This document shows positions 1 to 46,680 of a stretch of DNA of 46,680 nt, piece by piece (positions within the stretch are counted from its first letter, which is position 1; each line of letters begins with the position of its first letter). Below the pieces are notes generated by a model. It saw nothing but the letters and a program-made list of their open reading frames with translations, was not told the origin of the DNA and made no database searches. The DNA lies in IMG/VR virus record IMGVR_UViG_3300017971_000394, positions 1 to 46,680 of that record; one strand, written 5' to 3'. The translations under genes were made by a program, and so were the position numbers. This DNA is from a virus.

Positions 1-67
1 AGCGCCGCCCGACATTTTTAGTTAATGGGCCGAAAAAGTTGTTATATTACGGGATGTTATAAAGGCG

Positions 68-1201
68 ATGAAAAATATACCAATAAAATGCAAGGGACAA
101 CGCTATGTTTCTATAAATAAACTAAAATCCTTTCAGGGGAACCTAAAAGAGCTAAAGAAGGATGAGTTTGAGAAGTTGAAACGATCAATCTTGAAGTATG
201 GTTTTAGTTTCCCAGTATTTGTGTGGAAACATTCCATCCTTGACGGCCACCAGCGGTTGTTTGTTGTCAAGGAAATGTTAAAGGAAGGATATGAAATCGG
301 GGACATTCCTATTGTTGAGATTGAAGCGAAAAACAAAACCGAAGCGGCCGAGAAGTTGCTGTTATTGAATTCCCGATATGCCCATATAACCGATGAGGGA
401 TTATATGAATTCTTAAACGAATATTCGGTTGACATAAATGAAATAAGTGACGATCTGGAATTACCCGACATTGATATCGATAATTTTATATCCGGATACC
501 TCGAGGAAGATGCTGGGGGATTGACTGATGATGATGAGATTCCCGAAGTGGACGAAGAACCTAAAACCAAGACGGGGGATCTATATGCTTTGGGCAACCA
601 CCGTTTATTGTGTGGGGATGCCACAAAGAAGGAAGATGTCGAGCGGTTGATGGATGGGAAGAAAGCGGACATGGTTTTTACGGATCCTCCGTATGGACTT
701 GGGGGATATGGGGGGCGCAAAAATATGGAATTGCGCGGGGATGATTTAGATCCCCAACAATTTTATCACTCTATTCCTGATGCTAAAGAATTATATGTAT
801 GGGGTCGAGCCGAGAATTATGTTCATTTAAAATTTAAACCGCGAGACGTAATTGTGTGGGTTAAAAATAATTTTGGATTAGGAAAGGGGTACAGGGGGCA
901 ATATGAAATGTGTTTTTATAAAGGCGATTTTAATGGTTCTGATAGCGATGTTTGGCAGATTCCTAAAGACACAGGTTATCAACACCCCACACAAAAACCC
1001 GTGTTGCTTGCCGAAAGAGCCATAAAAAACAGCAATCAGTATTCGGTGTTGGATTTGTTCTTAGGTTCCGGCTCAACGTTAATCGCCTGCGAAAAAACAA
1101 ACCGCAAATGTTACGGAATGGAGATAGACCCCCATTATTGTGATGTAATCGTCAAGCGTTGGGAAGATTACACCGGGAACAAGGCAGAACTTATTAAATG
1201 A
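68..1201 (+). CDS. ParB-like/DNA N4- or N6-methyltransferase fusion
   Basis: The 377-residue protein joins an N-terminal ParB/sulfiredoxin-like domain (ILDGHQR at residues 57-63) to a C-terminal amino-methyltransferase. The catalytic motif DPPY is at 206-209, HPTQKP at 306-311 and the SAM-binding FLGSGST at 331-337. With DPPY before the FxGxG motif, it follows the beta-class order. Family knowledge says such proteins transfer a methyl group from SAM to adenine N6 or cytosine N4 in DNA. In a phage this usually protects the genome from host restriction or marks packaged DNA. The stop overlaps the next start (ATGA), so it is probably co-translated with the terminase genes. The target sequence cannot be read from the protein. 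Confidence 0.9.
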   Translation: MKNIPIKCKGQRYVSINKLKSFQGNLKELKKDEFEKLKRSILKYGFSFPVFVWKHSILDGHQRLFVVKEMLKEGYEIGDIPIVEIEAKNKTEAAEKLLLLNSRYAHITDEGLYEFLNEYSVDINEISDDLELPDIDIDNFISGYLEEDAGGLTDDDEIPEVDEEPKTKTGDLYALGNHRLLCGDATKKEDVERLMDGKKADMVFTDPPYGLGGYGGRKNMELRGDDLDPQQFYHSIPDAKELYVWGRAENYVHLKFKPRDVIVWVKNNFGLGKGYRGQYEMCFYKGDFNGSDSDVWQIPKDTGYQHPTQKPVLLAERAIKNSNQYSVLDLFLGSGSTLIACEKTNRKCYGMEIDPHYCDVIVKRWEDYTGNKAELIK

Positions 1202-1692
1202 ACCAGGCAGAGTTTGCAAAACATATCGGAGTATCACAACCCAGAGTTGTCAGCTATATCAAAAATGGCAAGTTAAAAGAGTCTATTACCAAAAATGGGC
1301 GTTTTTACGATATAGACCCAGAAATTGCAAAAAGAGAACTGGGGCAGAACCTGGACCCGATAAAGTCTTCTAATAAAACAAATAAAAATAAAAAAACATC
1401 TGTGCCGCCCGTTAAGGCTGGAATGGATTATAGTGTTGGGCGTGCGGTAGATCAACAATATAAGGCGGGATTGCGCAAGTTGGAATATGAAATAAAAAGG
1501 GGGAAACTAATAGAAGCCGATCAGGTCCGGAAGGATGCTGACAAGGCGGCGCGGTTGGTCAAGGAAAAGGTTAACGCCTGGCCGGGGCGGGTATCGGCCC
1601 TGGTAGCCGCCGAGGATGATCAGTTTAAGTGTGAACAGATTCTAAAGAAGGAATGTAATGAACTCTTAGACGAAATATCGGAGGGGTTATAA
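1198..1692 (+). CDS. Terminase small subunit, Nu1-like
   Basis: This 164-residue protein starts with a helix-turn-helix (residues about 3-24, AEFAKHIGVSQPRVVSYIK) followed by a charged linker and a helical C-terminal half. That matches the plan of lambda gpNu1: a winged-HTH DNA recognition domain plus an oligomerisation and large-subunit contact region. Lambda-type phages place this gene just upstream of the GpA-type large terminase, as here, with one tiny gene in between. Its inferred role is to recognise the packaging site and recruit the large subunit. The start overlaps the methyltransferase stop by four bases. The HTH and position support the call; sequence identity to Nu1 was not tested. 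Confidence 0.75.
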   Translation: MNQAEFAKHIGVSQPRVVSYIKNGKLKESITKNGRFYDIDPEIAKRELGQNLDPIKSSNKTNKNKKTSVPPVKAGMDYSVGRAVDQQYKAGLRKLEYEIKRGKLIEADQVRKDADKAARLVKEKVNAWPGRVSALVAAEDDQFKCEQILKKECNELLDEISEGL

Positions 1693-1693
1693 A

Positions 1694-1936
1694 ATGTGGA
1701 TAAAATCAAAAAAATATGAAGAGCTTTTAGATGAAATATATGAACAAAAAAAATCAATTAATCATTTGGCCCATATACTTGCCGCTGTTATTTTACAAAA
1801 ACACAATGGGATAGTTGAAATTGTTACCCCTTCTCTAACGGGGGCCTCTATTCATTGGGAAAATAAAGAAAACCATACAATAGAAATTAAAGCAAAACAA
1901 TATTTGCAAGGGCCCGCAGATATCATATCTCCATAA
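1694..1936 (+). CDS. Small hypothetical protein between terminase subunits
   Basis: This 80-residue protein is not recognised. It begins one base after the stop of the small terminase gene, and GAGGGG lies about 8 bases upstream of its ATG. The N-terminal half is lysine- and glutamate-rich and probably helical (KKYEELLDEIYEQKKSINHL). The C-terminal half has short beta-like stretches. The large terminase starts nine bases downstream, so it belongs to the packaging operon. A role in packaging is only implied by its position. Confidence 0.6.
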   Translation: MWIKSKKYEELLDEIYEQKKSINHLAHILAAVILQKHNGIVEIVTPSLTGASIHWENKENHTIEIKAKQYLQGPADIISP

Positions 1937-1945
1937 TTTAAAAAT

Positions 1946-3853
1946 ATGACTATCTATCTTGACACATTCAAACAGGCTATAAAACCCGACCCGTATATTA
2001 CCATTTCCGAGTGGGCGGAAGCAAACTTTGTTTTGCCAAAGGAATCCACAAAGGAGCATGGCAAGTATCGGATTGATCGCACCCCGTTTGTGCGCGAGGT
2101 GCTTGACGAATTGTCTCCGATGTCAGCCGCCAGCGAGGTTGTATTGATTAAACCGACCCAGTTGGCCGGAACGACTATCGGGATTATATTTTTGATGTGC
2201 ATTGCCGATTTATATCCAGGGCCGTGCCTGTTTATTACTGTGACAGAAAGTCTTGCAAAGCGGTTTTCTAAAAAGCGCATTACGCCGTCCATAAAATTAA
2301 TTCCGTGCCTGAAAGACAAGATTAAAACCATGAAGACCCGCGACAGCCAAAACACTATTTTGGTTAAAGAGTTTCCGGGCGGGTCATGGTTATTGGCCGG
2401 GTCGAATGCGGCGGCATCGTATCGATCCGAACCGGCTAAGTATGTCATATTGGATGACTATGACGGCTTTGATATGGACATCGAGGGCGAGGGCGATCCG
2501 GGCGAGCTGGCTGACAGGCGTACCGGTTCGTTTGCCGACAGCAAGATTTACAAAAACAGCACACCAACCGTAAAGGGCGCATCCAATATTGAGCGCGATT
2601 GGGAAAACACCAGCCAAGGGTTATTCCAGGTTCCCTGCCCGCACTGTATGGAATATCAATACCTTGTATGGGGTGGCAAGGATAGCAGTTTCGGGATTAA
2701 GTTTACGCGGGACGATAACGGTCAGGTGGACGAGGTTTGGTATGAATGCAAGTTTTGCCATAACCGTATAGACGAGCATAAAAAACCCTGGATGTTGGAG
2801 CGCGGCAAGTACGTTCATAAATATCCGGAAAGGACATCAAAGCGCGGTTTTAAATATAATGCGTTATATAGCCCGTTGGGTTGGAAAAATACATGGAAGA
2901 TCATTACCGAGAAATTCCTTGCGGCAACGAGAGAGGCCAAAGAGGGAAAACCCCAAAAGCTAAAAGCCTGGACTAATACCATGATGGCTGATTCGTGGGA
3001 GGAACGCGGCGCTTCCCCCGAATGGGAAGTCTTGAGCCAGCGCAGGGAGACATACGCGGAGAAATTCGTTCCCCATGACGGGTTATTTCTGTCGTGTGGC
3101 GTTGATACTCAGGATAACCGACTGGCGGTATTAGTCCGGGCCTGGGGGGTGGGTGAAGAAAGTTGGCTGATATATCATACGGAAATTTGGGGAGATCCGA
3201 ACCAGGACGATGTTTGGGACAAGCTGGACATGATCTTAAACGCCGGTTATCAGCATGAAAGCGGCCATGTCCTGCAAATTCAATCAACCTTTATCGATGC
3301 CATGGGGCATCGTACCCAGCCAGTGTATAATTATTGCCGGTTAAGAGCCCCGCGTATTTATGCCATTCAGGGCATCCCCGGCGAGAACAAACCGATTGTG
3401 GGGTTTAAGCCGACCCTTGTAGATGTTAACTTTGCCGGGCAGGTAATCAAGGAAGGTTGCCAGTTATGGAAAATAGGCGTTCATCAGGCCAAGGTGACGA
3501 TTTACAGCCGTTTAAACATGCCTGGGCATGGCGCCGGGGTGTATCATTGGCACCAAGCGGCTACGGATGAATATTTTAAGCAATTAACGGCCGAAAGGCT
3601 GGTTTTAAAGTACGTTAAGGGTTATCCCCGGTATGAGTGGACAAAAGAGCCGGGTCGGGCCAACGAGGCGCTTGATATCGAGGTTTATGCCTATGCGGCG
3701 GCGATTCGATACGGTATGAATCAGCCCGGATTTTGGCCCGAATTAAAGCGATATTTTGACGAAAAAAGCAAGAAAAAGGAAGAAAAGCCTATAATTACAC
3801 AGGAAAACGGCCGAAAATGGGTTGAACCTAAAACGGGATGGTTGAATAGATAG
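1946..3853 (+). CDS. Terminase large subunit, GpA-type
   Basis: The 635-residue protein fits the lambda gpA (Terminase_GpA) family in length and order of parts. An N-terminal ATPase carries a divergent P-loop (KPTQLAGTT, residues 69-77) and a Walker B-like strand (YVILDDYD, about 166-173). A cysteine pair cluster (CPHC ... CKFCH, about 231-273) resembles a zinc site. A nuclease domain begins near residue 384 (CGVDTQDNRL), where the aspartate is expected to bind metal. The enzyme cuts concatemeric DNA and drives it into the prohead through the portal. It is followed at once by three sugar-metabolism genes rather than by the connector gene, which is an unusual interruption of the packaging operon. 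Confidence 0.92.
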   Translation: MTIYLDTFKQAIKPDPYITISEWAEANFVLPKESTKEHGKYRIDRTPFVREVLDELSPMSAASEVVLIKPTQLAGTTIGIIFLMCIADLYPGPCLFITVTESLAKRFSKKRITPSIKLIPCLKDKIKTMKTRDSQNTILVKEFPGGSWLLAGSNAAASYRSEPAKYVILDDYDGFDMDIEGEGDPGELADRRTGSFADSKIYKNSTPTVKGASNIERDWENTSQGLFQVPCPHCMEYQYLVWGGKDSSFGIKFTRDDNGQVDEVWYECKFCHNRIDEHKKPWMLERGKYVHKYPERTSKRGFKYNALYSPLGWKNTWKIITEKFLAATREAKEGKPQKLKAWTNTMMADSWEERGASPEWEVLSQRRETYAEKFVPHDGLFLSCGVDTQDNRLAVLVRAWGVGEESWLIYHTEIWGDPNQDDVWDKLDMILNAGYQHESGHVLQIQSTFIDAMGHRTQPVYNYCRLRAPRIYAIQGIPGENKPIVGFKPTLVDVNFAGQVIKEGCQLWKIGVHQAKVTIYSRLNMPGHGAGVYHWHQAATDEYFKQLTAERLVLKYVKGYPRYEWTKEPGRANEALDIEVYAYAAAIRYGMNQPGFWPELKRYFDEKSKKKEEKPIITQENGRKWVEPKTGWLNR

Positions 3854-3856
3854 AAT

Positions 3857-4531
3857 ATGTTAGCGATTATACCTGCCAGGGGCGGCTCAAAAGCGTTGCC
3901 CCGTAAAAACATTAAAGAATTAAAGGGCAAACCGCTGCTATTTCATACAATCGACCAGGCAAATCAGTCAATACTTGTATCAAAGATAATAGTTTCAACT
4001 GATTGTAGTATTATAGCATCATGGGCATCATGGTATAATACCAAAGTTGTAATGCGACCCGCTGAATTAGCCCAGGATGATACTCCGGTTGCGGATGCCG
4101 TTATTTTTACCATTGAACAAGAAGAACAATCCGTCGATAACGTGGTTATCCTTCAACCGACTTCGCCGCTCAGAACATCCAACGATATTGATGCCTGTAT
4201 TTTAATGTTTTTCGAAAAGAAAGCCGATTCTGTGATCAGTTTTACCAAAGAAACCCATCCCATTGAGTGGCATAAGCGCATTTTGAATGACGGGCGGTTA
4301 ATGACCATTATGGGTAAAGAAACGTACCAGCGCCAGGATTATTGCGAAAGCTATTATCCTAACGGCGCGGTTTATGTCTTTAAGTACGATTTGATTAAGC
4401 GTAAAGAGTATTATACCGACAGGACGTATGCGTATATTATGCCAGCCGATAGGTCGGTTGACATTGATACCATAGACGATTTTGAATATGCCGAATATTT
4501 AATGGAGAAAAAAGCAAATGAAATCCGATAA
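3857..4531 (+). CDS. CMP-sugar synthetase-like (acylneuraminate cytidylyltransferase family)
   Basis: The 224-residue protein opens with the nucleotide-binding signature IIPARGGSKALPRKNI and ends with a VDIDTIDDFEYAEYL-type segment. Both are typical of CMP-N-acetylneuraminate/CMP-KDO cytidylyltransferases. Length is normal for the family. The reaction would be CTP plus a nonulosonic or related sugar giving a CMP-sugar and pyrophosphate, in the cytoplasm. It starts three bases after the terminase stop and overlaps the next gene by 14 bases, so it heads a three-gene sugar cassette. It could serve modification of lipopolysaccharide by the lysogen, or of phage structures. Substrate identity is not readable here. 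Confidence 0.85.
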   Translation: MLAIIPARGGSKALPRKNIKELKGKPLLFHTIDQANQSILVSKIIVSTDCSIIASWASWYNTKVVMRPAELAQDDTPVADAVIFTIEQEEQSVDNVVILQPTSPLRTSNDIDACILMFFEKKADSVISFTKETHPIEWHKRILNDGRLMTIMGKETYQRQDYCESYYPNGAVYVFKYDLIKRKEYYTDRTYAYIMPADRSVDIDTIDDFEYAEYLMEKKANEIR

Positions 4532-5165
4532 ATCAATTTTGTTTTTTGGCAGGAAGGATCATCCCGACTGTTATGTAGTTTACGATTTTCTAAAGAACAA
4601 TTTTTCAGACGTTTTCCCGATTTGGAATAGGGCGGGCGACGAAATCGGTTGGTGGCAGGGCGATTATATAATTTCGTATTTGTCAAAATATATCATCCCG
4701 AAGCATCTTATTGACAGCGCTTCTGTAGCTGCCATAAACTTTCACCCCGGATCGCCGCAATATCCGGGCATTGGTTGTGTTAATTTTGCGCTTTATGAAA
4801 ACGCCGACTCGTTTGGTGTAACCTGTCATTTTATGGATGAACTTCCTGACACCGGGGGGGTGATTAGAGAAAGATGGTTCCCGATATTTAAAACGGATAA
4901 TGTGACAACACTTCTAATCCGGACATATGATTATCTGCTTATTTTGTTTTACGAAGTGTGTATGGACATTTTGTTTAATTATCCCCTTGAGTCCAGGGAT
5001 AAATGGTTTCGCAAACCGTTTACGCGCAAGCAGTTGGATGAATTGGCGACAATAACTCCGGATATGTCCAAAGACGAAGTTTATAGGCGCATCCGGGCGA
5101 CAACCTACAAACAATGGAAACCAAAGGTTAAACTGCATGAATTTGAATTTGAACATACAGGATAA
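4518..5165 (+). CDS. Formyltransferase-like protein (Formyl_trans_N fold)
   Basis: The 215-residue protein resembles the N-terminal catalytic domain of methionyl-tRNA and sugar N-formyltransferases. The expected catalytic triad is visible: N74 and H76 in INFHPGSP, and D111 in LPDTGGVI. The C-terminal domain that binds tRNA in methionyl-tRNA formyltransferase is absent, so a small-molecule, probably amino-sugar, substrate is more likely. The formyl donor in this family is 10-formyltetrahydrofolate. It overlaps the CMP-sugar synthetase-like gene upstream and the DUF115-like gene downstream, implying translational coupling and one pathway. The function is inferred from motif and context. Confidence 0.82.
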   Translation: MKSDKSILFFGRKDHPDCYVVYDFLKNNFSDVFPIWNRAGDEIGWWQGDYIISYLSKYIIPKHLIDSASVAAINFHPGSPQYPGIGCVNFALYENADSFGVTCHFMDELPDTGGVIRERWFPIFKTDNVTTLLIRTYDYLLILFYEVCMDILFNYPLESRDKWFRKPFTRKQLDELATITPDMSKDEVYRRIRATTYKQWKPKVKLHEFEFEHTG

Positions 5166-5715
5166 GGCCGTACACATTATCGGCAGGGCCTCCGGCTGGG
5201 AGTTGGCCCCGTTTAAACGGGATGCTATTACATGGGGATTAACGGGTTTAGTGTTGCGCAGACCTGTTTCGGTGGTGATAGATATCCACGACTATACCAT
5301 GCTTGATCGTGAAACCGATCTGTTAAAAGATCACTTTAAGGAAGTGAGCAAGCGGGTTAATGCCTTGAAAATACCGTTTATTACCTGCTACAAAATTCCC
5401 GAAATACCTACAAGTTATGAATACCCATTAAAAAAGATATGCCGGGAATACCAGACCAATTATTTTAACAGCTCAATGGATTACGCCGTGGCCCTGGCTC
5501 TATACTGGGGGTTTAAGCATATCTGTATTTACGGGGTGCGGTTGGTTGACGAGGAGTATACCTATCAAAAACCGGGCATCGAATCATGGCTATCGTTTGC
5601 CAAAGGGTTAGGGGTAAAGGTCGAGGTGTTTGGAAAATCGGAAATATTCAAGATACCAAACCGGGAATTATACGGATATAATATGCCCCAGGATGATGGG
5701 TTGCTAACCGAATAA
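5137..5715 (+). CDS. DUF115-like / nucleotide-sugar-associated phage protein
   Basis: This 192-residue protein has a Rossmann-like start (AVHIIGRASGWELAPF). A conserved-looking block near residues 122-155 (WGFKHICIYGVRL and YQKPGIESWL) resembles DUF115/MptE-like proteins and phage proteins next to glycosyltransferases. It overlaps the formyltransferase-like gene by 29 bases and closes the sugar cassette between terminase and connector. A role in transfer or handling of the modified sugar is inferred from neighbours only. No catalytic residues can be assigned with confidence. Confidence 0.6.
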   Translation: MNLNLNIQDKAVHIIGRASGWELAPFKRDAITWGLTGLVLRRPVSVVIDIHDYTMLDRETDLLKDHFKEVSKRVNALKIPFITCYKIPEIPTSYEYPLKKICREYQTNYFNSSMDYAVALALYWGFKHICIYGVRLVDEEYTYQKPGIESWLSFAKGLGVKVEVFGKSEIFKIPNRELYGYNMPQDDGLLTE

Positions 5716-5727
5716 GGATAAAAATAT

Positions 5728-5952
5728 ATGGGTACTGGATCGGGCAATAATAGCAAAGTTCTGATCGGTAGGAAGGCCATTTGCAGTCATTTAGATGATA
5801 TTTCTATTCCTATGTTTTATAAATTTATTAAAATGGGGATGCCGGCGATTGTTATCGATGGCCATTGGTATGCCCATGCCGATAACCTGGATAAATGGTT
5901 TCAAAAACTAACATTTGCCCATATGAAAGACATCCCCCAAGAAGCCGAATAA
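5728..5952 (+). CDS. Small HTH DNA-binding protein (excisionase-like/HTH_17)
   Basis: The 74-residue protein has the look of a MerR/excisionase-type winged helix. The segment IGRKAICSHLDDISIPMFYKFIKMG is followed by a wing and AHADNLDKWF, which matches the usual ending of HTH_17 domains. It lies directly upstream of the repeat-and-promoter region that precedes the head genes. It may therefore control that promoter, or act as a second small terminase-like DNA binder. The start is supported by an AAGGATAA sequence upstream. Confidence 0.65.
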   Translation: MGTGSGNNSKVLIGRKAICSHLDDISIPMFYKFIKMGMPAIVIDGHWYAHADNLDKWFQKLTFAHMKDIPQEAE

Positions 5953-5984
5953 AAAACCCCTGTCAAGTCATTTAGTGTAACAAT

Positions 5985-6028
5985 TCTGTTACATATCTGT
6001 TACAATTCTATTACATTTCTGTTCAAAT
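5985..6028 (+). repeat. Four 11-bp tandem repeats upstream of the head-gene promoter
   Basis: Four contiguous 11-base units are read here: TCTGTTACATA, TCTGTTACAAT, TCTATTACATT and TCTGTTCAAAT. The spacing is one helical turn, so a bound protein would line up on one face of the DNA. The repeats lie just upstream of an extended -10 promoter and downstream of a small HTH gene. They look like operator or activator sites. The repeat pattern is direct observation; the role is inference. Confidence 0.7.
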
Positions 6029-6049
6029 CAATAAAACCCCAAAAACCTA

Positions 6050-6075
6050 TGTTATAATACGTTCAATTATTGAAC
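6050..6075 (+). promoter_or_regulatory. Extended -10 promoter with a 15-bp palindromic operator candidate
   Basis: TGTTATAAT at 6050-6058 is a perfect extended -10 element (TGnTATAAT). It is followed at 6061-6075 by GTTCAATTATTGAAC, a perfect dyad placed about where transcription would start. No good -35 is visible, which suits either an extended -10 promoter or activation from the upstream 11-bp repeats. AAAACCCC at 6033-6040 and GGGGTTTT at 6091-6098 could also pair in DNA or RNA. The promoter would drive the connector-portal-capsid operon starting at 6101. Confidence 0.65.
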
Positions 6076-6100
6076 ACTATTATATTTTTATGGGGTTTTT

Positions 6101-6328
6101 ATGTATGATTCCCGCGCAACCTTAGTCGCACGATTGGATGATATTCGCACCGAGATTGCCAAGGCCCGCAAGGCAATTTCGTACACTACCGCACCGGGTC
6201 ATTCCCTGACACGTTCCTATCAGACACTACTCCAAGAAGAAAAAGACATCCTCGAACAAATAAACGCGATTGATTCCAAAACTTCCGGTGGAATGTTTAA
6301 CCGGGCGGAGTTTATTGACCCGACATGA
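6101..6328 (+). CDS. gpW-like head-tail connector protein
   Basis: The 75-residue protein has the size and layout of lambda gpW: an N-terminal helix, a short hairpin region (ISYTTAPGHSLTRS) and a second helix with a basic/aromatic tail. In lambda the gene order is Nu1-A-W-B, and this gene lies directly before the portal (B) gene with an ATGA overlap. gpW plugs the portal after packaging and forms the site for tail attachment. The call rests on size, predicted shape and position; identity to gpW is low by eye. Confidence 0.65.
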   Translation: MYDSRATLVARLDDIRTEIAKARKAISYTTAPGHSLTRSYQTLLQEEKDILEQINAIDSKTSGGMFNRAEFIDPT

Positions 6329-7851
6329 TGACACGCAAACCATTAGACCCGTTACTGCCCGAAGTTCGACAAAACTTTCTTGACCGTGCCATCGGCTGGG
6401 TATCTCCGAAGGTTGGCAACCAAAGAATGCTTGAACGCATCCGCATGGCTCTGGCGTTGCAATACAAAGGGGCCAGTGTGGGGCGGTTGCGGTCCAACTG
6501 GATTTTGGGCGAGGAAGACCCGACCCCGGACATTTGGGAACTCGAAACCCTGCGAAACCGTTCCCGTGATTTAAATCGGAACGACCCTATTGCATCCGGC
6601 GCTACTGATACGATGGGATTCAATATCGTTGGCAGGGGTTTACGGCCCCAGGCGCGTATCCGGGCCGACAGGTTGGGTATATCCGAAAGCAGGGCTCGCA
6701 AACTATGCCATCAGGCCGAGATGGTTTGGGAGCAATGGATCCCGTTTGCCGATTCAGGCAACCGCTTGACATTCGATGAAATTCAATTTGTCGCTTTACG
6801 CAAGATTATCGAGGATGGCGAGGTAATTGGGTTGCCGGTGATGGCAACCGAACCGTGGCGAGAAATTAAGCGTTGCATCGAGCTGGTGGAGTGCAACCGC
6901 CTGATGTCGGACGATGTGGATGATGGTATTACCGTCGGGTCGCGCGGGCAACCCGTAACCTATCACATCAAAGAGGCTAACAGTGAAAAGATAAGAGACA
7001 TATCCGCCCTTGATATTGACGGCAGACCGAATGTTTTACACGTTTACGCCACAAAAAGGCCCGGCCAAAAGCGCGGGGTGCCGTTTTTGGCGCCCGTATT
7101 GAATTATTTCAAAGACCTGGCTGATTACCTGGAAGCTGAAGTCGTGGCCGCCCGGATTGCCGCCTGTCTTGCGGTGTTCATAACGAAAAACGATGCTTTC
7201 ACGGCGGCGTATAACTTGAGCGCGGGCGAGGTGGACGCGAACGATAAGCGGGTGCAGCAATTAGAACCGGGCATGATCGGATATTTAAAACCGGGTGAAG
7301 CAATTAATACCGTTGAACCTAAGCGCCCCGGTGATTCGTTTGAATCGTTCATTACAACTATGATGCGTATTATCGGCATATCGCTGGGGTTGCCCTATGA
7401 AGTTTTCGCCAAAGATTTCAGTAAAACCAATTATAGTAGTGCGCGGGCGGCGCTATTAGAGGCCCGGCGGATGTTTATGACCTGGCGGCAATGGTTCGCG
7501 GCGCGATTCTGTCAACCTGTCTGGAACCTGGTCATGGAAGAAGCCTTTTTGCGCGGAAAGTTTAAGGCAAACGGGTTTTACAACAATAAAGCCGAGTATT
7601 GCCGGTGCGCATGGATAGGCGGCGGCTGGGGTTGGGTCGATCCGGTCAAAGAGGTCGAAGCGTCGCGCAAAGCGATTGATTTCGGGCTGTCAACCCTGGC
7701 GGAAGAAGTGGCCGGGCAGGGCCGCGACTGGGAAGAAGTGCTTGAACAATTAGCGCACGAAACCGATCGCATAACGGAATTGGACGTAAAGATTTTAAGA
7801 ACCGGCAAAGCCAATGGAGGGAATCAGAATGCCTATGCCGACGAAGAATGA
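6325..7851 (+). CDS. Portal protein, lambda type
   Basis: The 508-residue length and several segments fit the lambda gpB portal family. These include RNRSRDLNRNDPIASGATDTM near residue 79, a central wing region, and a YEVFAKDFSKTNYSSARAAL block near 358 that closely follows the family pattern. Twelve copies form the ring through which DNA enters and to which the neck attaches. The start overlaps the gpW-like stop (ATGA). A second ATG follows one codon later and could equally be used. The end overlaps the protease gene by 23 bases. Confidence 0.93.
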   Translation: MMTRKPLDPLLPEVRQNFLDRAIGWVSPKVGNQRMLERIRMALALQYKGASVGRLRSNWILGEEDPTPDIWELETLRNRSRDLNRNDPIASGATDTMGFNIVGRGLRPQARIRADRLGISESRARKLCHQAEMVWEQWIPFADSGNRLTFDEIQFVALRKIIEDGEVIGLPVMATEPWREIKRCIELVECNRLMSDDVDDGITVGSRGQPVTYHIKEANSEKIRDISALDIDGRPNVLHVYATKRPGQKRGVPFLAPVLNYFKDLADYLEAEVVAARIAACLAVFITKNDAFTAAYNLSAGEVDANDKRVQQLEPGMIGYLKPGEAINTVEPKRPGDSFESFITTMMRIIGISLGLPYEVFAKDFSKTNYSSARAALLEARRMFMTWRQWFAARFCQPVWNLVMEEAFLRGKFKANGFYNNKAEYCRCAWIGGGWGWVDPVKEVEASRKAIDFGLSTLAEEVAGQGRDWEEVLEQLAHETDRITELDVKILRTGKANGGNQNAYADEE

Positions 7852-8965
7852 GAGTAAACAGGATTATTTAAAGCGTTGCACATCCGAAGTGATCGCCGAG
7901 GGCAAGGATGCCCAACAGGCGTATGCAATGTGCAATGCGTATTGGGACAACGACAAGGGGCAGCGATCCTCTTTGAACTTATCGTTGCCGGTTGAACTCA
8001 AAGAAGGCGAGAAGGAAGGGGATGCCAAGAAGTTTTTAATTACTGCTTATACCGGGCAACCCGTTCAGCGCCTTTGGGGAGGGAACCTTACCATCGATGT
8101 TGAAGGGATTAAAACGAAAAAGAAAATTCCGGTTTTACGGGAACACGCACGGGATCGTGTGGTTGGTTACGGCGCGTCATGGACGGCGGATAATAACCTG
8201 TATATCCAGGGCAATTTTTCCAAGCGAACCGCAGACGGCAAAGAGGTGCTTGAATTAGCGGAGGAAGGTTATCCGTGGCAAGCATCCATTGGGGTAAGCC
8301 CCACCAAGGTTAAAACCCTGGAAAAGGAACAGAAACTGACCGTTAACGGTAACGAGATCGAGGGCCCCGCCGAGATTTGGACCGAGAGCAAGGTTGGCGA
8401 AGTCAGCTTTGTATCTTTGGGTGCCGATGATGAAACGGCGGCAATAAGTTTTAGTGATGACAAGGTTAATATTAAACTTGAAAACGATTCACCACAAAAT
8501 ACACAAGGAGAAATTTTCATGGAATTAACGATAGACAATTTAAAGGCGGATGCCCCGGAACTTTTAGAGCAGATCACCAATGAAGCGTTCGGGGAAGGCG
8601 AGGTGGCTGAAAGAAATCGGGTGATCGAGATTCTGGAAGCGGATGGCGACTTCGAGGTTTCCTTGAAGTGCATCAAAGAGGGCCTCCCGGCATCCGAGGT
8701 ATTTAAGATGCTGTTCAAGGCCGAGAAGGCCAAAATGGCCGAAAAGCTGGAAGAATTGGAAACGCAAGCCCCAGAGCCGGTTGGGTCCGAGGAACCGGAA
8801 GTCAAGGAAGAAAAGTTCATTGGCCCGGCGGACGAGGAGCTGGCAAAACTGGCGATTGCCTTAATGGACAAGGACAAAACGATTTCCTATGAGCTGGCCT
8901 TAAAGCAGGTTCGCAAGGAAAACCCGGAGCTGGATAAGGCATACCGGGAAAGTTACGTCGCGTAA
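7829..8965 (+). CDS. Prohead protease with scaffold-like C-terminus
   Basis: The protein (378 residues from the chosen start) has an N-terminal protease-like domain. VLREHARDRVVGYG, ELAEEGYPWQASIGV and VGEVSFVSLGAD follow the pattern of phage prohead maturation proteases, with candidate catalytic His in REH and Ser in QASIG. From about residue 235 the sequence becomes acidic and helical, as expected for a scaffold that is digested during head maturation. An in-frame ATG at 7814 exists, but the GGAGGG at 7816-7821 sits correctly for the ATG at 7829, so that start is chosen. The gene overlaps the portal end, as in many phages. Confidence 0.82.
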   Translation: MPMPTKNESKQDYLKRCTSEVIAEGKDAQQAYAMCNAYWDNDKGQRSSLNLSLPVELKEGEKEGDAKKFLITAYTGQPVQRLWGGNLTIDVEGIKTKKKIPVLREHARDRVVGYGASWTADNNLYIQGNFSKRTADGKEVLELAEEGYPWQASIGVSPTKVKTLEKEQKLTVNGNEIEGPAEIWTESKVGEVSFVSLGADDETAAISFSDDKVNIKLENDSPQNTQGEIFMELTIDNLKADAPELLEQITNEAFGEGEVAERNRVIEILEADGDFEVSLKCIKEGLPASEVFKMLFKAEKAKMAEKLEELETQAPEPVGSEEPEVKEEKFIGPADEELAKLAIALMDKDKTISYELALKQVRKENPELDKAYRESYVA

Positions 8966-9004
8966 GACAAGGATTTAAATAAAAAATAAAAGGAGTAATT
9001 TATC

Positions 9005-9400
9005 ATGGCTATTGAGTATAGCGGATTAGACATCAGTTTTTTAGCTGATACAGAAAGTCTTGCGACCCACCAATATCGGTTTGTGCATTTAGCAGACGAT
9101 AACACGGTGGATTTGCTGGACAGCGCAACCGAATATCCCATCGGGATTCTGCAAAATGCACCGGCGCTTGGCGAGGTTGCGGTTGTGCGCGTGGCAGGGG
9201 TTTCCAAGCTAGTGATGAATGATGCCGTGGCGGTCGGCACAAAGGTAAAGGCCGAATATGTCGGTGCGGCAGATAACGGCAAGGGGGATGCGGCCGATAC
9301 CGCAAAGGACAATGTGCGCGGGATATGCGTTATGGCTTCAGGAGCCGAGGACGATGTCGGAGCCGTATTGCTTTGCTGCGATACGCTTTATGCAACCTAA
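9005..9400 (+). CDS. Head decoration/stabilisation protein (DUF2190-like)
   Basis: The 131-residue beta-rich protein (YPIGILQNAPALGEVAVVRVAGVSKL, then AVGTKVKAEY) has the pattern of DUF2190 and small capsid decoration proteins. It sits between protease and major capsid, the place lambda uses for gpD. AAGGAG is well spaced before the ATG. It would bind the expanded capsid surface and stabilise it. Family assignment is by pattern and position. Confidence 0.72.
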   Translation: MAIEYSGLDISFLADTESLATHQYRFVHLADDNTVDLLDSATEYPIGILQNAPALGEVAVVRVAGVSKLVMNDAVAVGTKVKAEYVGAADNGKGDAADTAKDNVRGICVMASGAEDDVGAVLLCCDTLYAT

Positions 9401-9435
9401 TAAAATTATAAAAAATCTAAAGGAGAAAAAGGACA

Positions 9436-10443
9436 ATGCTACCAACACCTAAAAGCGCCCATGTAGATTCGGCGCTGACAAATATAAGCATCCTCCACAA
9501 GAATCAAAACTACGTGGCGGAGCGCGTGTTTCAAAATGTTACGGTGCCGAAGCAAAGCGATTATTACTATATTTTTCGCAAAGGCGCATGGTTCCGTAAC
9601 GAGGCAAGGGTAAGGGGTCCGGGTGCCAAGGCCGCAAGGGGCGGGTATCCGATCACCTCCACGACCTACCGCTGCGACGAGTATGCGTTTGGGCATCCCG
9701 TACCCATCGAATTGATTAACAATGCCGATGACGTGCTTGACCCTATGGGCACCGGGGCGAAATTCGCAACCGATAAGATTTTGCTTGCGAAAGAGGTTTT
9801 GATGTCAACCCTGTGCATGACGGCGGCCAACTGGACGACCACAGACGATGTGGCAGCGGCATGGGTAAAGGATACGGATGGTTCAACCAATACGTTTATT
9901 GCTGACATTTTAACCCAGCGCCAGGTCATCCGGAAACTGATTGGGGTTATGCCCAATGTGCTTTTGATGGACTCAAAAACCTTTGATCAAATCAAGCAAA
10001 CCTATTCAGTACTGGAACGCATCAAGTACACTGGCACCCAAGGCAGACCGGCCGATGTTACCCCTTCAACCATTGCTCAGTTGTTCGAGCTGGACGAGGT
10101 TATTATCGGCGGCTCGATTTATTCGAGCGCCGAGGAAGTCATGGCAGGTACGGATTTCACAGCAGTTGACCTTTGGGAAACCAACGCGACCAAGGGCGCG
10201 GCGCTGCTATATTACCGTCCACCGGCTCCAAGCATCGAAACCCCGGCGGCTGGTTACATTTTCAACTGGAAAGGCGATGCAGGGGCGGCAAACACCAAAA
10301 TCAGCTCCGGGCCTTACCGGACGGTCAGGAAATACTGGGAAGATGCCGAAAAGCAGTGGATCGTTGAGGCAAGCGAGTATTTCGACCCGGTTGTTACCTG
10401 TGCCGATGCCGGGTGTTTGTTCTACGATACAATCGTAACCTAA
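9436..10443 (+). CDS. Major capsid protein, GpE-like
   Basis: The 335-residue protein fits the lambda gpE/Phage_cap_E family in length and in features such as the N-terminal ISILHKNQNYVAERVFQNV, the VPKQSDYYYIFRKGAWFRNEA segment and a late RKYWEDAEKQWIVEASEYFDPV block. It forms the icosahedral shell in the HK97 fold. A strong AAAGGAG ribosome site precedes it, and a hairpin follows the stop, as expected for an abundant product. Confidence 0.9.
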   Translation: MLPTPKSAHVDSALTNISILHKNQNYVAERVFQNVTVPKQSDYYYIFRKGAWFRNEARVRGPGAKAARGGYPITSTTYRCDEYAFGHPVPIELINNADDVLDPMGTGAKFATDKILLAKEVLMSTLCMTAANWTTTDDVAAAWVKDTDGSTNTFIADILTQRQVIRKLIGVMPNVLLMDSKTFDQIKQTYSVLERIKYTGTQGRPADVTPSTIAQLFELDEVIIGGSIYSSAEEVMAGTDFTAVDLWETNATKGAALLYYRPPAPSIETPAAGYIFNWKGDAGAANTKISSGPYRTVRKYWEDAEKQWIVEASEYFDPVVTCADAGCLFYDTIVT

Positions 10444-10467
10444 TAAACAAAAGGGTTGCATTAAATA

Positions 10468-10489
10468 CCGGGGGCTTAAAAACCCCCGG
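10468..10489 (+). terminator. Strong hairpin after the capsid gene (terminator or processing site)
   Basis: CCGGGGG at 10468-10474 pairs with CCCCCGG at 10483-10489 around an 8-base loop, 25 bases after the capsid stop. The stem has seven GC-rich pairs, but the sequence after it (ATTCAAAGG) has no T run. It may therefore stabilise the capsid mRNA end or reduce read-through rather than act as a full intrinsic terminator. TTGCC and GGCAA at 10507-10520 flank TTAA as a second short dyad. No gene fits in 10444-10555. Confidence 0.55.
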
Positions 10490-10555
10490 ATTCAAAGGTG
10501 TGCGGATTGCCTTAAGGCAAGAAACCGTGGTGAATGGGTGGGAACTTTTTAATAC

Positions 10556-10882
10556 ATGACGTTTAAAACGGACATGACCAGTGATTTATCCGTTATTTTT
10601 GATACGGACGAATTCGCTGAAAGTATTGATTACACGCCGAAGGATGACTGGGAGCGAACCATTCCGGCGATTGTGGACCGTACCGCATCCAGCCAGGAAC
10701 CCTATGTCCGGGACGAAGACACGGCCACATGCGATATTACGGTTAAAGCCTCCGATGTGACTACCCCGCAGCAGGGCGACACGTTTTACATCGATGAGCA
10801 AACCTGGGAGATGTCTCCGGAGCTGGGGGTTGTTTACAAGGATGACCGTGTTTTAATTATTGCGTTAAGGCGACGGGATTAA
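10556..10882 (+). CDS. Head-tail joining protein
   Basis: The 108-residue protein sits after the capsid gene, where lambda has FI/FII. Its beta-rich pattern fits head-tail joining proteins that form a ring under the portal: a central ITVKASDVTTPQQGDTFYID, then EQTWEMSPEL and a final strand ALRRRD. Family assignment is by length, pattern and position. A ribosome site is weak (GGGTGGGAAC upstream). Confidence 0.65.
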   Translation: MTFKTDMTSDLSVIFDTDEFAESIDYTPKDDWERTIPAIVDRTASSQEPYVRDEDTATCDITVKASDVTTPQQGDTFYIDEQTWEMSPELGVVYKDDRVLIIALRRRD

Positions 10883-10883
10883 T

Positions 10884-11468
10884 GTGTTTCAGATAAAGAT
10901 AGACGATAGCCAAATCAGGCGCTTTTTAAAAGTATCCCCGCAACGGGCCGAATGGTCGTTAAAGGAAGCGCTAAAGATGACCGGGGGTCATTACCGTAAG
11001 GCTTTACAACAAGACATCCGACACGGGCGCATAGGGGGCGATAAAACGCTTAACCCGATTACCGAGCGTGGCCGTGACAGGCGCAAGCCGCCGTTGTTTA
11101 ATTTAGGCAGCATGACCCGTTTCCGGGTTTCCAAGTCGCGCAAGGCGGGCGGGTTGATGTTGCGGGTAGGTTTTTTAAATATTGGCAAACTAAAGGTCGG
11201 CACTAAAAGCGTTGTGGCTGTTGCTAAGATACATGAAGAAGGTAAACGCATTCGGGTAACGCCCAAGATGCGGAAGTTCTTTGCGCGAGAAAAGCACGAA
11301 AACCGAGGGGGCGCATACTTAAAGAAGTCCACCAAGTTTTTAACGATCCCTAAGCGCCCGATAATCGAGCCGTTCTGGCGAAGGTATCGAAACGAGATTC
11401 CGCGCTATCTGGAAAGGCGCTTTTTTCAAAAGTTTTTCAGCAAGGAAAATGCGAGGTTGCGCATATGA
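10884..11468 (+). CDS. Minor tail / tail-completion protein (gpZ or HK97-gp10-like)
   Basis: The 194-residue basic protein occupies the slot of lambda gpZ and HK97 gp10-type tail-completion proteins. The start is taken as GTG at 10884, one base after the TAA of the joining-protein gene, which would make it translationally coupled. An ATG at 10882 is in another frame. The pattern KIDDSQIRRFLKVSPQRAEW and a basic C-terminus (RRYRNEIPRYLERRFF) fit phage virion morphogenesis proteins. The last four bases overlap the next start. Confidence 0.65.
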   Translation: MFQIKIDDSQIRRFLKVSPQRAEWSLKEALKMTGGHYRKALQQDIRHGRIGGDKTLNPITERGRDRRKPPLFNLGSMTRFRVSKSRKAGGLMLRVGFLNIGKLKVGTKSVVAVAKIHEEGKRIRVTPKMRKFFAREKHENRGGAYLKKSTKFLTIPKRPIIEPFWRRYRNEIPRYLERRFFQKFFSKENARLRI

Positions 11469-12595
11469 GTTTGAAGTTAACCGGGAAAAATGGGGTTTTA
11501 AGGCTTTACTCGTCTTACAGGATAACCGCCGGGGGTAGTGTAGCGGGCGGAACATCTAAAATCGTAAAATATGACGGGGCCTACACAGATATATCGGCAA
11601 ATGTAAAAACCGATAATACGGCTTATTCAACCGTTTTAGAAGACAATACCGATGCCGTTTATTTGGGCTGTACCCGGCTTTTTAGTTATTGTCAGTATTT
11701 AAAGTCAGCCGGGACGAATTATGGTGCGGGAACCGGGGCCTTAATTTGTTATTATTTTGATGGAACCGATTTTAGCAATGAGGTAACGAGCCTTGAAGAT
11801 ACCACCGTATCGGGCGGAGATACTTTTGCGCAAGACGGTGAGTTCTCTTTTAAAATACCGAAGGATTGGACAACCGGGGCGAATATTATCGATAGCGAGT
11901 TAACATCTACTTATTACTGGATTAAAATTATGACGACCACCAGTGCGTCAACTGCCCCTGATGCCGATCTGTTATCCCCCATGATTCATCAGCATATTGA
12001 GGTGCCGTTTATCAATATGGATTTTACGGGCCCGATTGGAAGACCGTTAACCGAAGAAAAATTGATACTGGACAGGGGACGGATGGAGATGTGGTATGTC
12101 GGAGATGGTTATCGGCCACATTACATCGAGTTAATTGATGATAAGATTTATGAGCCGATGCCGATCAGTTTTACATGCTCGATTGACTCAACATGGAACG
12201 ACGAAACGCTTTTTCTTGCCTTAGAGGGCGGTGATGCCGATTCAGGATGGGCGGGTTCCCCTGGGATTTGGGTTGAAACCCCGACGACCACAAAGGGAAC
12301 AACGAAAAATGATGGCACCAATTACAACCCGGCTTTTGCGGATACCAACAAGAAATGTATCAATTTGCAGATTATATGGACATCTTCCTTGGCCGTTTCT
12401 TCACACTTCCATCAAGAAGGGGCTCCGGCAACCAGCATCGGATATGCCTATTATGAGGTGTTTTTCCCGAAAGAGTTGCAGAAAATAACGGAAGGGGATG
12501 ATGCAATCACGTTATCCTGCGAGGGGGGCGTGTACGGTATAATTGAAAGGATTTACGGTTTCGGCATGAGATATGATCACTATATGCTTTCATAA
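11465..12595 (+). CDS. Tail-tube-like structural protein with an extra N-terminal region
   Basis: In this 376-residue protein, two C-terminal blocks closely match the smaller protein encoded just downstream. PLTEEKLILDRGRM matches PLTDEILVLDRGAM, and ITEGDDAITLSCEGGVYG matches ISEGDDAITVSLNGMCYG. The first 170 or so residues are extra and beta-rich. The likeliest reading is a pair of tail-tube paralogs from a tandem duplication. The longer one may form a distinct ring, such as a tail terminator or tube initiator, or a decorated tube subunit. No specific named family was recognised beyond tail-tube-like. Confidence 0.65.
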   Translation: MSLKLTGKNGVLRLYSSYRITAGGSVAGGTSKIVKYDGAYTDISANVKTDNTAYSTVLEDNTDAVYLGCTRLFSYCQYLKSAGTNYGAGTGALICYYFDGTDFSNEVTSLEDTTVSGGDTFAQDGEFSFKIPKDWTTGANIIDSELTSTYYWIKIMTTTSASTAPDADLLSPMIHQHIEVPFINMDFTGPIGRPLTEEKLILDRGRMEMWYVGDGYRPHYIELIDDKIYEPMPISFTCSIDSTWNDETLFLALEGGDADSGWAGSPGIWVETPTTTKGTTKNDGTNYNPAFADTNKKCINLQIIWTSSLAVSSHFHQEGAPATSIGYAYYEVFFPKELQKITEGDDAITLSCEGGVYGIIERIYGFGMRYDHYMLS

Positions 12596-12610
12596 CAGGA
12601 GTAAATAATA

Positions 12611-13198
12611 ATGGCAAAAAAGACAAAAAAAGACGCGAAAATACGGCTTTATGATAGTACGGCAACCCCGTACTATTTAGAGCTGGACCTCGATCCGGGC
12701 GATTTTTCAGCCCCAGCAGGAGCGCCGCTGACTGATGAAATACTGGTACTTGACAGGGGTGCGATGACTTCCGATGCGCATTACATTGAAGGTCCGGACG
12801 ACAAACTAATGGCCCCTGTGCCGGTCACGTTTTCGGCAATTATTACCGATGGATCGCAGACAACCTATCTGCTTGATTGGCTGGCGGCCATGAATGATGG
12901 ATTAACCACCACTGTTAACAGTAATACCCTGCAATCCACCGAATCGGATACACTACGGGATGGCAGCAACGCTAACCCGCCTTTTGCCGATTCCAACAAA
13001 TCAACCTGCAATATAGAGTATTTAATTGAATTGGGCGGCACGGATTTGGGCTGGAAATATGCTGGGGTATGGTTCCCACTTGATCAGCAGCAGATATCCG
13101 AGGGGGATGATGCCATTACGGTATCATTAAACGGTATGTGTTACGGCACGATTACTCGAATTACGAGCTTTACCGCAGGGACGAGCGTTGAGGCTTAA
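12611..13198 (+). CDS. Major tail tube protein candidate (paralog of upstream gene)
   Basis: This 195-residue protein has the size usual for siphovirus tail-tube subunits. It directly precedes the chaperone and tape-measure genes, where the tube gene normally lies. It shares the LDRG and EGDDAIT blocks with the C-terminal half of the 376-residue protein upstream. AGGAG precedes the ATG. It would polymerise around the tape measure to form the tube. Confidence 0.72.
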   Translation: MAKKTKKDAKIRLYDSTATPYYLELDLDPGDFSAPAGAPLTDEILVLDRGAMTSDAHYIEGPDDKLMAPVPVTFSAIITDGSQTTYLLDWLAAMNDGLTTTVNSNTLQSTESDTLRDGSNANPPFADSNKSTCNIEYLIELGGTDLGWKYAGVWFPLDQQQISEGDDAITVSLNGMCYGTITRITSFTAGTSVEA

Positions 13199-13228
13199 TG
13201 AAATTAACACGGCTACGGAAGGGAGATT

Positions 13229-13747
13229 ATGGACGAGCAGGTTTTATCAGAGTTAATCGAGGATGCCGGGACGTTTGAAAGTCGCGGGTACTCGAATGTC
13301 AAGGTGACAAAGGGTGGTGTTGAACAATCGTTAAAGGTGCCTATCAAATCCACCGGGGTTTATGAATACCAGATCGAGTTAAGCAATAAAGCCCCGCAAC
13401 CCCCATCGTCTGAAAGATACATTAAAAAAGATAGCAAGGAGGGCCAAAGCCTGGGCATCCCCAATAGCGGCGTGTTCCGGGTTTTTGATTTTACGGACGA
13501 GAAATATGTGGACGAGATGGATGCCCATAACCGGGAGTTCGTTTGGAAGATCGCAGTGTTCGCCCTGGATATGCCGTTGAAAAAGAAAGACGGCACGATG
13601 GCCGAATCCTACGATGATCGTAAGCGGGTTTTGCAATCCAACGGTATCACCGGGCATCAGCTCGATGTTATCTTTAACGATGTGCAGAGCTTAACTAAAT
13701 GGGCGGAGGATAGGCAGGATTTTTTATCCGCCAGCGAATCGGATTAA
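13229..13747 (+). CDS. Tail assembly chaperone, gpG-like
   Basis: The 172-residue protein lies between the tube and tape-measure genes, the position of lambda gpG. GGAAGGGAG precedes its ATG. Near its end, the codons GAT TTT TTA at 13718-13726 contain the heptamer T TTT TTA. A -1 shift there enters an open frame that runs to 14040. The unshifted product would bind the tape measure during assembly. The call rests on position, length and the frameshift site rather than on strong sequence similarity. Confidence 0.78.
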   Translation: MDEQVLSELIEDAGTFESRGYSNVKVTKGGVEQSLKVPIKSTGVYEYQIELSNKAPQPPSSERYIKKDSKEGQSLGIPNSGVFRVFDFTDEKYVDEMDAHNREFVWKIAVFALDMPLKKKDGTMAESYDDRKRVLQSNGITGHQLDVIFNDVQSLTKWAEDRQDFLSASESD

Positions 13748-13756
13748 CCGATGCGG
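13720..13756 (+). promoter_or_regulatory. Programmed -1 ribosomal frameshift site with downstream stem-loop
   Basis: TTTTTTA at 13720-13726 is a canonical X XXY YYZ slippery heptamer in the frame of the gpG-like gene. Downstream, ATCGG at 13738-13742 pairs with CCGAT at 13748-13752, and CCGC at 13728-13731 can pair with GCGG at 13753-13756. This gives a stem that spans the zero-frame stop TAA (13745-13747). The layout matches G/GT frameshifting in lambda-like phages. Confidence 0.82.
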
Positions 13757-14040
13757 TTTTAGAAAAGTACAAAAAGCACAACGAAGAATCGAAAGACGAC
13801 AGGCCGGTTGAACCGCTTTATAACGCTGTTTTAGACATGAAAGAATTCGGGTTATCCCCGAAGGAATACAACCGCTTGTCGCGTATTGACCGCAAGGTTT
13901 TGAGTTATTACCGCATCATGGAACGATATTACTTTGAATTCAGCCCGGAGCAAATTAAATTGCGTGAACGTCTAAAGAAACAGGAGCAGGAACGCAAGCA
14001 GGCGGATTTGATGGCGCGAATGCCGAAACTAAGGCGATAA
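13726..14040 (+). CDS. Frameshift extension of the tail chaperone (gpT-like part)
   Basis: This frame is open from 13714 and has no ATG before 13837. It encodes, from the shift point, about 104 residues including TDAVLEKYKKHNEES, GLSPKEYNRL and a helical, basic tail. Joined to 166 residues of the upstream frame it gives a fusion of about 270 residues, the expected G-GT relationship. An ATG at 13837 would give a 67-residue protein, but the continuous open frame and the slippery heptamer argue for the fusion. The tape measure starts four bases after its stop. Confidence 0.78.
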   Translation: MRQRIGLTDAVLEKYKKHNEESKDDRPVEPLYNAVLDMKEFGLSPKEYNRLSRIDRKVLSYYRIMERYYFEFSPEQIKLRERLKKQEQERKQADLMARMPKLRR

Positions 14041-14044
14041 AGGA

Positions 14045-15823
14045 ATGGCAACCAAGCAAACCCATGTTGAAGTAACCGGCAATACTTCCAAGTATGAAAG
14101 GGCTATGCGTGAAGCCCGTTTAATTAATGAAAAGACTACTAACGCAATGAAAAAAGCATGGCGGGGGGTGGGAGCTGTTGTCGCCGGAATTTATTCCGTA
14201 TCCAAAGTTAAAAACATGATGTTTGACTGGGCACAAGCAGCCGGGGTTCAGCAAAAAGCGGTTGCCGGGTTTCATCAAGCGCTTGTATCAATGGGCAGAT
14301 ACACTCCGGAATTTGAAAAACAAATGATTGGGGTTGCTCAATCTATCCAAAAAACTACGACGATGGGCGATGAAGCAGCTATCGCCGGCATGAAGTTTCT
14401 TGCTACCTATAAAGATATTGGAAATGATGTAATGCCGAGGGTGGCCCGAACAATGGCGGACCTGGCGGCACTTATGGGGGGCGATGCTAAACAGGCAGCT
14501 AATATGCTTGGCAAGGCATCGATGGGAATGGCTGGAGAATTACGAAGGGTTGGTATTACGATTGATAAAGATATCGCAAAGTCGGGAGATTTCCTTGCCA
14601 TATTAAAACAAATTGAACAACAAGTAGGGGGACAAGCTAAAGCATTGGCAGAAACCGGGCTGGGGCCCTGGGAGCAGCTTGGGAATCTGATGGGAGATGC
14701 CAAAGAAGCAATGGGAGAATTTGTGCTAGCAGGAACAAAGCACCTTTTGCCATTTCTCACCGATTGGGCAGAAGGGGTTAAGATTATAGCTCATTGGATG
14801 ACAAAGCTAACAGAAGGAATGAGCAGTATGGACATTTTAAATGCCCAACTGAGCAAATATCAATCGCAACTTAAAGTTTTAAGGGAAAAAGCTGAAAAGT
14901 CTTCTGGTTGGGTCATTTCCTTAATGTATGGAAGTCGAGAAAAACTTGATGCCCTAATTAGAGAAAAAGAAATGCAGATTGCAAATGTGCAAGCAACTAT
15001 TCGGCGCGAACTTTCCCAAAAGAAAGAAGAAAAGCCATCCGCAGTTATTGGCGGTAGTATTATTGTGCCAGGCAAAGACGTAACCGACAAGGATATATTG
15101 AGACAGGCGCAAATATACGAATCGTTAAAAGATATGTATAATGTGCATGAGCAGCGAATGTTATCCGATAAATCTGAATATATGCAACGGCATCGGGAAA
15201 TAGAAGCAGCGCAGATTGCCGGAATACACTCAATGAAATTAGGGGCGGAATATGACCATGAATCCAGGATGCTGGCATTAAAAGAAGGCACGATGACGGC
15301 CGAAATGGAGCTTGCCCATAAAACAGCACAAGAAGTTATCAAGACCGAGCAGCTAAAACAAAAAGCCAAGCAGGAATCTACAAAACGAAGTCTCGATTAT
15401 GCGGTCTGGGCGTTTCAGCAATTGGGGCAATATAACGAGATAGCTTTTAGAATGTATCAGGGTGTGGCAATCGGTGAGGCGGTGATGTCTACCCATGCGG
15501 CGGTTGTAAGGGCATTGGCCGAGGTGCCGTGGCCCTTTAACTGGATAGAAGCCGGAACCCGCGCGGCATACGGGGCGATGCAGGTGGCTGCAATCGCATC
15601 CCAAAGCCCAACGGGTGGGGGTGGCGTGGTTTCGGCCGGAGGGGCTGTGCCAACTTATCCGGCCAGCCCGGCAACCGGATTGCCGGTTTCGACAACGGGG
15701 CAGGAAAGCAAAGGCGCGGTTACTATTAATATCGAGGGCGATTTTATCGGGGACGAGGCTTTTATTGATCGGTTGGTCGAAAAGATAAATGAAGCTGGGG
15801 ATCGCGAGGTATTTGTAAACTAA
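14045..15823 (+). CDS. Tape measure protein
   Basis: The 592-residue protein is alpha-helical and alanine/glutamine-rich, with long heptad-like stretches around residues 265-340 and 350-450. A tail-tape family N-terminus (VEVTGNTSKYERAMREARLI) and a GDEAAIAGMKFLATYK segment are seen. It follows the frameshifted chaperone directly. It sets the tail length and is ejected at infection. At the usual scale of about 0.15 nm per residue the tail would be rather short, near 90 nm (inference). A glycine-rich stretch near residue 520 precedes a short C-terminal domain. Confidence 0.88.
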   Translation: MATKQTHVEVTGNTSKYERAMREARLINEKTTNAMKKAWRGVGAVVAGIYSVSKVKNMMFDWAQAAGVQQKAVAGFHQALVSMGRYTPEFEKQMIGVAQSIQKTTTMGDEAAIAGMKFLATYKDIGNDVMPRVARTMADLAALMGGDAKQAANMLGKASMGMAGELRRVGITIDKDIAKSGDFLAILKQIEQQVGGQAKALAETGLGPWEQLGNLMGDAKEAMGEFVLAGTKHLLPFLTDWAEGVKIIAHWMTKLTEGMSSMDILNAQLSKYQSQLKVLREKAEKSSGWVISLMYGSREKLDALIREKEMQIANVQATIRRELSQKKEEKPSAVIGGSIIVPGKDVTDKDILRQAQIYESLKDMYNVHEQRMLSDKSEYMQRHREIEAAQIAGIHSMKLGAEYDHESRMLALKEGTMTAEMELAHKTAQEVIKTEQLKQKAKQESTKRSLDYAVWAFQQLGQYNEIAFRMYQGVAIGEAVMSTHAAVVRALAEVPWPFNWIEAGTRAAYGAMQVAAIASQSPTGGGGVVSAGGAVPTYPASPATGLPVSTTGQESKGAVTINIEGDFIGDEAFIDRLVEKINEAGDREVFVN

Positions 15824-15824
15824 A

Positions 15825-16406
15825 ATGACAATACGAATTACATATGATTCAAACAATATTGATTTGAATATTGGTTCCGATGGCCTTGATATTATCCCTA
15901 TGCAGTACAATTATCAAGAACGGTCTGCAAGCGGTAAAATTGAAACGCTTAACCTGTATAATTTTGGCGAAGCGATCACGTTTGATGCCTATTTTCAAGA
16001 AGCTGTTTACAGACAATTAATCGCGTGGCACGCCTGGGCCGAGCAGGGCAAGGTATTTTCTTTTGCCATGGATACCAGCCTAACCGTAAACACCACCCTG
16101 GACGGTGCGGCAGCAGCGGCGCAAAAGGTTATACCATTGACGGCGACTACGGGTTTGACAGTCGATGATGTTTGTTTCATCAGATCGGCCGACAGAACAA
16201 AATATGAGATCGGAGTAATTAATTCCATTAGCGCCGGGGTGTCGGTAACGATGGATGATAACCTGATTTATACATATGCCTCTGGGGATACGTTCAGGCA
16301 TTGGCACTATTGGCCGGAAGTAGTATTGCCGGCCAGGGAAGGATTTAACCCCAGGCCAAACGGGTCGTGGTATCGACATACATTCAGGTTTTTAGAGAAC
16401 CTTTAA
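15825..16406 (+). CDS. Distal tail/tail-tip protein candidate
   Basis: The 193-residue protein starts two bases after the tape-measure stop, where siphoviruses encode the distal tail protein. It is beta-rich, with a tip-protein-like pattern: YNYQERSASGKIETLNLYNFGEA, a HAWAEQGKVFSFAMD segment and an RHTFRFLENL ending. It would form the adaptor between tube and fibres. No catalytic motif is visible. Confidence 0.6.
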   Translation: MTIRITYDSNNIDLNIGSDGLDIIPMQYNYQERSASGKIETLNLYNFGEAITFDAYFQEAVYRQLIAWHAWAEQGKVFSFAMDTSLTVNTTLDGAAAAAQKVIPLTATTGLTVDDVCFIRSADRTKYEIGVINSISAGVSVTMDDNLIYTYASGDTFRHWHYWPEVVLPAREGFNPRPNGSWYRHTFRFLENL

Positions 16407-16592
16407 ATGTACTATTTTAATGTCGAATTAAGATGCTTTGAGAACGAGATACGAATTTTAAACAATACTGTTGAGTTGACCAAGTTAAAATGGATTGAGA
16501 TTGACGGCTTTGGGCGCATTATAGGTTTTGGCATCCCGGTTGTTACCCAAAAATTAAAATCAAGAATAGCAAATTGCGATGTTAGCGACTAA
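16407..16592 (+). CDS. Small hypothetical tail-region protein
   Basis: This 61-residue protein is not recognised. Its ATG follows the upstream stop without a gap and its end overlaps the next gene by 14 bases. It is therefore probably translated by coupling. The sequence is beta-like with alternating hydrophobics (YYFNVELRCFENEIRILNN). Its position suggests a tail-tip accessory role. Confidence 0.5.
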   Translation: MYYFNVELRCFENEIRILNNTVELTKLKWIEIDGFGRIIGFGIPVVTQKLKSRIANCDVSD

Positions 16593-18234
16593 TACCAATT
16601 TCGATACTTACCATGCCCTTGATTATAAAACCCCGATGTATCTAATACATTTCGATGGGGAAGCGACGGATTACTGTAATCATCAGCCGGGCAGTCCGGA
16701 TAATGCTTTAAAGCAATATGTAATATCTGTCAAAGGGCGAGGGCAAAGCGTTACCCCCGAAGAAGGCAAATCGACTATCGGTGACATTACTTTTGAGCTA
16801 TTAGATTATAACGATGAAATAACGGCTTTAATCGCTACGGATACATATTACTTCCATCGAAAGAAAACAACCCTGAAATGGGGCTATTTGGGCATGGATG
16901 AGGCCGATATGTTAAGCGTCACGGGATGGATTACCGGGATGAAACTTTCTGTAAGCGGGCTTAAATATACCTTCAACATGACCGACCCTAAAAAATGGAT
17001 GCAACGGCAAATATTCAGGGGCAGCGAAGACACGGCTGTAACGGTCCAGGGCAACCCGATTGATATATTTTTAAGGTGCTTGACATCTACCGGGGCCGGA
17101 ACGAACGGGGATTATGATTGGTATGCAGCCGAAAACGGAGTCGGGCTCGATGATGATTTTATTAATGTAGCCAGCATCGAGGCTGTCCGGGACGATTGGT
17201 TCCCTGGCGATTCCCACCGAATATCCATTACTATTAACGAGCGCATAAAGGCGATTGATTTTTTTGAGACGGAAATATTTAGGCTGTTAAATGTGTATTT
17301 AACCATTGACGGCGACGGTAAAATAAACCTTAAACCCGTTAAGCCGCCATTGGCGGCATATACCGAGGTGCAATCATTTAACGAGGATTGCTTCCGGGAT
17401 TTGCCCGAACTGGATATGAACCTTGATAGCCTAATTAACGAAGTTAACTTTTCATACAACTGGGACAGCACGGATAATGAGTTTGATAATGAGGTTTTTT
17501 ATTTAGATTCGACATCTATTGCCAACCGGGGTCCGGGCAAGAAGGCCCTTAAAATCGAGTCGAAAGGGCTCCATACAGACCTTTCACCGGCCTCTTTAGC
17601 TTCACGGGCCCTTTATATCATGGAACGCAGAAAGACCGCCGTATTTGGGCGATTTGCCACCCCGCCGATTAAGATTAGCGCTAACTGTCATTTTTCGCGG
17701 ATGATTTCCGAGGCCGGGGATATAGTTCCGGTAACTCATTCTAAGCTACCGGATTTAGAAAGCGGCACCAGGGGTATATCTGCAAAGCGCATGGAAATTA
17801 TCAGTTTAGACCCAACCTGGCCGTCTGAGCATTCGAGCGGCGGTGTTAAGGTTAAATTATTAGATACGGGCTTTGCGAGAAGTATTTATCAGGTTATTTC
17901 GCCAACTATGACCATTACCGGGGTAACAGATAGGACGCACTTTGCGGTATCAGCGGCGGATGCGGCAAAGTACGCCTATTTTACCAACCCGGAAGTGCAG
18001 GTTTGCATGGCGCATATGCGGCAGCGGGTAGCGAATATAACCCTAACTTCAGTTAACGCCAGCACCGGCGCGATTGTTTGCGATGATCCCGGACTTGATT
18101 TGCAAATAGGATGGATCGTTCTTTTTGCTGATTATGATAACTGCACAAGCGAGCAAAAAAATTATGGCTTTATTGCCGATACATCAAACAACCTGGGTGC
18201 CGCTGATGACGATGCGCATTTAATTTGTCCATAA
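16579..18234 (+). CDS. Tail-tip hub protein
   Basis: The 551-residue beta-rich protein lies in the position of tail-tip hub or baseplate hub genes. The first 150 residues, which include IGDITFELLDYNDEITALI and a WITGMKLSVSGLKYTFNMTD block, resemble the first hub domain in such proteins. The middle contains NSYNWD-like strands and a cysteine-poor beta region. It would close the tube tip and carry the fibres. No lysozyme or protease motif was noticed. Confidence 0.6.
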   Translation: MLATNTNFDTYHALDYKTPMYLIHFDGEATDYCNHQPGSPDNALKQYVISVKGRGQSVTPEEGKSTIGDITFELLDYNDEITALIATDTYYFHRKKTTLKWGYLGMDEADMLSVTGWITGMKLSVSGLKYTFNMTDPKKWMQRQIFRGSEDTAVTVQGNPIDIFLRCLTSTGAGTNGDYDWYAAENGVGLDDDFINVASIEAVRDDWFPGDSHRISITINERIKAIDFFETEIFRLLNVYLTIDGDGKINLKPVKPPLAAYTEVQSFNEDCFRDLPELDMNLDSLINEVNFSYNWDSTDNEFDNEVFYLDSTSIANRGPGKKALKIESKGLHTDLSPASLASRALYIMERRKTAVFGRFATPPIKISANCHFSRMISEAGDIVPVTHSKLPDLESGTRGISAKRMEIISLDPTWPSEHSSGGVKVKLLDTGFARSIYQVISPTMTITGVTDRTHFAVSAADAAKYAYFTNPEVQVCMAHMRQRVANITLTSVNASTGAIVCDDPGLDLQIGWIVLFADYDNCTSEQKNYGFIADTSNNLGAADDDAHLICP

Positions 18235-18249
18235 TAGGATTATAAAAAC

Positions 18250-19332
18250 ATGGCAGCAGATATTTTTAAGGCAATATCAAATTTACGAATGGTGTTAGAT
18301 ACGGAAACGGATGCCGATTCACCAGATAACGAAACGACCTATCCCGCAATACGGCAGATGATCGAAACCCTGTTCATACTTTGTTTTGGTGAATCAACCG
18401 GCACCTTAACTTCTGACCCGCCGGATGATGCGACGGGTTACGCGATAGACACCGGGGCCGGGTTTACTGATGATGAGCATAATGGACGCACCATTCTCTT
18501 TACTTCCGGGAACGGGAAAGGGTTGTTTTATACGATTGATGATACGGTGGCGGCATCCAATCGGGTCGAATGTACGGGTGACAACCTCTATTCCGACGGC
18601 ATAAGGTCGGGCGATGATTACATTATTTTGTTTGATATTAAATCAAACTCAGATGGCCACGACCATGATGGGGTGAACAGCAAAACTCCGGTTTTAGCCG
18701 ATTCATCGGTAACAACCGCAAAGATTGCAGCTGCTAATGTAACAACCTCAAAACTAAAAACAACGGCGGACACCACCGGGGCCAGTGGAACCCTTACAGC
18801 GCTTACATATGTTGGGATTGCTATGCAGGATTATTGTTTTTCCCCCAATGCTTATAGTATTACCTCTGACATTCGATTTACGGGTCATTCTTCTAGTACG
18901 GCGGATACAACCGCGAGGTTTGGCCTTTATAACACCCACGCGACCACCGGGCGGGCTTATGCTGTGCGCTGGAGGTATGTTACCGCATCAGACGAGCCCT
19001 TTGTTTATGCGTTAAGGAATAAGGTTACCGGCGAAGTCGAGCATCTCTGGGCTTGCGACGATCCCCCTCCGGGTTATTGGGGTTTATCCGAAAAACCGAT
19101 TGATTTTGTGCCGCCTATCTTATTGAGCATGGAAAAGGATGGAAAAAACCATGCGCAGATTGTTGCCGAGCAATATGATGAAATCGTGTGTTTTCATTAT
19201 GACCGCGATTCAATAATCGAGATCGGCGAAAAGTCCCGGCAAGATAAAAAGCTACCGTTTGAAGTCTTAAAAGATTATGAATTTAATTCGAGCAAGAAAC
19301 TGTTTGTGCGCAAAAATTTAGCGCATATTTAA
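18250..19332 (+). CDS. Tail fibre protein with GHDHDGVNSK motif
   Basis: The 360-residue protein contains GHDHDGVNSK near residue 137. That histidine/aspartate motif is common in phage fibres and is associated with metal-bound trimer regions. It is followed by VLADSSVTTAKIAAANVTTSKL, a typical trimeric fibre repeat (SVTTAKIA...VTTSKL). The N-terminal helix could attach to the tip. The C-terminal 130 residues form a different, mixed domain. It would act in host contact. Confidence 0.72.
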   Translation: MAADIFKAISNLRMVLDTETDADSPDNETTYPAIRQMIETLFILCFGESTGTLTSDPPDDATGYAIDTGAGFTDDEHNGRTILFTSGNGKGLFYTIDDTVAASNRVECTGDNLYSDGIRSGDDYIILFDIKSNSDGHDHDGVNSKTPVLADSSVTTAKIAAANVTTSKLKTTADTTGASGTLTALTYVGIAMQDYCFSPNAYSITSDIRFTGHSSSTADTTARFGLYNTHATTGRAYAVRWRYVTASDEPFVYALRNKVTGEVEHLWACDDPPPGYWGLSEKPIDFVPPILLSMEKDGKNHAQIVAEQYDEIVCFHYDRDSIIEIGEKSRQDKKLPFEVLKDYEFNSSKKLFVRKNLAHI

Positions 19333-19344
19333 CGAGGGTTTATT

Positions 19345-19680
19345 ATGACCGGATGGATATTATGTGAGCGCGACCCGTTTTTAAAGGCAATTGGAATATT
19401 TTCCACCCAGACAGCGGCGGAAGATGCGGCGATAGATGGGCGTTATGTGCTTATCCCGTTTAATGCTAACGACCTGTATGAAAACCTGCTGTCCGAGGGT
19501 AATGTCGGGGCGATTTACTTTGAGGCATCAGGGTTGCAAACCCAGGTGGCAAACCTTACCAGCACGATTGATGCCTTACAGGCGGCGGGGCAAGTCATGA
19601 ATAATAAGATAAATCAATTAATCGATGCGGTTCAGGACTTAGTTGAACGGGTCGAGATACTTGAAGGGCAAGGGGGATAA
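19345..19680 (+). CDS. Hypothetical protein with C-terminal coiled coil
   Basis: This 111-residue protein is not recognised. A compact N-terminal half (WILCERDPFLKAIGIFSTQ) is followed by a leucine/isoleucine heptad coiled coil from about residue 62 (LQTQVANLTSTIDALQAAG, then INQLIDAVQDLVERVEIL). It lies between the fibre and lysis genes and could be a fibre-associated or chaperone-like protein. An AACGAGGG sequence precedes its ATG. Confidence 0.55.
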   Translation: MTGWILCERDPFLKAIGIFSTQTAAEDAAIDGRYVLIPFNANDLYENLLSEGNVGAIYFEASGLQTQVANLTSTIDALQAAGQVMNNKINQLIDAVQDLVERVEILEGQGG

Positions 19681-19681
19681 A

Positions 19682-19924
19682 ATGCCCGGCTTGAACTACT
19701 TGATAGGCGCTGGCGGAGGGTTGCTGCTTTTAACAATCGGCATAATTATTAAACGGCAGCATGAGGAAATCGGGGAGAGACAAGAAAAAGTTGTCTGTGA
19801 TGAGCGTTATAGGGTTTTGGTTAAGATTGAAAACAAGCTGGACGAATTAATAAAAAAACAGGCTAAGATGGCGACGGACATTGCCATACTAAGCAACGGG
19901 CGCAAAAGGGTAACAGATCAATGA
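19682..19924 (+). CDS. Small membrane protein of the lysis region
   Basis: The 80-residue protein has one N-terminal hydrophobic segment (GGGLLLLTIGIII) followed by a charged coiled-coil-like tail. This is the shape of some spanins or of class-III holins. The start at 19682 follows AGGGGGATAA closely. It overlaps the endolysin start by four bases (ATGA). A holin or i-spanin-like role is inferred from context; no motif distinguishes these. Confidence 0.55.
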   Translation: MPGLNYLIGAGGGLLLLTIGIIIKRQHEEIGERQEKVVCDERYRVLVKIENKLDELIKKQAKMATDIAILSNGRKRVTDQ

Positions 19925-20307
19925 CAGATCGCTATCTATTTTTCAGTAATAAAGAATTAAAATGCCATTGCGGTAAATGCAGTTTCGGTCAGAACGATAT
20001 GGACCCGTTTTTTATGTCCAAGCTGATTGAGTTACGCATGGATGCCGGATTTCCTTTTCCAGCAACGTCTGCATTTCGTTGTATTGATTATGATAAAAAA
20101 CTAAACGGTAGTGGTATTCATTCAGCCGGTCATGCTATTGATATTGCGGTATATGGACATCGGGCTTATTGGATTATCACTCACGCAGGTAAATATTTCA
20201 CGGGCATTGGTATTAAGCAAACGGGTCCGTGCAAAGGAAGATTTATTCACTTGGATGATGCTTATCATTCAATAGATCACCCACGCCCTTGGGTGTGGAC
20301 ATATTAG
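19921..20307 (+). CDS. Endolysin, peptidase M15-like (D-Ala-D-Ala/L-Ala-D-Glu type)
   Basis: The 128-residue protein carries the zinc-peptidase pattern of M15 enzymes: HSAGHAID (H67, D74) and RFIHLD (H110). This fits phage endolysins that cut peptide cross-links of peptidoglycan. No signal peptide is seen, so release would depend on a holin. The length is normal for a single-domain phage enzyme. The neighbouring small membrane gene and the 3TM-type holin support lysis. Confidence 0.87.
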   Translation: MTDRYLFFSNKELKCHCGKCSFGQNDMDPFFMSKLIELRMDAGFPFPATSAFRCIDYDKKLNGSGIHSAGHAIDIAVYGHRAYWIITHAGKYFTGIGIKQTGPCKGRFIHLDDAYHSIDHPRPWVWTY

Positions 20308-20319
20308 GGGGGTTTAAGT

Positions 20320-20742
20320 ATGTGGCAAGCATTAATCGGGCCGGTCGCTAATCTTTTTGTTAAGGGTTTGGATATTGTCGATGATATTATTCCTGACAAA
20401 GATTTGGCTGTAAAACTAAAAGCGGCCCTTAAGGATAAGATTTTAACCATTGCAAGCACCGAGTTTCTAACGCTATTGGAAAACAGAGCGAAGATTGTCA
20501 TTGCTGAGATTCAGGGCAAGAGCTGGCTGCAAAGAAACTGGCGTCCGATTTTAATGCTAACCATAGTCGGTATAGTGGCTAATAATTATTTGCTGTATCC
20601 CTACCTTGCCTTGTTTTGGGATAAGGCCCCCGTTTTAGAACTTCCCGACCATTTATATAATTTAATGAAGATTGGTGTGGGGGGTTATATAGTCGGGCGC
20701 TCCGGTGAAAAAATTGCTGAGATTTATAAGAACAATAAATAG
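20320..20742 (+). CDS. Holin, 3TM family-like
   Basis: The 140-residue protein has a central GKSWLQRNWRPILMLTIVGI segment that fits the 3TM holin family signature, with further hydrophobic stretches following (LLYPYLALFW, IGVGGYIVG). The N-terminal region is amphipathic. It would form the hole that lets the endolysin reach the cell wall. It follows the endolysin gene by 12 bases with a GGGGGG ribosome site. Confidence 0.8.
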   Translation: MWQALIGPVANLFVKGLDIVDDIIPDKDLAVKLKAALKDKILTIASTEFLTLLENRAKIVIAEIQGKSWLQRNWRPILMLTIVGIVANNYLLYPYLALFWDKAPVLELPDHLYNLMKIGVGGYIVGRSGEKIAEIYKNNK

Positions 20743-20750
20743 GAGGAACG

Positions 20751-21932
20751 ATGAAGTATTTTAAAATATTATTTCTATTTACCATTGCATTTTTGCTTAT
20801 GGTATCTGGGGCGTTTGCGGCGGGTTCGGTCACATTGTCTGACGCATTTACGAAAAATTATCAGGGGAACGCGCAATATTATGTCGTTACTTGTACATGT
20901 GTTGGAGATTCAAGCGACGGTTCTATTCCGGATACAGCTATTGCAAGCGGCGAGACAGGCATTTCTTTTGGTGGCCCGGTAGGTTGGATATTATACAAGG
21001 TAATTGCCGACCCCGGCACAACCGCCCCGGACGCGGCTGATGTATATGTAAAGGATAGCGGTGGGGATGATTTGCTTGACGGCAGAGGGGCGAACCTTCT
21101 TCATGCTACGGCAACCCAAGCTATCAAGGATATTAATCAACCAGTTGTCGGGACGATTACGCTAGACGTTGATAATCAGGCCACTGTAAGTGCAACCTAT
21201 GTGATTACACTGGTTTTTTACAAGGCAAGTGCAGCAAGGGGGGTATCCGTGCCGGTTCTTGTTAGTCAGGGTGGAACAGGAGCTACTACCCTGACTGATG
21301 GCGGCGTGTTATTGGGGTCGGGTACTTCTGCGATAACGGCTATGGCTGTTCTTACTGACGGTCAAATGATTGTTGGTGACGGTACGACCGACCCCGCAGC
21401 GGAAAGCGGGGCAACCCTTAGAACTTCAATCGGGGTAGGAACGGGTGACAGCCCTCAGTTTACGGGGATTGAGTTAGGTCATGCTACTGATACCACTATT
21501 GCAAGGTCCGGGTCGGGTGATTTAACTATTGAGGGCAATGCGGTTTTCAGGGTTGGCGGAAAAGTTATGCGCGAATTCTGCAAGCTCGATTTAACAGCAG
21601 ACACCAGTATATCCGAAGCGCAGATAATCGCCAATAAATATATTTCCAACCAGGGCGATGACGGTGAGGCCGACTTAACCCTCCCTGCGGTCAGCTATGC
21701 CGCTCAAGTTTTTTTTTTGGTTGAAGAAGCCCAGAACATAGAAATCAATCCACCATCTGGTGAAGCGTTTGACCTTGATGGGGTGACTCTTGACGCTAAT
21801 GATTGCGTGGATTCGGACTCAACGGTAGGCAGCAAGATTTCATGCCTAAGGATGCAAAATGCGTCAGGTACTTGGATTTGGTCATTAGACACGATTAGAG
21901 GGGCATGGACTGATAGGGGTGCGAGTGATTAA
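20751..21932 (+). CDS. Signal-peptide-bearing fibre-like protein
   Basis: The 393-residue protein begins with a clear Sec signal peptide (MKYFKILFLFTIAFLLMVSG, then AFA-AG as a likely cleavage site). It continues with fibre-type repeats (QGGTGATTLTDGGVLLGSG, LTDGQMIVGDGTTDPAAESG) that usually occur in phage tail fibres. A signal peptide on a fibre-like protein is unexpected for a virion component. It may be a secreted surface protein of the infected cell or lysogen, or the peptide may be kept. AGGAGGAACG precedes the start. Confidence 0.7.
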   Translation: MKYFKILFLFTIAFLLMVSGAFAAGSVTLSDAFTKNYQGNAQYYVVTCTCVGDSSDGSIPDTAIASGETGISFGGPVGWILYKVIADPGTTAPDAADVYVKDSGGDDLLDGRGANLLHATATQAIKDINQPVVGTITLDVDNQATVSATYVITLVFYKASAARGVSVPVLVSQGGTGATTLTDGGVLLGSGTSAITAMAVLTDGQMIVGDGTTDPAAESGATLRTSIGVGTGDSPQFTGIELGHATDTTIARSGSGDLTIEGNAVFRVGGKVMREFCKLDLTADTSISEAQIIANKYISNQGDDGEADLTLPAVSYAAQVFFLVEEAQNIEINPPSGEAFDLDGVTLDANDCVDSDSTVGSKISCLRMQNASGTWIWSLDTIRGAWTDRGASD

Positions 21933-21933
21933 T

Positions 21934-24747
21934 ATGAAAAAATTATTTTTATCTTTAGTGGCTTCACTGCTCTTGGTTGGGAATGCTTGGGGTGCTACCT
22001 ATTATGTCACAGAAGACGGCGCAGGAGACAATGATGGCTCATCCTATGCCAATGCCGAAAGTTTGAGCGACTTCAATGGTGGTTCTTTTGGCGAATTAGA
22101 CGGTGATACGGCCTATTTCTGTGATACTATTAGAGGTACAATTACTGTTCCTGATAGTGGGTCAGAGGGAAGTATTGCTACTTTTAGGGGGGATTATCCC
22201 GATCATGCGGGTGTAATATATGGTAGTGAGGAAAAAAACGATTCTGAAGATTGGACACAAGAAACAAGCGGCACACTAGATGGATATAGTGAAACAGATT
22301 CGGGATCTGATGCAGAGGTTGACGATGACGCGGCTCATGGTGGATCATATAGTTGGGAAATGCTGTTGGATGATGCAACGGCTGAATATATATCAAAAGA
22401 TATTAGCGGAACCGCACCAACAACACTTCACTTTGTCGTATGGCTTAAATTTTCAACTATGACACCTGGGACTGACGGAAAATTTTATTTTTCTTTTGCT
22501 GACAACGCAGCAAATGCCTATATCGCTTATTTCCATATGGTTAATGGTTCTTCAAAAGTTCAGTTATATTCATCTTTCGATGATGCCTCTGACAATATGG
22601 ACTATACAGATTTTTGCAATGATACAGATTGGCATAAATTAGAGGTTCATCTTAAAAAAGATTCTGGTGGCAACGGCTATCATAAAGTATATTTTGATGA
22701 TGTAGAAAAACATAACTCAACTGGTCTTACGGGTACTGACAATGGATTCGAAACAGTTAAATTTGGAGCAGAAGCTTTCATTACTGCCCCAACAACTGTA
22801 ACTATTTATTGGGATGACATTGTTCTTAGTGAAGGGATAAGTGATACTGCAGATTTCGAAAGTGGCACAAACCTTTGGTATTGGGCGACCGGAACAGAAC
22901 CAAATGTGGCTTGGGGGGATACAGGTTCAGGCTTTGCCAGAATGACAAAAGTGGAAAAGGGTTCGTGCGATGCTGATGGCGAATGGTCATATGATGGTGG
23001 GAATGTATATGTCTATGATGATACAGGAGAACCGACAAGAAGTGGGGCAAGGGATTTTGAATTTCCACAAAGAAACAATGCTATTGCTGCTTCTGATAAA
23101 TCTTATGTGACCTTAAACGGAATCACCACAAAATATTGTAATGAAGCAATAATTGATGTGGCATATTCATCTTCTGAGATTGTTGGTTGGACTGTGCAAA
23201 ATTCAACAATAAGTGGTTGTTGGCAACATGGTATATCATTTCAAGGGGCGAGTGGACACAATTCTGATGCAATTACAATATCTTCTAACACAATAGATGA
23301 TTGGGGTGGAACGGCGGCTGGGGGCCAGGGGGCTTCTGGTGTATGGTTACAGTATGTAGATGAATACACAATTAATTCAAACACCATACTTGGAAATGAA
23401 AATGCTCCTGTTGGGTATGGCTATCACAGGGGAATTTTTGTCCAACATACTGCTGCTGACGATAAGGGGTCATCTATTTATAAAAACAGTTTAAGTGGAA
23501 CAATTACTGGGGCAAATTCGGCTGGCATCATGCTTTCCAATATTCACTATGCAGATGTATATAATAATAAAATTACAGGGGCTATCCCTGCTGCTGGACT
23601 GTGGGTTGATGAAAGTAGTGCTGGTTCACTTGATGGGTCTTTCTACTGCAACTTTTATAATAACTATATCAGTCTTACCGGTGAGTCGAATAGAGCAGCA
23701 AATTTCGAAGTTACCAACAATGACAACATATATTCAAATGTTTTTGATAATCTTGATAATAACACTGCTGGTTGGGGCGTATGGTTCGGAGTAACAGATG
23801 GGGATTCAAACACAAACTTCTACAACAACACAGTTACTACAACAACCGATGGGATAGTTTTACAAGTTGGAAGTAGCGTTTATGATGATTATTGCAAAGG
23901 GATTACATTTAAAAATAACATACTATACCTTTCTGGTACTGGTGGTGGAGTTCTAAAAACTGATAAAGAAGATGGAGAAACTGAAAACTTGTTGGTTTTT
24001 GATAATAATCTTTATTATAAGGTTGACGGAGTTTATTTAACATCTTGGTTTGGTGATACGGATAGTAGTTTGGCAAATTTTAATGCTACTTACTCCCCAC
24101 AAGAAAATAACGGAATAGAATCCGACCCCCTTTTCACAGACGCAGGTTCAGACGACTTTACTCTGCAACCTGGCTCGCCGTGTCGAATCGGAGCAACATT
24201 AGTAGGGACTGGCAACATTGTTACCAATGGTAATGCTGAAGATGATGTATTTTCAATAGGCGACTTAGACAGTTCATCCAATTGTAGCGCCGCCATTGAT
24301 GCAGGCCAGGCGCATGGCGGGGCCAAATCCTTGAAAGTAACGAAGACCGGGGTCGGGGTCGATAACTTCTATGTGAATTATGGTGATGCAACCATGGCTG
24401 GAAAAAAATATCTTATTACCGCATGGGTTTATATTCCATCCGGGCAGTCAGCGCACTATGTTGCAATGCGTATGGAGGGTGGGGATTTCGATTCGACTGA
24501 ACTTACCGACCAATGGGTAAAACTGCAACTAATAGATACAAACGTGTATGGAGCTGGGACAGCCATTGATTTTTATTCAACCTTGGATGAGAACGAATTT
24601 ATCTATATTGATGATTTTACAGTTGAAGAATTTTTAGAAACCAAGCTAAGGCCGGAATCATCGTGGCCCGATGGAGTATCAACAATGAAAGACATTTTAA
24701 GTATAGGCGCCTATGGAGCTTATCGAGGATCTTCAGGAATGAAATAA
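21934..24747 (+). CDS. Signal-peptide-bearing right-handed beta-helix protein
   Basis: From the ATG at 21934 the protein is 937 residues. A GTG at 21919 would add five residues, but the ATG gives a clean signal peptide (KKLFLSLVASLLLVGNAWG). The body has a lectin-like region near 90-300 with aspartate-rich turns, then a right-handed beta-helix with many N-rich turns (NSTISGCW, SSNTIDDWG, YNNYISLTG). A C-terminal carbohydrate-binding-like domain follows (GGAKSLKVTKTGVG). Such proteins often bind or cut polysaccharide. The catalytic residues are not evident. The base composition is more A/T-rich than that of neighbours, which suggests separate acquisition. Confidence 0.75.
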   Translation: MKKLFLSLVASLLLVGNAWGATYYVTEDGAGDNDGSSYANAESLSDFNGGSFGELDGDTAYFCDTIRGTITVPDSGSEGSIATFRGDYPDHAGVIYGSEEKNDSEDWTQETSGTLDGYSETDSGSDAEVDDDAAHGGSYSWEMLLDDATAEYISKDISGTAPTTLHFVVWLKFSTMTPGTDGKFYFSFADNAANAYIAYFHMVNGSSKVQLYSSFDDASDNMDYTDFCNDTDWHKLEVHLKKDSGGNGYHKVYFDDVEKHNSTGLTGTDNGFETVKFGAEAFITAPTTVTIYWDDIVLSEGISDTADFESGTNLWYWATGTEPNVAWGDTGSGFARMTKVEKGSCDADGEWSYDGGNVYVYDDTGEPTRSGARDFEFPQRNNAIAASDKSYVTLNGITTKYCNEAIIDVAYSSSEIVGWTVQNSTISGCWQHGISFQGASGHNSDAITISSNTIDDWGGTAAGGQGASGVWLQYVDEYTINSNTILGNENAPVGYGYHRGIFVQHTAADDKGSSIYKNSLSGTITGANSAGIMLSNIHYADVYNNKITGAIPAAGLWVDESSAGSLDGSFYCNFYNNYISLTGESNRAANFEVTNNDNIYSNVFDNLDNNTAGWGVWFGVTDGDSNTNFYNNTVTTTTDGIVLQVGSSVYDDYCKGITFKNNILYLSGTGGGVLKTDKEDGETENLLVFDNNLYYKVDGVYLTSWFGDTDSSLANFNATYSPQENNGIESDPLFTDAGSDDFTLQPGSPCRIGATLVGTGNIVTNGNAEDDVFSIGDLDSSSNCSAAIDAGQAHGGAKSLKVTKTGVGVDNFYVNYGDATMAGKKYLITAWVYIPSGQSAHYVAMRMEGGDFDSTELTDQWVKLQLIDTNVYGAGTAIDFYSTLDENEFIYIDDFTVEEFLETKLRPESSWPDGVSTMKDILSIGAYGAYRGSSGMK

Positions 24748-24772
24748 CAAATAAACAAGGAGAAAGGTAAAA

Positions 24773-25255
24773 ATGGAAAACGAAGTAAAAAACGAAATGA
24801 TGTCCCTACGGGGTATGTTCAGAATACAGGTAGGGGAAGATGTCGAAACCGGGAAAGTAGTTGTGGGCGATTCCGGGTGGTGCAAAAACGAAGTCGTTAA
24901 CGAAGGGTTTTTGCATTATATATGCAGCACCATCGGCGCAGTCGCCGGGTCGAAACAGGTCAGTTACATCGCCCTGGGAACCGGGACGGCACCGAACGTA
25001 ACCCATAGCGCTCTGGACGGCGAAACCAAACGCGGCACTTGCGACAACAGTGTTGTTTCCAGTAAAACTTTACAATGCACGGTGGCATTTGCATCCGGCG
25101 CGCATCCGGGTGGTACGCCCACGATCCAAAACATTGCGCTTTTCAATACATCAGCCGGTGGGTCGATGCTGTGCGGGAATACTTATTCCACAAGCGTTTG
25201 GAACAGCAACCAGGGAGTTTCCGCAACCTATCAACTGCGGTTCGGAACTGCTTAA
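24773..25255 (+). CDS. Phage tail-associated protein of the 'ALGTGT' type
   Basis: The 160-residue protein contains SYIALGTGTAPNVTHSALDGE near residue 64, a pattern common to small phage tail or neck proteins found next to fibre genes. It also contains FRIQVGEDVETGKVVVGDSG. It starts with AAGGAGAAAGG upstream. It could be a fibre cap or chaperone-like subunit; the exact role is unknown. Confidence 0.55.
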   Translation: MENEVKNEMMSLRGMFRIQVGEDVETGKVVVGDSGWCKNEVVNEGFLHYICSTIGAVAGSKQVSYIALGTGTAPNVTHSALDGETKRGTCDNSVVSSKTLQCTVAFASGAHPGGTPTIQNIALFNTSAGGSMLCGNTYSTSVWNSNQGVSATYQLRFGTA

Positions 25256-25282
25256 TAATTAAAATTCGGAAGGGAATTAAAA

Positions 25283-25771
25283 ATGCCTGTCAAACAGAAG
25301 ATAATGCTTGACGTAGGCTGCGGAGCTAATTGTACGCCCGGTTATGTCGGTATGGATATACGCGACTTGCCGGGCGTTCAAATTGTGCATGACATAGAAA
25401 TATTTCCGTGGCCGTTGGATGATGAATCGTGCGCGATGGTAGTTATGTCCCATTTGGTGGAGCATATCAAACCGTGGTTGCAGTTAAAACTAATGGACGA
25501 GGTTTGGCGCGTCTTAGAACCGGAAGGATATTGTCTAATCTCAACCCCGTATGGCGGGTCGTTCAGGTATAACCAGGACCCGACCCATTGCAGCCCATGG
25601 AACGAAGCCACAGTGGAATATTTTGTAGCCGGTACGCTTTTGTATCAAGTGTATAAACCCAAACCCTGGAAGGTTGATCGCCTGTTTTGGGACGTTAGGG
25701 GCGATTTAGAAGTCGCATATCAAAAATTAACGGAAGAAACGGAAGGGGATAATGGAAAAACAGATAGTTAA
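25283..25771 (+). CDS. SAM-dependent methyltransferase (class I)
   Basis: The 162-residue protein carries the Rossmann SAM-binding motif (LDVGCGANCTPGYVG), an acidic strand (MDIRDLPG) and the class I later motifs (SHLVEHI, LEPEGYCLISTPYGG). It is short, without an extra recognition domain. Lying in the fibre region beside a glycosyltransferase, it may modify a sugar or glycan rather than DNA. Its end overlaps the glycosyltransferase start by 20 bases, so the two are likely made together. Confidence 0.82.
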   Translation: MPVKQKIMLDVGCGANCTPGYVGMDIRDLPGVQIVHDIEIFPWPLDDESCAMVVMSHLVEHIKPWLQLKLMDEVWRVLEPEGYCLISTPYGGSFRYNQDPTHCSPWNEATVEYFVAGTLLYQVYKPKPWKVDRLFWDVRGDLEVAYQKLTEETEGDNGKTDS

Positions 25772-26510
25772 ATACAACAAAATAAAGTGGCGCAAGCGGC
25801 TGTTAATCAGCACGGCCACCGAGGGTTGGATTCGCTACGAATGGGCCCATGCCCGGTACGGGCAAATCATCCCGGTTAACTGGGAAGCGTCCGGATTTGA
25901 TTTGGCATTCACGGCATTCGGGTATTCGATTGATGATGCTTACAATCTTATCACCAAGCGGGCAATCGAGATGGAGTGTGAATGGCTGATCATAATCGAG
26001 GATGACGTTTTAATCCCGCCTGATACTTTTATAAAGTTTTCGCAATACATGGATGAGGGCAAAGAAGCGGTTGTTTCCGGGCTTTATTACACCAAGAGCA
26101 ACCCTGCACAACCCCTTTTGTTCAGAGGCCGGGGAAACGGCGTTTTTCACGATTGGGAGCTTGGTGACAAGGTACGGGTTGACGGTTTGCCGATGGGATG
26201 TTTATTGATTCATATGTCGCTGGTTAAATGGGTTTGGGATAATTCGGAACCCTACCGGATGGTTGACGGCACCGAAGCAAGACGGGCGTTTATAACCCCG
26301 AAGCGCATATGGCTCGACCCGGAAACCGGGGCCTATATGCGTCAGGAAGGTACGCAGGACTTGTTCTTTTATGACCGTATAGTTGAAGAAGACATACTTA
26401 AAAAAACAGGATGGGACGCTTTGGCAAAAGAAGAATACCCGTTTTTATGCGATACGTCTATTTTTTGCCGTCATATTGATCGGCACAGCGGCAAGCAATA
26501 TCCGACATAA
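25752..26510 (+). CDS. Glycosyltransferase, GT2-like
   Basis: The 252-residue protein has a LIIIEDDVLIPPDTFI segment near residue 80. The acidic EDD takes the place of the DxD motif that binds metal and nucleotide-sugar. VVSGLYYTKSNPAQPLLF and GLPMGCLLIHMSLVKWVW also follow the phage GT pattern. It probably transfers a sugar to a glycan or phage structure. It is coupled to the methyltransferase upstream. With the sugar cassette at 3857-5715, this is the second sugar-related cluster in the genome. Confidence 0.78.
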   Translation: MEKQIVKYNKIKWRKRLLISTATEGWIRYEWAHARYGQIIPVNWEASGFDLAFTAFGYSIDDAYNLITKRAIEMECEWLIIIEDDVLIPPDTFIKFSQYMDEGKEAVVSGLYYTKSNPAQPLLFRGRGNGVFHDWELGDKVRVDGLPMGCLLIHMSLVKWVWDNSEPYRMVDGTEARRAFITPKRIWLDPETGAYMRQEGTQDLFFYDRIVEEDILKKTGWDALAKEEYPFLCDTSIFCRHIDRHSGKQYPT

Positions 26511-26525
26511 AGAGGTTTTATTATT

Positions 26526-27212
26526 ATGGCCATTTTCGAATTTCCAATTGCCGTCGCCGACGAACCAGAAGCATGGCGCAAAAACGAAGGGGATATCTTA
26601 AGCGTGCGCCCCTATCCTTGGGACTGGGGCCGTAGCGAAATCGATGCGGTGCTGATCGTATTGATTAGCATTCCGGATATCTATTTTACGGATGGAGAAT
26701 TGCGGGCTTTTTTCCGTGAGCCACAATATGCCGATGGTGAAATATTGGGATATGATTTTCGAGATATTAACTATAGCCTCGACAAGATAAACAGACAATT
26801 CTTTCCGTCCAAATCTTTTGTAATCGACTTAAACAACCACCAGGGGGATTATTTTGGTATCAAACCCAGGCCGGTCAAAGTCGCAAAGCGCCGCTTTAAA
26901 ATTGTTTTAAACGATCTATTACCTTATGGCATTAATTTGAACAAAGTTAGAAACAAAAAATACATTTATCAGCCCTTTAAAAAAGCAAGCCAGGTGGTTA
27001 ACCCATTTGACGGCCTTGAAGGAAGGCATCTATTAAAAGCTAAAGATGTTGATTGCAAAACAGCGCTTATCGACACGGAAGTTGAAAACTTTATTGTATG
27101 GAATGATACGAATTCCGTTGTTTACGATAAGCATCTCAGTGCATATGTATCCCCATCAAATGTAAGGGATTGGATTAATGGCAGCCTCACGCCAATTGCC
27201 CATAAGCTATAA
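26526..27212 (+). CDS. Hypothetical structural-region protein
   Basis: The 228-residue protein is not recognised. It has no signal peptide or membrane segment. Aromatic and proline-rich stretches occur near the start (SVRPYPWDWGRSEIDAV). Its end overlaps the next gene by 35 bases, so it belongs with the following fibre gene. It may help fold or attach that fibre. Confidence 0.5.
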   Translation: MAIFEFPIAVADEPEAWRKNEGDILSVRPYPWDWGRSEIDAVLIVLISIPDIYFTDGELRAFFREPQYADGEILGYDFRDINYSLDKINRQFFPSKSFVIDLNNHQGDYFGIKPRPVKVAKRRFKIVLNDLLPYGINLNKVRNKKYIYQPFKKASQVVNPFDGLEGRHLLKAKDVDCKTALIDTEVENFIVWNDTNSVVYDKHLSAYVSPSNVRDWINGSLTPIAHKL

Positions 27213-29139
27213 TTCCGCCACTTATGGAACGGGCAAAACCTACACCGATTTAGGAGTGTGGGAACCTGCTACCGACAATGATTTGCCTTCGGCGACAAAC
27301 GGGGAAGTACTGCTGGTCGATGCCGGAAATTGGGTAGATGATGTTATTATGGCAGATACCATTTGCGATGCCGATTATTTCCGGGTAGTTAAGCCAGCAT
27401 CGGGAGCAAAGCATTCGGGCATTCCAAAATTTGACGGTAGTTGCGCGGCTTTTTCGTCTTCTAATCAATATAGAATATTCAGCCTGAGGGAAACAAACAG
27501 CCAAGTGCAGGATATTTGTGGTAGACAAACCCACGCCGATTTTAACGGGGGCTTGTTTCAGTTGCGTGGAGCCTGCCAGGATGCTGCCTTTGTTGGTTGT
27601 TTAGCCAAAGGGGATGCCGGTGCCGGAAATACTGGCGAAGCGTTATTTCAATCTTATTCCCGCGATGACTCAAACAAAGCCTTTTTTATTAACTGTATGG
27701 GCATAGATGCCGACGATGCGGGCTTGGATGTTGATAGCGGGGTGGTATATGCCTATAATGTGACCATTAAAGATTCCGATCTGGGCAACTTTTCAGTAGC
27801 ATCTGGAGGCACTTTAGTTTGCAAGAATTGTTTATCAGACAATGCGGGATCGAATGATTATGGCGGGGCAGGAACGCCCACCCTAACCACATGCGGGTCC
27901 TCCGATGCAACGGGTAGTGCGGGCTTGCAAAGCCAAACTTATAACTTTGTTGATGCAGATAATGATGACCTTCATTTATCGTCGGACTCAGACGGAATTA
28001 ACGACGGCACTGATTTAAGCAGTGATTCGGATTATGATTTCAATGATGATATTGATGGAGACACGAGAACTGGCGATTGGGATATAGGATTTGACGAATA
28101 CGTTCTTAACAATTTGTCTTTAGACACATATGATGTTTTAGATATAGCCGACAACATCGCTCACGATTTACCCCTCGGGGACATATCCCAATATATTAAT
28201 ATCGCTATTACTGAAGATGCCGAAAGTCTCATCCCGTTGGCAGTTAGCATTCATGAGGATTGTGAAACATCTGAAAGCCTCGAAGACAGCTTGCCTCTTC
28301 CAGGCATATCTAAATATGTAACCATAACCCTTGAAGAACTCAAATCCGCGTTAACAAGCATTGCCCCAATCGTTTTCGAATCGATGACGGCATCGGAACT
28401 GGCTTCTCTAATAATAACGATTAAACCATCATTAGCCGAATCGATTAATATTAATGAATCGGTCGATTATTTATTTAGCCCAATTAATTTATTGGCATCT
28501 GACCTGCTTGATATTGTTGAAAGTATTGTTGTCGGATTAACCCTCGACAAACTTATTACGGCTGAAACAATTTCAATTAATTCTTTCAGGGATTTATTAA
28601 TAAATATTGAAACCAATATTCACGAAACTATCAATATCGAAGAAAATATAGAACAGGCGATACCTCTTTCATCCCTTATTGCAGACGGCATAACCTTAAC
28701 TGAATTTGAAGATTTATTACTTCAAATCGCCCCGAATACTTACCAAAACATTGCAATTACCGAAGACATTGAAGGCGCAATTAAAATATCGTTTTCGGTA
28801 CATGATTTAATAAGCTTGACGGAAACGGTGTCTGCCTTTTTTTGTGGTGAAAATTTATCCACCCAAGAGCTGTTGACTATTGTGGAACAGGCGACATTTC
28901 GTTTTGATTGGATAGTGCAAAGCGCTTCCGATACAATACAAATTGTTGAAAATATTGTGTCGATAGTGCAAGGATGCGTTCCATTGACATATGACCAGGC
29001 GATATTGTCTGAGATAATTATGATGCGGTGTTTTGGAATGCCCCCTTTGTTAAGTTATGACAATGTTGGTATTGTCGAAAATTGTGCCGTAAGGCGAGGA
29101 CTTGGGGGCATTTTAAGGGTTTATTTTTTAGGGGAGTAA
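27178..29139 (+). CDS. Beta-helix plus repeat-domain fibre protein
   Basis: The 653-residue protein has an N-terminal beta-helix-like half with D/N-rich turns ending in a DSDYDFNDDIDGDTRTGDWD calcium-like segment and GFDEY. The second half is an array of roughly 25-35-residue units with I-x-I-x-E patterns (INIAITEDAESLIPL, ININESVDYLFSPI, INIEENIEQAIPLS). The same type of repeat closes the 1166-residue protein downstream. This suggests a host-binding fibre with a repetitive shaft. No catalytic motif was found. Confidence 0.68.
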   Translation: MAASRQLPISYNSATYGTGKTYTDLGVWEPATDNDLPSATNGEVLLVDAGNWVDDVIMADTICDADYFRVVKPASGAKHSGIPKFDGSCAAFSSSNQYRIFSLRETNSQVQDICGRQTHADFNGGLFQLRGACQDAAFVGCLAKGDAGAGNTGEALFQSYSRDDSNKAFFINCMGIDADDAGLDVDSGVVYAYNVTIKDSDLGNFSVASGGTLVCKNCLSDNAGSNDYGGAGTPTLTTCGSSDATGSAGLQSQTYNFVDADNDDLHLSSDSDGINDGTDLSSDSDYDFNDDIDGDTRTGDWDIGFDEYVLNNLSLDTYDVLDIADNIAHDLPLGDISQYINIAITEDAESLIPLAVSIHEDCETSESLEDSLPLPGISKYVTITLEELKSALTSIAPIVFESMTASELASLIITIKPSLAESININESVDYLFSPINLLASDLLDIVESIVVGLTLDKLITAETISINSFRDLLINIETNIHETINIEENIEQAIPLSSLIADGITLTEFEDLLLQIAPNTYQNIAITEDIEGAIKISFSVHDLISLTETVSAFFCGENLSTQELLTIVEQATFRFDWIVQSASDTIQIVENIVSIVQGCVPLTYDQAILSEIIMMRCFGMPPLLSYDNVGIVENCAVRRGLGGILRVYFLGE

Positions 29140-29140
29140 A

Positions 29141-32100
29141 ATGGCAATACCGGCATTCCCAGGCGCAGAAGGATTCGGCTCTACCACTCCCGGAGGTAGG
29201 GGTGGAACTTTATACAAAGTTACCAACTTAAATAATAGTGGAACCGGTAGCTTCAGATATGCCTGTGAAGCGGCGGGACCGCGCATTGTCGTGTTTGAAA
29301 CAGGTGGGACTATAGATTTAAGTTCTACGCTTACCATAGATGATCCCTATATTACAATCGCCGGTCAAACCGCTCCGGGTGGCGGTATATGTATTAAAAG
29401 GGGAACAATCCGTGTAGAAACCCATGATGTTATTATCCGCGGATTACGACTTAGGCCGGGAGATGGTTCCGGGGGGACCCCCTATGACGTTCGGTCAGGG
29501 ATACGGGTAACTGGCAGTTCGTACAATGTAATCATAGATCACTGTTCTATAACGTGGAGTACTGATACATGCTGTAATGTTTGGGGGGATGCACACGATG
29601 TAACATATCAATATTGCATTATATCCGAACCCTTACACGATGCCGGTCTTCATTCAGACAACCCTCACGGTTATAATTTTGGTGTTGGGCGTTATGGATA
29701 TAATATTTCAATTCATCATAATCTTATTTCATCTGGCATGAATCGTATGCCACGTTTCGATCCGAATCTTTCTGGTAATGTCGAATTTATAAACAATGTT
29801 ATTTATAATTGGAGATACCACGCTTCTGATCCTGAAAATGGTAATGGAGTTGACTTTATAAATAATTATTATAAAGCCGGACCAAACACACTTGCTGCAA
29901 GAAAAGGTATTACTATTAGCAGCCCAACTTATATTTATGTTAACGGTAACATTGGTCCTCATAGGACAGATCCATCTTCGGGTAGTGAATGGGATGTCTG
30001 TAATGGTGATGAATCAGGTCATCGTTCTTATTCTAGAACATGTGATACAACAAGTGTTACGATACAGTCTGCTAACGATGCCTATACAGATGTCTTGAAA
30101 AATGTTGGTGCGATTATACCAACATGGGATTCAGTAGATAGCAGACTTATAACTGAAGTTATCAATGGTACTGGCAATTCCGATTTAGGAGTAGACTCAG
30201 TAGAAGAAGCTGGTGGATATCCTTCATTAGCAGCAGGTACACCAGAAACTGATTCTGATGGGGATGGTATGCCGGATGATTGGGAAAACAGCCACGGCCT
30301 CGACCCAGACGATAACAGCGATATGAACCTAGATCGGGATTCAGACGGTTACTACAACATTGAAGAATATATAAACAACCTCATTCCCATGACCAACTTG
30401 ACGGTTAGCCTGGTAGATAACATAACCGTGCAACCTTTTTCCTATACCCCATTAATTCCAGTCGAACCTCGCGCCATAGTAACATTCGATCTATTAAACA
30501 TTATCGAAAGCGTTACTCCATTGTTGGGGGTAGCCCCTGTTTTGAACATTGATTCAACCGACACCATCGCGTTGACGGAACAAAAAACTATTACCATCGG
30601 AACCGATATTGATGAATCTGTAACCCTCGACGAAGAAGGGGCGACATACATTTTAACCAAGGATATTGCGTGCGCGGGAACCGCTTTTACGATAACGGCA
30701 GACAGCGTAACCCTTGACTTGAACGGTTTTACCGTGACTTATAATTTAAGTTCGGGGACATGCTATGGGGTTAGGGCATCTTCGGTATCTGATTTTACCT
30801 TAAAGAATGGAACAATAATTCAAGGAGCCGGGCAAAGCGCTGAATCACATGCCGTATATACGACAAGTGTGTCTAATTTTAGCTGTAGTTATAATGCCAT
30901 CAAGGTAATTGGTGAAAAATGCTACGGTATTTATATGATGTACTCCCATCCCAACTTAAGCGTACACCATAACTATGTAGAGAATCACGGGACGCATAAC
31001 CTGTCTACAACCAAGGATGTTAACTGTATAAAGCTCGAATATGGCGGCTCTGGTGGTGGGGGTATCTATGACAATGTGTGCTGTGAAGGTCATTCGGGCA
31101 TTACAGTTATTGAAAACGACAACACTTTAAATATTTACAACAACCTTATTCAGGTTAGGCGCAGGTTGGGATTAAAAGCGCCATATAGCATCGCGCTGGT
31201 ATATCATACCCATAACGTCAATGTTTATGGCAATCAGATGTTAAGCGATGAGGGGCGTGGTACGACTTGCGACGGATGGGGGCAGGGAGCTTCGGAAGGA
31301 GCCACGGGCAACCATATTTATAATAATAAAATAGGGGTAAAATATACCCAAACAGCAACAAGCGGGTTTTACCCTGAAAATAATTGTTACGGCATGCGTG
31401 ACAGGTATAGCAGCGGGGATAATACATTTGAAGGCAACCTGATTGTTATCGACAATGACACTACGGGTAGAATTTGGGGTATTTATATCGGTAGCGACGG
31501 TTACGATCCCGCCATGGTTGATCTTCTGGTACAAAATAATACCGTGATTGCGCGTGATGATGACGAAAGCACAGTTTGGGGGGCTTGGTGCTTTTGTTTC
31601 CATGATGCAGAAGAAATAACCTGCATTAACAATGATACTTATTATGATGATACGGGTGGAGAGCTAAACGTACCCGGTTGGGGAACCCCCGTTACCAACC
31701 TTACATATACCGGCAACACCAAGCTATCACCGAGCAGTTTCTTCCCATCTGTTCCCACAGGGTTGAATATAACAAAGTTTTTCGATTCGTATTTACTAAA
31801 ATGGACTGATAATGGCGAAAGCCAGGTTTATCAATATTGTGTTTATAGGGATGGCGAAAAGCTAGACATATTTCCAAGGGCTGGAACGTTCTATGTGGAT
31901 GTAGATATTGGGGGGACTCATACTTATCAGGTTTCGGCCTTAAATCTTGCCGGAGATGAAAGCGTTCCATGCAGTGCCGTTTCAACTGATAGCGCCGCGC
32001 TGGGTTGGGATCTGGGCGGAATAACCATAAATGTAAACGATTCAATTGAAAGTACGGAAAGTTTAACCGAACAAGGGGGCTCGATAAGTGGCGACTGTTT

Positions 32101-32641
32101 CGACCTGTTAACGGTTGATGATGTTATCGAATATTTAATGAGCGGCCATCTGGTTAACAGGTATGACAATTTAAAAATAACGGAATTGTGCGACCAGTTA
32201 ATATCAGGGAGCTCCCCTATCTCAATGGAACGGATTGCGATACTTTTAATTGACGAAGAAGTGCTTTTGTCTGTTCCCTTGCCAGGAATTGGGCCAATCT
32301 ACAATGCCATAACACTGAATGAAAATATAATATCAAGCATTGGTACGGATATCGGTTTATACAATACGTTAAATATTACAGAAGCAAGAGACCTTGTGCT
32401 TCCCGTTGAAATCGATCGCTTTGATGAGTTTTTGTTTTTTGAAAATACAGTTTTAAATATGGATGTTAACCCAGAAGTTATCGAACCCGAAGTGGCTGGG
32501 AGCATAAAGGTGTCGGAGTGGATTGATTTAAACTTAGAAGGAACGAGTGTCGGGCGGTTAAGCGCGGCTTTTGTAGCGAGGCAACCCGGCGGGGTTTTTG
32601 TGGCTCGTAGGCCATCCGGGGCATGGATAGGAAGGTGTTAA
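29141..32641 (+). CDS. Pectate-lyase-like tailspike with FnIII and repeat domains
   Basis: The 1166-residue protein begins with a pectate lyase-like beta-helix: AFPGAEGFG, TPGGRGG and IIRGLRLRPG follow the PL1-type pattern, and later IIDHCSITWSTD. It continues with a calcium-binding segment (DSDGDGMPDDWENSHGLDP), a second beta-helix, a fibronectin type III-like domain (near residues 868-950) and I-x-I-x-E repeats. The ending is FVARQPGGVFVARRPSG. It is a likely depolymerase or capsule-binding spike. Substrate and active site are not certain. It is the largest gene here. Confidence 0.8.
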   Translation: MAIPAFPGAEGFGSTTPGGRGGTLYKVTNLNNSGTGSFRYACEAAGPRIVVFETGGTIDLSSTLTIDDPYITIAGQTAPGGGICIKRGTIRVETHDVIIRGLRLRPGDGSGGTPYDVRSGIRVTGSSYNVIIDHCSITWSTDTCCNVWGDAHDVTYQYCIISEPLHDAGLHSDNPHGYNFGVGRYGYNISIHHNLISSGMNRMPRFDPNLSGNVEFINNVIYNWRYHASDPENGNGVDFINNYYKAGPNTLAARKGITISSPTYIYVNGNIGPHRTDPSSGSEWDVCNGDESGHRSYSRTCDTTSVTIQSANDAYTDVLKNVGAIIPTWDSVDSRLITEVINGTGNSDLGVDSVEEAGGYPSLAAGTPETDSDGDGMPDDWENSHGLDPDDNSDMNLDRDSDGYYNIEEYINNLIPMTNLTVSLVDNITVQPFSYTPLIPVEPRAIVTFDLLNIIESVTPLLGVAPVLNIDSTDTIALTEQKTITIGTDIDESVTLDEEGATYILTKDIACAGTAFTITADSVTLDLNGFTVTYNLSSGTCYGVRASSVSDFTLKNGTIIQGAGQSAESHAVYTTSVSNFSCSYNAIKVIGEKCYGIYMMYSHPNLSVHHNYVENHGTHNLSTTKDVNCIKLEYGGSGGGGIYDNVCCEGHSGITVIENDNTLNIYNNLIQVRRRLGLKAPYSIALVYHTHNVNVYGNQMLSDEGRGTTCDGWGQGASEGATGNHIYNNKIGVKYTQTATSGFYPENNCYGMRDRYSSGDNTFEGNLIVIDNDTTGRIWGIYIGSDGYDPAMVDLLVQNNTVIARDDDESTVWGAWCFCFHDAEEITCINNDTYYDDTGGELNVPGWGTPVTNLTYTGNTKLSPSSFFPSVPTGLNITKFFDSYLLKWTDNGESQVYQYCVYRDGEKLDIFPRAGTFYVDVDIGGTHTYQVSALNLAGDESVPCSAVSTDSAALGWDLGGITINVNDSIESTESLTEQGGSISGDCFDLLTVDDVIEYLMSGHLVNRYDNLKITELCDQLISGSSPISMERIAILLIDEEVLLSVPLPGIGPIYNAITLNENIISSIGTDIGLYNTLNITEARDLVLPVEIDRFDEFLFFENTVLNMDVNPEVIEPEVAGSIKVSEWIDLNLEGTSVGRLSAAFVARQPGGVFVARRPSGAWIGRC

Positions 32642-32642
32642 A

Positions 32643-33023
32643 ATGGCAATTTCAGCATTAAAAGATAGTTCGGGGAACGTGATTGAGGCCAGGGAAGAAT
32701 CAACCCTGGTTATTCAGACTTCATTTACAAACGAGGACGGCGAAGCGGAAACCCCGCTAACCCTGACATGGACATTGACGGATGAAAATGGCACGGTTAT
32801 TAACAGCCGCGAGGATGTCGAGGTATCCTCACCAGCCGCAAGCAACGATATTGTATTAAGCGGGGACGACTTGAGCATGCTGGCGGCCGAGGTTACAGCC
32901 GGAGACATAACGGTAGAGCGCAGGTTTCTGGTCGAGGCAACTTATAATTCTGATTTAGGGGCGGATTTGCCCTTAAAGGATGTTGTACGGTTTCAGATTC
33001 GCAACTTGGTTGGGGTGACCTAA
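32643..33023 (+). CDS. Ig-like small structural protein
   Basis: The 126-residue protein is beta-rich with alternating hydrophobics (TLVIQTSFTNEDGEAETPLT, LTWTLTDENGTVINS), which gives an immunoglobulin-like fold appearance. It follows the giant spike gene by one base and is the last gene of the late operon, before a strong terminator. It may be a spike accessory or adhesin-like protein. No family was recognised. Confidence 0.55.
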   Translation: MAISALKDSSGNVIEAREESTLVIQTSFTNEDGEAETPLTLTWTLTDENGTVINSREDVEVSSPAASNDIVLSGDDLSMLAAEVTAGDITVERRFLVEATYNSDLGADLPLKDVVRFQIRNLVGVT

Positions 33024-33029
33024 ACGTAT

Positions 33030-33081
33030 CCCGGTTGCTCTGTGCCGGGTTAGGGCATGGAACAAATGTAGCTTTCATGCC
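33030..33081 (+). other. Pair of hairpins in the late-operon 3' region
   Basis: CCCGG at 33030-33034 pairs with CCGGG at 33045-33049, and GGCATG at 33054-33059 pairs with CATGCC at 33076-33081. They lie between the last structural gene and the terminator. They could stabilise the mRNA end or belong to a small RNA. Only the dyads are seen; function is not. Confidence 0.35.
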
Positions 33082-33102
33082 ATGGGGCAAATCCCTTCCG
33101 TG

Positions 33103-33129
33103 AGGGGCCTTTCGGGGCCCCTTTTTATT
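33103..33129 (+). terminator. Intrinsic terminator of the late operon
   Basis: AGGGGCC at 33103-33109 and GGCCCCT at 33116-33122 form a seven-pair GC-rich stem around TTTCGG, followed by TTTTATTT. This is a classical rho-independent terminator on the + strand. It separates the late genes from the leftward lysogeny genes. Confidence 0.85.
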
Positions 33130-33172
33130 TGGGCATACAAAAAGAGTATTACCAATTTTAGTTGATACAATT

Positions 33173-33200
33173 ACCTATATTTATTGATAAATGTATAGGT
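33173..33200. other. Dyad candidate for the phage attachment site (attP core)
   Basis: ACCTATA (33173-33179) then TTTAT (33180-33184), with ATAAA (33187-33191) and TATAGGT (33194-33200), form an imperfect palindrome of 7 plus 5 pairs. It lies about 55 bases from the 3' end of the integrase gene, where attP usually sits. Tyrosine recombinase cores are often such AT-rich inverted arms around a short overlap. Without the host junctions this stays a suggestion. Confidence 0.35.
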
Positions 33201-33213
33201 TAATCGCTTGGCA

Positions 33214-33233
33214 AGGGCGAACGCCCTGTTTTA
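33214..33233. terminator. Short hairpin between attP region and integrase
   Basis: AGGGCG at 33214-33219 and CGCCCT at 33222-33227 form a perfect dyad followed on the + strand by GTTTTATT. It would stop + strand transcripts that pass the late terminator, before they run antisense to the integrase gene. The two-base centre forces a tight loop, so the working stem is likely five pairs. Confidence 0.45.
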
Positions 33234-33254
33234 TTCCATTTAAAATATATGTAA

Positions 33255-34328
33255 TTATTTGGATTGTTTGCGGTGCTTAGAAAGGTCAATGATGTTTAGT
33301 TTTTGGGCATACCCTGTATCCCCAATCGGGGGTATTTTTCCAACCACTTGCCGGTGTATTTCTTTTGATACATGCTGATAATGCCGCATAAGAGTTTCGG
33401 GCCGGGACCCCACGACTTCCGACAGGGCCTTCATATCGGCCCCTTCCTCTAATGCCCGCGTGACAAACCGGTGGCGCAAATCGTAAGGCCGCAACCGGCG
33501 CTTAATGCCGGCGCGTTTTAGGGTTAATTTCCAGCCGTGCCAAATGCTTTTAATCGTCTTGCCGCGATAATTAATCAACGGCCCCCGGTATCCATCCTTT
33601 AATCCCCATTTTGTTAAGGTAGATAAAAATTCCGGATGGATCGGCACATCCCTGGCAACCGGGCCGCCCTTATGGGCCGAACTTACGCGAATGGTCATGG
33701 TTTCAAAATTCACATTATCCCATGATAGGGTTAACAGTTCAACCGCACCGGGGCGCAAACCTAAGTAATAGGATAGAAAAATAGCACGGGTTAAATGCGG
33801 CGATGCCTGTTTTAAAATAGCATTAATTTCGGCTTGCGTGGGCGGTTGAATAACCTCACAATCGTTGGGCGGTAATTTATACTTATGGATGGGGTTATAG
33901 GGGATTAAAGATGGCCGCCTTGATACGGCCCAGTTAAGGATCGCCTGGACAATAGTTAATTCACGCCTGATGGTAGCGTTTTTAACTGCTTGCCGGCGAT
34001 GCCGGATATATCTGTCAACATCATTGTGATCGATACGAATGGCGGGCATAGTTCCAAAATACGGATTAATGTGCTTTTTAAGTTTAGACTTTACGCAAAT
34101 TCTCGAATGGCCCTGAAAGTTTCTGTGATGAAAATATTCCCGTGCGACTTCCCAAAAGAGCGGTCCGGCCATTTTGGGGGATTTGACTCTTTTTAATCCC
34201 AGCTCAATATTCCGATTTATTGCCTTTGATTCCCCGGTTATACCCCTTCCGAAATATTCCTTCTTAACCTTCCCGGCAATCCTGTAATAACAAATCCACC
34301 GTCCATCTTTTAGTTTCGTAACAGCCAT
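33255..34328 (-). CDS. int: Tyrosine recombinase / integrase
   Basis: The 357-residue protein has a SAM-like core-binding domain and a C-terminal catalytic domain. Visible residues are R192 (GLRPGAVEL), K220 (SSAHKGG), R275 (YDLRHRF) and the nucleophile Y307 (MRHYQHV). Two usual histidines appear replaced: Y272 where HxLR is normal, and S298 in VGSRPET where GH is common. Such substitutions occur in working members, but they are worth noting. It would recombine attP with a host attB. The gene reads away from the repressor, opposite to the late genes, which supports a temperate phage. Confidence 0.9.
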   Translation of the reverse strand: MAVTKLKDGRWICYYRIAGKVKKEYFGRGITGESKAINRNIELGLKRVKSPKMAGPLFWEVAREYFHHRNFQGHSRICVKSKLKKHINPYFGTMPAIRIDHNDVDRYIRHRRQAVKNATIRRELTIVQAILNWAVSRRPSLIPYNPIHKYKLPPNDCEVIQPPTQAEINAILKQASPHLTRAIFLSYYLGLRPGAVELLTLSWDNVNFETMTIRVSSAHKGGPVARDVPIHPEFLSTLTKWGLKDGYRGPLINYRGKTIKSIWHGWKLTLKRAGIKRRLRPYDLRHRFVTRALEEGADMKALSEVVGSRPETLMRHYQHVSKEIHRQVVGKIPPIGDTGYAQKLNIIDLSKHRKQSK

Positions 34329-34329
34329 T

Positions 34330-34560
34330 TTAAGCGGTAGCCAATACCTTTTGGGCTTTGGGCGTATTTAACGGAATCATGCCGGGTTGCTTGCATTTCG
34401 GGCATACCATTTCAATATTGCGAGAACGCCAGATGGTATAGCATAAGCCGGGCAAAATAAAGCACAGCCATAAAAGCAACTCAATTGCGAACAGGCCTTT
34501 CGGCACTCGCTTCGGCTTGCCGACATACTCGCAATTTAAACAAAGCATTTTATTTTTCAT
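34330..34560 (-). CDS. Zinc-ribbon small membrane protein
   Basis: The 76-residue protein has a CxxC pair at the start (CLNCEYVG), a hydrophobic segment (IELLLWLCFILPGLCYTIW) and a second CxxC pair (CPKCKQPG). This looks like LITAF-type or superinfection-related zinc-ribbon membrane proteins. A strong AAGGAG ribosome site lies before the start. It is in the lysogeny operon between repressor and integrase, so it may be made in the lysogen, perhaps in superinfection exclusion (inference). Confidence 0.65.
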   Translation of the reverse strand: MKNKMLCLNCEYVGKPKRVPKGLFAIELLLWLCFILPGLCYTIWRSRNIEMVCPKCKQPGMIPLNTPKAQKVLATA

Positions 34561-34593
34561 TTTAATTTATCTCCTTGGGGGGGGGGATCAATC

Positions 34594-34980
34594 TTAGACA
34601 GCTCGTTCCTCCCCCTTTTGTTGAGGGTTTTTATGTACCGCTGCTCCCCATTTTTCAAGCATAAGCAATATGTCATCGCATTTATTTTCCAGAGCAATAA
34701 GTCTCTTTTCCATATCATCCACGCGTTTTTCTATAACAGATGACTGGGGGGTTTTAGCGGGCCCTTCGCCCTTAAAAAGCCAATCCAAATTAATATTTTG
34801 GTTAATCGCCCAGTCGATTATTAAATTCAGCAATGTTCCTGATTTTTTTCTACGGCTCATATCGGGCGGCGAAATACCTAACATATCGGCAACTTGATAC
34901 TCATTATCGAAATTTTGCAGGCGCATAAGGCGCTTGACGATTGCCGCATAATTAACTTTTTTTAAAATAATACTTGACAT
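34594..34980 (-). CDS. CI-like repressor, N-terminal HTH only
   Basis: The 128-residue protein has an HTH of the bacteriophage CI repressor type (YQVADMLGISPPDMSRRKKSG), followed by NINLDWLFKGEGP, a typical boundary segment. A coiled-coil C-terminus follows (VDDMEKRLIALENKCDDILLML). The peptidase domain of lambda CI is absent, so induction by RecA-driven cleavage is not expected. The coiled coil could give dimers instead. It faces a Ner/Cro-like gene across a 59-base control region. No clear ribosome site is seen, so leaderless translation or a different start is possible. Confidence 0.75.
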   Translation of the reverse strand: MSSIILKKVNYAAIVKRLMRLQNFDNEYQVADMLGISPPDMSRRKKSGTLLNLIIDWAINQNINLDWLFKGEGPAKTPQSSVIEKRVDDMEKRLIALENKCDDILLMLEKWGAAVHKNPQQKGEERAV

Positions 34981-35039
34981 ATTATATAATTTTGTAATAT
35001 GGTTGTAATTAATTATAATTCAAATTAACGGAACTTATA
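34974..35039. promoter_or_regulatory. Divergent lysogeny control region
   Basis: Between the repressor and the Ner/Cro-like gene lie overlapping promoter signals. On the + strand TTGACA is at 34974-34979 (TAATAT 15 bases on), and TTGTAA (34992-34997) is 16 bases before TATAAT (35014-35019). The TTGTAAT word occurs twice (34992 and 35003) and GTAATTAATTATAAT contains a near-palindrome, both plausible operators. Leftward signals overlap but are less clear. This is the expected place for the lysis-lysogeny switch. Confidence 0.55.
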
Positions 35040-35270
35040 ATGACTCCTACCGAAATAAAAATCCTGCTCTTAAAAAACAATGTAACCCAATCCGATATTG
35101 CTAACAAATTAAACATTTCAATTCAAGCAGTTTCAATGGTCATACAAGGGGCCGCCCGATCAAGGCGAGTGCAACAGGCAGTTGCAGATGCTTGTAATTT
35201 AAATGTCAAAGATATTTGGCCCGAAGGTTTTGTGCCGAGGGGCCGCCCTAAAAAGTTAATTAAAACATAA
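35040..35270 (+). CDS. Ner/Cro-like HTH regulator
   Basis: The 76-residue protein resembles Ner/Nlp-type DNA binders: MTPTEIKILLLKNNVTQSDI, then ANKLNISIQAVSMVIQG as HTH, and a basic C-terminal RGRPKKLIKT tail. It begins 59 bases from the divergent repressor start. In Mu-like and lambda-like phages such proteins turn down the lysogenic or early promoters. It is probably the first gene of the early operon. Confidence 0.78.
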   Translation: MTPTEIKILLLKNNVTQSDIANKLNISIQAVSMVIQGAARSRRVQQAVADACNLNVKDIWPEGFVPRGRPKKLIKT

Positions 35271-35332
35271 ATAATATTATTTAATTTGTCAAGTAAAAAA
35301 TGCACAAAAATATACACCAAAGGGGCGGAAAA

Positions 35333-35527
35333 ATGACAAATGACGGTTTTTGTTTGGAAAAGGTTATCAGGATTGAGGGCCGCTTAAATAAACTTGAGCG
35401 GGTGATTGATGAAATACGGGCCATGTTGAACGCTTTGGGCCCGCAAGGTGATCGTCCCGATCCGGCACCAGGGGATTGGGGTTTGGAGGAGAACAATGAC
35501 CATGCCCGTAAAAGTCTATCCAAATAA
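35333..35527 (+). CDS. Small coiled-coil early protein
   Basis: The 64-residue protein starts at an ATG with AGGGGCGGA upstream. It has a single helical segment with heptads (EKVIRIEGRLNKLERVIDEI). It overlaps the next gene by 32 bases. No function is recognised. Confidence 0.5.
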   Translation: MTNDGFCLEKVIRIEGRLNKLERVIDEIRAMLNALGPQGDRPDPAPGDWGLEENNDHARKSLSK

Positions 35528-36041
35528 CCCGTGTAATTCATGCGTTCACCATTTGACGGCAAACCCCGATGACGACACGGCTTACAAAAATAATCCGGTC
35601 TGTCAAAACTGCAATGACAGGCTGGCATATTTTGATCTCATCGAAGACCCCGACTACAACGAGATCCCGGTTAAGACAAAGGAAACCAAGGCAAAGATGA
35701 AGGAAAAATCAAAAACAAAAAAATGCCGCGATTGCGGCGAAACAAAACCACTGGAAGAATTTCCGTCCATCGCGACATCCCCGGACGGATACGGGCATAT
35801 TTGTGCTTTATGCCGTGGCCGCCGAATTAAGGCCGCCAAGGACGAAAAGCGGGAATCCCATAAGGATAACCCTGACTATAAGGATAACACCCAAATCAAG
35901 GTGACGCTTGATTTCAGGCGACACACTGATGTCTTGGACTGGATCAGGAAAAGGGCCAGGGATGAACTACGGACAATAGAAAACCAAGCGGTTTGGGAGT
36001 TATCGCAATTGTTTTTAACGGAGGATACTGACGAGATATGA
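35496..36041 (+). CDS. Double zinc-finger early phage protein
   Basis: The 181-residue protein has two cysteine clusters: CNSCVHH...CQNCND near residues 11-37 and CRDCGETKPLEEFP...CALCRGRR near 70-100. The second cluster recalls zinc knuckles linked with HNH-type and DNA-binding phage proteins, but no HNH catalytic motif is present. The start is placed at 35496, where GGAGGA is well spaced; an upstream in-frame start at 35448 lacks this. DNA or RNA binding is the likely role. Confidence 0.65.
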   Translation: MTMPVKVYPNNPCNSCVHHLTANPDDDTAYKNNPVCQNCNDRLAYFDLIEDPDYNEIPVKTKETKAKMKEKSKTKKCRDCGETKPLEEFPSIATSPDGYGHICALCRGRRIKAAKDEKRESHKDNPDYKDNTQIKVTLDFRRHTDVLDWIRKRARDELRTIENQAVWELSQLFLTEDTDEI

Positions 36042-36208
36042 GCCTTAAAGACGACATAAAAAATACATTTATTGACTGGCTTTTGCTTATTTTGGCGATC
36101 GCTTTCCTGGTTTACATCTCGTTTATGAGTATGGCCGAGCATAAGCCGTGCCGGTATTATGGGTTAGACAGTATCGGATATGGGGTAGCAACGGAATGTT
36201 TAAAATAG
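36038..36208 (+). CDS. Small single-TM protein
   Basis: This 56-residue gene overlaps the stop of the zinc-finger gene by four bases (ATGA). It encodes a charged start (MSLKDDIKNTF), one transmembrane segment (WLLLILAIAFLVYISFM) and a short tail. It overlaps the lipoprotein gene at its 3' end by 13 bases. A membrane role is likely; function is unknown. Confidence 0.55.
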   Translation: MSLKDDIKNTFIDWLLLILAIAFLVYISFMSMAEHKPCRYYGLDSIGYGVATECLK

Positions 36209-36504
36209 TCCGGATACTTGTTTTGTTGTCTGTAATATCCTGTATGGGCCCATACATTGACAGAGAATATGTGTTTAAGATGCCGGACACATATATTCAT
36301 TACGTTCCGGCAGAGTATCTTGATGTCGCAAAATGCGACGGCATGTGCGTAATTCATGGTGGTAAAAACGGGATTACCGAATCCCATGTTTATGTTCGCG
36401 GGGTTTGGGTCGGAGACAAATTATTTGTGGAGTCTCAGGAAATATTCGGCCACGAGTTGCTCCATGTCATGCAACACGCATGGGGCGCAAAGAATCCAGA
36501 TTAA
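36196..36504 (+). CDS. Putative lipoprotein with zinc-metalloprotease motif
   Basis: The 102-residue product from 36196 starts with a lipoprotein signal (MFKIVRILVLLSVISC), in which C16 would be the lipidated residue. It ends with GHELLHVMQHAWG, an HExxH zinc-binding motif. There is no clear third ligand far downstream because the protein is short. It may be a minimal peptidase or a metal-binding cell-envelope protein. A phage-encoded exported metalloprotease-like lipoprotein in the early region is unusual. An in-frame start at 36148 would add 16 residues and spoil the signal. Confidence 0.6.
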   Translation: MFKIVRILVLLSVISCMGPYIDREYVFKMPDTYIHYVPAEYLDVAKCDGMCVIHGGKNGITESHVYVRGVWVGDKLFVESQEIFGHELLHVMQHAWGAKNPD

Positions 36505-36515
36505 AAGGGGGCAAA

Positions 36516-36815
36516 ATGCCGATAGACAGTGAAAACACGATACTGTGCAGAATATGTGATGAAATAGCCGCAATTGAGGCTAAGAGTCACAGCGTTTTGC
36601 AGGACATTCGGTTGTTACAAGCACCGAATCTTACAGTGGAAGGTGTGTACTCTATTAATGCAATTGAAAAAACAGTCAAAAACATCATCAAATTAACCCA
36701 GGAAATCATCCCTGAACGCATTGAGCTGGAAAGCTCGTTGATTGCTGAGGATGACGAACCCGATTTTGACGAACACCGAATCGGATACCGTAAGTGTAGC
36801 GGATGTCTTGATTAG
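36516..36815 (+). CDS. Hypothetical early protein
   Basis: The 99-residue protein from the ATG at 36516 follows an AAAGGGGG ribosome site. It is helical and acidic, with ICDEIAAIEAKSHSVLQDI and a C-terminal CSGC near residues 95-98. It is not recognised. It lies between the lipoprotein and a one-TM protein in the early operon. Confidence 0.55.
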   Translation: MPIDSENTILCRICDEIAAIEAKSHSVLQDIRLLQAPNLTVEGVYSINAIEKTVKNIIKLTQEIIPERIELESSLIAEDDEPDFDEHRIGYRKCSGCLD

Positions 36816-36827
36816 GGGGGCAAAACA

Positions 36828-37007
36828 ATGTTTATTGGTGGTTTTGTGGTAGGCATATTTGTCGGCGCTTTTATTGGTGTTATCGGATTTGCGCTTGTTA
36901 TTGCGAACCGTGAAATGGACCGCCAGCTATCTATCGAGCTGATGAAGCGGGACTTCCAAAAGAGATACGAAGGTTTGTTTGCCCAGCGGGATTTGGATAA
37001 GGGATGA
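36828..37007 (+). CDS. Small single-TM protein with basic tail
   Basis: The 59-residue protein begins with a glycine-rich transmembrane helix (GGFVVGIFVGAFIGVIGFAL) and continues with a charged helix (KRDFQKRYEGL). It starts after a GGGGGG ribosome site and overlaps the exonuclease by four bases (ATGA). Its coupling to recombination genes may only reflect packing. Function is unknown. Confidence 0.6.
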   Translation: MFIGGFVVGIFVGAFIGVIGFALVIANREMDRQLSIELMKRDFQKRYEGLFAQRDLDKG

Positions 37008-37603
37008 TAATCTTAGACACCCCACAATATAGCCCCGAATACTGGGCCGCAAAAGCGGGGATACCATCGGCAAGCAAGTTCAGCCAGATTGTCACGACTG
37101 ATGGTAGTCGCTCAAAACAGCGCAAGGATTTATTATATCAGCTTGCCGGTGAAGCCATACTCGGCAAGGCCGAAGAAGGTTATCAATCCTATGCTATGCA
37201 AATCGGGCTTGAACGTGAGGACGAGGCCAGGCTTTGTTTCAGCAAACTTTACGGAGATGAAGTAAGGCAAGTCGGTCTTATTTACAGGGACGAAAAGAAG
37301 GATGCTTTGTGTTCCCCGGATGGCCTTGTTGGTAATACCGGCTTAGAGCTTAAATCCCCGCTATTAAAAACTCATGTCAAGTATCTGTTGGATAACAAAT
37401 TGCCAACGGAATATTTTCAACAGGTGCATGGTTCAATGTGGATTATGGATGTGGATCACTATTGGTTTATGTCCTACTATCCAGAGATACAACCGCTTAT
37501 TAAACTGGTCAAGCGTGACTACAAATTTACAGATGCGCTTGAACGCGAGGTTGAAGCGTTCAATATCGAACTAAAACAAATAATTGAGAGATTAAAAAAC
37601 TAA
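37004..37603 (+). CDS. YqaJ-like viral exonuclease
   Basis: The 199-residue protein fits the lambda exonuclease/YqaJ fold. An E-containing helix (IGLEREDEARLCF) is followed by the metal-binding PD-(D/E)xK residues D106 in CSPDGL and E115-x-K117 in LELKSP. A conserved-looking QVHGSMWIMD follows. It would degrade one DNA strand 5' to 3' to expose single strands for its RecT-type partner encoded next. The pair forms a two-component recombination system. Confidence 0.85.
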   Translation: MIILDTPQYSPEYWAAKAGIPSASKFSQIVTTDGSRSKQRKDLLYQLAGEAILGKAEEGYQSYAMQIGLEREDEARLCFSKLYGDEVRQVGLIYRDEKKDALCSPDGLVGNTGLELKSPLLKTHVKYLLDNKLPTEYFQQVHGSMWIMDVDHYWFMSYYPEIQPLIKLVKRDYKFTDALEREVEAFNIELKQIIERLKN

Positions 37604-37613
37604 GGGAGGGATT

Positions 37614-38315
37614 ATGGAAAACTTACCTGTAAAAAGCACAGGCTCATCGTTGTTTCTTGACGTAGAGCGGTTCGAGTTCGCTCAACGGGTGGCGAAGATG
37701 CTGGCAACGGCAACAATGGTTCCAGAACATTTCAGGAATAACATTGGCAACTGCATGGTGGCTTTAAACCTGGCAGACAGGTTCAAGGTCGACATCTTCA
37801 TGTTGATGCAGAACGTCTATGTCGTTCACGGCAAACCGGGCCTTGAAGGGAAGCTCGTTATTGCCCTGATTAATCAATGCGGCAAATTCACCCCACTGCA
37901 ATTCAGGATTGAAAATGACAAGGACGGTAAACCCATTTCATGTACGGCCTATGCCACTCATAAGGAAACAAAGGAAAAGCTCGAACAAACCGTAACATGG
38001 GAAATGGTCAAAGCGGAAGGATGGGATCGCAAGGCGGGTTCCAAATGGCTGACAATGCCCAGCCTTATGTTCCAATATCGGTCTGCAACATTCTTCGCTC
38101 GGGTATATTGCCCGGAAGTCATCTTGGGGATGCAAACAATTGATGAAATATTTGATTTTGTGGACATGAAGAAAGCCGCTGATGGCATCTACGAACCGTC
38201 AGAGCAGGAAAAAGCTCTTATGGAAGAATTGAAAAAGGAAGCCAACGGGAAGGGCAACGGGCTGGCAAATGAGAACGATGTACCTGAAGCGCAAGACCAA
38301 AAAGAAGGAAGATAA
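37614..38315 (+). CDS. recT: RecT-family single-strand annealing protein
   Basis: The 233-residue protein matches the RecT pattern: FRNNIGNCMVALNLADRF near the start, VYVVHGKPGLEGKLVIALIN, then WLTMPSLMFQYRSATFFARVYCPEVILGM. It anneals complementary single strands and pairs with the upstream exonuclease. The length is slightly short for the family but complete. GGGAGGG precedes the start. The last 47 bases overlap the next gene. Confidence 0.9.
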   Translation: MENLPVKSTGSSLFLDVERFEFAQRVAKMLATATMVPEHFRNNIGNCMVALNLADRFKVDIFMLMQNVYVVHGKPGLEGKLVIALINQCGKFTPLQFRIENDKDGKPISCTAYATHKETKEKLEQTVTWEMVKAEGWDRKAGSKWLTMPSLMFQYRSATFFARVYCPEVILGMQTIDEIFDFVDMKKAADGIYEPSEQEKALMEELKKEANGKGNGLANENDVPEAQDQKEGR

Positions 38316-38541
38316 ACCGATCAACATCAAAAAGGAGACTGAAGAACAAATGGAAGATGAGCGTAGAGCTTGCATAGGGCAAATCGTCCAATGGAAGATG
38401 ACAAACCCAGGGGCATGGTTGTTAGTCGAAGCCATACCTGAATTAAAAGATATTCTTGAAAGTCCTCGTTCCGAATGGAGCTTGCAGGAAGCCGACCTTG
38501 TGATGGAATATTGCATTAAACAGCTTAAGGAGATGCCGTAG
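38269..38541 (+). CDS. Small lysine-rich early protein
   Basis: The 90-residue protein begins inside the recT gene in another frame. ATG codons at 38269, 38278 and 38351 are possible starts; the last follows AGGAGACTG-like sequence and would give 63 residues. The C-terminal part is helical (WLLVEAIPELKDILESP). It is not recognised. Confidence 0.45.
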   Translation: MRTMYLKRKTKKKEDKPINIKKETEEQMEDERRACIGQIVQWKMTNPGAWLLVEAIPELKDILESPRSEWSLQEADLVMEYCIKQLKEMP

Positions 38542-38575
38542 GCAAGATGCAGGATAAGTTTTAGGGGGGATTAAA

Positions 38576-38737
38576 ATGTCTGATATAGAAACAAGCGCAG
38601 GTATATCATTAGGCAGTGCATTAGGCAGCGCAATTGCAGTTGTAATTTCATGGACCACATGGAAATCAATTTGGTGGGCAATTTTGCATGGCCTATTGGG
38701 TTGGATTTATGTCATTTATTATGCACTAAAATACTAA
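38576..38737 (+). CDS. Small membrane protein
   Basis: The 53-residue protein starts after AGGGGGG. It has a glycine/alanine-rich hydrophobic segment (ISLGSALGSAIAVVISW) and a tryptophan-rich second one (WWAILHGLLGWIYVIYYAL), so probably two transmembrane helices. It is not recognised. Phage proteins of this type are often involved in membrane effects, but nothing specific can be said. Confidence 0.6.
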   Translation: MSDIETSAGISLGSALGSAIAVVISWTTWKSIWWAILHGLLGWIYVIYYALKY

Positions 38738-38747
38738 GTCCCCGCGC

Positions 38748-38821
38748 TGCTGGACGCGGCAGTATCCAGCACCTCCTTTCAAACACGGCTTTCCCCGCGC
38801 CAGCCCTCGGCAAAGCGGGGA
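38748..38821 (+). promoter_or_regulatory. Two GC-rich hairpins preceding a small zinc-finger gene
   Basis: TGCTGGA (38748-38754) pairs with TCCAGCA (38765-38771), and TCCCCGC (38792-38798) pairs with GCGGGGA (38815-38821). The second has an inner GCC/GGC pairing. The stems are much richer in G/C than the surrounding DNA. The second stem contains GGGGA, the probable ribosome site of the next gene (start 38830), so it could control its translation. The segment could also be a small RNA. Confidence 0.5.
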
Positions 38822-38829
38822 TTAAAACC

Positions 38830-39018
38830 ATGATACCACTAATCGAAATAAAAGAAACCAAGCAATGTGTGTGGTGTGGCAAGCCGACGGAGAATTTCCA
38901 AACAGTAGGGCCGCATCAAATTTATTACTGTAACACAAACCCTGTCTGCTATGCGGAATTTAGACGAATCAAAAACGATTTGCTATTCGGCTGGAAATAC
39001 GATGCGGAGGATAAATGA
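38830..39018 (+). CDS. Small zinc-finger protein
   Basis: The 62-residue protein carries CVWCGKP near residue 13 and CNTNPVC near 33, a likely four-cysteine zinc site. It is followed by a short helix. It overlaps the resolvase gene by four bases (ATGA). Its start is preceded by a GGGG sequence lying within a hairpin, which may control it. Function is unknown; nucleic-acid binding is plausible. Confidence 0.6.
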   Translation: MIPLIEIKETKQCVWCGKPTENFQTVGPHQIYYCNTNPVCYAEFRRIKNDLLFGWKYDAEDK

Positions 39019-39467
39019 AAATATTGGCGCTTGACCTTGCTACCAAAACCGGCTGGGCAACCAACATTAACGGGCGCATGTCGGGGGTAATAGAATTCCC
39101 GTTAAGGCGCGGGGAATCCCCCGGCATGAGATTTTTGCGATGCCGATCCTGGCTTTTCGATATGTATTATCTCTTACAGGGCAAAATTCAGGTGATCGCA
39201 TATGAACAAGTTCACCATCGGGGCGGGTATGCGACCCAGGTGCTTGTAGGGCTGGAAACCGAAGTACAAACATTTGCAGCCCAAAAGGAAATACAGGTTT
39301 CGCCCGTACACACGGCAACCCTGAAAAAATGGGCAACGGGTAATGGCAGGGCTTCAAAGGCGGATATGATCAAAGCGGCAAAAACACACGGATGGAACCC
39401 GAAAGACGATAATGAAGCCGATGCGCAGTTGCTTCTAATGTATGCAAATACAACAGATTTAAGATAA
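39015..39467 (+). CDS. RuvC-like Holliday junction resolvase
   Basis: The 150-residue protein has the RuvC/RNase H-fold signature: D7 in LALDLATKTGWA, E64 in AYEQVHH, and acidic residues D131/D132, E134 and D136 in the DDNEADA segment. This fits phage crossover junction resolvases that trim branched DNA before packaging. The length is typical. It is the only separate RuvC-fold nuclease in the window; its possible relation to the guide-array system is untested. Confidence 0.85.
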   Translation: MKILALDLATKTGWATNINGRMSGVIEFPLRRGESPGMRFLRCRSWLFDMYYLLQGKIQVIAYEQVHHRGGYATQVLVGLETEVQTFAAQKEIQVSPVHTATLKKWATGNGRASKADMIKAAKTHGWNPKDDNEADAQLLLMYANTTDLR

Positions 39468-39510
39468 GGCTTATAGCTTTACTTTATATTTTGCATATTA
39501 AGGGTTTATT

Positions 39511-39921
39511 TTGAAAGAGAATATCAAAACAAAATACATTCATCACAGGAACCTGCTTAATAGGGGCGTGGCTGAGTTCGGCTCGATTTACGGGGCCATA
39601 ATGACAACGGGGGTCTTAGCGATGTGGTTGAACATCCCATTACGTTATGCCCCTTTTCTGTTTTTCGGGTTGCTTGGCGCTCAGTATTTATGGGGATGGT
39701 TGTTTTTCCGATATAAGTTGCTGCATCTCGATTACAAATGGCATAGCAACGCCGACCCGAATATCCTCGCAATCATAAAGTCGATTTACATGACGTACCA
39801 AAGGATTGCCGAACTAGAACAAAAATTAGTCTTGTTCACTAAAAATGAACAGGCTCAAAAAATGAACAAAAAGCGCAAGTGGTTTTCTCGCCGGGGCGAT
39901 TATAACACTAAACAAGCATAG
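39511..39921 (+). CDS. Two-TM membrane protein
   Basis: The 136-residue protein from a TTG at 39511 has two hydrophobic helices (AIMTTGVLAMWLNIPL and APFLFFGLLGAQYLWGWLFF) and a basic C-terminus. The TTG start is uncertain; ATG at 39600 would drop the first segment. It is not recognised. Confidence 0.55.
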   Translation: MKENIKTKYIHHRNLLNRGVAEFGSIYGAIMTTGVLAMWLNIPLRYAPFLFFGLLGAQYLWGWLFFRYKLLHLDYKWHSNADPNILAIIKSIYMTYQRIAELEQKLVLFTKNEQAQKMNKKRKWFSRRGDYNTKQA

Positions 39922-39924
39922 TCT

Positions 39925-40074
39925 ATGCGCTTTGTTGCAAATTGGTTCTGTCAGTTGTTTCCATTTTGGAAAACACTGATGCGGATAGCCAAACCTACCG
40001 TCTCAATGAAGACATCAAAATCATTTCAAAAGGAATGCCCCGGCGGGATTAAAAAAGGGACAGAGACGATTTAA
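39925..40074 (+). CDS. Tiny hypothetical protein coupled to the replication initiator
   Basis: A 49-residue reading frame with aromatic start (MRFVANWFCQLFPFW) and basic end lies between the membrane protein and the replication initiator. Its stop overlaps the next start (TAATG), which supports translation. There is no clear ribosome site of its own, so confidence is low. Confidence 0.4.
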   Translation: MRFVANWFCQLFPFWKTLMRIAKPTVSMKTSKSFQKECPGGIKKGTETI

Positions 40075-40895
40075 TGTTAATTGACATTCGAATAAAATCA
40101 GAATTGCCGCGACACAGGAAATTTAAACGCCTTAAAAGAATTATAGGCGCATCAGCCATGGAACATTTAATTACATTTTGGTGCAACATTGCCGAACAAA
40201 TCCCGAACGGGACGCTAAGCGGGTGGTCAAATGAAGACATTGCAGAGGCGGCCAATTGGAATGAAGAAGCCGATTGTTTTATAGACGCAATGGTGGATTC
40301 TGGTTTTATAGACCGTGAGGGCAACCAATTAATCATTCACGATTGGGCAGACCACCAGCCATGGGTAGTAGGGGCTAAAGAAAGAAGTGAAAGGGCAAAA
40401 ATAGCAGGAAAAGCCAGTGCCAAGGCAAGGTTAAAAAAATATGGAACAACACAACCACCGAACGACTCCCGAACGGGTAGTTCGAAAACGGTTCTGAACT
40501 CAACCCGAACCCCTTCTCCAACCCCTTCTCCAACTCCTAATAGTTCTAAACGCCGCTGGGATGAAATTTTACCCCAAAACCAAGTTGATGAAATTATCGC
40601 TCTTTGTAAACAAATCGAAACCCTCCCATCAAAAAAGAACATCCGACCATTTGAGCCTTACAAGTGGATCCAAAAAGCATCAAACCACAACGCACATCCT
40701 TTAGCGATTATCAAAACCTTGGAAGCCTTAACAAAATATTATTCAACGGTGAAAAACCCGAACGGCTATGTCGAGCGAGTGTTCAAAATTGAAAATCAGA
40801 ATTTACATGAAGCCGATAGCCTAAAGGAACATGAACAGCACAAACAGGAAAAACCACCAAGCAAGATTAAACAATTAACGGAAGGGATAGGATGA
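40074..40895 (+). CDS. Phage replication initiator-like protein (replisome organizer)
   Basis: The 273-residue protein begins with a winged-helix-like region (LPRHRKFKRLKRIIGASAMEHLITFWCN...ANWNEEADCFIDAMV) typical of phage replisome organizers and DnaD-like N-termini. A low-complexity proline linker follows (PTPSPTPSPTPN), then a helical C-terminal domain that would contact a helicase loader. As in lambda O, the origin may lie inside the gene: the linker region carries 12-bp direct repeats. Confidence 0.65.
   Translation: MLIDIRIKSELPRHRKFKRLKRIIGASAMEHLITFWCNIAEQIPNGTLSGWSNEDIAEAANWNEEADCFIDAMVDSGFIDREGNQLIIHDWADHQPWVVGAKERSERAKIAGKASAKARLKKYGTTQPPNDSRTGSSKTVLNSTRTPSPTPSPTPNSSKRRWDEILPQNQVDEIIALCKQIETLPSKKNIRPFEPYKWIQKASNHNAHPLAIIKTLEALTKYYSTVKNPNGYVERVFKIENQNLHEADSLKEHEQHKQEKPPSKIKQLTEGIG
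40508..40531 (+). repeat. Direct 12-bp repeat inside the replication initiator gene
   Basis: AACCCCTTCTCC occurs twice in tandem (40508-40519 and 40520-40531), followed by a partial copy. Upstream in the same gene, CGAAC words recur (40457-40515). They encode the Ser/Thr-Pro linker. They may be simple protein-coding repetition or origin iterons as in lambda; the sequence alone does not decide. Confidence 0.5.
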
Positions 40896-41734
40896 TAATA
40901 AGTTTATTAACGGATGCCCCCAAGCACAATTTAGCCTTAATGCAACTAAGTGCCTATCACAAGTCAAGGGGAGATTCGATTTTATTTAATATGCCCCTAT
41001 TCCATGCCGATTACACCTATGCCTCTATCTTGTTTGAAAAAAATAAAAATGCTTTTATTGCCGATGAATACGGAGGGTCCGCATATGATGGAATTTGTTT
41101 GCCAGAATCCATTAATAACATTTTTCCTGATTACACCCTTTACGATACTAATTTTTTTAGCCTGGGCTACACATTCCGACCCTGTTACAGACGATGTAGC
41201 TTTTGCAAGGTTGGGGATATGTCACATCCCGATAATAATCATCATTCTATCTGGGAATTTCATAATCCAGAGTTTAATATGATACGCCTTTTAAACAACA
41301 ACACATTTTTTGATAAGCAATGGAAAGAAACATTTGAAGAAATATGGGATGCCGGTTTGTCCGTTATAGATGAAAATGGTTATGATTTGCGATTGTTAGA
41401 TGATAAAAAGGCCGATGCACTTAAAAAAACAAGATGGGCATCTACGCTGCATTTTGCATGGGATAGAATAGAAGATGAAGGGGAAGTTATAAGGGGTTTA
41501 GAAATATTAAAAAAACACAAGATTTGTAATGCTCATATCTATGTTTTGATCGGGTTTGATACGACACAAGAGCAGGATTTTCATAGGTGCCAAAAAATTG
41601 TTAATTATGGGCATACTCCATATGTGATGCCGTACAATGCGACAAAACAAGAGAAACGGTTTAAACGGTTTATTGATACGTTTATGTGGAGAAAATACAA
41701 AACCCTAAAAGAAGCGTGGGAAGATTATAAATAG
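40892..41734 (+). CDS. Radical SAM-like protein
   Basis: The 280-residue protein contains CYRRCSFC (C98, C102, C105), the CxxxCxxC cluster that binds a 4Fe-4S centre and SAM. The flanking FRP and KVGDMS segments and a later YVLIGFDTTQEQDFHRC block resemble radical SAM proteins. It overlaps the initiator stop by four bases. Substrate is unknown; phage members may modify nucleotides, DNA or peptides. The cell would need to supply the cluster and reductant. Confidence 0.8.
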   Translation: MIISLLTDAPKHNLALMQLSAYHKSRGDSILFNMPLFHADYTYASILFEKNKNAFIADEYGGSAYDGICLPESINNIFPDYTLYDTNFFSLGYTFRPCYRRCSFCKVGDMSHPDNNHHSIWEFHNPEFNMIRLLNNNTFFDKQWKETFEEIWDAGLSVIDENGYDLRLLDDKKADALKKTRWASTLHFAWDRIEDEGEVIRGLEILKKHKICNAHIYVLIGFDTTQEQDFHRCQKIVNYGHTPYVMPYNATKQEKRFKRFIDTFMWRKYKTLKEAWEDYK

Positions 41735-41797
41735 TTTAAATATGTGTAATTACGTTGACTTGTGGTCATCAAATAGTCACAAAACAGGGAGAATAAC

Positions 41798-41980
41798 ATG
41801 GAATCATACATCAGATTAACGATGGAAAGAAAGTGGCCGGACGGTCAGGAACACAGGATTAGCATAACTGATAATAATCCCGATTTAGAAATATTTGACC
41901 TTTTCAGTATGTTCAGGGACTTGGCCCTGGGCGCCGGTTATGGAACCGATATAACGAACGATTATTTTGGCGAGAGGTAA
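41798..41980 (+). CDS. Small hypothetical protein
   Basis: The 60-residue protein starts after CAGGGAGAA. It is mixed alpha/beta (YIRLTMERKWPDGQEHRISI, then IFDLFSMFRDLALGAGYG). It lies between the radical SAM and the metallophosphoesterase genes and is not recognised. TTGTG/CACAA dyads occur just upstream. Confidence 0.55.
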   Translation: MESYIRLTMERKWPDGQEHRISITDNNPDLEIFDLFSMFRDLALGAGYGTDITNDYFGER

Positions 41981-41983
41981 AAC

Positions 41984-42961
41984 ATGGCACGAGCATTTAA
42001 GAACCAAATAATTATCGATGCTGTAAGGCGATTTCAACACCTACCGACACGAACGATTGCAAGGCATGTGCTAAACACTCATGGTGAACTTTGGGAAAAC
42101 GACCTTGAAAAAGTGCGTGATTCGGTGCGTTATTATCGCGGTCAGCATGGTGATTTCAACAGGGAACAGGCTTCCACTAAGGATTTCTTTTGTGATTCAA
42201 TCTCAATGCCACAAACGTGGCGCAAAATCAGAACACCACACAAACTACACGAAGGAACATGGCTGGTTTTGTCTGACATTCACATTCCGTTTCACGAACC
42301 AAAGATAGTTGAAACCGCGATTGATGCCGGTATGGTTGAAAAGGTCAACGGGGTTTTGTTAAACGGGGATGTGCAGGACTGTAGTTCCATATCGTATTGG
42401 CGATCACTAAAGCGTGATTTCAACAAAGAGATTGAACTGTCAATAGATTTTCTTGATTATCTGCGAATCAAGTTCCCGAAATGCACGATTGTTTACAAGC
42501 CTGGAAACCATGAACTCAGGTTGCCAAGTTATTACATGAATCACGCCCCGGAATTAGCCGACACACCGTTAGCCTGCATGGAAACAATCCTTGGATTCGA
42601 GGAACGCGGAATAGAGTTTCTTGATTATTATCAGAAAGTCATGGCGGGCAAGCTGCCGATATTTCATGGGCATGAGTTCCGCAATATTACAATGGCGGTC
42701 AATGCGGCACGAGGACTGTTTTTAAAAACCCATTCTTTTGCGGCAATATCTCATTGCCACACAACCTCAATGCACCCAGGGACAAATGTTAACCGGGAAG
42801 CCCTAACAACATGGTCTTTTGGGTGTTTGTGCGATTTAAGCCCTGACTATAATCCATTTGGCAATCAATGGAACTGGGGCTTTGCGATTATCGAGATCGA
42901 AAAGAACGGAGACTTTTTTGTAAATAACCGGCGAATTTTGCCATCGGGAGATGTTGTATAA
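41984..42961 (+). CDS. Metallophosphoesterase (calcineurin-like)
   Basis: The 325-residue protein has an N-terminal HTH-like extension (residues about 8-50) and a calcineurin-type core: D98/H100 in LSDIHIPFH, GD at 128-129 in LLNGDVQD, PGNHELRL near 175, and later FHGHEF and AISHCH. These coordinate two metals for phosphoester cleavage. The N-terminal extension resembles DNA-binding regions in phage proteins and may bring it to DNA. The exact substrate cannot be read. It overlaps the next start by one base. Confidence 0.85.
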   Translation: MARAFKNQIIIDAVRRFQHLPTRTIARHVLNTHGELWENDLEKVRDSVRYYRGQHGDFNREQASTKDFFCDSISMPQTWRKIRTPHKLHEGTWLVLSDIHIPFHEPKIVETAIDAGMVEKVNGVLLNGDVQDCSSISYWRSLKRDFNKEIELSIDFLDYLRIKFPKCTIVYKPGNHELRLPSYYMNHAPELADTPLACMETILGFEERGIEFLDYYQKVMAGKLPIFHGHEFRNITMAVNAARGLFLKTHSFAAISHCHTTSMHPGTNVNREALTTWSFGCLCDLSPDYNPFGNQWNWGFAIIEIEKNGDFFVNNRRILPSGDVV

Positions 42962-43188
42962 TGGCTGACATAAAGGAATTTCCACCGGTAGATGAAGACC
43001 TGATAGACGAGCGGATCTTTTTCGATATTATCAAAGACATTCTTATAAGGCTAATTTTCGATATTATCAAAGACATTCTTATAAGGCTAAAAAGATCGGA
43101 AACGGAAACAGAAATGGTAATGTATAGCCAAGCTCTGAAAAATGTATCGGAATCGTTACAGATTTACATGGAAGAATTGAGCGAATAG
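42961..43188 (+). CDS. Small hypothetical protein with an internal duplication
   Basis: The 75-residue protein contains a perfect 12-residue tandem repeat (FDIIKDILIRLI/K), made by two identical 36-base units in DNA. The rest is acidic and helical. It follows directly on the metallophosphoesterase. It lies two genes before the guide array; its role is unknown and the repeat may be recent. Confidence 0.6.
   Translation: MADIKEFPPVDEDLIDERIFFDIIKDILIRLIFDIIKDILIRLKRSETETEMVMYSQALKNVSESLQIYMEELSE
43019..43090 (+). repeat. Perfect 36-bp tandem duplication
   Basis: Two identical 36-base units at 43019-43054 and 43055-43090 start with TTTTCGATATTATC and end with AAGGCTAA. They preserve the reading frame. 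The lack of any difference points to a recent slip or duplication (or an assembly artefact). The unit shows no TGTGAACC or TGAAATCC word. Confidence 0.9.
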
Positions 43189-43226
43189 GGAATAAACCAT
43201 AACACATAAAACGGGAGGGATTAAAG

Positions 43227-44129
43227 ATGAACGAGGAAAAAGTCAGGGAATTAAAATTCTTATTAAAAACCTACGACGCACTTAACAGGGCAATTGTAAG
43301 CACCAAAAACCGCCTAACGTCAATGAACCCGGATGCAAAACACGAACACGATTGGCTTTTAAATGGATGGAAAACCGGAAAAACGAAATACCACGGACTT
43401 GAAAATATCAAGGGGAGGGTGTCGCGGCAAATCGAAAAATGTCTGCAATACTGGGACATTTGGAATGCTTGGTTAAAGGATGTACCGGGTTGCGGACCGC
43501 ATTGCGCGGGGAATTTAATTGTATTGTATTATTATCGATTCGTTCCGATCTGTAAAAAATGCGGTGCGGATTTAGTTGAATTTGAATGCCCCGAACACGG
43601 GAAAGCAAAAGGCGATGGAGTTTTAAATTTTAGGATAGAAGAACGGGAGCATCAAAATGTTGGTAAGTGGTGGGCACATTTAGGGCTTCATAATGACGAA
43701 GAAGGGAAAAAACCAAAACGACAAGCGGGCAAAAAGTCGAATTGGTCAAATATTGGCCGTCAAATATCATGGGCTTTGGGGGAAGGGTTTATAAAATCAA
43801 AAAATGAGTACTATAAACACTATCTTGAAAAAAAGGCTGAGTATGAGCGCACAAGACCGGATTGGACGAAGGCCCATAGATCAAATGCCGCCGCCAATGT
43901 AGCGGTTAAACTTTTTCAATCACATTTTTGGCATGTTGCCCGCACAATAGAGGGAAAACCAACGATTAACCCTTATGTGCAGGATATACTTGGACATAGC
44001 AATATTGTTCCGCCTTATTATTGGGATAACAACCAGAAAAATGTTGAAATCCAACTGCCCGATGTGAGCCATTATTGCTCTGAAATCCAGAAACCTGGTG
44101 TGAACCATTGCCGTTGTGAAATCCAGTGA
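43227..44129 (+). CDS. Tas-like protein (Nop/IS110-type RNA-binding fold), no nuclease domain
   Basis: The 300-codon gene starts with GGGAGGG upstream. Residues 1-80 are helical. A helix-hairpin-helix-like DVPGCGPHCAGN lies at 85-96. A zinc-ribbon-like insertion has C109, C112, C121 and H124. KWWAHLGLH at 147-155 is followed by a basic, helical region to about 240 (SNIGRQISWALGEG, EYYKHYLEKKAEYE, AAANVAVKLFQSHFWHVART). This order resembles the C-terminal part of IS110-family transposases, which is related to the Nop domain of snoRNP and Tas proteins. No HNH or RuvC nuclease is attached. The gene runs into a 36-nt guide array, and its last 28 or so residues (273-300) are encoded by array units. 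The array and fold together support a standalone Tas protein; identification is by pattern only. Confidence 0.75.
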   Translation: MNEEKVRELKFLLKTYDALNRAIVSTKNRLTSMNPDAKHEHDWLLNGWKTGKTKYHGLENIKGRVSRQIEKCLQYWDIWNAWLKDVPGCGPHCAGNLIVLYYYRFVPICKKCGADLVEFECPEHGKAKGDGVLNFRIEEREHQNVGKWWAHLGLHNDEEGKKPKRQAGKKSNWSNIGRQISWALGEGFIKSKNEYYKHYLEKKAEYERTRPDWTKAHRSNAAANVAVKLFQSHFWHVARTIEGKPTINPYVQDILGHSNIVPPYYWDNNQKNVEIQLPDVSHYCSEIQKPGVNHCRCEIQ

Positions 44130-44647
44130 ATAGCTGTGAGCCATTAATATCTTGAAATCCACTAAAGTAATGTGAACCATTTTTATCTTGAAACCCAACA
44201 CCCGAATGTGAACCAGTGGTTTTATGAAATCCATCACAGACATGTGAACCATTATCCGGTTGAAATCCAAGGTGACTGTGTGAACCGATCTTTTTATGAA
44301 ATCCGTAAATTCGCTGTGAACCGATTGAATGCTGAAATCCAAGAAAGGTATGTGAACCGTGTTTTGTTTGAAATCCAAAAGAGAGGTGTGAACCACTTGA
44401 GTGCTGAAATCCACGGCGCCTGTGTGAACCGGGCCAAGCATGAAATCCAAAGGTCACGTGTGAACCGACCCAAAATTGAAATCCAGGCCCCTAATGTGAA
44501 CCATTTTGTGTTTGAAATCCGTGTTGGCAATGTGAACCAGCAAGCCTCGGGAAATCCATAAAGGAGCTGTGAACCGTTTTTAAGTTGAAATCCATAATCA
44601 CCATGTGAACCAAGATGATATTGAAATCCATCTAAAAAATGTGAATT
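44045..44647 (+). repeat. TIGR-type array: about 16.5 units of 36 nt with paired 9-nt spacers
   Basis: The unit is TGTGAACCR-N9-TGAAATCCR-N9. TGTGAACC-type words start at 44063 and then every 36 bases to 44531, then at 44568, 44604 and 44640 (the last is TGTGAATT). TGAAATCC-type words start at 44045 and then every 36 bases to 44513, then at 44550, 44586 and 44622. All of the 33 spacers differ. The one 37-base unit begins at 44531, with a 10-base spacer and GGAAATCCA. Variants are TGTGAGCC (44063, 44135) and TGAAACCCA (44189). The base after each word is always a purine. This matches the layout of TIGR arrays, whose 36-nt RNAs carry two short guides. CRISPR repeats are longer, and their spacers are near 30 bases. 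No other repeat family fits. Confidence 0.85.
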
Positions 44648-44677
44648 ATTAACACTCTAACGGAAGGGAAAACAAAA

Positions 44678-45298
44678 ATGAAAGGTATAACAAAAACCAT
44701 TGAGCAAAAATTTCAAGGACAAACCCCGGAACAGGTTAACGAAAAAGCAAAACGCTACAAGATCGCGGCTCAAACCAATATGATAGAATTTGTTGAACAT
44801 CTGCACTGGCTTAAACGAAACAGCCGATTCAGAGAATTGCCAGCCTATAAAGATTCAACATTCGAGTATTTTGTTTATAACGAGCACGGAATAAAAGAAC
44901 ACGCATATTACAAGCTGGAATGGGCCGCGCTTAAACACCCCAAAGAAGTCATGCAATATGGTATTGGCACGATTATAAAAATTCGCGATAAATGCGGATT
45001 CTTGGGTGTGAAAAAAGTAATTGCTGAATTTGATAAAAAAAAGACGATTAATCAGGAACAAATCGATAAGGTTATTGGTAAACACGCATTGCCGGTAAGG
45101 CGCGCTGATTTACCGGCTGAATTAGATTCCGTATTTTTGCAAAAAGAAGTGGAATCGTTGCGGGTTATGCTTAGAGCGAAGGATTCAACAATTACGGAAC
45201 AAGAACAACAGATCGAAAAATTAAAAAAGACCGTTGAGCTATTAAAAGAACAAATAAACGACAAATTAAATTCAATTATTGAAGCTGAAGCAGCATAA
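44678..45298 (+). CDS. Hypothetical protein with C-terminal coiled coil, after the array
   Basis: The 206-residue protein begins with GGAAGGG upstream, 31 bases past the array end. Residues 1-120 are helical and lysine-rich with an aromatic-rich middle (FEYFVYNEHGIKEHAYYKLEW). Residues about 145-200 form a coiled coil (DSTITEQEQQIEKLKKTVEL). It is not recognised. It could be a partner of the array system or an unrelated early phage protein; nothing in its sequence shows a nuclease. Confidence 0.6.
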   Translation: MKGITKTIEQKFQGQTPEQVNEKAKRYKIAAQTNMIEFVEHLHWLKRNSRFRELPAYKDSTFEYFVYNEHGIKEHAYYKLEWAALKHPKEVMQYGIGTIIKIRDKCGFLGVKKVIAEFDKKKTINQEQIDKVIGKHALPVRRADLPAELDSVFLQKEVESLRVMLRAKDSTITEQEQQIEKLKKTVELLKEQINDKLNSIIEAEAA

Positions 45299-45327
45299 AC
45301 AAAAAACCCAATTTTCAGGGGGCGCAA

Positions 45328-45495
45328 ATGGCGGAAATAACATCAGAAGATATTCAGCAAGCATTATGTGAAATCGACGGCAAGGATTGGGAAAGATATG
45401 AAATAAGAGTAAAATATAAGGTTGAAACTAATCGCATATTGCAAGCTCTCCGGATCGCAAGGCGTAACTCGAAAAAAAGAAAAAATAATGGATGA
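45328..45495 (+). CDS. Small basic protein
   Basis: The 55-residue protein starts after AGGGGGCG. It begins acidic (AEITSEDIQQALCEIDGKD) and ends strongly basic (RIARRNSKKRKNNG). It is not recognised. Its stop lies eight bases into a short overlapping frame. Confidence 0.5.
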   Translation: MAEITSEDIQQALCEIDGKDWERYEIRVKYKVETNRILQALRIARRNSKKRKNNG

Positions 45496-45583
45496 TAACG
45501 GCTATCAAGAGCTACTTCCAACAATCTTCTATTATCGGGAGGCCTTGGAAATAATCATATTTAGCTGCGGAAATAATTCATAG
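45488..45583 (+). CDS. Tiny reading frame, possible N-terminal piece of an HTH gene
   Basis: A 31-residue frame (MDDNGYQELLPTIFYYREAL and on) overlaps the previous gene by eight bases. It ends at TAG where a different frame with HTH coding begins. It may be a real small peptide or the first part of a gene split by a frameshift. No ribosome site is obvious. Confidence 0.35.
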   Translation: MDDNGYQELLPTIFYYREALEIIIFSCGNNS

Positions 45584-45762
45584 AATCAAGGGCGTATTAC
45601 AACAACCGGCGCGAAACAACTCCCGGTGAACGCCGAAAACAAACCAAGCGAAACAAAATAAAACAAATGTGCAAGGCTGGGCTTAACCATACGGAAATCG
45701 CGGAAATAATTGGATGCCATCGGACAACCGTTAGTAAGTGTTTGGGAGAACTAAGGCTATGA
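45577..45762 (+). pseudogene. HTH-protein fragment without a clear start
   Basis: This open frame has no start codon before ATG at 45667. It encodes RRETTPGERRKQTKRNKIKQ and then CKAGLNHTEIAEIIGCHRTT, a good homeodomain-like HTH (HTH_38/resolvase type). The upstream 31-residue frame is in the -1-related frame, so one base change could join them into about 92 residues. It is either a broken gene, a sequencing or assembly error, or a protein starting at 45667 with only 31 residues. The stop overlaps the next ATG (ATGA), as in intact phage genes. Confidence 0.45.
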
Positions 45763-45983
45763 ACTTAGACGCTAATTACCATTACGGCTATCTGCCCCCT
45801 ATCGACGATATGTTTGTGGAACGGGATAACCGGCGGGGAAAGATACACAAAATAATCCTAATTTGGGTAAAGCAACTATCCGGCAGGGGTGATTATGACG
45901 CTGCCTACCCGATGGGCCCAGCTTTTCCACCGGGCAAGATGATGTTGTGTTTATCGAGCCATATGCAGAGCATGACAATATGA
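45759..45983 (+). CDS. Hypothetical early protein
   Basis: The 74-residue protein starts at the ATGA overlap with the HTH frame. It contains HYGYLPPIDDMFVERDNRRG, then a basic strand. It is not recognised. A long overlap with the next frame (45947) suggests that one of the two is incorrect, or that a frameshift joins them. Confidence 0.4.
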   Translation: MNLDANYHYGYLPPIDDMFVERDNRRGKIHKIILIWVKQLSGRGDYDAAYPMGPAFPPGKMMLCLSSHMQSMTI

Positions 45984-46249
45984 TATGGTTCGCCTTGCTT
46001 TGCGAGAAGCGCCACGTTTTGCGTCGTGTATGTAGCGCACATGGCATGCAAGTATTATATAAGCACTACCACGAGCCAGACAAAACGGACAATTCAAAGC
46101 AGGCCGAAGCGATAATAAAAAACCAAAAAGTTATAGATGAAACAGAGAGTGATGAGGAAGCAGCGGCGCATCACATGAAACAATACGCGCCTGGTGGTGG
46201 CACATGGTCTAAGTCGGGATGGGCGCAACAACAAGGGGGGAAACCATAA
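45947..46249 (+). CDS. Hypothetical protein with uncertain start
   Basis: The frame is open from 45899, with a GTG at 45947 and an ATG at 45980. The product of up to 100 residues contains cysteines and histidines (FALLCEKRHVLRRVCSAHGM), an acidic middle and a glycine-rich end. Its stop overlaps the next start by one base. It is not recognised. Confidence 0.45.
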   Translation: MFIEPYAEHDNMIWFALLCEKRHVLRRVCSAHGMQVLYKHYHEPDKTDNSKQAEAIIKNQKVIDETESDEEAAAHHMKQYAPGGGTWSKSGWAQQQGGKP

Positions 46250-46614
46250 TGACAGATGAAATTATAAAAGAAGCATTAAAGAGGATTGATGTAATAGCTG
46301 CCAAGATGGGAACAACAGCAGAGTATCTTTGGCCGCTAATTGTTAAACAGGAAATTGTTGACTCTATTTTAACCTTTCTGGGCATAACCTTTGCCACAAT
46401 AACATTTATCATATTTTCTAAATGGCTTATTGATAGCAGAAAAAATAAAGAGACACATGATGACCCCGACACAAAAGAAGTAATACTTCTGGGTTTTCTA
46501 ATTTTTAGTGCTATCGTTCTTATAATGTCTTTAATATTCTTTATAGCCGAAGGGTTTGATTGGATAAATCCTGAATATTGGGCGTTTAAAAATATAATTA
46601 GCATGTTAAGATGA
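46249..46614 (+). CDS. Two-TM membrane protein (holin-like shape)
   Basis: The 121-residue protein starts at ATG 46249 after AAGGGGGG. It has two transmembrane stretches (SILTFLGITFATITFIIFS and EVILLGFLIFSAIVLIMSL) with a charged loop between. It is the last complete gene of the window. A holin or superinfection role is possible, but nothing proves it. A separate 3TM-type holin is already encoded at 20320. Confidence 0.6.
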   Translation: MTDEIIKEALKRIDVIAAKMGTTAEYLWPLIVKQEIVDSILTFLGITFATITFIIFSKWLIDSRKNKETHDDPDTKEVILLGFLIFSAIVLIMSLIFFIAEGFDWINPEYWAFKNIISMLR

Positions 46615-46662
46615 ATAACTCTTTGTTTTTATTATTAAAAAGGTACTTACAAACAATTAGAA

Positions 46663-46680
46663 GCGCTGGGTTACCAGCGC
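46663..46680 (+). other. Perfect hairpin at the window end
   Basis: GCGCTGG at 46663-46669 and CCAGCGC at 46674-46680 pair perfectly around GTTA at the very end. If the molecule is circular here, the next bases are AGCGCCGCCCG (window start). Whether it is a terminator for the early operon or lies near the packaging site cannot be told from one end. Confidence 0.5.

What the first reader, a model, noticed from the sequence alone, without database searches (positions are those of the whole stretch)
43227..44647. A TIGR-Tas-type dual-guide RNA system in a temperate phage
Seen directly: a strict 36-nt periodic array (TGTGAACCR-N9-TGAAATCCR-N9, about 16.5 units, all spacers different) lies at the 3' end of a gene whose protein has a helix-hairpin-helix plus helical IS110/Nop-like region. 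Established: TIGR-Tas systems, reported in 2025, pair Nop-domain Tas proteins with arrays giving 36-nt RNAs that carry two short guides. Inference: this is a phage-borne member with a standalone Tas lacking a fused HNH or RuvC nuclease. It might bind rather than cut, or work with another nuclease such as the RuvC-like protein at 39015.
Basis: partly seen in the sequence, partly recalled or inferred. Interest (0 to 1): 0.97.

Follow-up and report, generated by a model that had tools for sequence, protein, structure and literature searches.

The report
Phage RNA-guided DNA-binding system (TIGR-TasA)
A temperate virus of bacteria carries a genuine TIGR array (a row of paired 9-letter guide sequences) next to a nuclease-free RNA-binding protein and a conserved partner gene, so it is a real but already described kind of RNA-guided DNA-binding system whose targets remain unknown.

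Summary
Window 44027-44648 is a dual-repeat array: 17 spacer pairs, edge TGTGARCCR, loop TGAAAYCCR, 9-nt spacers, 36-nt period, one 1-nt slip. Shuffled windows contain no such units. The adjacent protein is a Tas homologue by sequence (NCBIfam TIGR_Tas_endo, E 6.8e-26; TasR structure 9mty, E 2e-16) and by fold (Z 19.1 to TasR, 19.5 to TasH). It matches only the Nop part, so it is a TasA without a nuclease. TIGR-TasA in phages was published in 2025 (PMC12045711), so this is a new member of a known kind.

The suggested RuvC helper at 39015 is not conserved with tas. Searches for spacer targets found nothing above chance. Most likely function: RNA-guided DNA binding and bending without cutting, together with the partner.

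The parts
43227..44129 (+). tasA ORF, 300 codons; conserved solo-Nop domain about residues 1-272 (43227-44042), the last 28 codons are translated array
   Evidence: NCBIfam NF052498 E 6.8e-26; PDB 9mty TasR 2e-16 and TasH 2e-6; fold Z 19.1 to TasR, 19.5 to TasH over the Nop part only
43551..43598 (+). zinc-ribbon insertion in the Nop domain (C109xxC112 ... C121xxH124; CxxC...CxxC in relatives)
   Evidence: conserved in all 8 aligned members and in L132 and L241; TasR has only about 8 residues at this place
44027..44648 (+). dual-repeat TIGR array: 17 edge-spacerA-loop-spacerB units, 36-nt period, truncated edge repeats at both ends
   Evidence: edge 3:6 pair U-A/U-G in 17 of 17 versus C-G in relatives
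44678..45298 (+). partner gene, 206 aa: all-helical N-terminal part with weak ParB/Noc-like match, C-terminal coiled coil; probable TasParB
   Evidence: homologue in all 8 informative zinc-ribbon TasA loci and nowhere else among the loci held; model pLDDT 87; VIA-align Z 6.7 to Noc, 4.5 to SopB

Best explanation
This is a TIGR-TasA locus of the dual-repeat type in a temperate phage of a probable delta-proteobacterial host. Most likely mechanism: the tasA-array-partner transcript is made as one operon. The array part is cut at the edge repeats into 36-nt tigRNAs, each with spacer A and spacer B. A TasA dimer holds one tigRNA, with the UG/CCR boxes of the edge repeat on one protomer and those of the loop repeat on the other. 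The RNP then opens an 18-bp target by pairing A to one strand and B to the other. Having no nuclease, it stays bound and bends the DNA, and with the helical coiled-coil partner (probably the ParB-like TasParB) it blocks or reorganises the target, for example transcription, replication or inheritance of a competing element. Shown here: array anatomy, Tas homology and fold, absence of a fused nuclease, conserved partner gene. From the published TasR/TasH/TasA work: 36-nt processing, tandem pairing, bending. Inferred: transcription as one operon, binding without cutting, partner involvement, and competition with other mobile elements as the role.
For: Array: 17 units, zero expected by chance. Boxes: UG at the start, CCR at the end; the edge 1:9 pair is U-A or U-G in 17/17, and the extra edge pair 3:6 is U-A/U-G in 17/17 where relatives have C-G, i.e. 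covariation as described for tigRNAs (PMC12045711). Protein: NF052498 E 6.8e-26; 9mty 2e-16, TasH 2e-6; predicted fold matches TasH Z 19.5, TasR Z 19.1 (model 6-267 on TasR 111-322, so the RuvC domain is missing) and IS621/ISCro4 Z about 14.5. Twelve records picked by array pattern alone all carry a Tas gene. Zinc-ribbon clade 100/99. Partner in 8 of 8 informative loci; its profile also found it in L132, which was not used to build it. No terminator or promoter better than chance between tas, array and partner, consistent with one operon.
Against: The NCBIfam score (91.6 bits) is below that model's curated cut-off of 100. No spacer pair has a target above the chance level in the own record, in 2.1 Mb of collected loci, or, for the three pairs tried, in the viral collection, nor for two of them in 395 genomes of the phylum. 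Processing, binding and bending were not tested for this protein. The partner's DNA-binding nature rests on weak fold matches (Z below 8) and no sequence match.
Confidence: 0.85

Rival explanations
1. The same TIGR-TasA, but it cuts through a nuclease supplied in trans, such as the RuvC-like protein at 39015 or a host enzyme.
For: A RuvC-like resolvase is encoded 3.8 kb upstream, and TasR carries a RuvC domain (PMC12045711).
Against: Among the other zinc-ribbon TasA loci a homologue of 39015 was seen only in L151, about 6 kb from tas; it matches ordinary phage Holliday resolvases. Flanks of several loci are short.
Confidence: 0.06
2. A relic: a formerly active TIGR locus that is decaying, with the tasA stop codon lost into the array.
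For: The ORF reads 28 codons into the array; one loop repeat is GGAAATCC after a 1-nt slip; loop and edge repeats carry a few substitutions.
Against: All 17 edge pairs remain pairable, the Nop domain is intact and close to relatives, and L139 and L101 also read into their arrays, so the overlap recurs rather than marking decay.
Confidence: 0.06
3. An RNA-directed system: TasA-tigRNA pairs with RNA, as box C/D RNPs do, or guides a modification, rather than binding DNA.
For: The Nop fold is shared with box C/D snoRNP proteins (PMC12045711).
Against: TasR had no activity on RNA substrates and bound DNA (PMC12045711); the nearest folds here are TasH, TasR and IS621, all DNA-acting.
Confidence: 0.03

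Closest known systems
TIGR-TasA, dual-repeat type (Faure et al. 2025, PMC12045711; for example the Flavonifractor plautii FpTIGR)
   Same: Solo Nop protein without nuclease; alternating edge and loop repeats with 9-nt spacers; UG and CCA boxes; 36-nt unit; truncated edges at both ends; phage setting
   Different: Zinc-ribbon insertion in the Nop domain; no intrinsic terminator after the array; the array lies between tasA and a partner gene and overlaps the end of the tasA ORF; edge pair U-A instead of C-G
TIGR-TasA with TasParB (Faure et al. 2025, fig. S14)
   Same: tasA operon with a second gene; arrays before, between or after the two; operon conserved while flanks vary; partner with a ParB-type fold hint and a C-terminal region that could dimerise
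   Different: Identity of the partner to TasParB was not tested, as the supplement is not held; the window has 9-nt, not 10-nt, repeats (L150 and L153 of the same clade have 10-nt edge repeats)
TIGR-TasR / TasH nucleases (PDB 9mty, 9vzx)
   Same: Nop domain fold and the same repeat grammar
   Different: Here no RuvC or HNH domain
IS110-family recombinases (IS621, ISCro4)
   Same: Related RNA-binding fold, Z about 14.5
   Different: No DEDD/RuvC domain, no bridge RNA, an array instead of a single guide RNA

Membership tests
TIGR-Tas (dual-repeat array) | Two alternating repeats of 8-12 nt separated by spacers of about 9 nt, spacers all different | tested here: met
   Edge 9 nt, loop 9 nt, 33 of 34 spacers 9 nt and one 10 nt, all distinct
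TIGR-Tas (dual-repeat array) | Array begins and ends with truncated edge repeats | tested here: met
   TAACAACCA at 44027 and TGTGAATTA at 44640 (sequence)
TIGR-Tas (dual-repeat array) | UG and CCA boxes in both repeats, extra pair in the edge repeat supported by covariation | tested here: met
   Box pair U-A/U-G in 33 of 34 repeats; edge 3:6 pair U-A/U-G here, C-G in relatives
TIGR-Tas (dual-repeat array) | Adjacent Nop-domain Tas protein | tested here: met
   NF052498 E 6.8e-26, below its curated cut-off; 9mty 2e-16; Z 19.1-19.5 to TasR and TasH
TIGR-Tas (dual-repeat array) | Rho-independent terminator after the array (described as typical, not as defining) | tested here: not met
   No plus-strand terminator-like site between the array and the partner gene
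TIGR-Tas (dual-repeat array) | Array processed into 36-nt RNAs bound by Tas; tandem-spacer DNA targeting | not testable with these tools
   Needs small-RNA sequencing and binding assays
TasA (solo Nop) | No N-terminal RuvC or HNH domain | tested here: met
   Model residues 6-267 align to TasR 111-322; the ORF begins at the coiled-coil helix
TasA with TasParB | ParB-like gene in an operon with tasA | tested here: inconclusive
   Conserved partner in 8 of 8 informative loci; fold hint to Noc Z 6.7 and SopB Z 4.5 only; no sequence match; published TasParB sequence not available
CRISPR-Cas | Single repeat of about 25-36 nt with spacers of similar length and cas genes | tested here: not met
   Two alternating 9-nt repeats; PADLOC gives no match for the tas protein
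IS110 transposon | N-terminal DEDD/RuvC catalytic domain | tested here: not met
   Only the C-terminal RNA-binding part is matched, model 1-264 on IS621 123-317

The most novel reading that the evidence does not exclude
The zinc-ribbon TasA and its obligate helical, coiled-coil partner form a distinct two-protein branch of TIGR systems, in which the partner, not a nuclease, is the effector that turns RNA-guided DNA binding into silencing or partition control in phages of delta-proteobacteria, and the partner is not the published TasParB.
Probability: 0.2. Interest if true: 0.65.

Novelty: new member of a known kind. Interest (0 to 1): 0.42.

Why it matters
What nuclease-free TasA systems do, and what they target, is stated as open in the founding paper. 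This locus gives a near-complete phage with a canonical array, a clade-defining zinc ribbon and a conserved partner gene, with relatives in named lineages (Smithella, Desulfobacula). That makes the partner's role and the spacer targets testable. It does not by itself change the picture of the family.

Tried and rejected
Spacer targets: the tandem geometry B + 0-2 nt + reverse complement of A (derived from PMC12045711) and three other geometries against the own record, 117 units against 1.2 Mb and 104 units against 2.1 Mb of collected loci gave no clear excess over re-paired spacers, apart from hits fetched by the search itself. Exact matches in the viral collection were 3, 0 and 2 for three pairs, about what chance gives by my own estimate, and 0 and 1 in 395 genomes (the reversed control gave 1 and 0). 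Spacer strand bias: spacer A is T-rich and B A-rich in the window (p 0.001), as expected if both derive from one A-rich target strand, but other arrays do not show it consistently, so no general claim. Coding repeat: the array frame is open only because the repeats lack stops; the tail is not conserved and has pLDDT under 50. Rfam: no match. Partner: no Pfam, PHROG or PDB sequence match that could name it. RuvC 39015 as helper: not conserved with tas. Close copies of this array in the viral collection: none. Plasmid collection: no Tas match.

Full report
Observation. The array is real. Elements TGTGAACCR (edge) and TGAAATCCR (loop) alternate every 18 nt from 44027 to 44648, with 9-nt spacers. 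There are 17 spacer pairs, all different, and a single 1-nt slip before the loop at 44550. Fifteen exact edge-N9-loop units occur where shuffles give none, and the edge 9-mer is found nowhere else in the record. The array starts with a 5'-truncated edge (TAACAACCA, only its AACCA end kept) and ends with a 3'-truncated edge, which is how TIGR arrays are described (PMC12045711). The record is a virus genome of 46,680 bases with GpA terminase, portal, major head protein and tyrosine integrase, so a temperate phage.

Protein. The ORF 43227-44129 matches the NCBIfam model TIGR_Tas_endo (E 6.8e-26, 91.6 bits, slightly under the curated cut-off of 100), PDB 9mty (TasR, 2e-16) and TasH (2e-6). A model from eight family members (pLDDT 74) has TasR and TasH as its only structural matches below E 0.001, with IS110 recombinases next (Z 19.1, 19.5 and 14.7). 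Only TasR residues 111-322 are covered, so the RuvC part is absent. It is a TasA in the published naming. The last 28 codons are translated array, are not conserved and are predicted with low confidence; the functional protein is about residues 1-272.

Independent test of the array-protein link. A search of the viral collection with a pattern of the box grammar only (TGNNNNCCR every 18 nt), followed by a filter for two conserved alternating repeats, gave arrays in 12 records, selected without any protein information. All 12 records carry a Tas-family gene, 10 of them over the family cut-off.

Clade. Profile searches gave nine further relatives of the window protein: L139 (=L138), L101, L094 and L132/G001 from viruses; L150 (Desulfobacteraceae), L151 (Smithella), L152 (Ca. 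Desulfobacula maris) and L153 (Deltaproteobacteria) from genomes; and L241 from a genome of the phylum of L151. All carry CxxC...CxxC (CxxH in the window) inserted between the helix ending YYY and the next strand, where TasR has about eight residues. The group is one clade with 100/99 support (the insertion itself adds columns to that tree). It is rare: 2 of 395 genomes of that phylum, one of them the Smithella genome on which the search was centred. The host of the window phage is therefore probably delta-proteobacterial, which is inference.

Partner gene. The ORF 44678-45298, directly after the array, has a homologue beside tas in six other loci. A profile of these seven proteins found it also in L132, which was not used to build the profile. 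It was found in no other locus held, including eight other Tas loci. L101 and L241 end within an array and are uninformative. The order is tas-array-partner except in L152, where the partner comes first and three short arrays lie before, between and after the genes. The flanking genes differ from locus to locus: terminase in L139 and L094, other genes in L150 and L151. The partner's model (pLDDT 87) is all-helical with a 58-residue C-terminal helix of coiled-coil type. Foldseek finds nothing significant; among the second-look matches the DNA-binding domains of Noc (Z 6.7) and SopB (Z 4.5) stand near the top, which is weak but points to the ParB family. The 2025 paper describes a ParB-like gene, tasParB, in operons with tasA, with arrays around and between them and diverse flanks. 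I think this is the same partner, but could not compare the sequences.

RNA features. In TasR the box bases U and A pair in each repeat, and the edge repeat has one further pair. In the window the edge 1:9 pair is U-A or U-G in 17 of 17 and the 3:6 pair U-A or U-G in 17 of 17. In the relatives the 3:6 pair is C-G in nearly all copies. A compensated change between loci is what a functional RNA predicts. No terminator-like site follows the array and no promoter-like site stands out, so array and both genes are probably one transcript.

Function. From the published work, tigRNAs of 36 nt guide Tas dimers to an 18-bp DNA target read on both strands, with strong bending; TasA lacks a nuclease, and its role is stated as open. 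I therefore favour RNA-guided binding without cutting, with the partner contributing the effect, most likely against competing mobile elements. The target side remains empty: no search exceeded its control. The RuvC-like protein at 39015 is an ordinary resolvase and was seen at one other locus only.

Verdict. As a kind it is already described, so novelty is limited to a new member with a zinc-ribbon clade and a conserved partner; the words zinc and ribbon do not occur in the main text of the founding paper, and its supplement could not be checked.

Noticed in passing
L150:10948-12215: Array of about 34 units with 10-nt edge repeats; the B spacer TTGATTGAA occurs three times with three different A spacers, and the pair AAAAGGCTA/AGAACCAAA occurs twice in drifted form. 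This suggests growth by duplication or shuffling of half-units.
   Followed up: partly
window:44027-44648: Spacer A is T-rich and spacer B A-rich (swap test p 0.001), as if every pair came from the same, A-rich strand of its target; other arrays do not show it consistently.
   Followed up: partly
window:43019-43090: Perfect 36-nt tandem duplication (two copies) inside the small ORF 42961-43188 just upstream of tasA; same length as the TIGR unit but unrelated sequence.
   Followed up: no
window:68-1201: Protein with a ParB-like N-terminal part fused to a DNA methyltransferase (PHROG 498 and ParB-like families).
   Followed up: no
window:40892-41734: Radical SAM-type protein (PHROG 9298) with a close homologue (E 2e-112) upstream of the tas locus in L152.
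   Followed up: no
L101:97-170 and L139:7226-7241: In these relatives too the tasA reading frame ends inside the array, its stop codon supplied by array sequence, so part of the array is translated.
   Followed up: partly
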